Source: Acidimicrobiales bacterium (GTDB taxonomy: Bacteria > Actinomycetota > Acidimicrobiia > Acidimicrobiales > GCA-2861595). From it: a DNA stretch of 64,000 nt. Positions 1-64,000 of the stretch are shown here, piece by piece (position 1 is the first letter of the stretch; each line of letters begins with the position of its first letter). The notes under the pieces were generated by a model, which saw only the letters and a list, made by a program, of their open reading frames with translations, made no database searches and had not been told where the DNA came from. The stretch covers positions 58,513-122,512 of the forward strand of contig JAUJNQ010000001.1 of NCBI GenBank assembly GCA_030448025.1, in the 5' to 3' direction. Made by a program: the position numbers and the translations under genes.

Positions 1-12
1 CTGCTCGGGTTC

Positions 13-1952
<1,940 letters not shown>

Positions 1953-1956
<4 letters not shown>

Positions 1957-2603
1957 CGACGACCGGGTCGTCGGTGAGCACGCCGCTGGAGCCGGCCCCC
2001 GCCACGGTGGAGGTTTCGCAGCCCGAGAGCTCGGCGAAGAGTCGGTCCCGAACGGGCCAACCCCGAACCGCACTCTGGGCTGCGCTCGTCGTAGGTCTCA
2101 CACTTCTCCTCCTCATCGGCGTCCTCGCCACCCGCAAGTCTGCGACCAGCGCCGTTGCCCCGAGCCAGCTCATCGGCCGGCCCGCCCCCGACATCGAGGG
2201 CCCCGTCATCGAGGGAGGCCTGGCGGGGACCACTATGCGGCTCTCCGATCTACGGGGTCGGTGGGTGGTGGTCAACTTCTTCGCCACATGGTGTGTCCCG
2301 TGCGTGCGAGAGCACCCCGAGCTGGCCCGCTTCAGTCAGAGCCATCCCCCCGCGCAGGCGCAGGTGCTGGCCGTGGTCTATGACGACCAGCCCGCCGACG
2401 TAAGGCGGTTCTTCGCCCAACGGGGTGGGAGCTGGCCGGTGGTCGACGACCCCGGCAGCAAGGTGGACTATGGCGTACGAGGGATACCCGAGTCCTTCCT
2501 CGTGGCGCCCGACGGCACCGTGCGCAGCCGCATCATCGGCGGCGTGACGGCGGCAGGCCTGGACTCCCTGCTCCGCCAGGCCGGGGCAACCCCGCCGGGG
2601 TGA
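1953..2603 (+). CDS. ccmG: TlpA/CcmG-like thiol:disulfide oxidoreductase
   Basis: N-terminal TM segment; thioredoxin motif FFATWCVPCVREHPEL; overlaps ccmF stop (ATGA). Confidence 0.9.
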
Positions 2604-3058
2604 GCGTGCGACGGTCCTGGCTGCCCTACCTGGTGTTGTGCCCCCTGTTGATGGCCGCCCTCGTCGTGGGGTCCCGAGGCGGCGGCGGGCCGGTGACCCC
2701 CGAGCAGCGGGTGGAGCGGATCACCCGCCAAGTGCGCTGCCCCACCTGTGAGAGCCAGTCGGTGGCCGATTCGCGGGCGCCGGCTTCGGAGGCCATCGGC
2801 GAGGAGGTCCGCCGGCGGGTTGACAACGGGGAGCGGGACGCCGACATCATCTCGTTCCTCGTCAGCCGCTACGGCAAGGACATCGTGTTGAAGCCGGAGG
2901 CGAAGGGAGTGACCGGCCTGGTGTGGGCCCTGCCCCTGGCGGCGGCGGCGTGCGCCCTGGTCGGGCTGGGCTTCGCCTTTCGCCGGTGGCGGGCCCGGCC
3001 TCCGGCCAAGGTGTCCCTGGAGGACCGGGCATTGGTGGCCGAGCGCGGGGGCGGATGA
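2600..3058 (+). CDS. ccmH: Cytochrome c maturation protein CcmH
   Basis: RCPTCESQSVADSRAPASE motif (CcmH CPxC region), C-terminal TM, overlaps previous gene. Confidence 0.9.
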   Translation: MSVRRSWLPYLVLCPLLMAALVVGSRGGGGPVTPEQRVERITRQVRCPTCESQSVADSRAPASEAIGEEVRRRVDNGERDADIISFLVSRYGKDIVLKPEAKGVTGLVWALPLAAAACALVGLGFAFRRWRARPPAKVSLEDRALVAERGGG

Positions 3059-3890
3059 GGTCCGCCGTCGAGGGCCGGTCCCTCGCTGAGCTGGAGGAGG
3101 AGCGCGACCACCTCCTTCGGTCGCTGGAGGATCTCGATCGGGAGCTGGCCCAAGGCGACATCGGGGAAGCGGACTACGACGCCTTGAAGGAGGACTACAC
3201 CGTCCGCACCGCAGCGGTGCTCCGGGCCATCAAGGACGCCAGGCTCATCAGGGCCGGCCGGGCGGAGGCGTCAGCGACGGCATCAGGGGCAGCCAGCGGA
3301 GGTGGTGCCCACGTCTTCCCGAAGCGGGGACGGATGGCCGTGGCTGCCCTGGTGGTGGCCGCCCTCGTGGCCGTGGCCGGTGCGATGGTCTTCGGTTCGG
3401 CCGAGGATCGCCAGCCCGGGGAGGCCGCCACCGGGGACATCGCCGCCACTGGTCCCACGGGTGACGTGGCTCGAAGCCTGGAGACGGCTCGTCAACTCCG
3501 GGAGCAGGGCCAGACCCTTGCCGCCATCAGGCTCTACGACGAGATCCTCGACCGGGATCGCGAACCAGCCCGAGGCTCTGGCCTACCGGGGCTGGCTGGT
3601 GCGCCAAGCCGGGGCCCAGGCCGGAAACGCCAGCTGGTGGACAAGGGCCTCGAGTACGTCAACCGGGCGGTGGCCGCCGACCCCTCGTACCCCTGGGCCC
3701 ACTTCTTCCGGGGCCTGATCCTCTATGAGGACAAGCGCGACCCCGCTGCCGCCGTTCCCGAGCTGCGAGCCTTCCTGGATGCCGGGCCGCCCCCGCCATG
3801 GTGGGCCCTGTCCAGGAGGTGCTCCGCCAGGCGGAGGCGGAGGTGGCCCGTGCCCGGGCCGAGGCCGCGCCCCGGGGTCCACCCCGATAG
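3055..3890 (+). CDS. CcmI-like TPR protein, frame-disrupted
   Basis: Start overlaps ccmH stop; N-terminal coiled region (LAELEEERDHLLRSLEDLDRELAQG), one TM, then TPR-like sequence spread over alternating frames (NQPEALAYRGWLVRQAGAQAGNA, then QLVDKGLEYVNRAVAADPSYPWAHFFRGLILYEDKRDPAAAVPELRAFLDA, then VQEVLRQAEAEVARARAEA). Confidence 0.7.
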
Positions 3891-4051
3891 TCGAGCGAGC
3901 ATCGTCCCCGAGCCTCGATGTCAAGTCGAGGGTGAGGGTGAGGGGTCAAGTCCCAAGAATTGCTGGCTGACCGCCCTGCGCGGTCAAGGACCGGCCCTGG
4001 CAGGTCGAAGGTCAGGAGACGACGCCTGGATGCGTTGGCGTCCCACGACCC

Positions 4052-7000
4052 ATGAGAACTCACAGCCTTCACCTAGCCCGCCGGGCTCGGGCCGCTCTGG
4101 CTCTGGCCCTTCTGGTGGCGACGACCACCGTCATCGTGTGCGCGCCCCGCCGCAGCCGCCGCCGGTGACATCAGCACCATCGCCGGAAACGGGACTGAGG
4201 GATCGGGCGGCGACGGGGGCCAGCGACGTCGGCCCAGCTCGACAACCCGGACGACGTGGCCTTGGACGGAGCCGGCAACCTCTACATCGCCGACCGGCTC
4301 AACCGCAAGGTGCGCAAGGTCAGCCCGGACGGTGTAATCACCACCTTCGCCGGCAACGGCACCGTTGGGTCGACCGGCGATGGCGGGCCGGCCACCTCGG
4401 CGCAGATATCGGCGCCCGCCGCCGTGGCCATAGGCGCGGTGGGCAACGTCTACATCGCCAACGTCGACTCCGGCAGCAGCAATGTCCGCAGGGTGGACAC
4501 GTCCGGGACCATCACCACCGTGGCAGGCAGCGGCGGGGCCGGGTACAGCGGGGATGACGGCCCGGCCACGCTGGCCCAGCTCAACGGGCCGAGGGGGCTC
4601 GCCGTCGGCGCGGCCGGCAACCTCTACATCGCGGACACCGGCAACCACCGGATCCGCCGGGTCGATCCGTCGGGCATCATCACCACCGTCGCCGGTTCTA
4701 ATGGCCAGGGTTTCGGTGGTGACGACGGACCGGCCGCGTTGGCCCAGCTCAACAGCCCGTTCGGCCTGGCTATCGGCTCCGGCGGCAGTCTCTACATCGC
4801 AGACAGCGGCAACAATCGAATCCGCCGGATCAACACCTCGGGCATCATCAGCACCTTCGCCGGCACCGGTGTTGCGGGCTCAACCGGTGACGGCGGACCG
4901 GCCACCTTGGCCACGCTCAGAGTTCCCAAAGGCGTCGGTGTCGACGGCGGCGGCAACGTCTACATCGGCGACTCCGTAAACCACAAGATCCGCAGGGTCG
5001 ACACGTCGGGCATCATCACCACCTTCGCCGGAACAGGTATGCCCGGATTCAGCGGTGACGGTGGTCCGGCTACCGCGGCCAGGCTGTTTGGGCCGCAGGG
5101 AGTGGCCATCGACTCGACGGGCAACGTGTTCTTCGCCGACACCTCGAACGACCGTGTCCGCATGGTCGCCGGACCACCGCCACCGCCGCCGACTGTCACC
5201 GCCACGACGCCGGCCTCGCCTGCCAACGACAACGCTCCCCTTGTGTGGGGCACAGCGGCCGCGGGCGGCACCGTGCGAATCTACACCGACGCCACCTGCA
5301 CGTCGCCCGTGGCAGGCTCAGGTTCGGCCGCAACCTTCGCCTCCCCAGGCATCACCGTGGCAGTGGCCGACAACACCACCACCACCTTCTTTGCCACGGC
5401 CACCAGCGCCTTCAACAACACGTCCGCCTGCTCCAGCTCTTCGGTCACCTACGTCGAAGACTCCGTAGCCCCGCCCGCCGCCGCCGTGACCGCCCCGTCA
5501 CCCAACCCCGGTTCCGACACCACGCCCACGTGGTCCTTCTCGGGCGAGGCGGGCACCACCTTCGAGTGCCAGCTGGCTCGCGGGGCCACGGTCGTGTCTG
5601 GCCTCTCCGCCTGCTCGAACCCGAAGACCTACGACCTGGCCGCCCAGCCCGACGGCACCTACACCTTTTCGGTTCGCCAGCGTGACGCGGCCGGGAACAC
5701 CGGGGTCTTCGTGAGCTCGGACTACACCGTGGATCGCACCGCGCCCGCAGTTCCGACTGTCACCTCGGGGCCGGGGCCGACGGGATCGGACGTAAGCCCC
5801 ACATGGGAGTTCACCGGCGAGGCGGGGGCCACCTTCGAGTGCCAGCTCAGCTCCGGCGCCACCGTCATCTCGGCCTTCGCCGCCTGTACCAGCCCACAGG
5901 GCTATGACCTGAGCTCGCAGCCCGACGGCACCTACACCTTCTCGGTGCGCCAGAGCGACGCCGCCGCCAACACCTCAGCCGCTGCCGCAGTGAATTACGA
6001 CTTGGACCGCACCGCCCCATCAGAACCAACCGTCGACACGGGTCCCGGCCCAGCCGGCTCTGACGCCACCCCCAGCTGGTCCTTCACCGGCGAGGCCGGA
6101 GCGACGTTCGAATGCCAGCTCACCAACGGTGCCACAGTGATCTCTGCTCTAAGCGCCTGCACCAGTCCACACACCTATGACCTCGGCGCCGAGGCCGACG
6201 GTGAGTACACCTTTTCCGTGCGCCAGGTCGATTCGGGTGGCAACCCAGGAGCCTTCGCCACCTCCGACTACGCCCTCGACCGCTCGACGCCGGCGCCGCC
6301 CACCATCACCTCCGGTCCGGGGCCACAGGCAACAACGCCAACCCGGCGTGGTCCTTCACCGGCGAGGCGGGGGCGGGCTTCGAGTGCCAGCTGAGCTCCG
6401 GCGCCACCGTGGTGGCAGCCCCGGGGCCGTGCACCAGCCCCAAGGCCTACGACCTCTCGGCCCTGCCCGACGCCACGTACACCTTCTCGGTGCGCCAGAT
6501 GGACGCCGCGGGCAACGCCAGCGCCGCCGCCACCAGCGCACTACACCCTCAGCGCCGCCGGGGCATCCCGGCGACGCCGCTCATCACTTCAGGTCCCGGG
6601 GCCAGCGGCTCCAACGCCAACCCCATTTGGTCCTTCACCGGCGAGGTCGGGGCCGCCTTCGAATGCCAGCTGAGCTCCGGCGCCACCATCGTCTCGCCCT
6701 TCGGGCCCTGCTCGAGCCCCCGCAGCTACGACCTCTCGACCGAGGCCGACGCCACCTACACCTTCTCGGTGCGCCAGCGCGACACAGCGGGCAACGCCAG
6801 CGCCGCCGCCACCAGCGACTACACCCTCGACCGCTCTGCCCCTGCTGCTCCCGTCATCACCGCCGGCCCGGGCGTCATGGCCTCCAACGCCAACCCCACG
6901 TGGTCCTTCACCGGCGAGGTCGGGGCCGCCTTCGAATGCCGGCTGAGCTCCGGCGCCACGGAGATCTCCGCCTTCGAGCCGTGCACCAGTCCGAAGGCCT

Positions 7001-9932
7001 ACGACCTCTCGAACCAGGCCGACGCCACCTACACCTTCTCGGTGCGCCAGCGCGACACAGCCGGCAATACCAGCGCCGCCGCCACCTCCGACTACACCCT
7101 GGACCGCTCTGCCCCCACGCCGCCCACCATCACTGCAGGTCCCGGGGCCAGCGGCTCCAACGCCAACCCCACGTGGTCCTTCACCGGCGAGCCCGGGGCC
7201 GCCTTCGAGTGCCGGCTCAACTCCGGCGCCACGGAGATCTCCGCCTTCGGGGCGTGCACCAGCCCCAAGGCCTACGACCTCTCCGCCCAGCCCGACGCCA
7301 CCTACACCTTCTCGGTGCGCCAGCGCGACGCCGCCGGCAACACCAGCGCCGCCGCCACCAGCGACTACATCCTCGACCGCTCTGCTCCCACGTCACCCAC
7401 CATCACCTCCGGCCCCGGCGCCGCCGGTCCAACGCCAACCCGGCGTGGTCCTTCACCGGCGAGGCCGGTGTGATCTTCGAGTGCCGGCTCAGCTCCGGCG
7501 CCACGGAGATCTCCGCCTTCGGGCCGTGCACCAGTCCCAAGGCCTACGACCTGTCGACCCAGCCCGACGGGACCTACACGTTCTCGGTGCGCCAGCGCGA
7601 CGCCGCCGGCAACACCAGCGCCGCCGCCACCAGCGACTACACCCTCGACCGCTCTGCCCCCACGCCGCCCACCATCACCTCCGGTCCCGGCGCCACGGCC
7701 ACCAACGCCAACCCACGTGGTCCTTCACGTGGTCCTTCAGTGCCGGCTCAGCTCCGGTGCCGATCTCCGCCTTCGGGCCGTGCACCAGCCCCAAGGCCTA
7801 TGACCTCCGGTGCCGACGCCACCTACGCCTTCGGTGCTTTGCGCCAGTCCCAGGGCCTACGACCTGTCCGCCCATCCCGACGGCTCCCACCTACACCATC
7901 GCCTCCGGCCCCGGCGCCACGGGCAACAACGCCAACACCAGGGCCTTCACCCGAGAGGCCGGCTACACCCTTCGAGTGCTCTGCGAGCCAGCGGTCCGAG
8001 CCCGTGCACCAGCCCGCCGCCCTCCGACTCGGCCCTCGACCGCTCGGTGCCGGCCCACGCCGCGCCACCATGGACCTCCGGTCCCGGCGCCACGGCCACC
8101 AACGCCAACCCGGCGTGGTCCTTCACCGGCGAGGCCGGTGCCGCCTTCGAGTGCCGGCTCAACTCCGGCGCCACGGAGATCTCCGCCTTCGGGCGTGCAC
8201 CAGTCCCAAGGCCTACGACCTGTCGACCCAACCCGACGGGACCTACACCTTCTCGGTGCGCCAGCGCGACGCCGCCGGCAACACCAGCGCCGCCGCCACC
8301 AGCGACTACATCCTCGACCGCTCTGCCCCCACGCCGCCCACCATCACCTCCGGTCCCGGCGCCACGGCCACCAACGCCAACCCCACGTGGTCCTTCACCG
8401 GCGAGGCCGGTGCCGCCTTCGAGTGCCTGGGGCCGTGCACCGGCCCCACGGAGATCTCCGCCTTCGGGCTTTGCGCCAGCCCCAAGGCCTACGACCTCTC
8501 CGCCCAGCCCGACGCCACATACACCTTCTCAGTCCGCCAGCGGCGACGCCGCCGGCAACACCAGCGCCGCCGCCACCAGCGACTACGCCCTCGACCGCTC
8601 CCGGCTCCCACGGAGCCCACCATCACCTCTGGTCCGGGGGCCACGGCCAACAACGCCAACCCCACGTGGTCCTTCACCGGCGAGGCCGGTGCCGCCTTCG
8701 AGTGCCGCCTCAACTCCGGCGCCACGGAGATCTCCGCACCATCTCCGTGCACCAGCCCTGCCACCTACGACCTGTCCGCCCAACCCGACGGCACCTACAC
8801 CTTCTCGGTTCGCCAGCGCGACGCGGCCGGCAACACCGGCGCCGCCGCCACGTCGGACTACACGCTGGACCGTGAGGCCCCGATGGCTCCTGCGGTGACG
8901 GCGCCCGTGCCCAACCCGGGCAACGACAGCACGCCTTCGTGGTTCTTCACCGGCGAGGCCGGGGCCGGCTTCGAGTGCCGCCTCACCTCCGGCGGCGGCG
9001 AGATCTCCGCCCTTGGCACCTGCGCAACCCCTGCCACCTATGACCTGTCTGGGCGACCCGACGGGACCTACACGCTGTGGGTGCGCCAGCGCGACGCGGC
9101 GGGCAACACCAGCGCCTTCGCCAGCGCCGACTACGACCTCGACCGCTCCCGCCCCGCTCCACCGGCGCTCGTCTCCGGGCCCGGTGCCGGTGGATCCGAC
9201 CCCACTCCCACATGGTCCTTCTCCGGGGAGGCGGGGGCCACGTTCAGCTGTGAGCTGCGACGGGAAGGCCAAGTGATCTCGCCTCCCACGCCGTGCACCA
9301 GCCCCACGTCCTATGACCTGTCCGCCCAACCCAACGGCACCTACACCCTGGTGTTGGCCCAGAGCGACGCGGCGGGCAACACCAGCACCGCCACCACGGT
9401 CGACTACGCCCTCGACCGCTCCAGCCCCCCTCCTCCGCCCCCGGGCCAGCCGACACCGAGCGGCGGGGACAGCACACCCGCCCCGCAGAAGGTGACTGGA
9501 ACCACCAGGGCCGGTTCTGCGGTTCGAACCGCGACCCCCCTTGCTGAGCCGCTCAACGCCACCACCAGCTCCAGCACCGCTGCAGACCCCCGGCCACCCG
9601 CCGTCGTGGCCACGTCCCCCCGAGAGGTGGCACCGTCGCCCCGAGAGGTGGCACCGACCGCCGCTCTGTCGAGTCCCGAGCCCCAGGCCCCGCCCCAGCA
9701 CAGCCCTCGCCGCCCAGCCGCCCCGGCCCCTGACGACGGGCCCACCGCGCTCGAGATACTGGCCGAGGTGGCGGGCAAGACGGCGTTTCCCATCATTCTC
9801 GTCCTGATCGTCGTGCTCTTCTTGGCCGTCCAGGACCGCATCGACCGAAATGACCCCAAGTTGGCGCTCGCACCGGTCCGCTCCGAGCCCTTGGACTTCA
9901 TCGATCCAATCTCCCTGCCGATAGGGAGATGA
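4052..9932 (+). CDS. Giant surface protein: signal-like N-terminus, six NHL repeats, ~15 Ig-like repeats, C-terminal TM; multiple frame disruptions
   Basis: NHL units (GNLYIADTGNHRIRRVDPSGIITTVAG) 4256-5170; Ig-like units (TWSFTGEAGAAFECRL..CTSPKAYDLSAQPDGTYTFSVRQRDAAGNTSAAATSDYTLDRS) 5500-9425 across several frames; C-terminal TM (TAFPIILVLIVVLFLAV). Confidence 0.8.
4230..5170 (+). repeat. Six NHL repeats, expected to form a six-bladed beta-propeller
   Basis: Six consecutive units ending in ITTFAG/ITTVAG with xNxYIADxxNxxIRRVxxSG core. Confidence 0.85.
5500..9425 (+). repeat. Tandem ~273-bp (~91 aa) Ig-like repeats, about 15 copies
   Basis: FEC(Q/R)L ... C(T/S)SP ... YTFSVRQ(R)DAAGNT ... 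DRS recurs at near-constant spacing (~5521, 5790, 6060, 6330, 6610, 6885, 7160, 7435, 7710, then irregular, 8100, 8375, 8655, 8930, 9200). Confidence 0.9.
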
Positions 9933-11515
9933 TGCACTACGACATGGTGCCGCTAGGCGAGCGGCTGCGCTACATGCAGCTGTTCCGGCTGGTCACGGTG
10001 CTCCTTCTCCTCGTCGGCCGGCTGGTCGCGCCCGAGATCGGTCAGGCTCCCCTCGGGGGGGTGCTGCTGGCTACGGGCGCCTACACGCTGGCCTTTTCCC
10101 TCAGCGAGGCCTTGTGGCGGTTCGGCGGACGGCGGAACCTCCCGCTGTTCGGTCTGATGCTGCTCGTCGACGGTGTTTTTCTCGCCTACATGGGTTATGC
10201 GACCGGGGGAACCCTGAGCCCCGTTCGCTACCTGATCCTGGTCCACCTCATCGTGGTCACGCTCCTTGCCTCCTACCGGACCGGGCTCAAGATGGCGTTG
10301 TGGCACTCGGTACTGCTCTTCGTGGTGTTCCACGCCCAGGAGGCTGAGTTCCTCGATCCCATTGACCGGGCCTACCGGAGCCTCCCCGGCACCGACTACC
10401 AACGGCTCTCCACCTATGTGGCTGCCTTCTGGCTCGTGGCCTTGAGCACGGCGGCGTTCTCGTCGATCAACGAGCGAGAGCTTCGTCGCCGCCGGATCGA
10501 TCTCGAGTCGCTGGCCCAGATCGCCAATGCCCTCGAGAAGGTGCACAAGCCCCATGCCGTTGCCAGCGTTCTGGCCGATGGCCTGGCCGACACCTTCGAT
10601 TTCCAGCGACTCGTGGTGCTGGGAGAGCCCAAGGGCGAACCCACCCTGCTCGGGCACCGGGGCGCGGAGTCGACGGCGGCCATAGAGCCCGGCATCGACC
10701 AGTTGGTCCGCACCGCCTGGGAGAAGCGAGAGACGCTGCTCGTGAAGAGCATCGATCAGGGCCCCAATCCTCGCCTGGCCAAGTGGCTGCCCGACGCCAA
10801 GAACCTGATCGTCACTCCCTTGCTGGCCGAGGACCGGCCCATCGGCGTGGTGGTGGCGGAGCACTCGATGCGCCACGGTTCTCGCGTCGAGCAGCGGGTG
10901 GTGGCCATGGTCTCCCAGTTCTCGGCCCACGCCGCCCTGGCCCTCGACAACGCCTGGCTTCTAGAGCGGGTGCAGGAGATGGCGGAGACCGACGGGCTCA
11001 CCGGGGTGGCCAACCGTCGTACCTTCGAGGTCACCCTCGAGCTGGAGGCAACCCGGGCCTTCAGAAACGGCGACCGCCTGAGCCTGATCATGGCCGACAT
11101 CGACCACTTCAAGAAGCTCAATGACAACCACGGGCACCAGACGGGTGACGAGGTCCTTCGCACGGTGGCCTCGGCACTGCGCAACGTCTCCCGGGACTTC
11201 GACACCGTGGCCCGTTACGGCGGAGAGGAGTTCGCCGTCATCCTGCCGAACTGCTCGGAGGAGGAGGCGGTGGCCGCTGCCGAGCGTCTGCGGATGAGCG
11301 TCGCCTCCGCCGCCACCGTGGTCCCTGTGACCATCAGCCTCGGGGTTGCCACCTACCCAGTGCACGCTTCGGGCGGGACGAACCTGGTGCAGGCCGCCGA
11401 CGAAGCCCTGTACGAGTCGAAGCGAGGCGGCAGGAACCGAGTCACGCAGTCCGTGCGCAGCCTGTCCGATGCGTTCGAGTCGCCGGTCTCGGTGGCGGGC
11501 ACCAAGTCTCCGTGA
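9929..11515 (+). CDS. Membrane-bound GAF-GGDEF diguanylate cyclase
   Basis: Multi-TM N-terminus; C-terminal GGDEF domain with ARYGGEEFAVILPNCS and RxxD (RDFD) five residues before GGEEF; ATGA overlap with previous ORF. Confidence 0.92.
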   Translation: MMHYDMVPLGERLRYMQLFRLVTVLLLLVGRLVAPEIGQAPLGGVLLATGAYTLAFSLSEALWRFGGRRNLPLFGLMLLVDGVFLAYMGYATGGTLSPVRYLILVHLIVVTLLASYRTGLKMALWHSVLLFVVFHAQEAEFLDPIDRAYRSLPGTDYQRLSTYVAAFWLVALSTAAFSSINERELRRRRIDLESLAQIANALEKVHKPHAVASVLADGLADTFDFQRLVVLGEPKGEPTLLGHRGAESTAAIEPGIDQLVRTAWEKRETLLVKSIDQGPNPRLAKWLPDAKNLIVTPLLAEDRPIGVVVAEHSMRHGSRVEQRVVAMVSQFSAHAALALDNAWLLERVQEMAETDGLTGVANRRTFEVTLELEATRAFRNGDRLSLIMADIDHFKKLNDNHGHQTGDEVLRTVASALRNVSRDFDTVARYGGEEFAVILPNCSEEEAVAAAERLRMSVASAATVVPVTISLGVATYPVHASGGTNLVQAADEALYESKRGGRNRVTQSVRSLSDAFESPVSVAGTKSP

Positions 11516-11614
11516 CCGGCTGAGTTCCGCTGGGCCGGCGCCGGTGCTGTCGTCGCCCTTCTTGCATCTCACTCACCACCTGCCCGGTGTCGAGCGCCCG
11601 GCCAGGCGCTGGCC

Positions 11615-11636
11615 GCCAGGTGAACGACCGGTGAAC
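11615..11636 (-). promoter_or_regulatory. PHO-box-like site upstream of the two-component operon
   Basis: GCCAGGTGAAC GACCGGTGAAC: two 11-bp units; reverse complement reads GTTCACCGGTC GTTCACCTGGC. Confidence 0.6.
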
Positions 11637-11697
11637 ATTGCCGGTGTGGCCACCCTGGTTTCCGTCTCCGATCCCCCACCCCCGTAGAGTCGTGCCC

Positions 11698-12942
11698 GTG
11701 CGGTTCCTCGCCGTCGGTGCTGCGGTGCTGGCGTGCACCTGCGCAGTCTGGTCGGTGGTGCTGCTTCGCCGTGAGCGCCGACGGCTGCGAACGGGCCTGG
11801 ACGAGCTCTGCTTCGGGCTCGACGGTCACGGCCCGTCGACGTCGCCCAGCCCTGACATCGGAGCGGCCTTCGCCCGCCTGCGGCAGTCCCTCGAATGGGT
11901 GCAGGAGGAGTCGCGGGAGTGGCGCCGGTTGGCTGGTTGGCTATCCCAGACCCTGGAGGCGACGCCCCTTGGCGTGGTGGTAACCGCCGGTGACGGTCGG
12001 GTGGTGTTCCGCAACCAGGCCGCGGCGTCGCTGATGGGCACCCGCTTGGGCGAGGCCCTCGCGTCGCAGGCCCTGGTCGAGCTTCTCCAATCGGCTCGGT
12101 CCGGTCAGTCGACGGCCAAGGTCCTCGATCTGCACGGCCCTCCCCGGCGCACGCTTACCGTGTGGGGGGTGCCCATGGGAGAGGACGGCACGGCCGCGGT
12201 CATCATCGAGGACGTCTCGGAGCGCAAGCGGCTGGATGCGGTCCGCCGCGACTTCGTGGCCAACGTCAGCCACGAGCTGAAGACACCCGTCGGCGCCCTG
12301 GGGCTCCTGGCCGAGACCATGGCCTCCGAGGACGACCCCGACGTGGTCCACCGCCTGGCCGAGCGGGTGCAGGCGGAGGCCTTCCGGGTGGCCCGGATCA
12401 TCGAGGAGCTGCTGAACCTCAGTCGGCTCGAGGCCGAGGAGGCGCCCCATCACGAGCCCACATCGGTGCACGCGGTCGTCGCCGGCGCCGTTGACCAGGC
12501 CCGTCCGTCGGCCACCCTTCGGCAGGTGGAGATAAGGGTGGGGGAGGTTCCTCGACGCTGGTGCGTGATGGGCGACCGACGTCAGCTCGTCTCGGCCCTC
12601 TTCAACCTCCTGGATAACGCCGTGAAGTACTCCGACGTCGGATCGCTGGTGGAGGTGGGGGCGACCAGCGATGGAAGCTTCGTGGACCTGGTGGTCCGGG
12701 ACCACGGCCTCGGCATCCCCACCCGGGACCTCGACCGCATCTTCGAACGCTTCTACCGGGTGGACCAGGGAAGAGGCCGCCACACCGGGGGTACCGGGCT
12801 CGGTCTGGCCATCGTGCGCCACGTGGCCCACAACCACCACGGCGAGGTGCTCGTGGACTCCCGGGAGGGTGAGGGGTCCGCCTTCACCTTGCGCGTCCCG
12901 GCCGAGGCCGGGCCCATGGGCCTCCTGGCCGACGCCGGATGA
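11698..12942 (+). CDS. senX3: Phosphate-responsive sensor histidine kinase, SenX3/PhoR-like
   Basis: TM + PAS-like region + HisKA (VANVSHELKTPVGALGLLAETM) + HATPase (NLLDNAVKYS, GTGLGLAIVRH); upstream of response regulator and phoU. Confidence 0.88.
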   Translation: MRFLAVGAAVLACTCAVWSVVLLRRERRRLRTGLDELCFGLDGHGPSTSPSPDIGAAFARLRQSLEWVQEESREWRRLAGWLSQTLEATPLGVVVTAGDGRVVFRNQAAASLMGTRLGEALASQALVELLQSARSGQSTAKVLDLHGPPRRTLTVWGVPMGEDGTAAVIIEDVSERKRLDAVRRDFVANVSHELKTPVGALGLLAETMASEDDPDVVHRLAERVQAEAFRVARIIEELLNLSRLEAEEAPHHEPTSVHAVVAGAVDQARPSATLRQVEIRVGEVPRRWCVMGDRRQLVSALFNLLDNAVKYSDVGSLVEVGATSDGSFVDLVVRDHGLGIPTRDLDRIFERFYRVDQGRGRHTGGTGLGLAIVRHVAHNHHGEVLVDSREGEGSAFTLRVPAEAGPMGLLADAG

Positions 12943-13643
12943 CCGACCCGAAGGCCACCGTCCTCGTGGTGGAGGACGAGGAGTCCTTCGTCGAAGCGCT
13001 CACGGTGGGGCTCAAGCGCGAGGGGTTCCTGGTCCGGGTGGCCAAGGACGGCCTGGAGGCACTGACGATGTTCGACACGGTGCGCCCCGACCTCGTCCTG
13101 CTGGACATCATGCTGCCGCAGTTGGATGGCGTCGACGTCTGCCGGGAGATCAGGAGCCGTTCGAAGACACCGATCATCATGGTGACGGCCAAGGGGGCGG
13201 AGATCGACACCGTCGTGGGGCTCGAGGTGGGCGCCGATGACTACATCACCAAGCCGTACCGCCTACGCGAGCTCGTGGCCAGGATGCGAGCGGTGCTGCG
13301 GCGGGCGGCCCCCAAGGAAGAGCTGAGGGTGAGCGGGTCGACGTTGACAGTCGGCGACGTCCAGCTCGACCCGGAGCGCCACGAGGTGCTGGTCAGAGAC
13401 CAGCAAGTGTCGTTGCCGCTCAAGGAGTTCGACCTCCTGGAGCTGCTTCTTTTCAACGCCGGGAGGGTCTTGACCCGCGAGACGCTCATCGACCGCGTCT
13501 GGGGACCGAATTACGTCGGCGACACCAAGACCCTCGACGTGCACATCAAGCGCCTGCGCTCCAAGGTGGAGGACGACCCTTCGGCGCCCCAGCGCATCGT
13601 CACCATCCGGGGCCTCGGGTACCGCTACGAGCGGGACTCCTAG
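12939..13643 (+). CDS. regX3: OmpR/PhoB-family response regulator, RegX3-like
   Basis: Receiver (VLVVEDEESF, DLVLLDIMLP, GADDYITKPY) and winged-helix DNA-binding domain; overlaps kinase stop. Confidence 0.92.
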   Translation: MTDPKATVLVVEDEESFVEALTVGLKREGFLVRVAKDGLEALTMFDTVRPDLVLLDIMLPQLDGVDVCREIRSRSKTPIIMVTAKGAEIDTVVGLEVGADDYITKPYRLRELVARMRAVLRRAAPKEELRVSGSTLTVGDVQLDPERHEVLVRDQQVSLPLKEFDLLELLLFNAGRVLTRETLIDRVWGPNYVGDTKTLDVHIKRLRSKVEDDPSAPQRIVTIRGLGYRYERDS

Positions 13644-13724
13644 GCGGCCGGAGTCCTGACCGAGCGAGGGATGCAATCACCCGTGGGTGACTCTGCGAAC
13701 ATAGGGGCCGGGAGGTTGGAAGAC

Positions 13725-14402
13725 GTGGTGGAGACGAGGAAGCGGTACCACGAGGAGCTCCACCAGCTGAAGGTGGACACGGTGAGGCTGGCCGCCATGG
13801 CCGCGGAGCAGATCGCCGCGGGCACAGAGGCCCTCCTCGCCGGTGACCTGGCAGGCGCCGAGCGGGTGATCAGCGGGGACGCGGAGATCGACGACCTCTT
13901 CCACGCCATCGAGGAGAACGCCTATTACGTGCTGGCCCGCCAGAGCCCCATGGCCAGCGAGCTGCGCACAGTGATCGCCATTCTCCGGGTGGTGCACGAG
14001 ATCGAGCGCTGTGGTGACCTGATGGTGAACGTGGCCAAGGCCACGCGTCGGCTGTATCCCTACGGCCTCGATCCCAAGGTGCGAGGGCTCATCGAGAGGA
14101 TGGGTGCCCAGGCCGGTGACCAGCTACGCCTGGCCGTGGTGGCCTTCGACGACGGTGACGTGGTGCAGGCGGCCGCCGTCGACGACATGGACGACGTCAT
14201 GGACGATCTCACCAAGGCCTTGTTCCGGACCATCTTCGCCGGCGGTGCCGCCGAGGAGGCGTCGCTGCAACGAGCGGTGCAGGTCGCCCTGGTTGGCCGC
14301 TACTACGAGCGGGTTGCAGACCACGCGGTCAACATCAGCCACCGGGTCCACTTCGTGGTCACCGGCACCCTCGCTGATCAGGAGGCCGAGCGCCGCAGCT
14401 GA
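13725..14402 (+). CDS. phoU: Phosphate transport system regulator PhoU
   Basis: PhoU-like repeats (FHAIEENAYYVLARQSPMASELRTVIAILRVVHEIERCGDLMVNVAK). Confidence 0.93.
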   Translation: MVETRKRYHEELHQLKVDTVRLAAMAAEQIAAGTEALLAGDLAGAERVISGDAEIDDLFHAIEENAYYVLARQSPMASELRTVIAILRVVHEIERCGDLMVNVAKATRRLYPYGLDPKVRGLIERMGAQAGDQLRLAVVAFDDGDVVQAAAVDDMDDVMDDLTKALFRTIFAGGAAEEASLQRAVQVALVGRYYERVADHAVNISHRVHFVVTGTLADQEAERRS

Positions 14403-14457
14403 GCAAGGGTCACCGCTGGTCCTGTTGGAAGGAGCTCCATCCCGAAAACCGGTCGAG

Positions 14458-15426
<969 letters not shown>

Positions 15427-15451
15427 AGGTCCTCACGCGAGTCGATCATTG

Positions 15452-16327
15452 CTACCAGCGCCGCTGGTAGCGGTTCCGGACGAAGATGGCCAACGCGTTC
15501 ATGGAGATCAGGATGGCGAGCAGTACCACGATAGCGGCGGCGGCCAGGACCCGGAACTCCTCCTGAGGGCGGGATATCCAGTTGAAGATCTGGATGGGCA
15601 GGACGGTGAAGGGGCTGTTCAGCCCCGTCGGGTTGAAGGTGAGGTAGGTGAGCCCCCCGAGCAGTATGAGGGGAGCGGCCTCGCCGATGGCGCGGGACAG
15701 GGCGAGGATGGAACCCGTCGCTATTCCCGGGACCGCACTGGGCAGCACTTGACGCCTTATCGTCTGCCACTGCGTGGCGCCCAGGGCGAAGGCGCCGAGC
15801 CGGATCGAGTTGGGCACGGCCCGGATGGCTTCCCGGGAGGTGATGATGACGATCGGCAGCACGAGCAGGGCCAAGGTCAAGGAACCGGCCAGGACCACGA
15901 AGCCCAGGTTGAGGGGACCGCGTGACAAGAACCCCAGGCCGAGGATCCCGTAGACGATGGCGGGAACGGCAGCAAGGTTCTGGATGTTCACCTCGATGAG
16001 GCGGTTGTACCAGCGCGTGGTGTCGGCGTACTCCTCCAGGTAAACGGCGGCACCGACGCCGACGGGAACCACCACGAGCCCACAGATGCCCACCACCCAG
16101 ATCGTCCCGAAGATGGCCGAGCGGGCACCGGCTCCGCCGGGGCTGCTGGAGGGAAAGTTCCTCAAGAGATCCAGATTCAGCCGTGGAAGACCCTCGTTGA
16201 CCACCTGCACGAGCAGGACCACCAGGCACAGGAGGCCAAAGCCCAGGCAGCTGAGCAGGAGCGCTTGGAAGGCTCGGCCCTGGAGCCGGTCGGCGGTGGA
16301 CCGTCGTTCCATGGTCGGTGCCGTCAC
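15452..16327 (-). CDS. pstA: Phosphate ABC transporter permease PstA
   Basis: Multi-TM permease with RAIGEAAPLILLGG; position between pstC and pstB. Confidence 0.94.
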   Translation of the reverse strand: MTAPTMERRSTADRLQGRAFQALLLSCLGFGLLCLVVLLVQVVNEGLPRLNLDLLRNFPSSSPGGAGARSAIFGTIWVVGICGLVVVPVGVGAAVYLEEYADTTRWYNRLIEVNIQNLAAVPAIVYGILGLGFLSRGPLNLGFVVLAGSLTLALLVLPIVIITSREAIRAVPNSIRLGAFALGATQWQTIRRQVLPSAVPGIATGSILALSRAIGEAAPLILLGGLTYLTFNPTGLNSPFTVLPIQIFNWISRPQEEFRVLAAAAIVVLLAILISMNALAIFVRNRYQRRW

Positions 16328-17283
16328 TCGTACACCTCGCGAAAGCGGCGAACCAGGCGGATGCTCAGGAAGTTCAGCAGGAAGGTGACTGCGAACAAGG
16401 TGGCCCCCACGGCGAAGATGGTCTTGTACCCGGTGCTGCCCGTCGGTTGGTCGCCTATCCCCGCGGCGGCGATGAAGGCGGTCATCGTCTGCATTCCCTC
16501 GGCGGGGTCGAACGAGAGGTTGGGGGTACCCCCGGCCGCGATGAGCACGATCATGGTCTCGCCCATGGCTCGGGAGACGGCCAGCACGAAGGCGGCCACG
16601 ATCCCCGACAAGGCTGCCGGCACGACAACCCTGGTCGACACCTGCATCTTGTTGCTTCCGAGCCCGTAGGCCCCCTGCCGCAGCGACTGCGGTACCGCGG
16701 TCATGGCGTCCTCCGACAAGGAGGCCACCGTGGGAAGGATCATGACTCCCATCACCAAGCCGGCGGACAGGGCGTTGAACACTCCTGGGGGGTCGCCGGG
16801 CAGGAACCAGAGGTCCTGCAGCAAGGGCGTCACGAAGGTGAGGGCGAAGAAGCCATACACGACTGTGGGAATGCCGGCCAGGATCTCGAGCAACGGCTTC
16901 AGGATGGCCCGTGAACGGCTCCGGGCGTACTCGCTCAGGTAGATGGCGGCACCAAGGCCGAGGGGTACACAGACGGCCAGCGCTATGACCGTCGTCACCA
17001 AGGTCGCCGTGACCAGCGGGAGCACACCGAACTTGGCGTCGTCAAAGAGCGGTGCCCACTCCCGGCTGGTGAAGAACTCCACGACGCTTACCTCGGAGAA
17101 GAACTCGACGGTGGGCACTGCCAGCGACGCGACGATGGCAACGGTGGTCCCCACGGAGAGGAAACCGCACAGGGCCAGTAGAGCCTTGACGGCCCTGTCG
17201 CCGTATCTGGGCCTCGTGGCTCGAAGGCTCGTTCGGGGGCGGAGACTGACACTCGCCGAAGCAGCGAGCTGGGGGGCGGTCAC
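16324..17283 (-). CDS. pstC: Phosphate ABC transporter permease PstC
   Basis: Multi-TM permease with SRAMGETMIVLIAAGG; overlaps pstA. Confidence 0.94.
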   Translation of the reverse strand: MTAPQLAASASVSLRPRTSLRATRPRYGDRAVKALLALCGFLSVGTTVAIVASLAVPTVEFFSEVSVVEFFTSREWAPLFDDAKFGVLPLVTATLVTTVIALAVCVPLGLGAAIYLSEYARSRSRAILKPLLEILAGIPTVVYGFFALTFVTPLLQDLWFLPGDPPGVFNALSAGLVMGVMILPTVASLSEDAMTAVPQSLRQGAYGLGSNKMQVSTRVVVPAALSGIVAAFVLAVSRAMGETMIVLIAAGGTPNLSFDPAEGMQTMTAFIAAAGIGDQPTGSTGYKTIFAVGATLFAVTFLLNFLSIRLVRRFREVYE

Positions 17284-17291
17284 CGGTCCTG

Positions 17292-18266
17292 TCAGCCCGT
17301 GACGCCGGTGAGGCGGTCGACCTTCTGTTTGGCCTCGGTCAGCTGCTGCTGTGTCAAAGAGACGAACTTGGCCTGGTCAGTGATTGCCTTGTTCTGGTTG
17401 ATGTAGAACTCGACGAACGCCTTGACCTCAGGCCTCTTCAGGGCAGCGGCGGTGGGGTAGATGAAGAGCGGCCGGCCCAAAGGCTTGTACGTCCCGTCCT
17501 GCACCGTCTGCTCGGTTGGCGCCACGCAGCCCTTGCCGCCGTTGATCTCGAGGCCCTTCACCTTGCTCTGGTTCTCATTGAGATAAGACAGCCCGAAGTA
17601 GCCCATGGCCCCCTTGCTGCCGCTGACGCCTTTGACCGTGACGTTGTCGTCCTCGGTGGCGCTGTAGTCCGTCCGGCTGGCGCCCTCCTTGCCGTTGATG
17701 GCCTCGGTGAAGTAGTCGAAGGTCCCCGAATCAGTACCGGCACCGAAGAGGGTCAACTTCTCGTTGGGAAAGCTGGGATCGACCTGGTTCCAGCTGGAGA
17801 CCTTGGAACCGGGCTCCCAGATCTTCTTCATCTGCTCGACGGTGAGGCACTTGGCCCACGTGTTCTGCGGGTTCACCACCACCGACAGGCCGTCGTTGGC
17901 CACCGAGACTTCCTCGTAGGTGATCCCCTTGGCCTTGCAGGCGGCGATCTCCTTCTCCTTTATTGGCCGGGACGCGTCACTGATGTCGGTTTCGCCGTTG
18001 CAGAACTTCTCGAACCCGCCACCGGTGCCCGACGTGCCCACCGTCACCTGGACGCCGGACTGCTCCTTTCGGAACTGCTCGGCCGCTGCCTCGCTCAACG
18101 GCGCGACCGTGCTCGACCCGTCGATGCGAATGACGCCACTCAGCTTCTCGCCGCCCCCGGCGCCGGAGCCTGTGCTCTCATCGTCTCCGCCACAAGCGGC
18201 GGCCACGATGGCCAACGCCACAGCGACAGCCGCCAGTCGAAAAGCCCTTGGTCCGCGTGCATGCAT
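17292..18266 (-). CDS. pstS: Phosphate-binding lipoprotein PstS
   Basis: Lipoprotein-type signal (VALAIVAAACGGDDES), IRIDGSSTVAPLSEAAAEQF, TSGTGGGFEKFCNGETDISDASR. Confidence 0.95.
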   Translation of the reverse strand: MHARGPRAFRLAAVAVALAIVAAACGGDDESTGSGAGGGEKLSGVIRIDGSSTVAPLSEAAAEQFRKEQSGVQVTVGTSGTGGGFEKFCNGETDISDASRPIKEKEIAACKAKGITYEEVSVANDGLSVVVNPQNTWAKCLTVEQMKKIWEPGSKVSSWNQVDPSFPNEKLTLFGAGTDSGTFDYFTEAINGKEGASRTDYSATEDDNVTVKGVSGSKGAMGYFGLSYLNENQSKVKGLEINGGKGCVAPTEQTVQDGTYKPLGRPLFIYPTAAALKRPEVKAFVEFYINQNKAITDQAKFVSLTQQQLTEAKQKVDRLTGVTG

Positions 18267-18352
18267 CACCAGTAACCTCCTGAGGGTCGGTCGGCGCAAG
18301 TCCTCGATCGCCAAACCCGACGCTAAGTGAGAGGCCTGACGGTTTCACCAAG

Positions 18353-18385
18353 TGCAGGTGAACGACTGGTGAACAAGCCCTGAAC
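18353..18385 (-). promoter_or_regulatory. PHO-box-like triple direct repeat upstream of pstS
   Basis: Minus strand reads GTTCAGGGCTT GTTCACCAGTC GTTCACCTGCA: three contiguous 11-bp units. Confidence 0.7.
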
Positions 18386-18550
18386 CTTCCAGGCACGATC
18401 CGCACAGCATGGCGGTACGCGACGGAGCTCGGCCGCCCCATCGAGTGACCTTGCGGCCTCCCGGTGGTACGAACCGAGCTCCGATGACGTTGTACACCTC
18501 TCGCACTGGGAACGCAAGGGGAATTTCCAGAAGACGGCGGATTCGTCCCC

Positions 18551-18901
18551 TTACGGCGCCAGGGCCCCCCGGAGCAACGCCATGCGCTCGGACACCACGG
18601 CGTACCAGACCCACCGGCCGCGCTTGTCACCGGCGATGAGACCGGCCTCGGTGAGCACCTTCAGATGGTGGCTCACGGTGGGTTGGCTGCGCCCGATCGG
18701 CACCACCAGCTCGCAGGCGCACACCTCCCCGGCCGGGGCGCTGGCCAGCAGGCTGAGCAGCCGCAGCCGGACCGGATCTGCCAGGGCAGCGAAGGCTCGA
18801 GCCAGGTCGCCCGCCTCCGTCTCAGTGAGGGGAGCGGCCAGCACGCTCGGGCAGCACGCCACCTCCTGCACCGTCTTCGCCAAGTGGGGGCCTCTCCTCA
18901 T
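18551..18901 (-). CDS. arsR: ArsR/SmtB-family metalloregulator
   Basis: LARAFAALADPVRLRLLSLLAS, CACELV, SQPTVSHHLKVLTEAGLI; divergent from arsI/cadI-like gene. Confidence 0.9.
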   Translation of the reverse strand: MRRGPHLAKTVQEVACCPSVLAAPLTETEAGDLARAFAALADPVRLRLLSLLASAPAGEVCACELVVPIGRSQPTVSHHLKVLTEAGLIAGDKRGRWVWYAVVSERMALLRGALAP

Positions 18902-18905
18902 CGTA

Positions 18906-18934
18906 TTGACAGACTTCGATACAACTGGTAAACA
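18906..18934 (+). promoter_or_regulatory. Possible promoter for the arsI-MIP-arsC operon
   Basis: TTGACA, 17-bp spacer, TAAACA in the arsR/arsI intergenic region. Confidence 0.4.
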
Positions 18935-18971
18935 ACTACGTGTCGACCCACGTCAATCTACAGGAGGCACC

Positions 18972-19394
18972 ATGTCCCGTGTGCAGCTGGCCCTCAACGT
19001 CAGCGACCTCGACAAGTCCGTGGAGTTCTACTCGAAGCTGTTCGACGTCGAACCGGCAAAGCGACGTCCCGGCTACGCCAACTTCGCTGTGGACGACCCC
19101 CCGCTCAAGCTGGTGCTCTTGGAGGGTGCGGGAGGCGGGGGCAGGCTCAACCACCTCGGCGTGGAGGTGGCCTCGTCCGAGGCGGTGGCGGCCGCCGAGC
19201 GACGGCTGTCGGGCGAGGGCCTGCCGACCGCCACCGAGGACCAGGTGGCCTGTTGCTACGCCTTGCAGGATAAGGTCTGGGTGGACGATCCCGATGGCGC
19301 CCCGTGGGAGGTGTACACGGTCCTGGCCGACGTGGAGGCCCCGACTGGCCGCTTGCGCGGGGTGTGTGGCCCAGAGGCCTGCTCGATTCGGTGA
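18972..19394 (+). CDS. arsI: ArsI/CadI-family glyoxalase-fold protein (candidate C-As lyase or metal-inducible protein)
   Basis: VQLALNVSDLDKSVEFYSKLF, vicinal cysteines in VACCYALQDKVWVDDPDGAPWEVYTVLAD; beside arsR, MIP and arsC. Confidence 0.85.
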   Translation: MSRVQLALNVSDLDKSVEFYSKLFDVEPAKRRPGYANFAVDDPPLKLVLLEGAGGGGRLNHLGVEVASSEAVAAAERRLSGEGLPTATEDQVACCYALQDKVWVDDPDGAPWEVYTVLADVEAPTGRLRGVCGPEACSIR

Positions 19395-20128
19395 AGCGTG
19401 AGGCCGCGACCCTTGCGCGCAGGGCTGTCGCCGAGTTCGTGGGCACCGCCCTGCTGCTGATGGCGGTGGTGGGATCGGGGATCGGCGCCGCGCGACTGTC
19501 ACCCGACATCGGGCTCCAGTTGCTGGTGAACGCCCTGGTGTCCGGGGCGGTCCTGACGGCCATCATCCTTGCCGTGGGCCCGGTGTCGGGTGCCCACCTC
19601 AACCCGGTCGTCACTCTGGCCGACCGGGTCTTCGGTGGCCTCGCCAACCGCGAGGCGGCCACCTACGTGGCCGCCCAGGTAACCGGAGGCGCCGCCGGCA
19701 CCGTTACCGCCAACCTCATGTTCTCCCTCCCGGCCGTGGTGCTGTCCACCAGGAGCCGCAGCTCGGGTGGGCTCTGGTTGGGCGAGGTCGCCGCCACCTT
19801 CGGCCTCGTCCTCGTGGTATTTGGCGTGGTGCGCTCCGGCCGGCGAACAGCGGCGCCCTTCGCCGTCGGCGCTTACGTGTTCGCTGCGGTGCTCTTCACG
19901 TCCTCCACCAGCTTCGCCAACCCGGCGGTGACGCTGGCTCGCATGCTCAGCGACACGTTCGCCGGCATCGCGCCCGGGTCGGTGGCGTCCTTCGTCCTCG
20001 CCCAACTAGCCGGTGGCGCCTTCGCCGTGGCTGCCGTCGCCACCCTGTACCCCGCCATGGCCGAGGTCGCCGTTGACGTGGTCGTGCCACACGAGGACGT
20101 GAAGGACGTGGAGTGCGTGAAGGCATGA
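19391..20128 (+). CDS. MIP/aquaglyceroporin-family channel (AqpS-like candidate)
   Basis: Multi-TM; MIP boxes GAHLNPVVT and SFANPAVTLAR; GTGA overlap with arsI. Confidence 0.85.
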   Translation: MKREAATLARRAVAEFVGTALLLMAVVGSGIGAARLSPDIGLQLLVNALVSGAVLTAIILAVGPVSGAHLNPVVTLADRVFGGLANREAATYVAAQVTGGAAGTVTANLMFSLPAVVLSTRSRSSGGLWLGEVAATFGLVLVVFGVVRSGRRTAAPFAVGAYVFAAVLFTSSTSFANPAVTLARMLSDTFAGIAPGSVASFVLAQLAGGAFAVAAVATLYPAMAEVAVDVVVPHEDVKDVECVKA

Positions 20129-20752
20129 GCGCCGATTCTCCCGAGTTCCGTCAGCCACTCGCAGACGTGTGCCGCCGCCTCGGCGAGGAGTTCGCCGGTG
20201 TCTTCTCGGCCGAGACCGTCGAGCGCTACTCGGTGACTCGCTCGAGCGTTGGCGCGATGCCCGGATCACCGCCTATCTCCCGCTCATCATCGAACGCTTC
20301 TCCAGGGAGCGCCTACGCGCCGTGGCCAAGGCAGAAGGGACCATCGTGTCCAACGTCCCCGAGGTGCTGTTCGTCTGCGTGTACAACGCCGGCCGCTCGC
20401 AGATGGCAGCCGCTCTGCTCGACCACCGCGCCCAGGGTCGGGTGCACGTCCGCTCGGCGGGCAGCGCTCCCGCCGACGAGATCAACCCCGCCGTCGCCGC
20501 CGTGATGGGCGATTGGGCATCGACCTGTCAGAGGAGTTCCCCAAGCCGCTGACCGATGAAGTGGTACGGGCCGCCGACGTGGTGATCACCATGGGCTGCG
20601 GCGACGCCTGCCCTATCTACCCCGGCAAGCGCTACCTGGACTGGGAGCTGGACGACCCCGCCGGCAAGTCCACCGATGATGTAGTACCGGTCCGGGACGA
20701 GATCGACCGACGGGTGCGCGAACTGCTGGTCGAGCTCGTACCCGAGGGCTGA
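20125..20752 (+). CDS. arsC: Arsenate reductase ArsC, LMW-PTP type with N-terminal helical domain; two frame disruptions
   Basis: CX5R loop VCVYNAGRSQMAA, RSAGSAPADEINPAV, VITMGCGDACPIYPGKRYLDWELDDP spread over three frames. Confidence 0.8.
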
Positions 20753-20780
20753 GGAGCCGGCTCCCCATCAAGGAAGGCGG

Positions 20781-20945
20781 TCAGTCGCCCCGAGGCGAAT
20801 CCACCCCACGGGCGCTCAGGCCCTGGTCGAACTCCTTGCGGGCCTGCCCAAGGGAACGGGCGAGGTTGGGCAGCTTGGCGCCGCCGAACAGCAGAAGCAC
20901 GAGCGCGAGCACGATGAGCAGTTCGGTGGTGCCGAGTCCGGCCAT
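20781..20945 (-). CDS. tatA: TatA/E-family Sec-independent translocase component
   Basis: MAGLGTTELLIVLALVLLLFGGAKLPNLARSLGQARKEF, TatA hinge FGxxKLP. Confidence 0.9.
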   Translation of the reverse strand: MAGLGTTELLIVLALVLLLFGGAKLPNLARSLGQARKEFDQGLSARGVDSPRGD

Positions 20946-21135
20946 GTCAATCCTCCGTGGTCTGGGTGCACGCACCGTAGGGCGGACGGATGGCTCTTGA
21001 GTGAATGGCGGATGGCGGGGCGTCGAACTCTGTGACCTTTGCCTGGAGTTCACCGTTGGTGTTCTCGATCGCCATGTCCGGTTCAAGGTCCACGCCTAGC
21101 TTGCGGCGCGTTCGCAACTCAGGGAGGGAAATTCA

Positions 21136-22629
21136 GTGACCGATATCGTCAACAGGCGGGCGTTCCTCAAGCGATCGGCAGCGACGGCGGGCGGTGCCGT
21201 GGTGGCCACCTCGGCCCTGCAGCGGATGACCGAGCACGCGGCCATGGCAGCACCCGACAACACCAGGGACAGGCGCGGCGGCAGGGGCCGGGACCGGCGC
21301 ACGAGGATCGAGCAGAGCCCGGGTTATGGACGGCTCGAGCGGATGGCGGATCAGCGAGGCGTTGAAGTGCTCGCACTGCCGACAGGGTTCTCCTACGTGA
21401 CCTTCGGCTGGACCGGCTCGCGGCTCATGGAGGGTGGGGTACACGCTCGCAGCCACGACGGCATGGGCAGCTTCGCCGGCCCGAACGGGACGACCCGGCT
21501 CATCCGCAACCACGAGATCCGCACCGCGCCCGGTAACACTGCGCTCGGCGTGGCACCCAACGGGCTTCCCAAGTACGACGAGCTTGCCAACGGTGGCTGC
21601 ATCACCATCGACTTCCACACCGGTAGCCGGCAGTCGGTGAGAGAGTTCACCAGCATCGTCGGCACACACGTCAACTGTGCCGGTGGTGTCGCCTACGGTG
21701 CCGCCGGCTGGATCACCTGCGAGGAAACCGTCGCTGACCAACGACAGAGGTACGGCCAGAAGCACGGCTACCCCTTCTTCGTGCCCGCCACCGGTGACGG
21801 CAAGCAGCGACATCCCCAGCCGCTGAGGGCCATGGGCCGCTTCGCCCACGAGGCGGTGACCGTCGATCCCCGCACCGGAATCCTGTACCAGACCGAGGAC
21901 GCAGGCAACGACAGCGGCTTCTACCGGTTCCTTCCCACGCGAGCCGACAACCTGGCCGACGGCGGGACCCTGCAAATGCTTGCGGTCAAGAACGCTCCGA
22001 ACTACGACACCATCCGCAACCAGCAGCTCGGGACCAAACTGCAAGTGGAGTGGGTGACCATCCCCAACCCTGACCCCGACCTCACCGCGTACGGCACGTC
22101 CGTTTTCGACCAGGGTGCCGACGCCGGCGGCGCCCGTTTCAACCGGCTCGAGGGCATCTGGTGGGATGACTTCCGGCAGAGCACCTTCTTCTGCTCGACG
22201 GCAGGTGGCAACGCGGGATACGGCCAGGTCTGGGAGTACCTGCCCGGCAGGAACCCCAGTCAGGGCGGGGAGCTCTACCTACGCTTCGAGTCCCCCGGCA
22301 GGACTGTGCTCGACAGCCCCGACAACTTGAACGTCACCCCCCGCGGCGGCATCCTGCTGTGCGAGGACGATGCCACCGGCGGGGACAACGACACCCACCC
22401 ATTGGCTCCCGGCCTAGAGAACGTCAACCGGCTCATCGGCCTCGACGCCTCCGGCCGTTCCTTCGAGTTCGCCGTCAACGTCCTCAACGACAGTGAGCTT
22501 GCCGGCGCCTGTTGGAGCCTCGACGCGCAGGTGCTCTTCGTCAACGTCTTCGGAGAGGGCGTTGCGGACAGCGGCATGACGTGTGCCATCTATCCCCCCG
22601 TGAACGGCTGGGGATCCCGCCTCCTATAG
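21136..22629 (+). CDS. phoX: PhoX-family (DUF839) alkaline phosphatase, Tat-exported
   Basis: Twin-arginine NRRAFLKRSAATAG; GTTRLIRNHEIRT, GRFAHEAVTVDPRTGILYQTEDAGNDSGFYRFLP, TPRGGILLCEDD. Confidence 0.88.
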   Translation: MTDIVNRRAFLKRSAATAGGAVVATSALQRMTEHAAMAAPDNTRDRRGGRGRDRRTRIEQSPGYGRLERMADQRGVEVLALPTGFSYVTFGWTGSRLMEGGVHARSHDGMGSFAGPNGTTRLIRNHEIRTAPGNTALGVAPNGLPKYDELANGGCITIDFHTGSRQSVREFTSIVGTHVNCAGGVAYGAAGWITCEETVADQRQRYGQKHGYPFFVPATGDGKQRHPQPLRAMGRFAHEAVTVDPRTGILYQTEDAGNDSGFYRFLPTRADNLADGGTLQMLAVKNAPNYDTIRNQQLGTKLQVEWVTIPNPDPDLTAYGTSVFDQGADAGGARFNRLEGIWWDDFRQSTFFCSTAGGNAGYGQVWEYLPGRNPSQGGELYLRFESPGRTVLDSPDNLNVTPRGGILLCEDDATGGDNDTHPLAPGLENVNRLIGLDASGRSFEFAVNVLNDSELAGACWSLDAQVLFVNVFGEGVADSGMTCAIYPPVNGWGSRLL

Positions 22630-22646
22630 CGACACTCACCCCGGCG

Positions 22647-22935
22647 CTACCTCGAGCCCCGGAGACCGAAGTAGCGCCGGGCCGCGACAACGGCCCACAC
22701 CAGTTCCACGACTCCGAACGGCCAGGCCCCGGACAGAAGCCCGTAGGTGCTGGCGAGCAGACAGCCCGCGGCGAACCAGGACGAACCCGCGATGCCGGTC
22801 TTCCAAGGCGTACATCACCATCATGAACGTGACGGCGAAGACGCCGAAGGCGGTGAGCACCCGGACGGAACCTAGTCTGCGGGCTGCCCGGCCCAGGCTG
22901 AGCGCCTCCCCCAAGTGAAAGCTCTGTCCGTCCAT
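22647..22935 (-). CDS. Small conserved membrane protein, one apparent frameshift
   Basis: ALSLGRAARRLGSVRVLTAFGVFAVTFMMVMYALED continuing in another frame as GIAGSSWFAAGCLLASTYGLLSGAWPFGVVELVWAVVAARRYFGLRGSR*. Confidence 0.55.
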
Positions 22936-23044
22936 CCCCGCGACTTCTGCCGTTGAGAAGCCTGTAACCATCACGCGGGGTTGGCGGTCGGACTTGAAAG
23001 GCCGTTCCAGAGCGGGAGCCGTCGAGAGCCGGGGGAATTGACGC

Positions 23045-23944
23045 GTGACTGTAGGAGTGATGTTTCCCGGGCAGGGGGCGCAACGGGCAGGGCTGGGGCT
23101 GGTGTGGCGAGACCACCCGGCCTGGTCCGTGGTCGAGCGCGCCGAGGCCGCCCTGGACCGGTCCTTCGCCCACCTCCTCCTCGATCCCGACGCCTCGCTC
23201 GACCGCACCGAGGATGCCCAGTTGTCGGTGCTCCTCACCTCTCTGATGGCCTGGGAGACCGTGGCCCCCACCCTGGCCTCGGTGGTGGGCTTCGCCGGCC
23301 ACTCGCTCGGCCAGGTGACGGCCCTCATCGCCGCCGGCGCTCTGGGATTCGAGGACGGCATCCGGCTGGCCGCTCGCCGTGCCCATCACACCCAGGACGC
23401 TGCCGAACGCCGGCCGGGCGAGATGATGGTGCTGCTCGGGGCCGCGGTCGACCAGGCGCTCGAGCTCTGTGAGAGCGGTGACGGCCAGTGCTGGCTGGCC
23501 AACGACAACGCCCCGGGCCAGGTCGTGGTGGCCGGAACGCCCGCCGGGGTGGCCGACGCCGAGGAGCGAGCCGGGTCCTTCGGCGTTCGCCGGGCCACCC
23601 GGCTGCGGGTGGGCGGGGCCTTCCACACCCCGCTCATGGCCGACGCCTCCGCCGCCTTCGCCGACGATCTGCGGACCGTTCCCCTGTCGCAGCTCTCGGC
23701 ACCGGTGGTCTCCAACGGTGATGCCCGTGCCTACGACGACGGCGATGGCTGGCGCCAACGCCTGGAGGACCACCTCGTGCGGCCCGTCCGCTGGCGAGAG
23801 TCGGTGGAGACGCTGGTGAGCATGGGCGCCACCCATCTGGCCGAGGTCGGCCCCGGCAGCATCCTGGCCGGCCTGGCGCGCCGCATCGTCCCCGGCGTGC
23901 CAGTGCAGGGCAGCGAGCTACCCCTTCAGGAGGTGCCGGCATGA
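23045..23944 (+). CDS. fabD: Malonyl-CoA:ACP transacylase
   Basis: GVMFPGQGAQRAGLG, active-site GHSLGQVTALIAAG, start of FAS-II operon. Confidence 0.92.
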   Translation: MTVGVMFPGQGAQRAGLGLVWRDHPAWSVVERAEAALDRSFAHLLLDPDASLDRTEDAQLSVLLTSLMAWETVAPTLASVVGFAGHSLGQVTALIAAGALGFEDGIRLAARRAHHTQDAAERRPGEMMVLLGAAVDQALELCESGDGQCWLANDNAPGQVVVAGTPAGVADAEERAGSFGVRRATRLRVGGAFHTPLMADASAAFADDLRTVPLSQLSAPVVSNGDARAYDDGDGWRQRLEDHLVRPVRWRESVETLVSMGATHLAEVGPGSILAGLARRIVPGVPVQGSELPLQEVPA

Positions 23945-24237
23945 CCATGACGTCGACCAAGCGCGTGCGCGGTGAGGACTTGGAGGTGTCGGAGCGGGTC
24001 ATCCTCGCCCCGGCCGTGGGCGTGTTCCAGCCCGAGGCCGTCGAGGCGGCAACCGTCCACACCGGCGGGGGCGAGGACAAGTCGGTGAACGAGGGCGAGG
24101 TCGTGGGCGTGGTCGAGTCCCGAGGCCAGGCCATTCCGGTCCGCAGCGCCTTCACCGGGTTCCTCATGGGCATGCTGGTCCATCCCGGTGAGCGGGTGCG
24201 CGAGGGCCAACCGGTCGCCTGGCTGCGGGTCCTCTAG
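23941..24237 (+). CDS. Biotinyl/lipoyl-like domain protein without an obvious acceptor lysine
   Basis: ILAPAVGVFQPE...NEGEVVGVVESRGQAIPVRSAFTGFLMGMLVHPGERVREGQPVAWLRVL resembles a BCCP hammerhead, but the EAMKM segment aligns to ESRGQ. Confidence 0.6.
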   Translation: MTMTSTKRVRGEDLEVSERVILAPAVGVFQPEAVEAATVHTGGGEDKSVNEGEVVGVVESRGQAIPVRSAFTGFLMGMLVHPGERVREGQPVAWLRVL

Positions 24238-24250
24238 ACCGGGTGCGCTG

Positions 24251-25252
24251 ATGGGCCTCACCATCACCGGCCTGGGCACGGCCATTCCCGAGCAGCGGCT
24301 CACCAACGCCGATCTCGAGCGGATGGTGGACACCAGCGACGCCTGGATCGTGGAGCGCACCGGCATCCGGGAGCGGCGGGTCGCGGCCCCCGACGAGACC
24401 TCGGCCACCCTCGGCACCGATGCCGCCGCCGCCGCCCTCAAAGACGCCGGGCTCACGCCGGGCGACATCGGCCTGCTGGTGGTGGCCACCACCACCCCGG
24501 TCCAGCTCTTTCCGTCCACCGCCGTGCGCATCCAAGACGCCCTCGGGCTGCGTTGCGGGGCGTTCGACGTCATGGCCGCCTGCTCCGGCTTCGTGTACGG
24601 CCTGGTGACGGCGGCAGGGATGATGACGGCCGAGGCCGGCCTGGCGCCGGGGCGGGGGTCAGCCTCCTCGGAGGGGCGAGCACCGGTGGAGCGTCGACCC
24701 TCCCTCGTGGTGGGCACCGAGACCCTCACTCGGGTCGTGGACCCCACCGATCGCTCCACCCGCATCCTCTTCGGCGACGGTGCCGGGGCCGCGGTGGTGG
24801 ACCACTCGGTGGAACCCGACTGGGGGCTCCTGTCATGGGACCTGGGCGCCGACGGCTCGCTGGTCTCGTTGCTCGAGGTGCCGCCCGGAGAACGATGGTT
24901 GCGCATGGAGGGCAAGGAGGTGTTCCGCCGGGCCGTCCGGGTGGTGGTGGAGTCGTCCTCCGTCGCCCTCGAGAAGGCCGGCATGAAGCCCGACGACGTG
25001 GACCTGTTCGTCCCTCACCAGGCCAACGTCCGCATCATCGACGCCGTCTGCAGCCGCATCGGGATCCCCTCCGAGCGCACGGTGGTCAACCTCGACCGCT
25101 ACGGGAACACGTCGGCGGCGTCCATCCCCCTGGCTTTGGCCGAGGCCGCCGAGGACGGCAGGCTCACCGGTGGGGAGGTGGTGCTCATCTCCGGATTCGG
25201 TGCCGGGATGACGTGGGCCAGCGCCGTGATGCGCTGGGAACCGCGCCCATGA
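24251..25252 (+). CDS. fabH: 3-oxoacyl-ACP synthase III
   Basis: Cys motif AACSGFVYGL, VPHQANVRI, RYGNTSAASIPLAL. Confidence 0.94.
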   Translation: MGLTITGLGTAIPEQRLTNADLERMVDTSDAWIVERTGIRERRVAAPDETSATLGTDAAAAALKDAGLTPGDIGLLVVATTTPVQLFPSTAVRIQDALGLRCGAFDVMAACSGFVYGLVTAAGMMTAEAGLAPGRGSASSEGRAPVERRPSLVVGTETLTRVVDPTDRSTRILFGDGAGAAVVDHSVEPDWGLLSWDLGADGSLVSLLEVPPGERWLRMEGKEVFRRAVRVVVESSSVALEKAGMKPDDVDLFVPHQANVRIIDAVCSRIGIPSERTVVNLDRYGNTSAASIPLALAEAAEDGRLTGGEVVLISGFGAGMTWASAVMRWEPRP

Positions 25253-26016
25253 GCGAGCAGGCGGGCGACCAGGCGAGCGACCCCCCAGGTAATGGCCGGG
25301 TCGCCCTCGTCACGGGCGGGTCAGGAGGCATCGGTCGAGCCACCGCTGTGGCCCTCGGCCAGGGCGGCCATCGCGTCGCCGTCGGCTACCGGCGGGACCG
25401 CGAGAGCGCCGAGAAGACGGCCGCCGAGATCGACGGCCTGGCCGTGGAGCTGGACGTGAGCGATCCCGACGCAGTGGACGCCGGCTTCACCCGCGTGGAG
25501 GAGGCCCTGGGCCCGGTGGAGATCCTGGTGAACAACGCCGGCATCACCGCCGACGGGCTCATCCTGCGGATGACCGACGACCAGTGGCGCGACGTGTTGA
25601 GCACCAACCTCGACGGCGCCTTCCGCTCCACCCGGCGGGCCGGCGCCACCATGCTCCGGCGCCGCTTCGGGCGCATCGTCAACGTGGGATCCGTGGTGGG
25701 CTCCACGGGCGCTCCCGGGCAGGCCAACTACGCAGCGGCCAAGGCCGGCCTCATCGGGCTGACCCGGTCGGTGGCCCGCGAGCTAGCATCACGGGGAGTC
25801 ACCTGCAACCTGGTGGCGCCCGGGCCCATCGCCACGGCCATGACCGATGCCCTTTCCGAGAAGCGACTGGGCGAGATCGTCGGAGTCGTGCCCTTTGGGC
25901 GCATGGGGACCGCGGAGGAGGTCGCCGAGGTGATCGCCTTCTTGTGCTCGGACGCCGCCTCCTACGTCACCGGTGCCGTCGTCCCGGTGGACGGTGGCAT
26001 GAGCATGGGCCACTGA
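25249..26016 (+). CDS. fabG: 3-oxoacyl-ACP reductase
   Basis: SDR: TGGSGGIGRATA, NNAGITADGL, NYAAAKAGLIGLTR; overlaps fabH. Confidence 0.94.
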   Translation: MSEQAGDQASDPPGNGRVALVTGGSGGIGRATAVALGQGGHRVAVGYRRDRESAEKTAAEIDGLAVELDVSDPDAVDAGFTRVEEALGPVEILVNNAGITADGLILRMTDDQWRDVLSTNLDGAFRSTRRAGATMLRRRFGRIVNVGSVVGSTGAPGQANYAAAKAGLIGLTRSVARELASRGVTCNLVAPGPIATAMTDALSEKRLGEIVGVVPFGRMGTAEEVAEVIAFLCSDAASYVTGAVVPVDGGMSMGH

Positions 26017-26076
26017 AGCGCTGCAACCAGAACGCTGCACCCAATGGCGATAACGATCGAGAACAGGAGCGAATCG

Positions 26077-26328
26077 ATGGACAGAGAGCGGGTCATGGTC
26101 ACGATGCGAGAGGTCGCCCCCGAGGTCCTGGGCGTGGAGCCGGACGTCGTGGTCGAGGAGGCCAACTTCAAGGACGACCTCGATGCCGACAGCCTGGACC
26201 TGGTGGAGCTCGTTATGGGCCTCGAGGAGCGCCTCGACGTCGTCATCCCCGAGGACGAGCTCTCCGGGATCAAGACCGTGGGCCAGGCCGTCGACCTCGT
26301 CGTGGCCAAGCTGGCCGTGAAGACCTGA
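26077..26328 (+). CDS. acpP: Acyl carrier protein
   Basis: [30 protein letters not shown] phosphopantetheine site DSL. Confidence 0.93.
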
Positions 26329-26335
26329 CGGTCCG

Positions 26336-27583
26336 ATGAAGGAAACCGACCAGCGAGGCCGCCACCGGGTGGCCGTCACCGGTCTGGGCGTCAAGTCGCC
26401 CGCCGGCAACGACCTCGCAGAGTTCTGGTCCACGTTGCTGGCCGCTCGTCCGGTCGCCGCGCCCATCTCCCGGTTCGACGCCTCGTACCTTCCCGTCGCC
26501 TTCGCCTGCGAGGTCCACGACTTCGACCCGTCGGACTACTTCGGGCCCAAGGAGTTGCGCCGCACCGACCGGGTGGTCCAACTCGGTTTCGCCGCCGCCA
26601 CCGACGCCCTCCACCACGCCGGCGACCTTGGCGCCGACCCCAACCGCTGCGGGGTGGTGGTGGGCGTGGGGATCGGGGGGCTCTGGACCCAGGAGGAGGA
26701 GGAGAAGGTCCTCTACGAGAAGGGCCCGACTCGGGTGAACCCGTTCCTCATACCCATGATGATGCCCAACGCCACGGCGGGCACCATCGCCATGCGCCAC
26801 GGGTGGAAGGGCCCCAACCTGTGCGTGGCCACGGCCTGTGCCGCCGGCACCAACGCCATCGGCGAGGCCGCCCGGCTGGTGCGAGAGGGCTCGGCCGAGG
26901 TGGTGCTGGCCGGCGGGGCCGAGGCCGTGCTCACGCCCATCGCCATCTCCGCCTTCGCCCGCATGGGAGCCCTGAGCACCCGCTCCGACGACCCCGCCGG
27001 AGCCTCGCGCCCCTTCGACCCCGAACGGGACGGGTTCGTGATGGGGGAGGGCGCCGCCTTCCTGGTACTCGAGCGCTGGGACCGGGCCGAGGCCCGCGGC
27101 GCCGAGATCCACGGCGAGGTGCTCGGCTACGGGCGCAACGCCGACGCCTACCACATCACCGCTCCAGACCCGGACGGAAGCGGGGCGGTGGCGTGCATGG
27201 AGGCGGCGCTGGAGGATGCCGGGCTCGGGCCGGCCGACGTGGGCCACGTCAACGCCCACGGCACGTCCACGCCCCTCAACGACTCCATGGAAGCCGAGGC
27301 CATCGTCAAGGTCTTCGGCGGCTCACCGCCCCCGGTCACCTCCACCAAGGGAGTCACCGGCCACATGATCGGCGCCGCCGGAGCGGTGGAGGCTGTGGCC
27401 TCGGTCCTGGCTGCTCGGGACGAGATGGCCCCTCCCACCGCCAACCACGAGCGCACTGACCCCGGCGTGACGTTGGACGTGATCGCCGGCGAGCCCCGCC
27501 GGGTCAGTGGCCCGGTGGTGTCCAACTCCTTCGGCTTCGGTGGCCACAACGCCACCCTGGTGCTGGCCGCGGCCCAGCTCTGA
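26336..27583 (+). CDS. fabF: 3-oxoacyl-ACP synthase II
   Basis: VATACAAGTNAIGEAARL, NAHGTSTPLND, KGVTGHMIGAAGAVE, NSFGFGGHNATLV. Confidence 0.95.
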   Translation: MKETDQRGRHRVAVTGLGVKSPAGNDLAEFWSTLLAARPVAAPISRFDASYLPVAFACEVHDFDPSDYFGPKELRRTDRVVQLGFAAATDALHHAGDLGADPNRCGVVVGVGIGGLWTQEEEEKVLYEKGPTRVNPFLIPMMMPNATAGTIAMRHGWKGPNLCVATACAAGTNAIGEAARLVREGSAEVVLAGGAEAVLTPIAISAFARMGALSTRSDDPAGASRPFDPERDGFVMGEGAAFLVLERWDRAEARGAEIHGEVLGYGRNADAYHITAPDPDGSGAVACMEAALEDAGLGPADVGHVNAHGTSTPLNDSMEAEAIVKVFGGSPPPVTSTKGVTGHMIGAAGAVEAVASVLAARDEMAPPTANHERTDPGVTLDVIAGEPRRVSGPVVSNSFGFGGHNATLVLAAAQL

Positions 27584-27679
27584 CCTACCCGCGCTGACCT
27601 TCGGGAGCTGACCCTGCGGATCGCCGCCGGCCGCCCTTCGGCCGCCAGTGCCGAGATCACCGAGCTCGACGGGCGGACG

Positions 27680-28975
27680 GTGGCCATGTTCCGCCTCGAG
27701 GGCGGTGAGCATCGGGGCGCCCTGGGCCCGGCCGAAGGACTCACGGTGGAGCGCGTGTTGGAGATGGCCACCGAGCTGGGCGTGCCCGTGCTGGGCGTGG
27801 TCGCCACTTCGGGCGCCGACGTCGGCCACGGGGTTGCCTCCCTGCATGCCTGGGGCCGCGTGGCCAGGGCCCTCAGCGCCGCGTCCGGGGTGGTGCCGGT
27901 GGCCATGGTGGTCACCGGGCCGTGCGTGTCGGGGCCGGCCCTGCTGCTGGGCGTGGCCGACATCGTCGTCATGACCAGTGAGGCCTTCGCCTACGTGAGC
28001 GGCCCCCGGGCCGTGCAGGGGTTCACCGCCAAGGTGGTGGGCAACCGCGAGCTCGGGGGCGCCGACGTGCATGCGCTGCGCACCGGACTGGCGTGGGCCG
28101 TGGAGAACGACGAGGAGGCCGCCATAGACGCCGCTCTGCACGCCTTGTCCTACCTCCCCCCGAACAACCACGAGGAGCCGCCCGTCTCCCTGTCGGCCGA
28201 TCCCGTTGGGCGCGACTCGGAGCTGGCGGCGTCGGCCGTGCCCGCCTCGCCCACCGCCTCCTACGACGTGCGGGTGGTGATCGAGGACGTGGTGGACGCC
28301 GAGTCCTTCTTTGAGGTCCGAAGCCTCCACGCCCCCAACGTGGTCACGGGTTTGGCGACCGTCGGAGGCCAGCCCGTGGGCGTCATCGCCAACCAGCCCT
28401 CGCAGACGGCCGGCGCCATCGACGTCGACGGGGCCAGCAAGGCGGCCCGCCTGGTGCAGCTCTGCGATGCCTTCAACGTGGCCCTGCTCACCTTCGTGGA
28501 CACGCCCGGGTTCCAGCCCGGCAAGGACATCGAGTGGCAGGGGATGATCCGCCACGGCGCAGAGCTGGTCCACGCCTACGCCGCGGCCACCGTGCCCCGG
28601 GTGAGCGTGATCCTGCGCAAGGCTTATGGGGGTGCCTACATCGTGATGGACTCCAAGGGCATGGGCAACGACACGTGCCTGGCCTGGCCGTCGGCGGAGG
28701 TGGCGGTGATGGGTGCCCAGGGCGCGGTCAACATCCTCCACGGCCGCCGCCTGGCCGGGGTGGAGGACGCAGCGGCGAGGGACCAGGAGCGAAAGACCCT
28801 CGAGACCGACTACGCCGAGCGCTACTGCACGCCGGCGATCGCCGCCGAGCGGGGGTTCGTGGACGAGGTGATCGAGCCGGCGGACACCCGCCGGGCCGTG
28901 GCCGGCGCCCTGGCGGCCCTGCGCACCAAGCGGGAGCGCCTCACCCATCGCCGCCACGCCAACACGCCGCTGTGA
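27680..28975 (+). CDS. Acyl-CoA carboxyltransferase (PccB/AccD-like), short N-terminus
   Basis: ClpP/crotonase-type carboxyltransferase motifs GPCVSGPALLLGVAD, VTSEAFAYVSGP, RKAYGGAYIVMDSKGMGND, AWPSAEVAVMGAQGAVNIL; lacks the usual ~80-100 aa N-terminus. Confidence 0.85.
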   Translation: MAMFRLEGGEHRGALGPAEGLTVERVLEMATELGVPVLGVVATSGADVGHGVASLHAWGRVARALSAASGVVPVAMVVTGPCVSGPALLLGVADIVVMTSEAFAYVSGPRAVQGFTAKVVGNRELGGADVHALRTGLAWAVENDEEAAIDAALHALSYLPPNNHEEPPVSLSADPVGRDSELAASAVPASPTASYDVRVVIEDVVDAESFFEVRSLHAPNVVTGLATVGGQPVGVIANQPSQTAGAIDVDGASKAARLVQLCDAFNVALLTFVDTPGFQPGKDIEWQGMIRHGAELVHAYAAATVPRVSVILRKAYGGAYIVMDSKGMGNDTCLAWPSAEVAVMGAQGAVNILHGRRLAGVEDAAARDQERKTLETDYAERYCTPAIAAERGFVDEVIEPADTRRAVAGALAALRTKRERLTHRRHANTPL

Positions 28976-29021
28976 TGGCTGTGACTCTGGTCGACACACG
29001 CCGGCACCGGCACCGGCACCC

Positions 29022-29071
29022 GTTCTGTCAGCAGGATCACGCCCCACAGGGTCGGATTCTGCTGACAGAAC
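29022..29071. repeat. Inverted repeat with 13-bp perfect arms in the fabI leader
   Basis: GTTCTGTCAGCAG (29022-29034) ... CTGCTGACAGAAC (29059-29071). Confidence 0.85.
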
Positions 29072-29093
29072 AGGGTGTGCAAGGGTGAGGGAC

Positions 29094-29861
29094 ATGCTGC
29101 TCGAAGGCAAGAAGCTGGTCGTCACCGGGGTGCTCACCGACGCCTCCATCGCCTTCTCCGTGGCCCGCCTGGCCCAGGAGCACGGCGCCGAGCTGGTCCT
29201 CACGTCCTTCGGCCGGCCCATGAGCCTCACCACCCGTTCCGCTCGCCGCCTCCCGGACCCGCCCGACGTGCTCGAGCTGGACGTGTCCAATCCCGAGCAC
29301 TTCGCGGCGTTGACCGACGAGCTGGAGCGTCGTTGGGGACGGGTGGACGGTGTCCTCCACGCCATCGGCTTTGCTCCCGAGGTCTGCCTCGGCGGCGACA
29401 TCCTGCGGGCGGAGTGGGAGGACGTCGCCACCGCTCTTCAAGTGTCCGCCTACTCACTCAAGGCCTTGGCCCAGGCCGCCCTCCCGCTCATGAGCGACGG
29501 TGGTGGCTCGGTGGTGGCTCTCGACTTCGACGCTCGCCAGGCCTGGCCGCAGTACGACTGGATGGGCGTGGCCAAGGCCGCGCTGGAGTCCACGGCCCGG
29601 TACCTGGCTCGAGACCTGGGTCCGCTCGGCGTGCGGGTCAACTTGGTATGCGCCGGTCCCCTCCGCACGGTGGCCGCCAAGTCCATACCGGGGTTCAACA
29701 GCTTCGAGGACGCCTGGAAGAACCGGGCGCCTCTCGGGTGGGACGTGGCCGACGCCGAGCCCGTGGCCCGGGCGTGCGTGGCCCTCTTCTCGGACCTCTT
29801 CCCGGCCACCACGGGCGAGATGCTCCACGTCGACGGCGGCTACCACGCCGTGGGCGCCTGA
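29094..29861 (+). CDS. fabI: Enoyl-ACP reductase, FabI/InhA-like
   Basis: KKLVVTGVLTDASIAFSVA, AIGFAPE, YDWMGVAKAALESTARYLARDLGP. Confidence 0.92.
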   Translation: MLLEGKKLVVTGVLTDASIAFSVARLAQEHGAELVLTSFGRPMSLTTRSARRLPDPPDVLELDVSNPEHFAALTDELERRWGRVDGVLHAIGFAPEVCLGGDILRAEWEDVATALQVSAYSLKALAQAALPLMSDGGGSVVALDFDARQAWPQYDWMGVAKAALESTARYLARDLGPLGVRVNLVCAGPLRTVAAKSIPGFNSFEDAWKNRAPLGWDVADAEPVARACVALFSDLFPATTGEMLHVDGGYHAVGA

Positions 29862-29881
29862 GTCGGGGGCTGTCCGGGGGC

Positions 29882-30646
29882 ATGAGCAGCCTGCGAGACC
29901 ACTTGGTGGACTCGCGCTTGGCCGGGTCGGTGGCCACCACGCCGGGGAACACGGTGGCCAACTGCGAGAATCTCGTGGCCGGCAAGCCGGACTACACCTT
30001 CGGCCTTTCCGACTGGGAGAGCGTGGACGTAGCCGAGGTGCGGGCCGTGGTGGCCAAGGTCTTCGGTGACGCCGCCGTGGACGCCGACCCCGACGGGCCG
30101 GGTTGGATCGACCCCGACGCCACGCTGGTCGCCATTGAAGGCCATCGGGCCAAGCTCGCCGACCACGCCCGCGCTCGCTCCGTGGTGCTGCTGGCCACCG
30201 GCCACCCCACCGGTCTGCTGCCTCACTACATGGCGCTGGGCCGGGCCCTCCTGGACGCGGGCTGCGAGCTCCTCACGCCGCTCGACAACTCCTGGCTCGT
30301 GACCGGACCCGACCGCCGGGGTATCCGCTTCCTCGGCCCGGTGGGCTGCGCCTGGACGGGCGGCGACTTGATCCACACCCACCGCTCCCGGTACATGGAG
30401 GCCATGCTCGACGCCCTGGACGGTGAGGGCCGGCGACCGGACCTGGTGCTCGGGGACCACGGCATGGCCGGTGGCGCCATCGAGCGCGGCATCGACACGC
30501 TGGCCATCGCCGACGTCAACGACCCGGCGCTCTTCCTGGCCCAGACGAGGGGCCGCACCCACTCGGTCATGCCCATCGACGACAACCTGGCGCCCCGCCT
30601 CTTCGAACCCGTCACCGCCGCCGTGCTCGACGGGTTGGGTGCCTGA
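29882..30646 (+). CDS. Conserved actinobacterial protein (phosphatase-annotated family as recalled; function unverified)
   Basis: ATGHPTGLLPHYMALGRALLDAGCELL, LVLGDHGMAGGAIERGIDTLAIADVNDPALF. Confidence 0.6.
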   Translation: MSSLRDHLVDSRLAGSVATTPGNTVANCENLVAGKPDYTFGLSDWESVDVAEVRAVVAKVFGDAAVDADPDGPGWIDPDATLVAIEGHRAKLADHARARSVVLLATGHPTGLLPHYMALGRALLDAGCELLTPLDNSWLVTGPDRRGIRFLGPVGCAWTGGDLIHTHRSRYMEAMLDALDGEGRRPDLVLGDHGMAGGAIERGIDTLAIADVNDPALFLAQTRGRTHSVMPIDDNLAPRLFEPVTAAVLDGLGA

Positions 30647-30665
30647 CTCACCCGCCCACGCTGAT

Positions 30666-30917
30666 TCATCGCTTGGTTGGATGCAGCCCAAAGACCTGAC
30701 GGCGGTGCATCGGTTCCCAGAAGAGAAGCTGCAATGGAGCCGCCAGCAGGGTGAGCGGCAGGAACCAGAGCCGCTTGAGGACGGCGACGACACCGAACAG
30801 GAGAAAGAACAGCGCCCAAACCACTGCGAGGGCTCGCGTCCAGAAGACTCGCCGCTCGGGGAGAGGGCGCGTCGCCGCCTCCCGCCACCCGGGAGGCACG
30901 CCCCGCCACGTCAGCAT
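30666..30917 (-). CDS. Small membrane protein
   Basis: 83 aa with two hydrophobic stretches (ALAVVWALFFLLFGVVAVL, LWFLPLTLLAAPLQLLF). Confidence 0.5.
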   Translation of the reverse strand: MLTWRGVPPGWREAATRPLPERRVFWTRALAVVWALFFLLFGVVAVLKRLWFLPLTLLAAPLQLLFWEPMHRRQVFGLHPTKR

Positions 30918-30943
30918 CAGGGACGCACGATGCTCGATCCGTC

Positions 30944-31190
30944 ATGCTCAAGCGCTGCTTCGTCCGCCCGGCATGGCGACACCGCGGCTTCGCCAGGGCC
31001 TTGGTCCAGGCCGCAGAAGAGCAGGCTGTACAGCGGGGCGTGGTCCGACTGGTGCTCGACGTCTTGGCATCTCGCCGAGGCGGTATCGCAGCGTGGCGCC
31101 GAATGGGTTTCGGGATGCCGAACCATGGGGCGACGCCTCGATGGTCTACTTCGAGCGCCCCATCGGGGATCGTCGACGGCGGACCTTGCT
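30944..31190 (+). pseudogene. GNAT acetyltransferase fragment, N-terminally truncated and frameshifted
   Basis: LKRCFVRPAWRHRGFARALVQAAEEQAVQRG...WRRMGF, then RDAEPWGDASMVYFERPI in another frame. Confidence 0.6.
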
Positions 31191-31281
31191 TGGTCTTCGC
31201 CGGGGCGAGGTAGCACTCTGCGACGGCGACGCTCGTCGGGTGAGGGTGTTCGAGCATCAGGCCGAGGTCGTGCGATAGGCC

Positions 31282-31626
31282 CTTGGTGAGCAGGTCACCG
31301 CCATCGAGCACGTGGGTTCCACTGACGTGGAGGGCCTGGTTGCCAAACCGATCGTGGATGTTGCCGTCCGCCTGGCGCCCGATGTGAACCAGACCAGCGT
31401 GATTGGTTCGCTGGAAGGCCGGTGTTATGAGTTCCGGGTTGACAAGGGACAGGAGGGCGGACTGTTGTTCGTGGCCGAAGACCAGCCGGGGCATCGAATC
31501 GCTCATGTTCATCTTCTCCGAGACGCCGACGACCAATGGGAGCGGTACCTGAAGCTTCGAGATCAGCTCCGCACGACGCCACCACTCGCATGGCTTAGGC
31601 AGCGGAAAAGGGGCTCTTCGCGTTGA
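31282..31626 (+). pseudogene. GrpB-family nucleotidyltransferase-like protein, N-terminally truncated
   Basis: IEHVGSTDVEGLVAKPIVDVAV...AHVHLLRDADDQWERYLKLRDQLRTTP; in-frame stop just upstream, no N-terminal domain. Confidence 0.65.
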
Positions 31627-31740
31627 AGTAGGGAGAAGGCGCGCCTGCCCGGTTGTCGCCTTCGGATCGTCCGGCCTATACCGCCGCCAAGGCGCCTTTC
31701 ATCCAGGAGCTGCTTCGGAAGGCTGCTGACGCCGCCTCGA

Positions 31741-32154
31741 TCAGAGCGCCGAAGGGTCCACCCCGTCGAACTTCCACGCGCCGCCCTCTTTGACGACCCG
31801 GACCGCCCCCCTCAATCTCGTCCCCTGGGAGACGATGCGCGCCGTGGCCTTGTCACCTTTGACCTTGATCTCGTTCACCGCGTCGGCGCTCTCGGTAACG
31901 CCAGGGCTGCCAGCCAGCGCCGCGTCCCGCAAGCAGCCGCCCGGCTCCCCCCTGTAGCGAGCGCTGGCCAGGTCGCACGCTTTGGCGTTCCCGGACGCCG
32001 CCTGTTGGAAGAAGGTCTTCAATGTGGTCCGGATCTCCTGCTGCCCGCCAGAACGCTTGCACGCGCTGGGGCCGACCACGACGGCGAGAAGGAAGACGAC
32101 GACGACCGTCTTGGGCAGCGCACGGCCGAACAGGCCCTGGCTCGTTGGCGACAT
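31741..32154 (-). CDS. Putative lipoprotein, NTF2/DUF4878-like
   Basis: Lipobox-like VVVGPSACKRSG; C-terminal GGAWKFDGVDPSAL. Confidence 0.55.
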   Translation of the reverse strand: MSPTSQGLFGRALPKTVVVVFLLAVVVGPSACKRSGGQQEIRTTLKTFFQQAASGNAKACDLASARYRGEPGGCLRDAALAGSPGVTESADAVNEIKVKGDKATARIVSQGTRLRGAVRVVKEGGAWKFDGVDPSAL

Positions 32155-32250
32155 CGGGCTGAATGTACAGGGCCGGGACCCAAACGGTCAGCTGCCCCGA
32201 CCGGAGCATCGACGGTTCCCGAGGTGCGAGCGAGGAGTGACGGCTGTGGC

Positions 32251-33711
32251 CTACCGGCGCCTGCGCTCGGCTCTGGTGGACCGGTCGGGGCGGGGTGGCG
32301 CCGGCATGGAGGGCGCCATGGCCGCGTAGGTTCGATGCCAGCCGAGCACGGACTCCACGTAGGCGTTCGAATGGTTGTAGGAGAAGAACGCCGGCCGCAG
32401 GCCTTCGTCGAGGTCGAGGCCTCCGCCGGGTACGGCCCGGCACAGATAGGTGGCGGTGCCGAGTGCGGCGTCGTAGGCGTTGTGCACGTCGGTGTTCCCG
32501 TCTCCGTTCCCATCCCGAGCGATGGCCTCCCACGACGACGGGATGAACTGCATCGGTCCCACCGCCCGGTCGAACTCCAGGTCGCCGTCGAGCAGGCCAC
32601 CATCGGTGTCGGTGATGGTGGCGCTGTTCGACCCGTCGAGGCGAATGCCGACGATGGGCGGAACCGGGTCACCGTTGAGCGTGGCCTGGGCGCCGCGGAA
32701 GCGGCCATGGTCCGACTCGATCTTTCCTATGGCCGCGATCGCGGTCCAGCCGACCCGGCATCGAGGCTGCTCGCGCTGCATGGTCGACGCCGCCCTCTGG
32801 TATGCATCGAGGAACAGCCGGGGGATGTCGCTCGGAGGCACCGGCGCGGCGGCGGTGGCCAGGTCGAGGAGGAGCCGGCGGTTGTCGACTTCGGCTGTGA
32901 GGGCGCGCACCTGCTCCGAAGCCACCTGCAACTCTGCGGCTGCCAAGTCGCGTTTGGAGGTCATCTCTTCCCGGGTCCGCACATCGGACTGGATCTGCTC
33001 CGACGCCGCTTGATTGGCTCGCTTGTACGTGTTGGTGGCGGAGCGTTGGACCTGGCTGGCGTGGCTCAACAGCGCACCTCGCCGGGCGAGGTCCTCCGGT
33101 CCGTCGGCGTTCAGCAGGTAGCGCAGGGACAGGCCCATGTTGCCGCCGGTGACGTACTGACCCACGGCGAGGTTGCGCAGTCTCCCCCTTGCCGTGATCA
33201 ACCGGTCAGCCGTCGCCTGCTCCTCCTCGCTCAGAGCGGCAAGCCGCCCTTCGGCCGCAGCTACCTCGGCCTCGAAACCCCGGAGCCGCTTGGTGACCTC
33301 GGACTCTTGGCCTCGCGCCGCCTTGAGCTCCTTCTCCGCAGCAGCCAGCTCCAGCTTGGCCCGGCGCCGGCTGGCTTCGGCAGCCTTGGCCGCCGCCTGC
33401 GAAGGCCGGGGAACCGCAGGGGGGGGAGACGGGTCGAAGGGTGGCGGAGGCCCGGGCGTGGCCGGCGGGAGCGGCGCCGTGGCCGGGAGCGGCGCCGGGG
33501 GGGCATCCACCGTGGTCGTGGACGTCGGGGCGGCCGTCGTGCTGGTGGTGGTGGTGTCGCCGGGAGGCTCTTGAGCACGAACCTCGTCGCTCGAGGCGGC
33601 CAGCATCGAGATGACGACCGCCACGGCCAAGGCGGCGCGCCGCTCGAACAAGGTGCCTCCCCCCGTCCGGCGCCGGCGCGTCGTCGGCTCCGCTCTTCCC
33701 ATCCCGCCCAT
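32251..33711 (-). CDS. Secreted coiled-coil lytic transglycosylase (MltB-like)
   Basis: Signal peptide, Thr/Pro linker, coiled-coil, catalytic-type IAAIGKIESDHGRF and DRAVGPMQFIPSSWEAIARDGNGDG. Confidence 0.8.
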   Translation of the reverse strand: MGGMGRAEPTTRRRRTGGGTLFERRAALAVAVVISMLAASSDEVRAQEPPGDTTTTSTTAAPTSTTTVDAPPAPLPATAPLPPATPGPPPPFDPSPPPAVPRPSQAAAKAAEASRRRAKLELAAAEKELKAARGQESEVTKRLRGFEAEVAAAEGRLAALSEEEQATADRLITARGRLRNLAVGQYVTGGNMGLSLRYLLNADGPEDLARRGALLSHASQVQRSATNTYKRANQAASEQIQSDVRTREEMTSKRDLAAAELQVASEQVRALTAEVDNRRLLLDLATAAAPVPPSDIPRLFLDAYQRAASTMQREQPRCRVGWTAIAAIGKIESDHGRFRGAQATLNGDPVPPIVGIRLDGSNSATITDTDGGLLDGDLEFDRAVGPMQFIPSSWEAIARDGNGDGNTDVHNAYDAALGTATYLCRAVPGGGLDLDEGLRPAFFSYNHSNAYVESVLGWHRTYAAMAPSMPAPPRPDRSTRAERRRR

Positions 33712-33850
33712 TCCCCGCTCCGGTCGCCCTTTCTCGGCAGGCCGATGTCGTCCTCTGACGACTTGTCCCTCGGCATGATGTTAGGGGAACGCCGTCGCCC
33801 CGCTGCCATGGACGAGGACGAGGAGGCGGCACCGCTAGACTCGTCGCCCG

Positions 33851-34351
33851 GTGAGCCTCTCCCTCTCTGACCTTCGTGATCGCGCGCGCACGCCGGGCGC
33901 CAAGAAGGCCATCCGCTACTCGCTGGTCTCGGTGATCTCGGTGGCCGTGAACCAGGTGGCGCTGTTTGCCCTCCAGTACGGGTTCGACTGGACAGCGAAG
34001 TCGGCAGCCATTGCCGCTGCCGCCCTCGGCGGCATCCCCTCCTACTACCTGAACCGACGGTGGGCGTGGGGCAAGACGGGCCGTTCGCACCTGCTCAAGG
34101 AGATGCTGCCCTTCTGGGTCATCGCGATCGCCGGCTTGGTGTTCTCCACCTGGGCTGCCGATTTCGGCGAGAGCTTCGCCATGGACCACTTCCCCGCCAG
34201 TCGCTTCCTCCAGGCCCTCACCGTGAACCTCTTCGCCCTGGGCGCCTTCGGGGTCCTGTGGGTGGGCAAGTTCGTCTTCTTCAACAAGGTGCTCTTCGTC
34301 ACCAAGGACGACGAGCTGCGCCACGCCCTGGCCGACGAAGTGGTGGCCTGA
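33851..34351 (+). CDS. GtrA-family membrane protein
   Basis: Four TM segments, RYSLVSVISVAVNQVALFALQYGF, GGIPSYYLNRRWAWGK. Confidence 0.85.
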   Translation: MSLSLSDLRDRARTPGAKKAIRYSLVSVISVAVNQVALFALQYGFDWTAKSAAIAAAALGGIPSYYLNRRWAWGKTGRSHLLKEMLPFWVIAIAGLVFSTWAADFGESFAMDHFPASRFLQALTVNLFALGAFGVLWVGKFVFFNKVLFVTKDDELRHALADEVVA

Positions 34352-34371
34352 GCGCAGCTGAGCCCCTTCCG

Positions 34372-35007
34372 GTGGACCCCGCCCTCGTAGCCCTCGCCGG
34401 GGCGACCAGGGGGTTCATGCCGGAGCACGAGGGACTGGCCCTGCACCGGGCCGGCCTGGAGGCGGTGGCAACCGGTGCCGGACCCCTGGTCGAGATCGGC
34501 ACCTACTGCGGGAAGTCCGCCGTGTACCTGGGAAGCGCGGCCAGAGCGGCCGGCTCGGTGCTGTTCACCGTCGACCATCACCGTGGCTCGGAGGAGAATC
34601 AGTCCGGCTGGGAGCACCACGACCCCGAGCTGGTGGACCCCCTCACGGGGCGGATGGACACCCTCGCTCATTTCCGGCGCACCATGGAAGCGGCCGGCCT
34701 CGAGGAGTGGGTGGTGGCGGTCGTCGGAGAGTCGTCCACGGTGTCCGTTCACTGGCGCACTCCGTTGTCGCTGGTCTTCATCGACGGCGGGCACGGTCGG
34801 GAGCCGGCCTGGGCCGACTATCTCGGCTGGGCCCCGCATGTGGCGGTGGGCGGCCTGCTGGCCATCCACGACGTGTTCCCCGACCCGGCCAATGGGGGGC
34901 GGCCGCCGTACGAGCTGTGGCGCCGGGCCCTGGCGTCGGGGGCCTTCGCCGACGTGGAGGCCTGCGGGAGCCTACGGCTGCTGCGCCGGGTTGGCCCCGG
35001 CGTCTGA
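34372..35007 (+). CDS. Class I SAM-dependent methyltransferase
   Basis: LVEIGTYCGKSAVYLGSAAR, LVFIDGGHGREPAWADYLGW, GGLLAIHDVF. Confidence 0.75.
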   Translation: MDPALVALAGATRGFMPEHEGLALHRAGLEAVATGAGPLVEIGTYCGKSAVYLGSAARAAGSVLFTVDHHRGSEENQSGWEHHDPELVDPLTGRMDTLAHFRRTMEAAGLEEWVVAVVGESSTVSVHWRTPLSLVFIDGGHGREPAWADYLGWAPHVAVGGLLAIHDVFPDPANGGRPPYELWRRALASGAFADVEACGSLRLLRRVGPGV

Positions 35008-36036
35008 CACCACCAAGGGACCTTCGAGCAGCACGAGTCCTCGGGGAAGTCCCACACCTCGGAACAGGCCTGCGGTCGGGCTCTTTCCGTACAGGGCGTC
35101 ATGGGCCAGCACGACGGCCGCCGAGGAGTAGGTGCTGCGCTCGTCATCGGGGAAGTGGACAGCCTCGGGGTACACGCAACCAGTCCAGTACGAGCCCTCC
35201 GGTCCCCGGAGGCGCTCCGCCCACGCCAGCAGCAGGGCCGCCTCGTCGTAGAGGCCACAGGCGGTCAAGGCGAGCGAACACTCAGCCGTCTCCGCGCTGG
35301 TGACCCACGGCGCATCGGACACACAGCGCACCCCCAGGCCGTCCATGACGAAGGTGGGCCAGCCCTGGCGCAGGCGGGCCTCGGCGGCGGGGCCGCTGAG
35401 TGCCCCGCACAGGACCGGGTAGTACCAGTCCATGGCGAAGCGATGCTTCGGCTCGAAGGCGTGGGGCCGGTGGGCGATGGCATGGGCCAGGCGTCCGGCG
35501 GCCAGCTCCCAGTCGGGCCGGGGTCGCCCGAGCGTCTCCGCCGCGGCGACGGCGCAGCGAAGGCTGAGGTGGATCGACGACGAGGCGGCGAGGAGGGCGT
35601 AGCGCCCCGCGCTTCCGTTGGGCTCCAGGCACCACAGCACCTCACCCCCCGGCTGCTGGAACCGGAGGACGAAGTCGATGGCTGCCTCCACCACTCCGAA
35701 CGTGGCATTGAGGAACCCGCGGTCCGAGGTCGCCAAGTAGTGGTGCCAGGCACCCGTCGCCACGTAGGCGCACACGTTGGTGTCACGGCGACGGTCCACG
35801 ACCGAGCCATCGCGGTAGTAGTTGAACCAAGAGCCCTCGGGTTCCTGGGTGCTCGCCAGCCAGCCATAGGCCCGCTCCGCCTCCAGCCGTCTGGCCCCGA
35901 CGGTGAGGGCCATCGTCGCCTCCACGTGGTTCCAGGGGTCGGCGTGCCCGCCGGCGTACCAGGGGATCATGCCGTCGGGGCGTTGGACGCCGGCGATGCG
36001 ATCGACGGTGGCGGCGACCTGCGCCGGGCTCAGCAC
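34972..36036 (-). CDS. Prenyltransferase/squalene-hopene-cyclase-like alpha/alpha-barrel protein
   Basis: RIAGVQRPDGMIPWYAGGHADPWNHVEATMAL, YGWLASTQEPEGSWFNYY; clustered with methyltransferase and glycosyltransferase. Confidence 0.65.
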   Translation of the reverse strand: MLSPAQVAATVDRIAGVQRPDGMIPWYAGGHADPWNHVEATMALTVGARRLEAERAYGWLASTQEPEGSWFNYYRDGSVVDRRRDTNVCAYVATGAWHHYLATSDRGFLNATFGVVEAAIDFVLRFQQPGGEVLWCLEPNGSAGRYALLAASSSIHLSLRCAVAAAETLGRPRPDWELAAGRLAHAIAHRPHAFEPKHRFAMDWYYPVLCGALSGPAAEARLRQGWPTFVMDGLGVRCVSDAPWVTSAETAECSLALTACGLYDEAALLLAWAERLRGPEGSYWTGCVYPEAVHFPDDERSTYSSAAVVLAHDALYGKSPTAGLFRGVGLPRGLVLLEGPLVVSDAGANPAQQP

Positions 36037-36737
36037 GGCTTGTCCAGGTAGACCACCAGGCTCTTCCCGAGCAGCGGGTTGAGCAACCGCTCCGCCAGCC
36101 GCAGGGGCGAGCGGGGGTGGGTGATGTCCCACACCAGCACGGCGTGGTAGGCGCGGACCAGGCGGTGGTCGTCGCGGCCCACCCCCACGGCGCACTTGAG
36201 CCACCAGTACGGCGAGTGCAGGGCGTGGGCGTGATGGCGGCCCAGGTAGCGAAGGCCAACCCCCCTCAGGCGATCGAGGAGCGTCGAGCGGCGGTAGATG
36301 CGCACGTGGCCGCCCGGCACGGCGTGGTAGTCGTGGGAGAGCGCCCAGTTGACCGCTTCGGGGAGCCAGCGAGGCACGGTCACGGCCAGCGTGCCGCCCG
36401 GACGGAGCACACGAGCCAGCTCGGTCATGGCCCGGCCGTCGGCGTGGACGTGCTCGAGGACCTCGGCGGCGATGACCCGGTCGAAGGACGCGTCGGCGAA
36501 GGGCAGGCGCAAGGCGTCACCGCAGACGACGCTGCCGGCTTCTCCGGGGAATGCCTCGGCTGCCAGTGCGCCGAGCATGGCCGCGACGTCGGAGACCTCG
36601 TCGCCGTCGGCGTCCACGGCCACGACACGGCCCCCCCGCAGGAAGCCCTCGTAGGAATGGCGGCCGGCCCCGCACCCAAGGTCGAGGAGGCGATCGCCGG
36701 GGGAGAGGCCGAGGCGGTCGTAGTCGACGGTCAACAC
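36030..36737 (-). CDS. SAM-dependent methyltransferase
   Basis: LLDLGCGAGRHSYEGFLRGGRVVAVDAD, AAEVLEHVHADGRAMTELARVLRPGGTLAVTVP. Confidence 0.88.
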   Translation of the reverse strand: MLTVDYDRLGLSPGDRLLDLGCGAGRHSYEGFLRGGRVVAVDADGDEVSDVAAMLGALAAEAFPGEAGSVVCGDALRLPFADASFDRVIAAEVLEHVHADGRAMTELARVLRPGGTLAVTVPRWLPEAVNWALSHDYHAVPGGHVRIYRRSTLLDRLRGVGLRYLGRHHAHALHSPYWWLKCAVGVGRDDHRLVRAYHAVLVWDITHPRSPLRLAERLLNPLLGKSLVVYLDKPC

Positions 36738-38005
36738 GGGGCCAGGACGCGCCCCGAGAGCAGGTGGCGGTACTGGGCGACGGTGCCCTCCGCCGTGGCC
36801 TGCCAGGTGAAGCGCTCGACAGCCCTGGCCCGTCCGGCGCGGCTCAGCCGCCGGCGCAGGGCGTCGTCGTCCAGCGCCCGCCCCAGCGACATGGCCAGCG
36901 CCTCCACGTCGCCGGGCGGCACCAGCAGTGCCGTCTCCCCGGTGGCGCCCACGACCTCGGGGAGGGCCCCACCGGTGGTGGCGACCACGGGCACCCCGCA
37001 CGCCATGGCCTCGATGGCGGGCAGGGAGAAGCCTTCGTAGAGCGACGGCACCACGGCCACATCGGCCTCGGCGTAGAGCCGGACCAGGGCCTCGTCGCTC
37101 AACCCGCTCACGAACCGGACGGCGCCGTCGAGGCCCAGCCGCTCGATGGTGGCCGCCGCGCCGCTCTGCGGCCGGGGGGACCCGACGACCACCAACTCGG
37201 CGTGGCGCTCGATGCGGACCTTGGCCAGGGCCTCGAGCAGGGGTACGAGCCCCTTCATGGCCACGTCGGCGCTGGCCGTGGTCACCATCCGTCCCGGCAC
37301 CTTGGCCACCTCGGGCAAGGGTCGGAAGCGAGTGTGGTCCACGCCTACGGGCACGACGGCGATGCGAGGCAGGTCGACGCCCAGGTGGGCGGCGATGTCG
37401 GAGCGGGACGACTCCGAGACGGTGAGGACGCTCGGGAGCCTGCGGACAACACGGGTCTGCATGCCCACGAACCCGTACCATCGGCGCAGGGTGAGCCGTC
37501 GCCACCGGTCTGCCTCGCCGGCCAGCTCCAGCTCCCTGTCCACGGTTATCGGGTGGTGCACGGTGGCCAGCACGGGCCAGCCGTCGTCCATCATGCCGAG
37601 TAGCCCGGTGCCCAGGCATTGGTTGTCGTGCACCACGTCGAACGACCCGAGCCGGGTGGCCAGGGCGGCACGGGCTCGCAGGCTGAAGGTGAGTGGTTCG
37701 GGAAAGCCCGCGGCGCACATGATGGCGAACTCGACGACGTCCACCGCGGTGCGGAGCTCCCGGAGGCGTGGCGTTCGGAAGGGGTCGGGCTGGCGGTACA
37801 GGTCGAGGCTTGGCACGGGCACGAACGCCACCCCGTCGTCGAGCACGGGATAAGGAGGCCCGCCGAACACGGTGACCTCGTGGCCCAGGCTGGCCAGCTC
37901 CCGGGTCAGGTGGCGCGTGTACACGCCCTGGCCGCCGCAATGAGGGTTGCCCCGGTAGGCGAGGAAGGCGACGCGCAGCGGCCTGAGCTCTGTTGTGGTC
38001 GACAT
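36731..38005 (-). CDS. GT4-family glycosyltransferase
   Basis: GGQGVYTRHLTRELASLGHEVTVFGG, VPSLYEGFSLPAIEAMACGVPVVATTGGALPEVVG. Confidence 0.92.
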   Translation of the reverse strand: MSTTTELRPLRVAFLAYRGNPHCGGQGVYTRHLTRELASLGHEVTVFGGPPYPVLDDGVAFVPVPSLDLYRQPDPFRTPRLRELRTAVDVVEFAIMCAAGFPEPLTFSLRARAALATRLGSFDVVHDNQCLGTGLLGMMDDGWPVLATVHHPITVDRELELAGEADRWRRLTLRRWYGFVGMQTRVVRRLPSVLTVSESSRSDIAAHLGVDLPRIAVVPVGVDHTRFRPLPEVAKVPGRMVTTASADVAMKGLVPLLEALAKVRIERHAELVVVGSPRPQSGAAATIERLGLDGAVRFVSGLSDEALVRLYAEADVAVVPSLYEGFSLPAIEAMACGVPVVATTGGALPEVVGATGETALLVPPGDVEALAMSLGRALDDDALRRRLSRAGRARAVERFTWQATAEGTVAQYRHLLSGRVLAPC

Positions 38006-38024
38006 CAGGGAACGGACGGCCACC

Positions 38025-39425
38025 CTATGTCCTCCGGGCACGGAGAACCCCTCGATGTCCGAGCCACGCCAGTACCAGAACGGCCCCCGCCATGCCGAGG
38101 AGGGGCGCGTCGCCGAGGGCGGCGTACACCGTCCGCCCGCTCCTCATGGTGGCGGTCAGCTGGATGACCTGCCGGCGCCCGAGCGTGGTGCGGGCCCTCA
38201 GCCGTCCTCGGTTGTCGACGTAGGCGCCATACCCCGTCGGCGCCGCCTGTAGGAGGTCGCGTCCGCTCTCGATGGCCCGCAGGCGGGCCGCCGCCACCTC
38301 CTGGGCGGGGACCTGGCTGGAGGTGAACGATGCCGCGTTGGTCGGCACCGCCAGCAGCCTGGCACCGGCCCGGGTGGCGGCCCTCGACCGGCTGGAGAAG
38401 AAGACCTCGTAGGAGATGGCCACGCCCACCGGCCCAACGGGCGTGCGGAGGACGCCCGACCTCTGCCCGACGATGGCATCGCGTGGGACGGCCGAGACGT
38501 CGACGACTTGCTCCACCAGGCCACGGGCGGGGATGTACTCGCCGAACGGCACCCGCTCCACCTTGTCGTAGCGGTCGACGACCTCCCCACTCGGCGACCA
38601 CGCCACGGCGGCGTTGAAGAACCGGTCCGGGCCGGAGGCCTCGATGACGCCCGCCACCACCGTCGAAGCGGTGCTGCGAGCCACCTCGGCCACGCTGCGG
38701 CCCTCGGGCGTGTCACCGACGGGGGCGTCCACGTCCACCACGTCCTCGGGCCAGAGGATGAGAGCGACCGGAGGCCGGACGTCCCGGGTGACGTCCAACG
38801 TGGCGTCCAGCACCGCCTGGGGATCTGACTCCACACCTCTGAACCCCCGCCGCCCACCGCCCTGGACCACTGCCGTCGCCAGCGCGGGGCCCTCACCGCC
38901 GTCGGGGCTGACCGCGCCGGCCACGACCCCGCCGACCACCAGGCCCAGAGCAACGGCCGCGGTGAGGAACCGGCGGCGGGCCAACTGAGCCAGTCCCACG
39001 CCGGCAAGAACGGCGAGGATGAAGACGAGGAGCTCGCCTCCGATGCGGGCCGCCCCGGCCAGCGGTCCGCCCGACTGCCCCAGGGCGATGCCCGCCAGTG
39101 GCACTCCGCTGAAGGGCACCACGGCCCGGCCTGCTTCGGCCATCACCAGGGCGGCCGGAAGGGCAGGCACGCTCCATCGCCCACGGGGCACCAGTGCCGC
39201 CGCCACGGCCATGAACGACGCCTCGATGAGTATGGCGAGGGCGGCGCCGAGGAAGTGGAACTCGGTCATCCACCACAGACCGATGCCGAACAGGCCGATG
39301 CCGAAGGCCATGCCCGACAAGAAGCGCCGTGGTGCCCGCAGATCGTGGAGGGACCAGGCGAACAGGGCCACGCCGAGGAAGCCCAGGGCCCACCAGCCGA
39401 AGGGCGGCAGCGACAGGGAGGCCAC
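38025..39425 (-). CDS. lnt: Apolipoprotein N-acyltransferase-like protein
   Basis: TM N-terminus plus nitrilase domain: ILWPEDVV, YDKVERVPFGEYIPARGLVE, VGVAISYEVFF. Confidence 0.85.
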   Translation of the reverse strand: MASLSLPPFGWWALGFLGVALFAWSLHDLRAPRRFLSGMAFGIGLFGIGLWWMTEFHFLGAALAILIEASFMAVAAALVPRGRWSVPALPAALVMAEAGRAVVPFSGVPLAGIALGQSGGPLAGAARIGGELLVFILAVLAGVGLAQLARRRFLTAAVALGLVVGGVVAGAVSPDGGEGPALATAVVQGGGRRGFRGVESDPQAVLDATLDVTRDVRPPVALILWPEDVVDVDAPVGDTPEGRSVAEVARSTASTVVAGVIEASGPDRFFNAAVAWSPSGEVVDRYDKVERVPFGEYIPARGLVEQVVDVSAVPRDAIVGQRSGVLRTPVGPVGVAISYEVFFSSRSRAATRAGARLLAVPTNAASFTSSQVPAQEVAAARLRAIESGRDLLQAAPTGYGAYVDNRGRLRARTTLGRRQVIQLTATMRSGRTVYAALGDAPLLGMAGAVLVLAWLGHRGVLRARRT

Positions 39426-39734
39426 CGCCCCGCCCAGGAGGGCGAACGCGGCAGGGCGGAGGCGAGCCAGGAAGGCGATGCGCCATCGTGGTCGCCGGGG
39501 CCGACGGACTCCAGTCAGCCTTGTCTCGGCTCATCCGAGTCAGCCCCTTGGGCGAGTGGCGTCATGGTGACGGCCCCACGGGGTTTCAGTCATGGGTGGG
39601 CCCAGCCAAGGTGCTCACCGCCGGGCCGGTGACTTCACGCCACCCGAGCACCGCAGCGACCCACGCCGGCTCGTTCCCGCGAGCGGGTGCGAGGCACCCG
39701 ATCACCACACGAATCACCACACAAGAGGAGAAAC

Positions 39735-40514
39735 ATGAGCGACGTGACAGAGCTTCAGCGCTGGGAGGGCAGGACCGTCCTCGACAAGGACGGCGACAAG
39801 ATCGGCAAGGTCGATCAAGTCCTCATCAACGACGAGACGGGCAACCCTGAGTGGCTCGGCGTGACCACGGGCATGTTCGGGAAGCGGCAGAGCTACGTGC
39901 CCCTGGCCGAGTCCCGTTTCGTGGGTGAAGACGTGCAGGTGGCCTACACCAAGTCCCATGTCAAGGACTCGCCCAACTTCGACGTCGAGACCCGCCTGGA
40001 GGCCGAGGAGGAGGCCGACCTCTACGCCCACTACGGCCTGCAGTACATGCCCCTCGAGGCGCAGGCACCGGTCGCCGGCCATGCGCCCGAAGCCGGCACC
40101 GTGGCCCGGGACACCGACGGTACGCAGACCGACAGCGCCGTCACCCGTTCGGAGGAGGAGGTGCGCGTCGGCACCATGCGCCAGGAGGCCGGCCGGGTAC
40201 GGCTCCGCAAGTACATCACCACCGAGAGCGTGTCCCACACCGTGCCGGTGGAGCGCGAGGAAGTGCGCATCGAGCGCGAGCCCATCACCGAGGCCAACGC
40301 CGGCGCCGCCATGAGCGGTCCCGACCTCTCCGAGGAAGAGGTCGAGGTCACGCTCACCGAGGAGGAGCCCGTGGTCGAGAAGCGGGTGGTTCCGAAGGAG
40401 CGGGTGCGGCTGGACAAGGACGTCGTGACCGAGCAGGAGACGGTCTCCGCTGAGCTGCGCAAGGAGCAGATCGACGTCGAGGGCGAAGGCAAAGGCGCTG
40501 GACCAGCCCGGTAA
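39735..40514 (+). CDS. PRC-barrel plus DUF2382 stress protein
   Basis: RWEGRTVLDKDGDKIGKVDQVLINDETGNPEWLGV; VRLRKYITTESVSHTVPVEREEVRIEREPI. Confidence 0.85.
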   Translation: MSDVTELQRWEGRTVLDKDGDKIGKVDQVLINDETGNPEWLGVTTGMFGKRQSYVPLAESRFVGEDVQVAYTKSHVKDSPNFDVETRLEAEEEADLYAHYGLQYMPLEAQAPVAGHAPEAGTVARDTDGTQTDSAVTRSEEEVRVGTMRQEAGRVRLRKYITTESVSHTVPVEREEVRIEREPITEANAGAAMSGPDLSEEEVEVTLTEEEPVVEKRVVPKERVRLDKDVVTEQETVSAELRKEQIDVEGEGKGAGPAR

Positions 40515-40569
40515 CCCGAGCTCGGGCCAACACGAGCTGGTTCTCTCCGAGGAGGAGCCCGACGTACGT

Positions 40570-40911
40570 TTGGTGCGTCGTGCTCGAGAGGTGGTGCGGG
40601 TCCGCAAGCGCATCGTCACCGAGGAACGCACCGTCACGGTGACGACGCGACGTGAGGAGCTCGTGGTCGAGAGCCGGCCGGCCACGGCGGCGGACCAAGT
40701 CGAGGAGAACCCTCTGGGCTCGTTCGATCACGTCTTCACCCTGTGGGCCGAAGAGCCGACCACCCAGACCCGCACCGTTCCCAAGGAGCGCGTGCGGGTC
40801 TGGGTGGAGCCCACGGTCGAGCACCGGGTGGTGAGCGCCTACGTGGGTCATGAGGACATCGAGGTCGAGGTCCAGGTCGAGCCCGATGTCGAGATCGAGC
40901 CCGAGACCTGA
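40570..40911 (+). CDS. DUF2382-like protein; start unclear, may extend upstream
   Basis: RKRIVTEERTVTVTTRREELVVE and RTVPKERVRVWVEPTVEHRVVSAYVGHEDIEVEV. Confidence 0.6.
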   Translation: MVRRAREVVRVRKRIVTEERTVTVTTRREELVVESRPATAADQVEENPLGSFDHVFTLWAEEPTTQTRTVPKERVRVWVEPTVEHRVVSAYVGHEDIEVEVQVEPDVEIEPET

Positions 40912-41005
40912 AAGTCAGGCGGCGAGGACCGCCAGGTGCCAAGGCAGGTGCCGGAAGCTCCGGTCAGGCTGGCGTTGTCACATGCGCCGGCTACCGTCGT
41001 GAGCG

Positions 41006-41952
41006 GTGTCGCTGACCTCTCGCCTTGGCCGTCGCAACCACCCGCTACGAGTGTTCTTCGAGGAGCGGCTGCCCAACCTGGGTGGGATGCACCAGGCGGT
41101 AAGAGACGCCGGCGAGGTGACGCTCCTGCCGAGCGCGCCGGTCCCCTACAGCACCGTTGGGACGGCGTTGGACTATCGGATCCGGTACTACTTTGCCGTC
41201 ACTCCTCCAGACGAGTTCAGCGCTGCCGACGGGGCTCTGGTATTTGAAGCCAGCTGCCGGAGCGAGGACTCAACGGCCAACCCTGCCGGCGCTTCTTGCT
41301 TCGATGGTGTGGCCGCTTCACTGGATGAGCTGGTGAATCGGATTGAACCGGTGGGACGCCGGCTGGGTGTCGCCGATGAGACTGCTTTGTGCCGACATTG
41401 CTACGTGCTCGCCCTGTTCGAGGAGTGGTACCGAGCTGCAGTCGGTCCGGACTCGCCACTGCTCGGACCCGGCCCCGATGCCGACCCTGAGGCGTTCCTG
41501 CTTCTGGCCGATGCTGGGGCCCTGGAGGACCTCAGCGCCTGTCGTGGGCCTTCTTCGATACCCAACGGGCGCTGCTGGCCCGGTCAAGCGTGCTGAACCC
41601 GACGTTTTCGGGGAGCAAGGATGTTGGTGGCGCAGACGCTGACCTGATCGTGGGCAAGACCCTGATCGACATCAAGTCAACGAAGTCGGCTCGACTACGT
41701 CGAGAAGACCTGTATCAGCTGGTCGGTTACACCTTGCTCGACTACGAGGATGTCTTCGGTCTTGACGAGGTGGCGCTGTACCTGGCCCGGCGTCCGAAGA
41801 TGGTGAGTTGGAGGCTGCGCCCGCTGCTCGAGGAGATGGCCGGCGAGGCGGTTGATCCAGCGGAGCTGCGAGAGGACTTGCGAACTCTGCTAGAGCGGGA
41901 AAACGGCGAGCGGGTTGGCTTCCGAGCGAAGACGCGGAGCCGGAAGCGCTGA
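41006..41952 (+). CDS. Conserved hypothetical, possible PD-(D/E)XK-like fold; one frame disruption near 41,539
   Basis: DYRIRYYFAVTPPDEFSAADGALVFEA; in the next frame LSWAFFDTQRALLARSSVLNPTFSGSKDVGGADADLIVGKTLIDIKSTKSARLRREDLYQLVGYTLLDYED (D...DIK motif). Confidence 0.55.
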
Positions 41953-41962
41953 GAGACTGTTG

Positions 41963-42680
41963 TCAGCGAGTCTCGGTGTCCTCGTCGATGAAAACGGTGG
42001 TGGTGTCACCCGCCGGTGCGCCTCCACCCAGGAAAGTGTCCCCGATCAACTCTTCGTCCACGACCATCATTAGGGCAGGCGGCTGCTCTTGTACCTCGAT
42101 TGGCTCCGGCGGCTGGGACAAGACTGGGTCGCGTTCGACATCTGCGGGCAGGTTGTCACTCATGGGCGTTCTCCACCAAGTGCTCCACACCAACAGGATA
42201 GTTCCGACGGCGACGATGAGAACCGCTGCAGTCCAAAGCCAGGGTTTTCCACCGGCCCTGGCGGTGGCTGCTTTCGAACACGACGATCTTGGCGGCCCCC
42301 AAACGTGTGAGCGCGAAGACAGCCGTCGCGCTGCCGAGCTTGCGGTACAGCACCGCCAGCCGGAGGCCCCGACGGCGCCGCGGCCATAGACCAATGAGCG
42401 CCACCCCGAAGCTGACGCCATAGCAGACGAGGGCAACCGTCCAGAGTACGCCTCGACGGTTGCCGAGAAGGAATGGAAAGGCGGCTGCCGCGAAGCCGGC
42501 CACAAAGGTCAGCTTCGTGTCGACGTGCTGGATCGCCTCGACAAGTGCCCGGATCTCGGCGCTCGCCTCCTCATTGAGCAGGCGCAGCGTCGCCTCGCGC
42601 TCTTGATCAGTCGTTGCTGTGTTTCTTGCCGCCACGATGGGACGAGCCTCGCACTTGTGTGTCTCAAGACGGTGGATCAT
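41963..42680 (-). CDS. Multi-TM protein, PycTM/SLATT-like topology (tentative), one frame disruption
   Basis: IRALVEAIQHVDTKLTFVAGFAAAAFPFLLG, TVALVCYGVSFGVALIGLWP, then WLWTAAVLIVAVGTILLVWSTWW in another frame. Confidence 0.45.
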
Positions 42681-42910
42681 CCGCCGCGCCCGTTGATTCC
42701 TCTTCGACGAACAACGACGATCGCCTTCTGCTCCGTCTCTGGAGTTCAGGCATCTGGTATCTGGTGGGTTGATCTGTACTCGTCGCCGACGCGACCATCA
42801 TCGTTCTCTTGCTCTTCTACCGCCTCGGTAAGCAGGCGTGCGATCTCAAGGTCCTCACCCGCTCCGCCGCGACATCGCCATGACCGCGGCACCGCAGTCA
42901 TGAAGTGAGC

Positions 42911-43828
42911 TCAGGCCAACTGGGGCAGGGGCTGCTCGAGCTGGTTGAGTGGGCCGAAGAGGTCTCCGAGGCGGCTCACCCGCTCCACGACGTCGGGGGC
43001 CTGGAACACGAGCAGGTCCGGGTCGCCGGCTTCGGCGACCTTGGCCACCTCGTCCCACGTCACCGGCGTGGAGACGGTTGGCCACGGCCTGGCGCGGAGG
43101 GAGTACACGCACACGGTGGTCTTGTGCTCGTCGTTCTGGCTCCAGTCGATGAGCACCTTTCCCGGTCGGAGGTCCTTGCGCATGCTGGAGACGACCTCGG
43201 CGGGAAAGCGCTGCTCGAACAGCTGGGCCACGGCCAGGGCGAAGTCCTTGGTGCCTCCCTCGTAAGTGGCCGGCGTGTTGAGGGGGGCATAGAGCTGCAG
43301 GCCCTTCGAGCCCGAGGTCTTGGCGAAGGAGTCCAAGCCCAGGCGGTCGAACAGGTCTCTCAAGCGCAGCGCCACCCGGCAGCACTCCACGATGGTGGCG
43401 GGCGGGCCGGGGTCGAGATCGAAGACGACCATGGTGGGCCGGGCGATGTCGTCGGCCCGCGACAGGGAGGTGTGCAGTTCGAGGGACGCCAGGTTCGCCA
43501 CCCACACCAGCGTGGGCAGGTCGCCGGCAAGGCAGTAGCTCACCTCGGCGTTGTTGTGCCGGCTCCAGATCGGCGCCACCTCCACCCAGTCCGGTCGGTG
43601 CTTGGGGCAGCGCTTCTCGTAGAAGAACTGCCCGTCCACGCCGTTGGGGTAGCGCTTGAGGGTGAGGGGCCGTCCGGCCAAATGGGGGAGCAGGGCGGCG
43701 GCCACGGCCTGGTAGTAGGCGATGACCTGGCCCTTGGTGAACCCCACCTCGGGGTAGAGCACCTTGTCCAGGTTGGAGAGGGTGAGCTCCCGGCCTTCGA
43801 CGGCGACCGTGGTCCCGGCCGGCGTCAC
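42911..43828 (-). CDS. ligD-Pol: LigD-type NHEJ polymerase domain protein (stand-alone)
   Basis: LSNLDKVLYPEVGFTKGQVIAYY, FDLDPGPPATIVECC, FAKTSGSKGLQLYAPL. Confidence 0.93.
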   Translation of the reverse strand: MTPAGTTVAVEGRELTLSNLDKVLYPEVGFTKGQVIAYYQAVAAALLPHLAGRPLTLKRYPNGVDGQFFYEKRCPKHRPDWVEVAPIWSRHNNAEVSYCLAGDLPTLVWVANLASLELHTSLSRADDIARPTMVVFDLDPGPPATIVECCRVALRLRDLFDRLGLDSFAKTSGSKGLQLYAPLNTPATYEGGTKDFALAVAQLFEQRFPAEVVSSMRKDLRPGKVLIDWSQNDEHKTTVCVYSLRARPWPTVSTPVTWDEVAKVAEAGDPDLLVFQAPDVVERVSRLGDLFGPLNQLEQPLPQLA

Positions 43829-44679
43829 GAAGCCTGCCGGGATTCGTCCTTCTGAGCCTCGTCCTTCTCGGCTCCATCTTTCTCGGATGGGTCGTCGCCG
43901 TCACCTTTGGCCGCGGCCAACGAGGCCTCCAGGGCGGCCATGAGGTCGATCACCGGGCGGCGGGGCTCGGCGGCTGGCTGAGCCACCACCTCCTCGCCCT
44001 GGGCCTTGCGCTCGATCAGGGCCAGCACCTGCTCGCGGTGGGTGTCCTGGTACTTGTGCGGGTCGAAGTCGGCCGAGAGGGTCTCGATGAGCTGGCTGGC
44101 CATGGCCAACTCTCGGTCGCTGACGTCGCCCACCTTGCCCGGCAGCCCCTCCACCTCGTCCTGGGGGACCACCTCGTCGGAGAAGTTCATGGTGGACATG
44201 ACCAGCGCCTCTCCGAGCGGGCGGATGGCCACCAGGTACTGCTTGGTGCGCATCACCACCTTGGCGATGCCCACCTTGCCCGATTCCCGCATGGCTTCGA
44301 GCAGGAGCCGGTAGGGCTTGGCGCCTCGCTCGTCGGGAACCACGTAGTACGAGGAGTCGTAGTAGAGGGGGTCGATGTCGTCGAGGTTCACGAAGTCCTC
44401 GATGTCGATGGTGTGGGTGCTCTCGGGATCCAGCTCGTCGAGCTCGGTGGGCTCGATCACCACGTACTGGTCCCCACCCAGGTCGTAGCCCTTGGCTATC
44501 TCCTCGTAGGGCACCTCTTGGCCGTCGAGAGAGCACACCCGCTTCTGCTGGATGCGCGCACCGTCCTTGACGTGCAGCTGGTGGAACCGGACATCCTTCT
44601 TGCGCACGGCGGTGAAGAGCTTCACCGGCACGTTCACCAGCCCGAAGCTGATGGCGCCACCCCAGATCGACCTGGCCAT
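43825..44679 (-). CDS. ku: Ku homologue
   Basis: MARSIWGGAISFGLVNVPVKLFTAV, ARIQQKRVC, RTKQYLVAIRPLGEALVMSTM. Confidence 0.95.
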   Translation of the reverse strand: MARSIWGGAISFGLVNVPVKLFTAVRKKDVRFHQLHVKDGARIQQKRVCSLDGQEVPYEEIAKGYDLGGDQYVVIEPTELDELDPESTHTIDIEDFVNLDDIDPLYYDSSYYVVPDERGAKPYRLLLEAMRESGKVGIAKVVMRTKQYLVAIRPLGEALVMSTMNFSDEVVPQDEVEGLPGKVGDVSDRELAMASQLIETLSADFDPHKYQDTHREQVLALIERKAQGEEVVAQPAAEPRRPVIDLMAALEASLAAAKGDGDDPSEKDGAEKDEAQKDESRQAS

Positions 44680-44683
44680 CCGC

Positions 44684-45682
44684 CTATTCTCTCTCGCCCA
44701 CCGGCTCTCGCACCACCTCTTCGGGTGCCTTGTCGTCCCGCAGCCCCTTGAACGACGGGTGACGCATGGTGCCACCCGCGGTCCATTCGCTGAACTCGAC
44801 CTCGGCCACCAGCCTGGGCTCCACGAAGCGGGCGGCCTTGAGCCGCACGTCGGCGTGCGCCGTGCCGGCGAACGGGCTGGTGGCGCGCTCGAGGGGCCCG
44901 AGGGTGTGGGCCAGCTCGTCGAGCATCCGCTCGGTGAAGCCGGTGCCCACCCGTCCGGCGTAGCGCAGCTCACCTCCCTCGTAGTAGCCGGCCAACAGGG
45001 CGCCCAACCGGCCCGAACGGTTTCCCGAACCGGGCAGCCAGCCGCCCACCACCATCTCCTGGCGGGGCTTGGACTTGACCTTGATCCAGGCCCGGGACCG
45101 CCGCCCCGGCTCGTACACGGAGTCGAGTCGCTTGGCCACGATGCCTTCCATGCCCTGGGCCCTGGTGGCGGCAAGGAGCCCGGCGCCGTCACCGAGATGG
45201 TTCCTCGGGGTCGACCAGCAGGGATGGTCGAGGCCCAGCCCTTCGAGCAGGCCCCTGCGCTCCGTGTAGGGAAGGCCCCAGGTGGAGCGTTCGTCGAGCC
45301 AGAGCAGGTCAAAAGCCATGAAGGCCACCGGATAGGGGCTCATGCGCTGGCGCACGTCGCGGGGATCGGTGACGTGCATGCGGTGCTGGAGCCGGCCGAA
45401 GCTGGGCCGGCCGTCATCGCCAAAGGAGACCACCTCCCCGTCGAGCACCACCCTCCGGTCCACCACTTCGGCCAATGGCCACAGCTCTGGATAGCGGGGC
45501 GTGATGTCCACCAGCCTTCGGCTCTTCACCTGCAACTGGCCAGCGCCGGCGTGGACCAGGGCACGGACGCCGTCCCACTTGATCTCGAAGGCGAAGGCCG
45601 CCTCCTCGGCCGGCAGGGGCCCGGCGGTGGCCAGCATCGGGGCGATGCCTCCGGGCATCCCAGCCGGGCCGCTCTGGCTCAT
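44684..45682 (-). CDS. ligD-Lig: ATP-dependent DNA ligase, LigD ligase domain (stand-alone)
   Basis: AFEIKWDGVRALVHA (KWDG), VLDGEVVSFGDDGRPSF, EGIVAKRLDSVYEPG, WIKVK. Confidence 0.93.
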   Translation of the reverse strand: MSQSGPAGMPGGIAPMLATAGPLPAEEAAFAFEIKWDGVRALVHAGAGQLQVKSRRLVDITPRYPELWPLAEVVDRRVVLDGEVVSFGDDGRPSFGRLQHRMHVTDPRDVRQRMSPYPVAFMAFDLLWLDERSTWGLPYTERRGLLEGLGLDHPCWSTPRNHLGDGAGLLAATRAQGMEGIVAKRLDSVYEPGRRSRAWIKVKSKPRQEMVVGGWLPGSGNRSGRLGALLAGYYEGGELRYAGRVGTGFTERMLDELAHTLGPLERATSPFAGTAHADVRLKAARFVEPRLVAEVEFSEWTAGGTMRHPSFKGLRDDKAPEEVVREPVGERE

Positions 45683-45976
45683 GCCTGGCGAGGGCGTTTC
45701 GTCCGCTTTGGCTTGGGGAAGGTGGCCGTCGTGGACGAGGTCCCCGAAGAAGCCATCCAGGACGTCGAGGCCGTACAGACGAGCGCCGGGCACGACCACG
45801 AAGGCGTCACTGGTGAGAACGGCACCCTGCGGGCCCACCTCGAGGAGGTGCACCAGCTCGAGGTCCCGTCGGAGATGAGCGCATCGACCCACGCCGGCCT
45901 GCACGACCGCCTGCACGACGACACCGCGGCCGCCGACGACTGAGACCCGCTCCCGGCCATAGGCGGGGGCTCACGG

Positions 45977-47509
45977 CTAGTCGACGTGGCTGTCGTGCTC
46001 CTGATCGTCGCCAGGCGCAGGAGGGGTCGGCCAGCTGGTCACCATCTGGATGGGCTCGCTGGCTTCCCTCTCCTCGCGCCCGACCGCCGCCCACGCCGAC
46101 CCCGGTGACGCCGGCTCGACGACGTCCACGTAGTCGAAGTCTTCGAAGTCGCCGTCCTCCTCCAAGGTGGAGCGGGCCACGATCGAGGCCAGAGCCCGCC
46201 GCGCGGCGGTCCGGCCCTGGGCGATGCAGGTGGTGATCCCGAGCCCGCGGTAGGCGGCACCGACCACCTCCACGCCGGGTAGGTCGCGCCGGAGGGCAGC
46301 CTCCATGCTCGCCACCCTCTCGAGGTGTCCCACCCGGTACTGGGGGAAGGCGTCGATCCATCTGGTCACCCTGGCCCGCACCGGCGCCTGGGTGAGATGC
46401 AGCACCTCGACCAGCTCGTTGTGCAGGTGCTGCACCAGCTCGATGTCCTTCATGTCCAGGGCCCGTTCGTCACCGAAGCGCCCGGCGGAGACTCGGAGCA
46501 CGACCTCGTCGGGCTCGGCCCAATGCGGCCACTTGGACGAGGCGAACGAGCAGGCGGTGATCAGGTGGCCCCCGCTCTGGGGAACGAGGAACCCGCTCCC
46601 GTCCGGCGGCTCCGGGAAGGCGGACGCGGGATAGGCGAGCACGGTGACGGTCACCGACGCGTGGTCGATGGACCGTAGCTGGGCCGCGGCATCGGGCGAA
46701 GCCGTTGCCAACAGGCCGGCGGTGACGTGGGCAGGGGTGGCGACGATGGTGGCCTCGGCGCCCTCCACGGGCACCGAGTCGACAGGCGATCCCAGATGGA
46801 TGGTGGCCCCACCGGCGCGCAGCTCCTCCACCAGCCGATCCACCAGCTGGCCCAACCCGCCGCGCAGTGAATGGAACGCCGGTTTGGCCTGGTCCCCTCG
46901 CTGGGCGCGCACGCCACGCATGCGGCTCCTGGCCGACGCCGCCGCCGCCAGCTGCGGGGCGGTTGCCTGGACGCTCAGGTCCTTCGACGGCCCCGCATGG
47001 ATGCCGCCGAAGAGCGGGTCCACCAGGCGGTCGACCACCTGGTGGCCCAGCCGGGCCGTCACCAGGTCGCCCACCGAGAGGTCTCCGTCACCGTCCTTCC
47101 TTCGCCCCCGGGGGAGGAGCCCGTCGAGGGCGACCCTCGCCACCGCGCCCGGCGACAGGATGCGGGACCGGGCAACCGAGACCAGGCGGCTGGGCACTCC
47201 GAGGAGGATGCCCCTGGGCAGGGGCCGAAGACGTCCCCCCACCCACACTGCGGCGTGTTCGGTGGCGGCGGTCACCAGCTCGTCCTCCAGGCCCAGCTCG
47301 CGGCAGAGCTCGGTGGCCTCGGGCGTCCGGGCCACGAAGGCGTCGGGCCCGAGGTCCACCCGGTGGCCCCCGATGTCGTCGGTGACGATCTTGCCGCCGA
47401 GATGCTCCGATGACTCCAGCACCATGACCTCCGCTCCCGCCCGCAGCAGCTCCCACGCCGCAGCCAGGCCGGTGATGCCCCCGCCGACGACCGCCACGCG
47501 GGGCGTCAC
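45977..47509 (-). CDS. hemY: Protoporphyrinogen/coproporphyrinogen oxidase
   Basis: PRVAVVGGGITGLAAAWELLRAGAEVMVLESSEHLGGKI; downstream of hemH. Confidence 0.92.
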   Translation of the reverse strand: MTPRVAVVGGGITGLAAAWELLRAGAEVMVLESSEHLGGKIVTDDIGGHRVDLGPDAFVARTPEATELCRELGLEDELVTAATEHAAVWVGGRLRPLPRGILLGVPSRLVSVARSRILSPGAVARVALDGLLPRGRRKDGDGDLSVGDLVTARLGHQVVDRLVDPLFGGIHAGPSKDLSVQATAPQLAAAASARSRMRGVRAQRGDQAKPAFHSLRGGLGQLVDRLVEELRAGGATIHLGSPVDSVPVEGAEATIVATPAHVTAGLLATASPDAAAQLRSIDHASVTVTVLAYPASAFPEPPDGSGFLVPQSGGHLITACSFASSKWPHWAEPDEVVLRVSAGRFGDERALDMKDIELVQHLHNELVEVLHLTQAPVRARVTRWIDAFPQYRVGHLERVASMEAALRRDLPGVEVVGAAYRGLGITTCIAQGRTAARRALASIVARSTLEEDGDFEDFDYVDVVEPASPGSAWAAVGREEREASEPIQMVTSWPTPPAPGDDQEHDSHVD

Positions 47510-48423
47510 GACCGGACCGCCGACCGCACGACGTCGGCCAGCATGGCCATGAAGCGGGGATCGTCGTTGAGCGAGGGCGTCCGGCTGAGGCGCAGTCCGG
47601 CGGCCTCGGCCACGCCTCGAGCCTCGATGTCGATGTCGTAAAGGACCTCGAGATGATCGGACACGAAGCCGGCCGGGCAGACGACCACCGACTCCACCCC
47701 GTCGTCGGGGAGGCGCCGGATCACCTCCAAGATGTCCGGGCCGATCCAGGGGTCGGCGGTGCGCCCTGCGCTCTGCCACGCCACGCGCCAGCGCTTCAGG
47801 CCGCCCCGGGCGGCGACCGCGTCAGCGGTCTGGTGTAGCTGTTCGGGGTAGGAGGGTTCGTCGAGGGGGAGGGCCCGCTCGGGGAGGGAATGGGCGCTGA
47901 ACAACGTCTCCACCGGAGATCCGGGCGGGAGGCCGATGAGGGCTCGCATGACTCGCTCGGCGAGGAGCTCGATCAACACCGGATGGAGGTGCCAGCGCTC
48001 GATGCCGGTGTAGGTCGTGCCACTGTCGGAGGCCGATGTCGCCGCCCGCTGGTGGTATTGGCCAACGCTGAGGGCCGAATAGTGAGGCGCCAGCACCAGG
48101 CCCACCACCCGCCCGGCGCCAGCGGCCAGCAGCGTGGCCATGCCATCCTCGATGGACGGAGCGGCGTGCTTCTGGCCCAACGCCACGACGAAGCCTTCCC
48201 CCAGGCAGCTGCCGATCCCGCAGGCCTGGGCCCGGGTGCGCTCGGCGAGGGGCGACGTACCTCCGATGGCGGCGTAGCGGCGCTCGAGATCGGCCAGCAG
48301 CTCCGGTGTCGGCTGACGCCCCCTGCGCACGTCGGTGTAGTACGCCTCCACTTCCTCGAGCGAGGCCGGGGTGCCGTATGCCATCACCAGGACGCCGATG
48401 GGTTGGTCAGGGCGGTCAGGCAC
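47506..48423 (-). CDS. hemH: Ferrochelatase
   Basis: GVLVMAYGTPASLEEVEAYYTDVRRGR, APHYSALSVGQY, LFSAHSLPE. Confidence 0.93.
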   Translation of the reverse strand: MPDRPDQPIGVLVMAYGTPASLEEVEAYYTDVRRGRQPTPELLADLERRYAAIGGTSPLAERTRAQACGIGSCLGEGFVVALGQKHAAPSIEDGMATLLAAGAGRVVGLVLAPHYSALSVGQYHQRAATSASDSGTTYTGIERWHLHPVLIELLAERVMRALIGLPPGSPVETLFSAHSLPERALPLDEPSYPEQLHQTADAVAARGGLKRWRVAWQSAGRTADPWIGPDILEVIRRLPDDGVESVVVCPAGFVSDHLEVLYDIDIEARGVAEAAGLRLSRTPSLNDDPRFMAMLADVVRSAVRS

Positions 48424-49441
48424 CGTGGACGAGCTCCACCACACGCTGCAGCGTGGCCGGATCGGTGTCGGGCAGAACGCCGTGGCCGAGGTTGAACACG
48501 TGGCCGGCTCTCCCGCCCGCCTGGTCCAGAATCTTTTGGGTCTCCGTCTCCACCACCTCCCAGGGCGCCAGGCACATAGCGGGGTCCAGGTTGCCCTGCA
48601 CCGCCTTGTCGTGGCCGATGCGCCCCCAAGCCACGTCGATCGGCACCCTCCAGTCCACACCCACCACGTCGGGACCGGCTTCGGCCATGAGGCCGAGCAG
48701 CTCACCGGTGCCCACACCGAAGTGGATGCGGGGGACACCAAGGTCGGCCAGGCCGTGGAAGATGCGGCGTGTGACGGGAAGCACCAGCTCTGCGTAGTCG
48801 GCGGGAGAGAGGACGCCGGCCCAGCTGTCGAAGAGCTGCACGGCCTGTGCCCCGGCCTCCACCTGGGAGCGCAGCGAGACCAGGGCCAGGTCGGCGAGGG
48901 CGTCGAGGAGGGCCCACCACGTCTCGGGCTCGGCGTGCATCAACGACTTGGTACGGGCATGGCTGCGAGACGGACCACCCTCGATGAGGTAGCTGGCCAC
49001 GGTGAACGGCGCCCCGGCGAAGCCGATCAAAGGAACAGAGAGCTCGGCCACCAGCTGGCGTATCGCCTCGAGGACGTACGGCGTGTCCTCTTCGGGCTCC
49101 AGGGGCCGGAGCCGGCTCAGGTCTTCCTTGGTGCGGAAGGGGTCGTTCACCACCGGTCCCGTCCCCGGAACCACGTCCACGCCAAACCCGATGGCGGCCA
49201 CGGGGACCACGATGTCGGAGAAGAGGATGGCTGCGTCCACGCCGTAGCGGCGCACCGGCTGGAGGGTGAGCTCGGTTACCAGCTCGGGCCGGCGGATGGC
49301 CTCGAGGATGCTGCCGCTGCCTCGCCGAGCCCGGTACTCGGGCAGGGCTCTACCCGCCTGGCGCATGAACCACACCGGCACATGGGGGGCGGGTCGGCGC
49401 CGGCACGCCAGCAGGAAAGGGGCTTCATCGTGCGCAGCCAT
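48416..49441 (-). CDS. hemE: Uroporphyrinogen decarboxylase
   Basis: VPVWFMRQAGRALPEYRARRG, AAILFSDIVVPVAAIGFGVD, GFAGAPFTVASYLIEGG. Confidence 0.95.
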   Translation of the reverse strand: MAAHDEAPFLLACRRRPAPHVPVWFMRQAGRALPEYRARRGSGSILEAIRRPELVTELTLQPVRRYGVDAAILFSDIVVPVAAIGFGVDVVPGTGPVVNDPFRTKEDLSRLRPLEPEEDTPYVLEAIRQLVAELSVPLIGFAGAPFTVASYLIEGGPSRSHARTKSLMHAEPETWWALLDALADLALVSLRSQVEAGAQAVQLFDSWAGVLSPADYAELVLPVTRRIFHGLADLGVPRIHFGVGTGELLGLMAEAGPDVVGVDWRVPIDVAWGRIGHDKAVQGNLDPAMCLAPWEVVETETQKILDQAGGRAGHVFNLGHGVLPDTDPATLQRVVELVHGA

Positions 49442-49520
49442 GGCTGAGGCGACGTTAGGCGTCGCCGAGACCCCGAGGATGACAAGTGAGAGAGCGAGCG
49501 GGCCTGACCGTCCACTGCCC

Positions 49521-50024
49521 TCACGCCAGCAGCGGCCCTGCCCTTGGCGGCGCCGTCGACCAGTGCCTCCCGGTCGGATCGGTTACCTCCAAGGTCACAT
49601 CTGGCCGCAGCTTGGCGTGCCATCCCGGCTGGTGCAGGCGGTGGTGATGGCGGGAGCACACCAGCACCAGGTTCTCCACGCAGGTGGGGCCGTCATCGGC
49701 GATGTGGACCACGTGATGGCCCTCGCACCATGACGAGGTGCGGTCACAGCCGGGAAAGCGGCAGTGCTCGTCTCGAACCACCAGGGCGTTCCACAGGTTG
49801 GCGGGGATGGTGCGGGTGGAGGTGCCGTAGTCCAACACCGCCGAGCGCCCGGCCAAGACCTCGTGCTCGAGCGGGTCGAAGGACAAGGCGTCTCCCCTCG
49901 TGGTGATGCCGAAGGAGGGGACGCTGCTTGCCGACTTCTCCTCGCTGCCTCGAGTCAAGCTGAGCCCTGGTAGCGCCGCCCGCTCCGCCCGAACTGGCGA
50001 CGAGTCCAGCTGCATAGGCCGCAA
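49521..50024 (-). CDS. HNH endonuclease-like C-terminal fragment (DUF222-HNH type), likely truncated
   Basis: CRFPGCDRTSSWCEGHHVVHIADDGPTCVENLVLVCSRHHHRLHQPGW without the usual DUF222 N-terminus. Confidence 0.65.
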   Translation of the reverse strand: MRPMQLDSSPVRAERAALPGLSLTRGSEEKSASSVPSFGITTRGDALSFDPLEHEVLAGRSAVLDYGTSTRTIPANLWNALVVRDEHCRFPGCDRTSSWCEGHHVVHIADDGPTCVENLVLVCSRHHHRLHQPGWHAKLRPDVTLEVTDPTGRHWSTAPPRAGPLLA

Positions 50025-50160
50025 ATCGTCGCCAGAAGGGGTGGGAGGTGACTCTCACAGGCTCCTGGTTGGCTGGGGCCATGCGCCTCAGCGACCGGCT
50101 CTGTTCTATCTCCGAGCCCTAGACTCGTCTCCCCTCCGCGCAGGGTTTGGAAGGGAGCGC

Positions 50161-52372
50161 GTGGCCTCACATACTGAGCTTCAGGCGGAGCAGGCCTTCG
50201 TGGAGCGCGCCTACGAACGCGTGGACGAGCTGCGTGCCCAGGCTCGGGAGCGGCTGGAGACGGCGTTGCGCCAGCGGGGGGGCACCCCTCAAGCCGTCAC
50301 CGAGCGGGACATGATCGTGCGCACTGCCCTCCACCGCATCGAGCAGCTCGACCTCGGGGGCCAGCCCCTGTGCTTCGGGCGAATCGACTTCGCCGATGGC
50401 CAGTCCTTCCACCTCGGCCGCCTGGCTGTCTCCGGCCAGGATCAGGAGCCCCTGATCGTGGACTGGCGGGCCCCCGTGGCCGAGCCCTTCTACCGCGCCA
50501 CCGGCCGCCACCCCATGGGCCTGTCCCGCAGGCGCCACTTCGCCACCGAGGGTCGCCGGGTGGTGAGCATCGAGGACGAGGTCTTCTCCGTCGACGGGGA
50601 CGCCGACGGGGACGGGGACGGGGACGGGACGATCTCCGACCAGAACGGCCACTCGCTGGTGGGACGGCGCCCTGCTGGCCGCCTTGGAGCGCTCCCGGTC
50701 CGGCCAGATGGGCGACATCGTGGCGACCGTCCAGCGAGAGCAGGACGAGGTGATCCGCTCCGACCTGGCCGGCGTGCTGGTGGTGCAGGGCGGTCCGGGC
50801 ACGGGGAAGACTGCGGTTGCTCTCCACCGGGCCGCCTACCTCCTCTACACCCACCGGTTCCCCCTGGAGCGCCAGGGCGTGCTGGTGGTCGGCCCCAACC
50901 GCCTCTATCTGAGCTACGTGGAGCACGTCCTGCCGTCCCTCGGTGAGACGGGGGTGGTCCTCACCACCGTGGAGGGGCTGGTGCCCGACGCCAGAGTCCG
51001 CGCCGTGGATGGGCGGTTGGCGGCGCGCGTGAAGGGCAGCGCCCGCATGGCCGAGGTGCTGGCTCATGCCGTGCGTGACCGGGAGCGCCCCCTGCGCCGC
51101 CCACTCGAGGTCGGTGTGGACGGCGTCATTCTCCGGCTCGGCGTGCGAGACAGCAGACAGGCCGTGGCCTTCGCCCGCCGCCGGCCCGGCACCCACAACG
51201 CCCGACGCCGACACGTGGAGCGGTGGTTGGCACGCCACTTCCAGGACCAGTACGGCCTCAGCCTGGAGCGCCGCCGCCGGACGGCTGCGGAGTCGACACA
51301 CGACCAGCTGGAGGGCTTCGACCTGGACGGGTTCGAGCTGGAGAGTCCCGACCCCGCCGGCGAGGAGGGCGAGGACGTGTGGCCACGGATCCGGCGCCTT
51401 CCCCCGGTGGCCGAGGCCCTCGACCGCATGTGGCCGCTGCTCTCCCCCGAGGAGCTGCTCCACGACCTGTACGGGGCGCGCCCGCTGCTCGAGCTGGCCG
51501 CCGAGGGGAGGTTGAACGAGCCGGAGCGGGCTGCCCTGTACCGGGATCGCAGCTCGAGCCTCGACGCCATTCCGTGGACGGCGGCCGATCTGGCCCTGCT
51601 GGACGAGGTCCGGGTCCTGCTCGGCCCGCGCCGGCTGCGGCCGAGGGAGGACGACGAGATCCGAACCTACGGGCACATCGTGGTCGACGAGGCCCAGGAC
51701 CTCACTGCCACGCAGCTGCGCATGCTCGCTCGCCGTTCCCTGTCCGGCTCCATGACCGTGGTGGGCGACATCGCCCAGGCCACCGGCCCCTCGGCCCCGG
51801 AGGGGTGGGAGGAGGTCACCTCCCACCTTCCTCGCAACCCTGCTGCCCGCGTGGCCCAGCTCAGCGTGAACTACCGCACACCGAGCGAGGTCATGGAGGT
51901 GGCCGGCCGGGTCCTGGCCGCAGTGGCGCCCCACCTGCGTCCACCGCTGTCGGCGCGCTCAACCGGAGTGCCGCCAACGTTCCTGCTCGGCACTCCGGCG
52001 TCGCTTGCAACCACGGTGGCAGACGTAGCCAGGCAGGAGAGCGACGAGGTGCGGCCGGGCACGACGGCGGTGATCTCTGCCGTCTCCTTGCTCGCTGCCG
52101 TCGGGGGGGCCTTGGACGGGGCGGGCGTGGACTTCGCCTACGCAGATCGCAAGGGCCTCGACGCTCCGATCACGCTGCTGGCCGTGGGTGTTGTGAAGGG
52201 CCTGGAGTTCGACTCGGTGGTCGTGGTGGAGCCGGCCCTCATCGTCGACGAGGAGGTGCAGGGGCTGCGCGCCCTCTACGTCGCCCTCACCCGGCCCACC
52301 CGCCGTCTCACCGTGGTGCACGCCGACGAGTTGCCATCATCCCTGGCCGGCCTGCCGTCCGTGGCGCACTGA
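50161..52372 (+). CDS. UvrD/HelD-like superfamily 1 helicase, one frame disruption near 50,655
   Basis: QPLCFGRIDFADGQSFHLGRLAVSGQDQEPLIVDWRAPVAEPFYRAT, then VVQGGPGTGKTAVALHRAAYLLY, HIVVDEAQDLTATQLRML, LEFDSVVVVEPALIVDEEVQGLRALYVALTRPTRRL in another frame. Confidence 0.88.
50593..50629 (+). repeat. GACGGG hexamer tract encoding Asp-Gly repeats
   Basis: gacggggacgccgacggggacggggacggggacggga. Confidence 0.75.
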
Positions 52373-52410
52373 GGTTCTGAGGATACGCTGCGGCCCGTGG
52401 GCGAGCGAAG

Positions 52411-52767
52411 GTGAGCGAGCCGAGGGACGTGGTCGAAGGGGCCGGACCGAAGGCACCCGAGGTGGGCTTCGACGAGCTGGCCGACGCGCTGGAGTCGGGA
52501 GCGCCTCTGGTCGACGTGCGGATGCCCGACGAGTACGCGGTGGTCCACGTTCCGGAGGCGGTGCTCATCCCTCTGCCCGAGCTCGCCACCCGCGCCCAGG
52601 AGGTGGTCAAGGACCGGCGGGTCTACGTGATCTGCGCTTCCGGTGGACGCAGCCAGGTTGCCGCCGAGGCGCTCAACAAGGCCGGCTGGGACGCGGTGTC
52701 CGTGGCCGGTGGCACCAAGGGATGGGCATCGCAAGGCCGTCCGGTGAGCCGCGGTCCGGCGGTCTAG
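52411..52767 (+). CDS. Rhodanese-like domain protein
   Basis: LVDVRMPDEYAVVHVPEAVLIPL, VYVICASGGRSQVAAEAL. Confidence 0.9.
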   Translation: MSEPRDVVEGAGPKAPEVGFDELADALESGAPLVDVRMPDEYAVVHVPEAVLIPLPELATRAQEVVKDRRVYVICASGGRSQVAAEALNKAGWDAVSVAGGTKGWASQGRPVSRGPAV

Positions 52768-52946
52768 GTGGGCCCCCGGGCAAGAAATGGCCGGGACGGG
52801 GCGGCAGGCATATCCTGTGGCCGCTCCCGGGTGGGCGAGCTTGGCTGTTGGCAAAGGACAGAGGGTACAAAAGTCGCCCGGAGGCTCCGCCGCCGGGGTG
52901 GGTCGGAAGGAGTTTCGATCGTGCTCGTGGGCAGTCGGGTCGGGAG

Positions 52947-53786
52947 ATGACCCGATGGCACCTGTCGGCCCGATCCTCCTTGTTGTTGCTCGTTCCCTTG
53001 TTGGTGGCGCTGGCCGCGGTGGCCCTGTCCCGGCCGCCGGAGGCACGGGCGGCCCAGCCGACGACCCAGGCGCTGGCGGAGGAAACCGAGGCGGACCCGG
53101 AGCTGGGCGCTCGGCTGTACCAGCGTGACTGCGTCTTCTGTCACGGGGCTGACGGAAAAGGGACGTCCCGCGGTCAGAGCCTCACCGAGGTGGGCCCCGC
53201 CGAGGCCCACTACTCCATCACCACCGGTCGCATGCCCATCGAGGACGTGGGGGACGAGCGTCGACGCCGCGAGGTCAAGTACAAGGCGGAGGAGGTCGAC
53301 GCCCTGATCGCCCACATGCGGCGCTTCCTGGCCTTCGAGCCGGAGATCCCGGAGGTCAACGTCGAGGAGGGCAAGCTGTCCGAGGGCGGCGAGGTGTTCC
53401 TGGCCGAGTGCGCCGCCTGCCATCAGTGGTCGGGGGCAGGCGGGGCCCTCCTCGGTCGAGAGGCTCCCGGCCTGAGAGAAGCGACGCCGACCCAGATCGC
53501 CTCGGCCATTCGCGCCGGCCCGCCGGGCATGCCCGGCTACGGCGAGGAGGTCATCGACGAGGAGCAGCTCAACAGCGTGGTCAAGTACGTGCTCTACCTC
53601 CGGGAGCCGCAGGATCGGGGCGGCAACGGCCTCTGGCACCTGGGACCCTTCGCCGAGGGACTCATCGCCTGGGTGGTGGGGATCGGGGTGCTGATCCTCG
53701 CCGTGCTCTGGATCGGTGAGCGGGGGACCGGTGAACCGGTGGCCGAGCCCCAGCCAAGCGAAGGCGAGGGTGGGGCGACGCAATGA
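52947..53786 (+). CDS. qcrC: Diheme cytochrome c subunit of cytochrome bc complex
   Basis: CVFCH and CAACH motifs, N-terminal signal/TM and C-terminal TM, followed by Rieske protein. Confidence 0.9.
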   Translation: MTRWHLSARSSLLLLVPLLVALAAVALSRPPEARAAQPTTQALAEETEADPELGARLYQRDCVFCHGADGKGTSRGQSLTEVGPAEAHYSITTGRMPIEDVGDERRRREVKYKAEEVDALIAHMRRFLAFEPEIPEVNVEEGKLSEGGEVFLAECAACHQWSGAGGALLGREAPGLREATPTQIASAIRAGPPGMPGYGEEVIDEEQLNSVVKYVLYLREPQDRGGNGLWHLGPFAEGLIAWVVGIGVLILAVLWIGERGTGEPVAEPQPSEGEGGATQ

Positions 53787-54637
53787 GCGCAGGCGACGAG
53801 AAGCACGAACAGCGGGCCGAGCGGGGGGCGGCCATCGCCTTCCTCGTGGCCGCCGCCGGCGCCGTGGCTCTCGGGTTCGTCTACGCAGGGGGCGGACAGC
53901 CCCAGGCCGAGGGCCTGCTCCTGGCGGTGTCTCTGGGCGGGATCGGGGTGGGGCTGGTGATCTGGGCCAACAAGCTCCTACCCCAGGGCCCGGTGCAGGA
54001 GCAGCGCGAGGTCCTCCCGACCAGCGACGAGGAGCGAGCGGGATTCGAGGAGGACCTGAAGGGCGCCGGGCTGGTGAAGCGGCGCACCCTGCTCGCTCGC
54101 ACGTTGGGCCTGGCCGTGCTGGCGCTGGGTGGCGCCGCCGTCTTCCCCATCCGCTCGCTCGGCCCGAGCCCCGGCAAGTCCCTCAAGCAGACGGCGTGGA
54201 AGCCGGGCATGAAGCTCGTGAACGAGCACGACGAGGAGGTGAAGGCCGGCGCCCTGTCCGTCGGCGGGTTCATCACCGTCTTCCCCGAGGGGCACACCAA
54301 GGACGCCGATGCTCAGGCCGTGATGGTGCGGGTGGCGGAGAACCAGCTCCACCCCACGGAGGAACGGGAGGAGTGGTCGCCCGAGGGCCTCATCGTCTAC
54401 TCCAAGGTCTGCACCCACGCCGGTTGCCCGGTGGGTCTCTACCAGGCGGACACCCACCAGCTCATCTGCCCGTGCCACCAGTCGGCGTTCAACGTGCTGG
54501 AGGAGGCCAAGCCCGTGTTCGGTCCTGCCACCCGCAAGTTGCCCCAGCTCCCGATCGAGGTAGGCGAGAACGGGGAGCTCAAGGCCACCGGTGACTTCTC
54601 CGAGCCCATCGGTCCCGCATTCTGGAACCTGGGATGA
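53783..54637 (+). CDS. qcrA: Rieske iron-sulfur protein
   Basis: CTHAGCPVGLY and CPCHQSAFNV motifs. Confidence 0.93.
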   Translation: MSAGDEKHEQRAERGAAIAFLVAAAGAVALGFVYAGGGQPQAEGLLLAVSLGGIGVGLVIWANKLLPQGPVQEQREVLPTSDEERAGFEEDLKGAGLVKRRTLLARTLGLAVLALGGAAVFPIRSLGPSPGKSLKQTAWKPGMKLVNEHDEEVKAGALSVGGFITVFPEGHTKDADAQAVMVRVAENQLHPTEEREEWSPEGLIVYSKVCTHAGCPVGLYQADTHQLICPCHQSAFNVLEEAKPVFGPATRKLPQLPIEVGENGELKATGDFSEPIGPAFWNLG

Positions 54638-55614
54638 CCAGAGCCCGGTGTCGCGCGTTGGCCGGCGTGGCCGTGGGGATTGTGCTCCTGGCTGCGTGCT
54701 CGAAGGCGTCACCCAACGCCCTGGAGCCAAAGGGCCCCGACGCCCGGAGCATCGCCGATGTGGCCTGGCTCATGTTCGCCATGGCCACGGCCGTCTACGT
54801 CGTGGTCGCCGGCTTCATCATCGTCGGTGCTCTTCGGGGCGCCAAGGCCTCGCGCATATCGGACAACGCCTTCATCTGGGTCGGAGGTCTTTTCGCCCCC
54901 ATTGCCATTCTGGCCATTTTGGCCGTGGTGACGGTGAAGACCACCGACTCGCTGCGAACGCCCGATCCCAACCCGTTGAAGATCGAGGCTACGGGCTTCC
55001 AGTACTGGTGGGCGGTTGAGTACCCGGACGAGAAGGTGACCACGGCCAACGAAATCCGTGTGCCTGCCGGGCGCCCGGTGGAGATCGGACTGCACAGCAA
55101 GGACGTGATACACAGCTTCTGGGTGCCCGAGCTGGCGGGGAAGGTGGACATGGTCCCAGGGCAGCGCAACGTGATCCGCTTCACGGCCGACAAGCCGGGC
55201 GAGTACCGGGGCCAGTGCGCCGAGTTCTGCGGCCTGCAGCACGCCAAGATGGCCTTCCTCGTGGTGGCCGAGGAACCCGGCGACTACGAGCGCTGGGTCA
55301 TACGCCAGCAGCGGCCCCGCTCCGGCCCGTCCAGCGAGCGGGAGGCCGCCGGTGAGCAGGTCTTCATGCGCTCCTCGTGTGCCGGCTGCCACGCCGTCCG
55401 CGGAACCGAAGCCCAGGGGACGCTGGGCCCCGATCTCAGCGACTTCGGCAGCCGCCGCACGATCGGTGCCGTGGCCGTCCCGAACACCCGAGGCCACCTG
55501 GCGGGCTGGATCGAGAACTCACAGTCCATAAAGCCCGGGAACCTGATGCCGCCGGTGCAGCTCGAGCCGGACGAGCTGCTCAATCTTATCGAGTACCTGG
55601 AGGGTCTCAGCTAG
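54634..55614 (+). CDS. ctaC: Cytochrome c oxidase subunit II with fused cytochrome c domain
   Basis: CuA motif CAEFCGLQHAKM and C-terminal CAGCH. Confidence 0.93.
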   Translation: MTRARCRALAGVAVGIVLLAACSKASPNALEPKGPDARSIADVAWLMFAMATAVYVVVAGFIIVGALRGAKASRISDNAFIWVGGLFAPIAILAILAVVTVKTTDSLRTPDPNPLKIEATGFQYWWAVEYPDEKVTTANEIRVPAGRPVEIGLHSKDVIHSFWVPELAGKVDMVPGQRNVIRFTADKPGEYRGQCAEFCGLQHAKMAFLVVAEEPGDYERWVIRQQRPRSGPSSEREAAGEQVFMRSSCAGCHAVRGTEAQGTLGPDLSDFGSRRTIGAVAVPNTRGHLAGWIENSQSIKPGNLMPPVQLEPDELLNLIEYLEGLS

Positions 55615-55616
55615 CC

Positions 55617-57542
55617 ATGACCGTCACCGAGGAGCGACCTCCGACCCCGGAGGAAGAGCACGAGGCCATCGAGATCCTCTGGGAGGAGGCGCCCGGCACA
55701 CCCGGGTTCTTCGCCAGCGTGGATCACAAGCGCATCGGCATGCGCTACATCTACACGGCCTTCATCTTCTTCTTCATCGCCGGGATCCAGGCCCTGCTGC
55801 TGCGGGCCCAGCTCACGTCACCGGACAGCCAGGTGATGGGCCCGCAGACCTACAACCAGATGTTCACCATGCACGGGACGACGATGATCTTCCTGTTCAA
55901 CACCCCCGTGCTGGCAGGGTTCGGCAACTACCTCCTCCCCCTGCAGCTGGGTACGCGCGACATGGCCTTCCCGCGGCTCAACGCCTTCAGCTACTGGGTC
56001 TTCATCCTGGCGGCCATCTTCATGTACTCCAGCTACCTGGTTGGCAGGCCCCCCGCCGGCGGTTGGTTCGCCTACGTTCCTCTCACCAACCGGGAGTACT
56101 CGCCAGGCGTGAACATGGACTTCTGGGGCCTGGGCGTCACCTTCGTGGGCATCTCCACGACGGTGGGGGCGGTCAACTTCATAGTCACCATCTTCAAGAT
56201 GCGCGCCCCGGGGATGACGCTCAACCGGATGCCCATCTTCGTGTGGTCGATCCTGGCCATGGCGGTCATGGTCATCTTCGCCGTTCCCGCCCTCACCGTG
56301 GGGACGGTGCTGCTCGAGGCCGACCGCCTGTTCGGGACCCAGTTCTATGACCCGAGCGGAGGAGGCAACCCACTCCTGTACCAGCACCTGTTCTGGTTCT
56401 GGGGTCACCCGGAGGTGTACATCCTCTTCGTTCCCGCGGCCGGGATGGTCGCAACAGTGATCCCGGTGTTCGCCCGGCGACGGTTGGCCGGTTACAAGTG
56501 GGTGGCCGCCTCCCTGGTGGCCATCTCCTTCATCAGCTTCGGCGTGTGGGTGCACCACATGTTCGCCACCGGCCTGCCGGCCCTTGCCATGTCCTTCTTC
56601 TCGGCCGCCAGCCTCATCATCGCCATTCCCAGCGGGATCCTCTTCTTCTGCCTCATCGCCACCATCTGGCGAGGTGAGGTCGAGTGGACCGTTCCCTTCC
56701 TGTTCGCCCTGGGTTGGTTCCTCATCTTCCTGCTGGGTGGCATCACCGGTGTGATGGTTTCGGTGATGCCGTTCGACTGGCAAGCTCACGACAGCTATTT
56801 CATCGTCGCCCACTTCCACTACGTCTTGAACGGTGCGGTGGTGTTCCCCATCTTCGGCGCTCTCTATTACTGGTTGCCCAAGATGACCGGCCGCATGTTG
56901 GACGAGAAGCTGGGGAAAGTGAGCTTCTGGATCATGTTCGTGGGCTTCAACCTGGCCTTCTTCCCCATGCACGTCCTGGGCCTGCTGGGCATGCCTCGGC
57001 GGATCTACACGTACAGCTCGGGTCTTGGCTGGGACACCCTCAACATCGTGATCACCGCCGGCAGCTTCATGTTCGGGCTAGGAACCCTGCTCACCCTCAT
57101 CAACTTCCTGAACAGCAAGTTCCGGGGTCAGCCGGCCGGGGGCAACCCGTGGAATGCCGACGGCCTCGAGTGGTCGACGCCCACCTCGCCCCCTCCGGAG
57201 TGCAACTTCGAGTCCATCCCGGTGGCGGCCGGCCGCCACCCACTCTGGGACAGCGAGAAGCTCGAGGAGGCGGAGTCGGGCACCGACGAGGCAACGAAGT
57301 CCATGGGACCGTCGGGCGCCCTCAACCGCCAGACACCGATCCTGTCGGGCCTGCAGTCCGGTCCCGAGGAGACCATGGAGATCCCCGAGCCCACCTACAC
57401 CCCCTTCGTGCTGGCCCTCGGGATCGCCGTGATCTTCCTGGGCCTGCTCATCCAGGCCGCACTGGTGGGCGTGCTGGGCTTGGTGGTGGCGGCCATCGGG
57501 ATAACCACCTGGTTGTGGCGGACGGAGAGTGACCTTCAATGA
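55617..57542 (+). CDS. ctaD: Cytochrome c oxidase subunit I
   Basis: HLFWFWGHPEVYILFVPAAGM, VWVHHMFATG, DSYFIVAHFHYVL; extra C-terminal TM segments. Confidence 0.96.
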   Translation: MTVTEERPPTPEEEHEAIEILWEEAPGTPGFFASVDHKRIGMRYIYTAFIFFFIAGIQALLLRAQLTSPDSQVMGPQTYNQMFTMHGTTMIFLFNTPVLAGFGNYLLPLQLGTRDMAFPRLNAFSYWVFILAAIFMYSSYLVGRPPAGGWFAYVPLTNREYSPGVNMDFWGLGVTFVGISTTVGAVNFIVTIFKMRAPGMTLNRMPIFVWSILAMAVMVIFAVPALTVGTVLLEADRLFGTQFYDPSGGGNPLLYQHLFWFWGHPEVYILFVPAAGMVATVIPVFARRRLAGYKWVAASLVAISFISFGVWVHHMFATGLPALAMSFFSAASLIIAIPSGILFFCLIATIWRGEVEWTVPFLFALGWFLIFLLGGITGVMVSVMPFDWQAHDSYFIVAHFHYVLNGAVVFPIFGALYYWLPKMTGRMLDEKLGKVSFWIMFVGFNLAFFPMHVLGLLGMPRRIYTYSSGLGWDTLNIVITAGSFMFGLGTLLTLINFLNSKFRGQPAGGNPWNADGLEWSTPTSPPPECNFESIPVAAGRHPLWDSEKLEEAESGTDEATKSMGPSGALNRQTPILSGLQSGPEETMEIPEPTYTPFVLALGIAVIFLGLLIQAALVGVLGLVVAAIGITTWLWRTESDLQ

Positions 57543-58162
57543 CGACCGTCGAGGAAGCATCCAGGGCCACCGAGAACGAGATCGCCGAGGCCCCGCGCTC
57601 CAAGCCCGGGCGCAGCACCGCGTGGTGGGGGATGGCGGTTCTGATCATGACCGAGGGCACCATCTTCGCCAGCCTGCTCTCGTCGTACTTCTTCCTCCAG
57701 GCGGCGTCCAAGGAGTGGCCCCTCGGTGGGATCGAGGCGCCCGAGCTGTCCAAGATCTCGCTGATGACCATCGTCCTGCTCGGCAGCAGCGCCCCCATGT
57801 TCTGGGCCGAGCACGGCATTCGCAAGGGTCAGGTGTGGCGGCTCAAAGCCGGCCTCATCATGGTGATCTTGATGGGCACCTCCTTCTTCGCCTTCCTCTC
57901 TCTCTACGAGTACCCGGAGCTGACCTTCGGCATGAGGGACAACGCCTACGCCTCGATCTTCTACATGACCACCAGCCTGCACGGGGCCCACGTGGTGATC
58001 GGGCTGCTGATGCTGGGGGTGGTCCTGATCAAGACCTTCCAGGGCAAGTTCACCGCCGAGCGCCACGTCACTGTCGAGGTGGTGGGGATGTACTGGCACT
58101 TCGTCGACGCGGTGTGGATCTTCGTGTTCTCCTCCCTGTACCTCTCGGCCCACCTCAAGTGA
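57539..58162 (+). CDS. ctaE: Cytochrome c oxidase subunit III
   Basis: Multi-TM; TTSLHGAHVVIGLLMLGVVLIKTF, YWHFVDAVWIFVFSSLYL. Confidence 0.94.
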   Translation: MTTVEEASRATENEIAEAPRSKPGRSTAWWGMAVLIMTEGTIFASLLSSYFFLQAASKEWPLGGIEAPELSKISLMTIVLLGSSAPMFWAEHGIRKGQVWRLKAGLIMVILMGTSFFAFLSLYEYPELTFGMRDNAYASIFYMTTSLHGAHVVIGLLMLGVVLIKTFQGKFTAERHVTVEVVGMYWHFVDAVWIFVFSSLYLSAHLK

Positions 58163-58172
58163 TCTTGGTCAG

Positions 58173-58529
58173 ATGATCTCCGACAAGGTCCGCCGCAGCC
58201 CCTTCCTCCTGTGGACGGCGGCGCTCTGGGGGATCTGGTGGTGGATGGTCCACATCACGCTGGCGTCCGGCATCGTCGACTTCACCTGCAACAAGGCAGG
58301 CACCTTGTGGACGGTGCACCTGGCCACCCTCGTCACAGGGGCGCTCACCGCGGTCGGCATATGGGTCTCCTACGGCGTGATGCGGACCTCGGGCGAGGAC
58401 GAGTCCTCCGGCTCACTGGCTGGCAACCACAGCTTCGTGGGCGTCTTCGGGGTGATCACCGGCGGCTTCTCGCTCGCTCTCATCCTGCTCGAGGGCAGCT
58501 ATGCCCTCTTCCTGAGCCCCTGTGCCTGA
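58173..58529 (+). CDS. Small membrane protein in cytochrome oxidase cluster
   Basis: Three hydrophobic segments; CNKAGTLWTVHLATLVTGAL; between ctaE and ctaG. Confidence 0.7.
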   Translation: MISDKVRRSPFLLWTAALWGIWWWMVHITLASGIVDFTCNKAGTLWTVHLATLVTGALTAVGIWVSYGVMRTSGEDESSGSLAGNHSFVGVFGVITGGFSLALILLEGSYALFLSPCA

Positions 58530-59361
58530 GCCCCTCGTCCTCGTGTCGGTGGTGCTGGTGGCCTTGGCCTACGCCCGGGGCTTCCGGAGGCTGCAGGCAA
58601 GGACGGGGCGGCGCCACGCGGGGCGGGCGGTGGCGTTCGGCGCCGGCTTGGCCGTGGTGGTGGTGATGCTCTCCGCTCCGGTGGAGCACGCCGCTCTGGA
58701 GCGGCTGTGGGCCCACATGGTCCAGCACGAGGTACTGGTTGCGGTGGCCGCACCGCTCATCATCCTGGGCAACCCCCTCCCGGCGCTGATGTGGGCCCTC
58801 CCTGCTGAGTCTCGGCGGGTGGTCGCCCCGTGGTGGCGGAAGCTGTCTCGCAGCCACGCCCGGCCCACGGGCTGGGCGGTATGGGCCACGGCGGCGTTTC
58901 TGGCGCAGACCTTGACTTTCTGGGCCTGGCATGCCCCGGACCCGTACCAAGCGGCCCTCCGGTCGGAGTGGGCCCACAGCTTGCAGCACGCCAGCTTCCT
59001 CGGCACGGCGCTGTTCTTCTGGTGGGCGGTGATCGGGGCCCGGCGGCGGTCGCTCTACGGCGGCGCCGTGGCGGCCAACTTCGCGGCTGCACTCCAAGGG
59101 GTGGCGCTGGGCGCCTTCATGACCTTCTCCGGCAGGGTCTGGTACCCCTTCTACGCCGAGCGCGTCGGCGGGAGCCTGACCCCGCTGGAGGACCAGCAGG
59201 TGGCGGGCGTCATCATGTGGGGCCCGGGGAGCATCCCCTATCTGGTGGCGGCGGTGATCCTCTTCATGGCATGGCTCGGCGGGGAGGGGGCAGGAGAGGA
59301 GAGTGGTGGACCTAGCCGGCCTGTCCCGGCGCAGGTTCCGGCCGAGGTTCGGGTTACATGA
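58522..59361 (+). CDS. ctaG: CtaG-family cytochrome c oxidase assembly protein
   Basis: ERLWAHMVQHEVLVAVAAPLIILGNPL, FWAWHAPDPYQAAL, HSLQHASFLGTALFFWWAVIG. Confidence 0.88.
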   Translation: MPEPLVLVSVVLVALAYARGFRRLQARTGRRHAGRAVAFGAGLAVVVVMLSAPVEHAALERLWAHMVQHEVLVAVAAPLIILGNPLPALMWALPAESRRVVAPWWRKLSRSHARPTGWAVWATAAFLAQTLTFWAWHAPDPYQAALRSEWAHSLQHASFLGTALFFWWAVIGARRRSLYGGAVAANFAAALQGVALGAFMTFSGRVWYPFYAERVGGSLTPLEDQQVAGVIMWGPGSIPYLVAAVILFMAWLGGEGAGEESGGPSRPVPAQVPAEVRVT

Positions 59362-59404
59362 GCGCTCGGACCAACGGGCCGAGCCCGGTACAGGGAGGAC
59401 GGAG

Positions 59405-59779
59405 ATGAGCAGGACTCGAAGTGCCCTGGTGATGGCGGTCCTGGCCGCCACGTTGCTCGTCGCCTGCAACAGCGCCCGCAAGCCGGCGACGTCCACCATC
59501 GGAAACGCCGAGTTGGGCAAGGAGGCCATCGGGAAGTACGGGTGTGGCTCGTGCCACACCATCCCGGGCGTGAAGGAAGCCGATGCCCTGGTTGGCCCGC
59601 CCCTCACCCACTTCGCCGAGCGCTCCTTCATCGCCGGCCAGCTGGCCAACACCGAAGAGAACCTGGCCCGCTGGATCCGTGACCCCCAGGCCGTCGAGCC
59701 GGGCACGGCCATGCCCAACCTGAACGTCTCCCCCGAGGACGCCCAGAACATCGCCGCCTACATCACGACCATCAAGTAA
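59405..59779 (+). CDS. Monoheme cytochrome c lipoprotein
   Basis: Lipobox TLLVACNS; CGSCH; PGTAMPNL. Confidence 0.88.
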   Translation: MSRTRSALVMAVLAATLLVACNSARKPATSTIGNAELGKEAIGKYGCGSCHTIPGVKEADALVGPPLTHFAERSFIAGQLANTEENLARWIRDPQAVEPGTAMPNLNVSPEDAQNIAAYITTIK

Positions 59780-59856
59780 TCAGCTCGGAAGCAGAGCTTC
59801 CTCGCTGAGCTTGCTTCGCCCTCGGCGCACGGCGCCTCGACCGAGCTTGATCGTGC

Positions 59857-59874
59857 CTCCGCCGACCGGCGGAG
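59857..59874. terminator. Possible bidirectional terminator hairpin between convergent genes
   Basis: CTCCGCCG-AC-CGGCGGAG perfect inverted repeat; additional hairpins GGAAGC-AGA-GCTTCC and GGCGCC-TCC-GGCGCC nearby. Confidence 0.45.
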
Positions 59875-59954
59875 CCGGCTCGGCTCCGGCGCTGCTTCTT
59901 CTCTGACCGGCATCCGGCGGGGGCGCCTCCGGCGCCTTCGAGCGGCCGCCGGAA

Positions 59955-61418
59955 TCAGTGGGTGGCGGTCTTCTCTCGTTCCTTGTGGCCGTTCCCGTCG
60001 GTGGCCTCGATCTTGCCGATCGCAATGAATGGCTCTCTGGCCTCTTCTTGCTCCTCGAGGAGGTGCTCGGCCCCGGCCAGATCCTTGCAGACTTTGTACG
60101 TAATCAGGCCCACGCCGAGGGGCAGTACCACCAGCAGGATCTGCAGGCCTCGCACCACGGCGACGATGGAGAGGTCCATCTGCTGAGAGAAGACGTCCTG
60201 GGCGCCGGCCAGGGTGAGCACGACGTAGAAGGTGAGCACGCCGGTGCCGATGGCGGTGCGCACGGGCCGGTAGCGCGGCCGGTCGAGCAGGTTGTGATCA
60301 TCACGATCCCGTGTGACGCGGGCCTCGATGAAGGGCCACATGTAAAGGAGCGCGAAGGTGATGCCCGGCATGAGCACGGAGGGGAAGAAGGGGTTGGCGA
60401 TCGTCTTCCCGAAGGCCCGGACCTCCCATGCCGGAAAGACACGGAGGGCCCCCTCGATCCAGCCCAGGTACCAGTCGGGCTGGGCTGCCGTGCTCACCGA
60501 AGCGGGATCGAACGGTCCGTAGAGCCACACGGGGTTGATCTGGGCCAGTCCGCCCAGGGCCGACAGCGCCGCCAGGAGGAGGCAGAACAGGGCCATGCTG
60601 CGGGCGGTGTAGGTGGGCCACAGGTGGGAGCCCACCACGTTGCGCTCGGTGCGTCCAGGGCCGGGGAACTGGGTGTGCTTCTGGCGCCACAGGATGGCCA
60701 GGTGAGCCCCGAGCAGCATGGCGATGGCCGCGGGCACGAGCAGGATGTGGATGACGTAGAGGCGCCCGATGATGTCGTGGGCCGGGAACTCTCCCCCGAA
60801 GATCAGCGATGCCAGCCACTCCCCGAGGACGGGGATGGAAAGCACGATGGCGTACATGATGTGCAGGCCCGTCCCGGACAGCAGGTCGTCGGGCAGCGAG
60901 TAGCCGGTGAAGCCGTTGGCGATGGCCAGCACCAGGAGGGTGACCCCGATCATCCAGTTCAGCTCGCGGGGCTTGCGGAAGGCGCCCGTGAAGAACACGC
61001 GGCACATGTGGGTGATGAGGGCGGCCACGAAGAGCAGCGCGGCCCAGTGGTGGATCTGGCGCATCACCAGTCCGGCCCGAACGTCCCAGCTGAGCTCGAT
61101 CACCGAGCGGTAGGCCTCGGACATCTCCACGCCCCGGAGCGGCCCGTACTTGCCGTTGTAGACGACCTCCCCGGTGCTGGCGTCGAAGAAGAAGGTGAGG
61201 AAGATACCCGTCACCACCAACACGATGAAGCAGTACATGGCCAGCTCACCGAGCATGAACGACCAGTGGTCGGGGAAGACCTTGTTGAGCGCGGTGCGGG
61301 CGAAGCGGGAGACGCCGAGGCGGTCGTCGGACCAGCGACCGACCCGCCTACCCTTCATCTCGTCTGTGGCTGGGCGGCGTTCGGTCTTGACGTCCGATGC
61401 GGGCATGTCGGCGCTCAT
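59955..61418 (-). CDS. qcrB: Cytochrome b subunit of bc complex
   Basis: DHWSFMLGELAMYCFIVLVVTG, RQIHHWAALLFVAALITHMCRVFFTGAFRKPRELNW, GYSLPDDLLSGTGLHI, HILLVPAAIAMLLGAHLAIL. Confidence 0.95.
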   Translation of the reverse strand: MSADMPASDVKTERRPATDEMKGRRVGRWSDDRLGVSRFARTALNKVFPDHWSFMLGELAMYCFIVLVVTGIFLTFFFDASTGEVVYNGKYGPLRGVEMSEAYRSVIELSWDVRAGLVMRQIHHWAALLFVAALITHMCRVFFTGAFRKPRELNWMIGVTLLVLAIANGFTGYSLPDDLLSGTGLHIMYAIVLSIPVLGEWLASLIFGGEFPAHDIIGRLYVIHILLVPAAIAMLLGAHLAILWRQKHTQFPGPGRTERNVVGSHLWPTYTARSMALFCLLLAALSALGGLAQINPVWLYGPFDPASVSTAAQPDWYLGWIEGALRVFPAWEVRAFGKTIANPFFPSVLMPGITFALLYMWPFIEARVTRDRDDHNLLDRPRYRPVRTAIGTGVLTFYVVLTLAGAQDVFSQQMDLSIVAVVRGLQILLVVLPLGVGLITYKVCKDLAGAEHLLEEQEEAREPFIAIGKIEATDGNGHKEREKTATH

Positions 61419-61460
61419 TGTTGTTCACCGCCGAGCCCCTCGCCAGCCAACCCACCCCGT

Positions 61461-61622
61461 TCACGGAGTGGGCCTGCCGATGCCCTCCCCGGCCCCCGAC
61501 TCGTCATCGTCCATGAGCTCGTTCTCGAGGGCCTCTCGACTGGTCACGGGGTCGTCACCCTGTCGACCGGCCTCCTCCCGCAGCTCGTCCTGGGTCGCCT
61601 GCTCGGGGTCTGTGTCGTCCAT
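61461..61622 (-). CDS. Small acidic protein (53 aa), not in the ORF track
   Basis: MDDTDPEQATQDELREEAGRQGDDPVTSREALENELMDDDESGAGEGIGRPTP*. Confidence 0.45.
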   Translation of the reverse strand: MDDTDPEQATQDELREEAGRQGDDPVTSREALENELMDDDESGAGEGIGRPTP

Positions 61623-61638
61623 GGCAATCTTCTAATCC

Positions 61639-62232
61639 ATGTCGGGCCCCTCCATCGCCATCGTCCTCTTCCCGGACGTGGAAGAGCTGGATTGGGTGGG
61701 TCCGTGGGAGGTACTGGCGGCCTGGGCCCGGACGTGGTCGGGTGACGGTGTCTCGGTGTTCACCGTGGCCGACGAGGACGGCGTGATCACGTGCGCCAAC
61801 GGTGCCCGGGTACTGCCCGACCACACGTGGGAAACCGCCCCGGCATTCGACGTTGTGGTGTGGCCTGGTGGGCCCGGGGTGTCCGCCCAACTGGGTCGAG
61901 ATGCGGTCCGGTCCCGCCTGCGAGAGGCGCGGCAGGCCGGCGTGCTGGTGACCAGCGTGTGCACCGGCTCCCTCGTCCTGGCCGACGCCGGGGTTCTGGA
62001 CGGCCGGCCTGCCACAACCTATTGGGCGTCGATGGAGCAACTGACCTCGCTCGGCACCGGGATCGAGCCCCGACCCGACGCCCGCTTCGTCGACGACGGG
62101 GAGGTGGTCACCGCGGCAGGGGTGTCGGCGGGGATCGACATGGCTCTCCACCTGGTCCGCCGGCTCCACTCCGAGCAGCGGGCTCGGGAGGTGCGCCGGC
62201 ACATCCAGTACGATCCCGAGCCTCCGGTCTGA
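61639..62232 (+). CDS. DJ-1/PfpI (GATase1-like) family protein
   Basis: IAIVLFPDVEELDWVGPWEVL, VVVWPGGPGV, VTSVCTGSLVLADAGVLDGRPATTYW. Confidence 0.9.
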   Translation: MSGPSIAIVLFPDVEELDWVGPWEVLAAWARTWSGDGVSVFTVADEDGVITCANGARVLPDHTWETAPAFDVVVWPGGPGVSAQLGRDAVRSRLREARQAGVLVTSVCTGSLVLADAGVLDGRPATTYWASMEQLTSLGTGIEPRPDARFVDDGEVVTAAGVSAGIDMALHLVRRLHSEQRAREVRRHIQYDPEPPV

Positions 62233-62266
62233 GTCCACTCGCCTGATCGACCGGCCACACCTGACC

Positions 62267-62668
62267 ATGGACACCCAAGAGCTGACCTTCGCCACCCGGG
62301 GACGGGACCTCGTCGACATCACGAGCGACGTGAGCGGCTTCTGCCAGGGCAAGGGCGACGGGCTAGTCCACCTCTTCGCTCCCCACGCCACAGCCGGGCT
62401 GGCCGTCATGGAGCTCGGCTCGGGATCCGAACCCGACCTCCACGAGCTCCTCGATCGTCTCCTGCCCCGCGACGACCGGTATACGCACCGCCACGGCGCC
62501 ACCGGTCACGGTGCGGACCACCTTCTGCCCGTGCTCGTGAGCCCGTCGCTCGTCCTGCCCGTCGTCGACGATCGTCCCGCCCTGGGCACCTGGCAGAGTG
62601 TTGTGCTGGTGGACCTCAACGAGGACATCTCCGAGCGCCGGGTCCGGGCCAGCTTCGTGGCGGGTTAG
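62267..62668 (+). CDS. YjbQ/UPF0047 family protein
   Basis: GLVHLFAPHATAGLAVME, HRHGATGHGADHLLPVLVSPSLVLPVVD, LGTWQSVVLVDLNE. Confidence 0.9.
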   Translation: MDTQELTFATRGRDLVDITSDVSGFCQGKGDGLVHLFAPHATAGLAVMELGSGSEPDLHELLDRLLPRDDRYTHRHGATGHGADHLLPVLVSPSLVLPVVDDRPALGTWQSVVLVDLNEDISERRVRASFVAG

Positions 62669-62672
62669 GGAC

Positions 62673-63584
62673 ATGTCGAACGAGGTCTCGTCCCAGTTCC
62701 AGCGCACCATCGAGGAGGGTGAGAACCGGCTGAGCCGGAGCCTGCCGTCTCTCCTCGCCACCGGGGCGGTCGGGGGGATCGACGTGGGTGTCGGGGTCTT
62801 CGGGCTCTTGCTGGTCAAGGAGAGCACCCAAAACGACCTGCTGGCGGGCCTGGCCTTCGGCATCGGGTTCATCGCTCTCACCTTGGCCAACAGCGAGTTG
62901 TTCACCGAGAACTTCCTGGTCCCCATCGTCGCGGTGACCACCAGGCGTGCCCACCCCTTCGCCGTCATGCGGCTCTGGCTCGGTACGGCGGCCACCAACC
63001 TCATGGGGGGATGGCTGATCATGGCCGTGGTGCTGTCGGCCGTCCCCCAGATACGGGAGACAGCGGTGGAGTCGGCGACCCACTACACCGAGCTGGGACT
63101 GGGATGGGAGTCGTTCGCGTCGGCGATCCTGGGTGGTGCCGTCATCACCCTCATGACCTGGATGGAACGGGGCAGCAAGTCCGAGGGGGGACGTCTGGTG
63201 GCTGCCGTGGTCGCCGCCTTCCTCCTGGGGGCGGGGAAGCTCACCCACGCCATAGTGGTCTCGCTGCTCCTCTTCGCCGGCCTCCAAGCCGGGGCACCCT
63301 ATGGCTACCTCGACTGGCTGGGGTTCCTCGGTTGGGCCACATTGGGCAACATGGTGGGTGGCATCGGCCTCATCACCGTGCTCCGTCTCGTCCAGGTGGG
63401 CAAGGCCTCCGTGGTCCCTCAGGGTGACCTCGGGTCCGCAGGAGCCATGGCTTCGGGCGAGGGAACTTCGGGCGAGGGGACTTCGGGCGAGGGGACTTCA
63501 GGCGATGGCACCGCCGCCGACGATGCCGAGAGCGGCCCCAACACCCGGTCCAGCGACGAGCCCCAGCTCGAGCGGTCGCCCTGA
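62673..63584 (+). CDS. Formate/nitrite transporter-family membrane protein with repetitive C-terminus
   Basis: LLAGLAFGIGFIALTLANSELFTENFLVP, GGAVITLMTWMERG, WLGFLGWATLGNMVGGIGLITVLRLV. Confidence 0.85.
   Translation: MSNEVSSQFQRTIEEGENRLSRSLPSLLATGAVGGIDVGVGVFGLLLVKESTQNDLLAGLAFGIGFIALTLANSELFTENFLVPIVAVTTRRAHPFAVMRLWLGTAATNLMGGWLIMAVVLSAVPQIRETAVESATHYTELGLGWESFASAILGGAVITLMTWMERGSKSEGGRLVAAVVAAFLLGAGKLTHAIVVSLLLFAGLQAGAPYGYLDWLGFLGWATLGNMVGGIGLITVLRLVQVGKASVVPQGDLGSAGAMASGEGTSGEGTSGEGTSGDGTAADDAESGPNTRSSDEPQLERSP
63451..63510 (+). repeat. Four 15-bp tandem repeats encoding SGEGT
   Basis: CTTCGGGCGAGGGAA / CTTCGGGCGAGGGGA x2 / CTTCAGGCGATGGCA. Confidence 0.9.
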
Positions 63585-63612
63585 CTGCACCGAATCGGCC
63601 TACGGTTGGGGA

Positions 63613-63957
63613 ATGGACTGGAACATCAAGCTTCCCGAGATCGAGACCGAAGAGGGCCTGGTCAAGTGCAGCTTCTGCAGCAGCTCCCAGATACCCGAGG
63701 AAAAGGCCTTCGCCGGGCCCGACGTCGTCATCTGCCACCAGTGCGTGGAGCAGCTCGCCCCTCAGATGGCCGGCTCGCCGGACGTCGAGCCCGGTTCCGA
63801 CGGCGGCGCCGAGCCCGAGAACCCACGCACGTGCAACTTCTGCCAACGCCAGCAGGACTTTGCGGGCGCCATCTTCGCCGGCAACAAGCAGGACCTCTAC
63901 GTCTGCTTCGACTGCGTGACCGGCTTCTCCAAGTCCCCCGGCCAGGGTGTGAGCTGA
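63613..63957 (+). CDS. Protein with two ClpX-like C4 zinc-binding motifs, no AAA domain
   Basis: CSFCSSSQ...VICHQCVEQ and CNFCQRQQDF...YVCFDCVTG. Confidence 0.8.
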   Translation: MDWNIKLPEIETEEGLVKCSFCSSSQIPEEKAFAGPDVVICHQCVEQLAPQMAGSPDVEPGSDGGAEPENPRTCNFCQRQQDFAGAIFAGNKQDLYVCFDCVTGFSKSPGQGVS

Positions 63958-64000
63958 CGCTTCCCCTGCCCTAGCGCCTGCTCCTGTGGACGCCCGGTCC

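Follow-up and report, generated by a model that had tools for sequence, protein, structure and literature searches.

What does a small protein with a predicted biotinyl-type fold but no biotin-acceptor lysine do in an operon for type II fatty acid synthesis? This question is raised by a gene, here called X, in a 64,000-nucleotide stretch of Acidimicrobiales DNA (the window, meaning the whole stretch that was analyzed). X encodes 98 amino acids at positions 23941-24237 of the + strand and is flanked by fabD and fabH within an operon that reads fabD-X-fabH-fabG-acpP-fabF-carboxyltransferase-fabI. The other genes of the operon, also on the + strand, encode FabD (malonyl-CoA:ACP transacylase, 23045-23944; Pfam Acyl_transf_1, E 2.7e-22; TIGR00128 fabD, E 2.5e-64), FabH (beta-ketoacyl-ACP synthase III, 24251-25252; ACP_syn_III_C, E 9.4e-40; TIGR00747, E 2.3e-103), FabG (3-ketoacyl-ACP reductase, 25249-26016; an open reading frame in a position homologous to that in related loci), acyl carrier protein (26044-26328; PP-binding, E 1.5e-11), FabF (beta-ketoacyl-ACP synthase II, 26336-27583; TIGR03150, E 2.6e-157), a PccB/AccD6-like carboxyltransferase that is short at its N terminus (27680-28975; Carboxyl_trans, E 1.5e-118, profile positions 71-492), and a FabI/InhA-type enoyl-ACP reductase (29085-29861; NF005908, E 3.7e-123). 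FabD is an essential textbook enzyme, and the gene at 23045-23944 is the only match to PF00698 in this genome, where it is present in a single copy.

The start codon of X overlaps the stop codon of fabD in the sequence ATGA (23941-23944, + strand), and an AGGAGG motif lies just 5' of the X ATG. Judging from this arrangement, translation of X is likely coupled to that of FabD. Beyond the operon, a gene for a PF15698 "Phosphatase" family protein (29894-30646) directly follows fabI. The upstream region at 16324-20752 encodes PstS/PstC-like phosphate transport proteins, an ArsR-like regulator, a glyoxalase-like protein, an MIP-type channel, and an arsenate-reductase-like protein; from its translations, it looks like a phosphate/arsenic cluster.

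The original prediction described X as biotinyl-like and proposed a structural comparison with biotin carboxyl carrier proteins (BCCPs). The Pfam Biotin_lipoyl model (PF00364) matches residues 21-93 of X with an E value of 1.5e-4 and 21.9 bits, narrowly below the curated cut-off of 22.1 bits, and X falls far below the cut-offs of all NCBIfam BCCP models. When a profile of the X family was compared with BCCPs in the PDB, matches were obtained at E values of about 1e-6. An AF2 model computed from the window X and 25 relatives has a pLDDT of 81.5, with 63 residues at or above 90, and contains seven strands with a hairpin turn at residues 61-62. The top Foldseek match of this model in the PDB is the biotinyl domain of Escherichia coli AccB (1bdo; E 4.9e-5, TM 0.65/0.79), followed mostly by other BCCPs, including archaeal ones. 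The predicted structure is therefore that of a barrel-sandwich hybrid of the biotinyl type, and the suspected relationship to BCCPs holds in the modeled fold and in the sequence profiles, beyond what chance would give.

X shares with AccB-type BCCPs an SPxxGxF start, a similar C-terminal half, and a loop that corresponds in position to the AccB "thumb" (P31-E51, 24031-24093, + strand). The length of this loop differs widely among relatives of X, and residues 35-44 within it have pLDDT values below 50 in the model. Unlike AccB-type BCCPs, X has no biotinyl-lysine, has a shortened hairpin in many family members, is linked to FabD, and carries conserved elements of its own (ER, RSPF, GER, and WLR). 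Lipoyl domains and the glycine cleavage H protein belong to the same fold superfamily, but their profile match to X is weaker than that of AccB, and X lacks the acceptor lysine; by hhalign, the X profile fits AccB-type BCCPs better than either the BC-BCCP or the lipoyl domain encoded in the same genome.

Within residues 55-75 of X (VGVVESRGQAIPVRSAFTGFL, the stretch quoted in the original prediction), the predicted hairpin tip is Arg61-Gly62 (24121-24126, + strand), at the place where BCCPs have the Met-Lys of the biotin site. In the alignment with E. coli AccB, Gly62 of X occupies the column of Lys122, the acceptor lysine of the E/AMKM motif of BCCPs. The only lysines in X are Lys7, in the N-terminal tail, and Lys47, which the model assigns to a short strand of the region corresponding to the thumb; both are outside the hairpin, and neither column is kept as lysine among 84 aligned relatives. 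The claim that the hairpin lacks a lysine is thus borne out, and an alternative lysine at the tip is ruled out by the lysine positions in X and by the family alignment, in which none of 130 distinct copies has a lysine in the Lys122 column. This count leaves out one locus (L157), the sole Lys/MKM exception in the set, which encodes a genuine AccB that is not close to any FabD. No biotinylatable ancestor adjoining FabD was found among the collected copies of X.

The host genome encodes one canonical carrier of the biotinylated type elsewhere, a BC-BCCP with a VLEAMKM motif (C10, L002), as well as a lipoyl E2 (L001) and two proteins of the BPL/LplA/LipB family, one of them ∼2 kb from the BC-BCCP. 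The role of normal biotin carrier in this cell is therefore filled by a protein other than X. X might still be viewed as a working BCCP that is modified at another residue, or as a standard one hidden by misalignment, since it combines a BCCP fold with a place in a fab operon that contains a carboxyltransferase. We consider this hardly credible, given that Lys7 and Lys47 are neither at the hairpin nor conserved, that lysine is missing from the Lys122 column throughout the 130 copies, and that a canonical BC-BCCP is already present. As judged from its residues, X is predicted to be non-biotinylated and unable to carry carboxy-biotin, in agreement with the proposal that it is not a standard BCCP.

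Loss of the essential lysine could also mean that X is a decaying, functionless remnant of accB, and the upper end of its pN/pS range is in keeping with this (0.11-0.41 between close relatives, compared with 0.07-0.21 for FabH in the same genome pairs). However, X is under purifying selection and has residues that vary little or not at all within the order; it is also present across the phylum and has repeatedly changed its state of fusion to FabD (see below), so decay is very improbable. Among the 84 aligned copies, information content is 1.91 bits in the hairpin columns, 2.60 in the rest, and 3.16 in the core, and 39 of these copies have a hairpin shortened by 4 residues. Seven residues are conserved in X and not in BCCPs (Glu18, Arg19, Arg68, Phe71, Arg85, Trp94, and Arg96). 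All of them lie away from the tip, and together they may form a surface.

Of the 298 genomes sampled from the order, 246 contain X according to a single-sequence search. A profile search extended the family to class- and phylum-level relatives, its weakest matches being ordinary BCCPs. The survey of fab operons suggested by the original prediction yielded 131 distinct copies of X: FabD is encoded directly upstream in 122 and FabH downstream in 118, and many of the copies without the expected neighbors are on short contigs or in unusual loci. Of the 131 copies, 61 form in-frame fusions with FabD, the fusion point lying directly after the natural FabD C terminus; long open frames in these GC-rich loci were counted as fusions only when FabD was in the same frame. 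The fused state clusters in a quick FabD tree calculated without bootstrap, which implies 6 changes of state, at least 3 of them forced by well-supported branches. Switching between a neighboring gene and a fused domain is a classical sign that two proteins act together.

FabH was considered as the key partner of X and was rejected, because X remains beside FabD at loci lacking a neighboring FabH (L149, L152, and L195). A FabD match is missing in only 4 of the 246 X-positive genomes. Conversely, among the 52 genomes that scored negative for X, 13 do encode a FabD; these belong to families f22 and f58. The other X-negative genomes mostly have no FabD match or have weak, partial, or type-I-like ones (in frames of 1000-2400 amino acids); a few are ambiguous, and one (G011) has a divergent X that is found by the profile (L153). 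FabDs that resemble those of Streptomyces, as judged from sequence, also occur without X (L184 and L181). Because the FabDs of f22, f58, and the Streptomyces-like group lack X, we conclude that X is accessory, not essential, to FabD. Members of families f19, f33, and f9 (genomes G019, G072, G140, G033, and G008) have no separate FAS-II FabD; in some of them, acyltransferase domains are found only in frames of ∼2400 amino acids, which suggests type I synthases.

The conserved loss of the lysine and the frequent fusion to FabD make it probable that X has been reused for docking or as a structural module and does not serve as a cofactor carrier. We therefore favor, with a probability of roughly 70%, the reading that X is an AccB-derived, non-biotinylated accessory module or subunit of FabD that acts through protein contact. 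According to this proposal, an AccB-type biotinyl domain would have lost its acceptor lysine long ago and would have been retained as a non-catalytic accessory of FabD, as a C-terminal domain in many lineages and as a small, translationally coupled subunit in others, including the one in the window. An X that cannot carry a carboxyl group and is held by FabD would have to act by contact: it would pack on FabD, or bind it where the two are separate proteins, and would expose a conserved face distant from the tip that once held biotin. In doing so, it may stabilize FabD or dock it to some other participant in malonyl-ACP supply, such as acyl carrier protein or acetyl-CoA carboxylase (ACC). The scaffold, adaptor, or regulator role put forward in the original prediction fits these data, but its favored partners, acyl carrier protein or the carboxyltransferase at 27680-28975, are not the best supported ones; adjacency and fusion favor FabD, and X persists where no carboxyltransferase lies within ∼10 kb.

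A narrower version of the FabD-module reading gives X only a structural role: as a C-terminal domain, it would stabilize FabD or determine the oligomeric state of the enzyme, and no third protein would be involved. The position of the fusion point at the natural FabD C terminus and the strict association of X with FabD speak for this version. On the other hand, many FabDs manage without X, and the residues specific to X could belong to a surface for a partner just as well as to a structural core, so we regard a purely structural role as possible but rather unlikely. The confidence assigned to this version overlaps with that of the general reading, as does that of the ACC-docking version discussed next, both being sub-readings of the same FabD module.

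The carboxyltransferase of the operon is itself unusual. It aligns to PccB only from about residue 100-108, the homologous N-terminal ∼100 residues being missing, and the PccB N-domain GG motif (PCAGGAVY) reads CVSGPALLLG. Both features are largely kept in its relatives, and a full-length paralogue is encoded at G000:C7. The operon carboxyltransferase is present in the clade in which X is a separate gene and absent within ∼10 kb of most of the fused-clade clusters examined; in the fused-clade genomes that were checked, an enzyme of this divergent type is encoded at another locus. When five candidates were scored per genome, the FabD-positive, X-negative families f22 and f58 were found to be without a carboxyltransferase of the window type. 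By the same procedure, families f20, f31, f39, and f61 have X and no clear window-type carboxyltransferase (profile E ∼1e-155 versus 1e-165 or better). In outgroup genomes with X, the best carboxyltransferase matches reach only about 42-46%. An obligate partnership of X with the carboxyltransferase was rejected as not strict, X being kept without a nearby or clear window-type enzyme.

In a distance-covariation test on 16 taxa of the separate-gene clade, the distances of X follow those of the carboxyltransferase (partial r 0.53; naive Mantel p < 0.001) more closely than those of FabD (partial r 0.12), whereas the carboxyltransferase covaries about equally with FabH (partial r 0.52). These mirror-tree tests, with 16-20 taxa and naive permutation, are exploratory, and the link of X to the carboxyltransferase is suggestive at most.

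These observations bear on a comparison with the plant BADC proteins, which are non-catalytic and compete with BCCP for access to biotin carboxylase (BC) (PMC7712654). BADCs set the precedent for a BCCP that lacks biotin in fatty acid synthesis. X resembles them as a BCCP-like domain without acceptor lysine that is predicted to be non-catalytic and free of biotin; the likeness is one of domain type, and BADCs are subunits of the plastid ACC, whereas X is fused to or adjoins FabD. If X behaved in this way, it would dock like a BCCP on biotin carboxylase or carboxyltransferase (CT), and would either tether FabD to the source of malonyl-CoA or restrain ACC. The lysine-less fold with its thumb-position loop, the covariation of X with the operon carboxyltransferase, the divergent enzyme in the fused-clade genomes checked, and the lack of that enzyme type in f22 and f58 are all consistent with such docking. 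The four families that have X and no clear window-type enzyme, and the equally strong covariation of the carboxyltransferase with FabH, are not what it predicts. In addition, the hairpin tip of a biotinyl domain is the part that enters the BC and CT active sites, and in X the tip is the shortened, less conserved part. This weak conservation argues against insertion into those sites, and we accordingly set docking on ACC low, as an unlikely version of the FabD module.

By the same estimate, it is doubtful, though conceivable, that FabD in much of the Actinomycetota bears a BCCP domain that has been retired from its carrier role and now anchors the enzyme to ACC, such that malonyl groups would pass from ACC to acyl carrier protein in one assembly or the FabD-bound pseudo-BCCP would regulate ACC. 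Should this unlikely arrangement prove true, bacteria would have their own equivalent of plant BADC, incorporated in the enzyme that acts next in the pathway. More generally, a conserved extra domain on FabD that resembles the carrier of the enzyme one step earlier, yet is unable to carry biotin, points to a physical connection or a site of control between ACC and type II fatty acid synthesis, and the natural FabD-X fusions make such a link directly testable.

The epsilon subunit of acyl-CoA carboxylases (AccE/PccE/TfAcCCE) is, like X, a small actinobacterial protein that takes part in malonyl-CoA supply without being catalytic. X differs from it in its predicted all-beta biotinyl fold and its position beside fabD, and Pfam and NCBIfam searches with X gave no match to an epsilon-subunit family. 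Openly licensed papers in PMC yielded no description of a FabD-associated biotinyl domain or of such a fusion. What is known is the biotinyl/BCCP-type fold; what appears to be new is a pseudo-BCCP domain on an enzyme where none was expected. For annotation, these results warn against calling a BCCP from the presence of a biotin/lipoyl domain in a fab operon.

Proteins with an X-like domain were also seen at four loci where no FabD was detected (L147, L150, L144, and L143). Those of L147 and L150 lie near genes that resemble pyrimidine biosynthesis genes.
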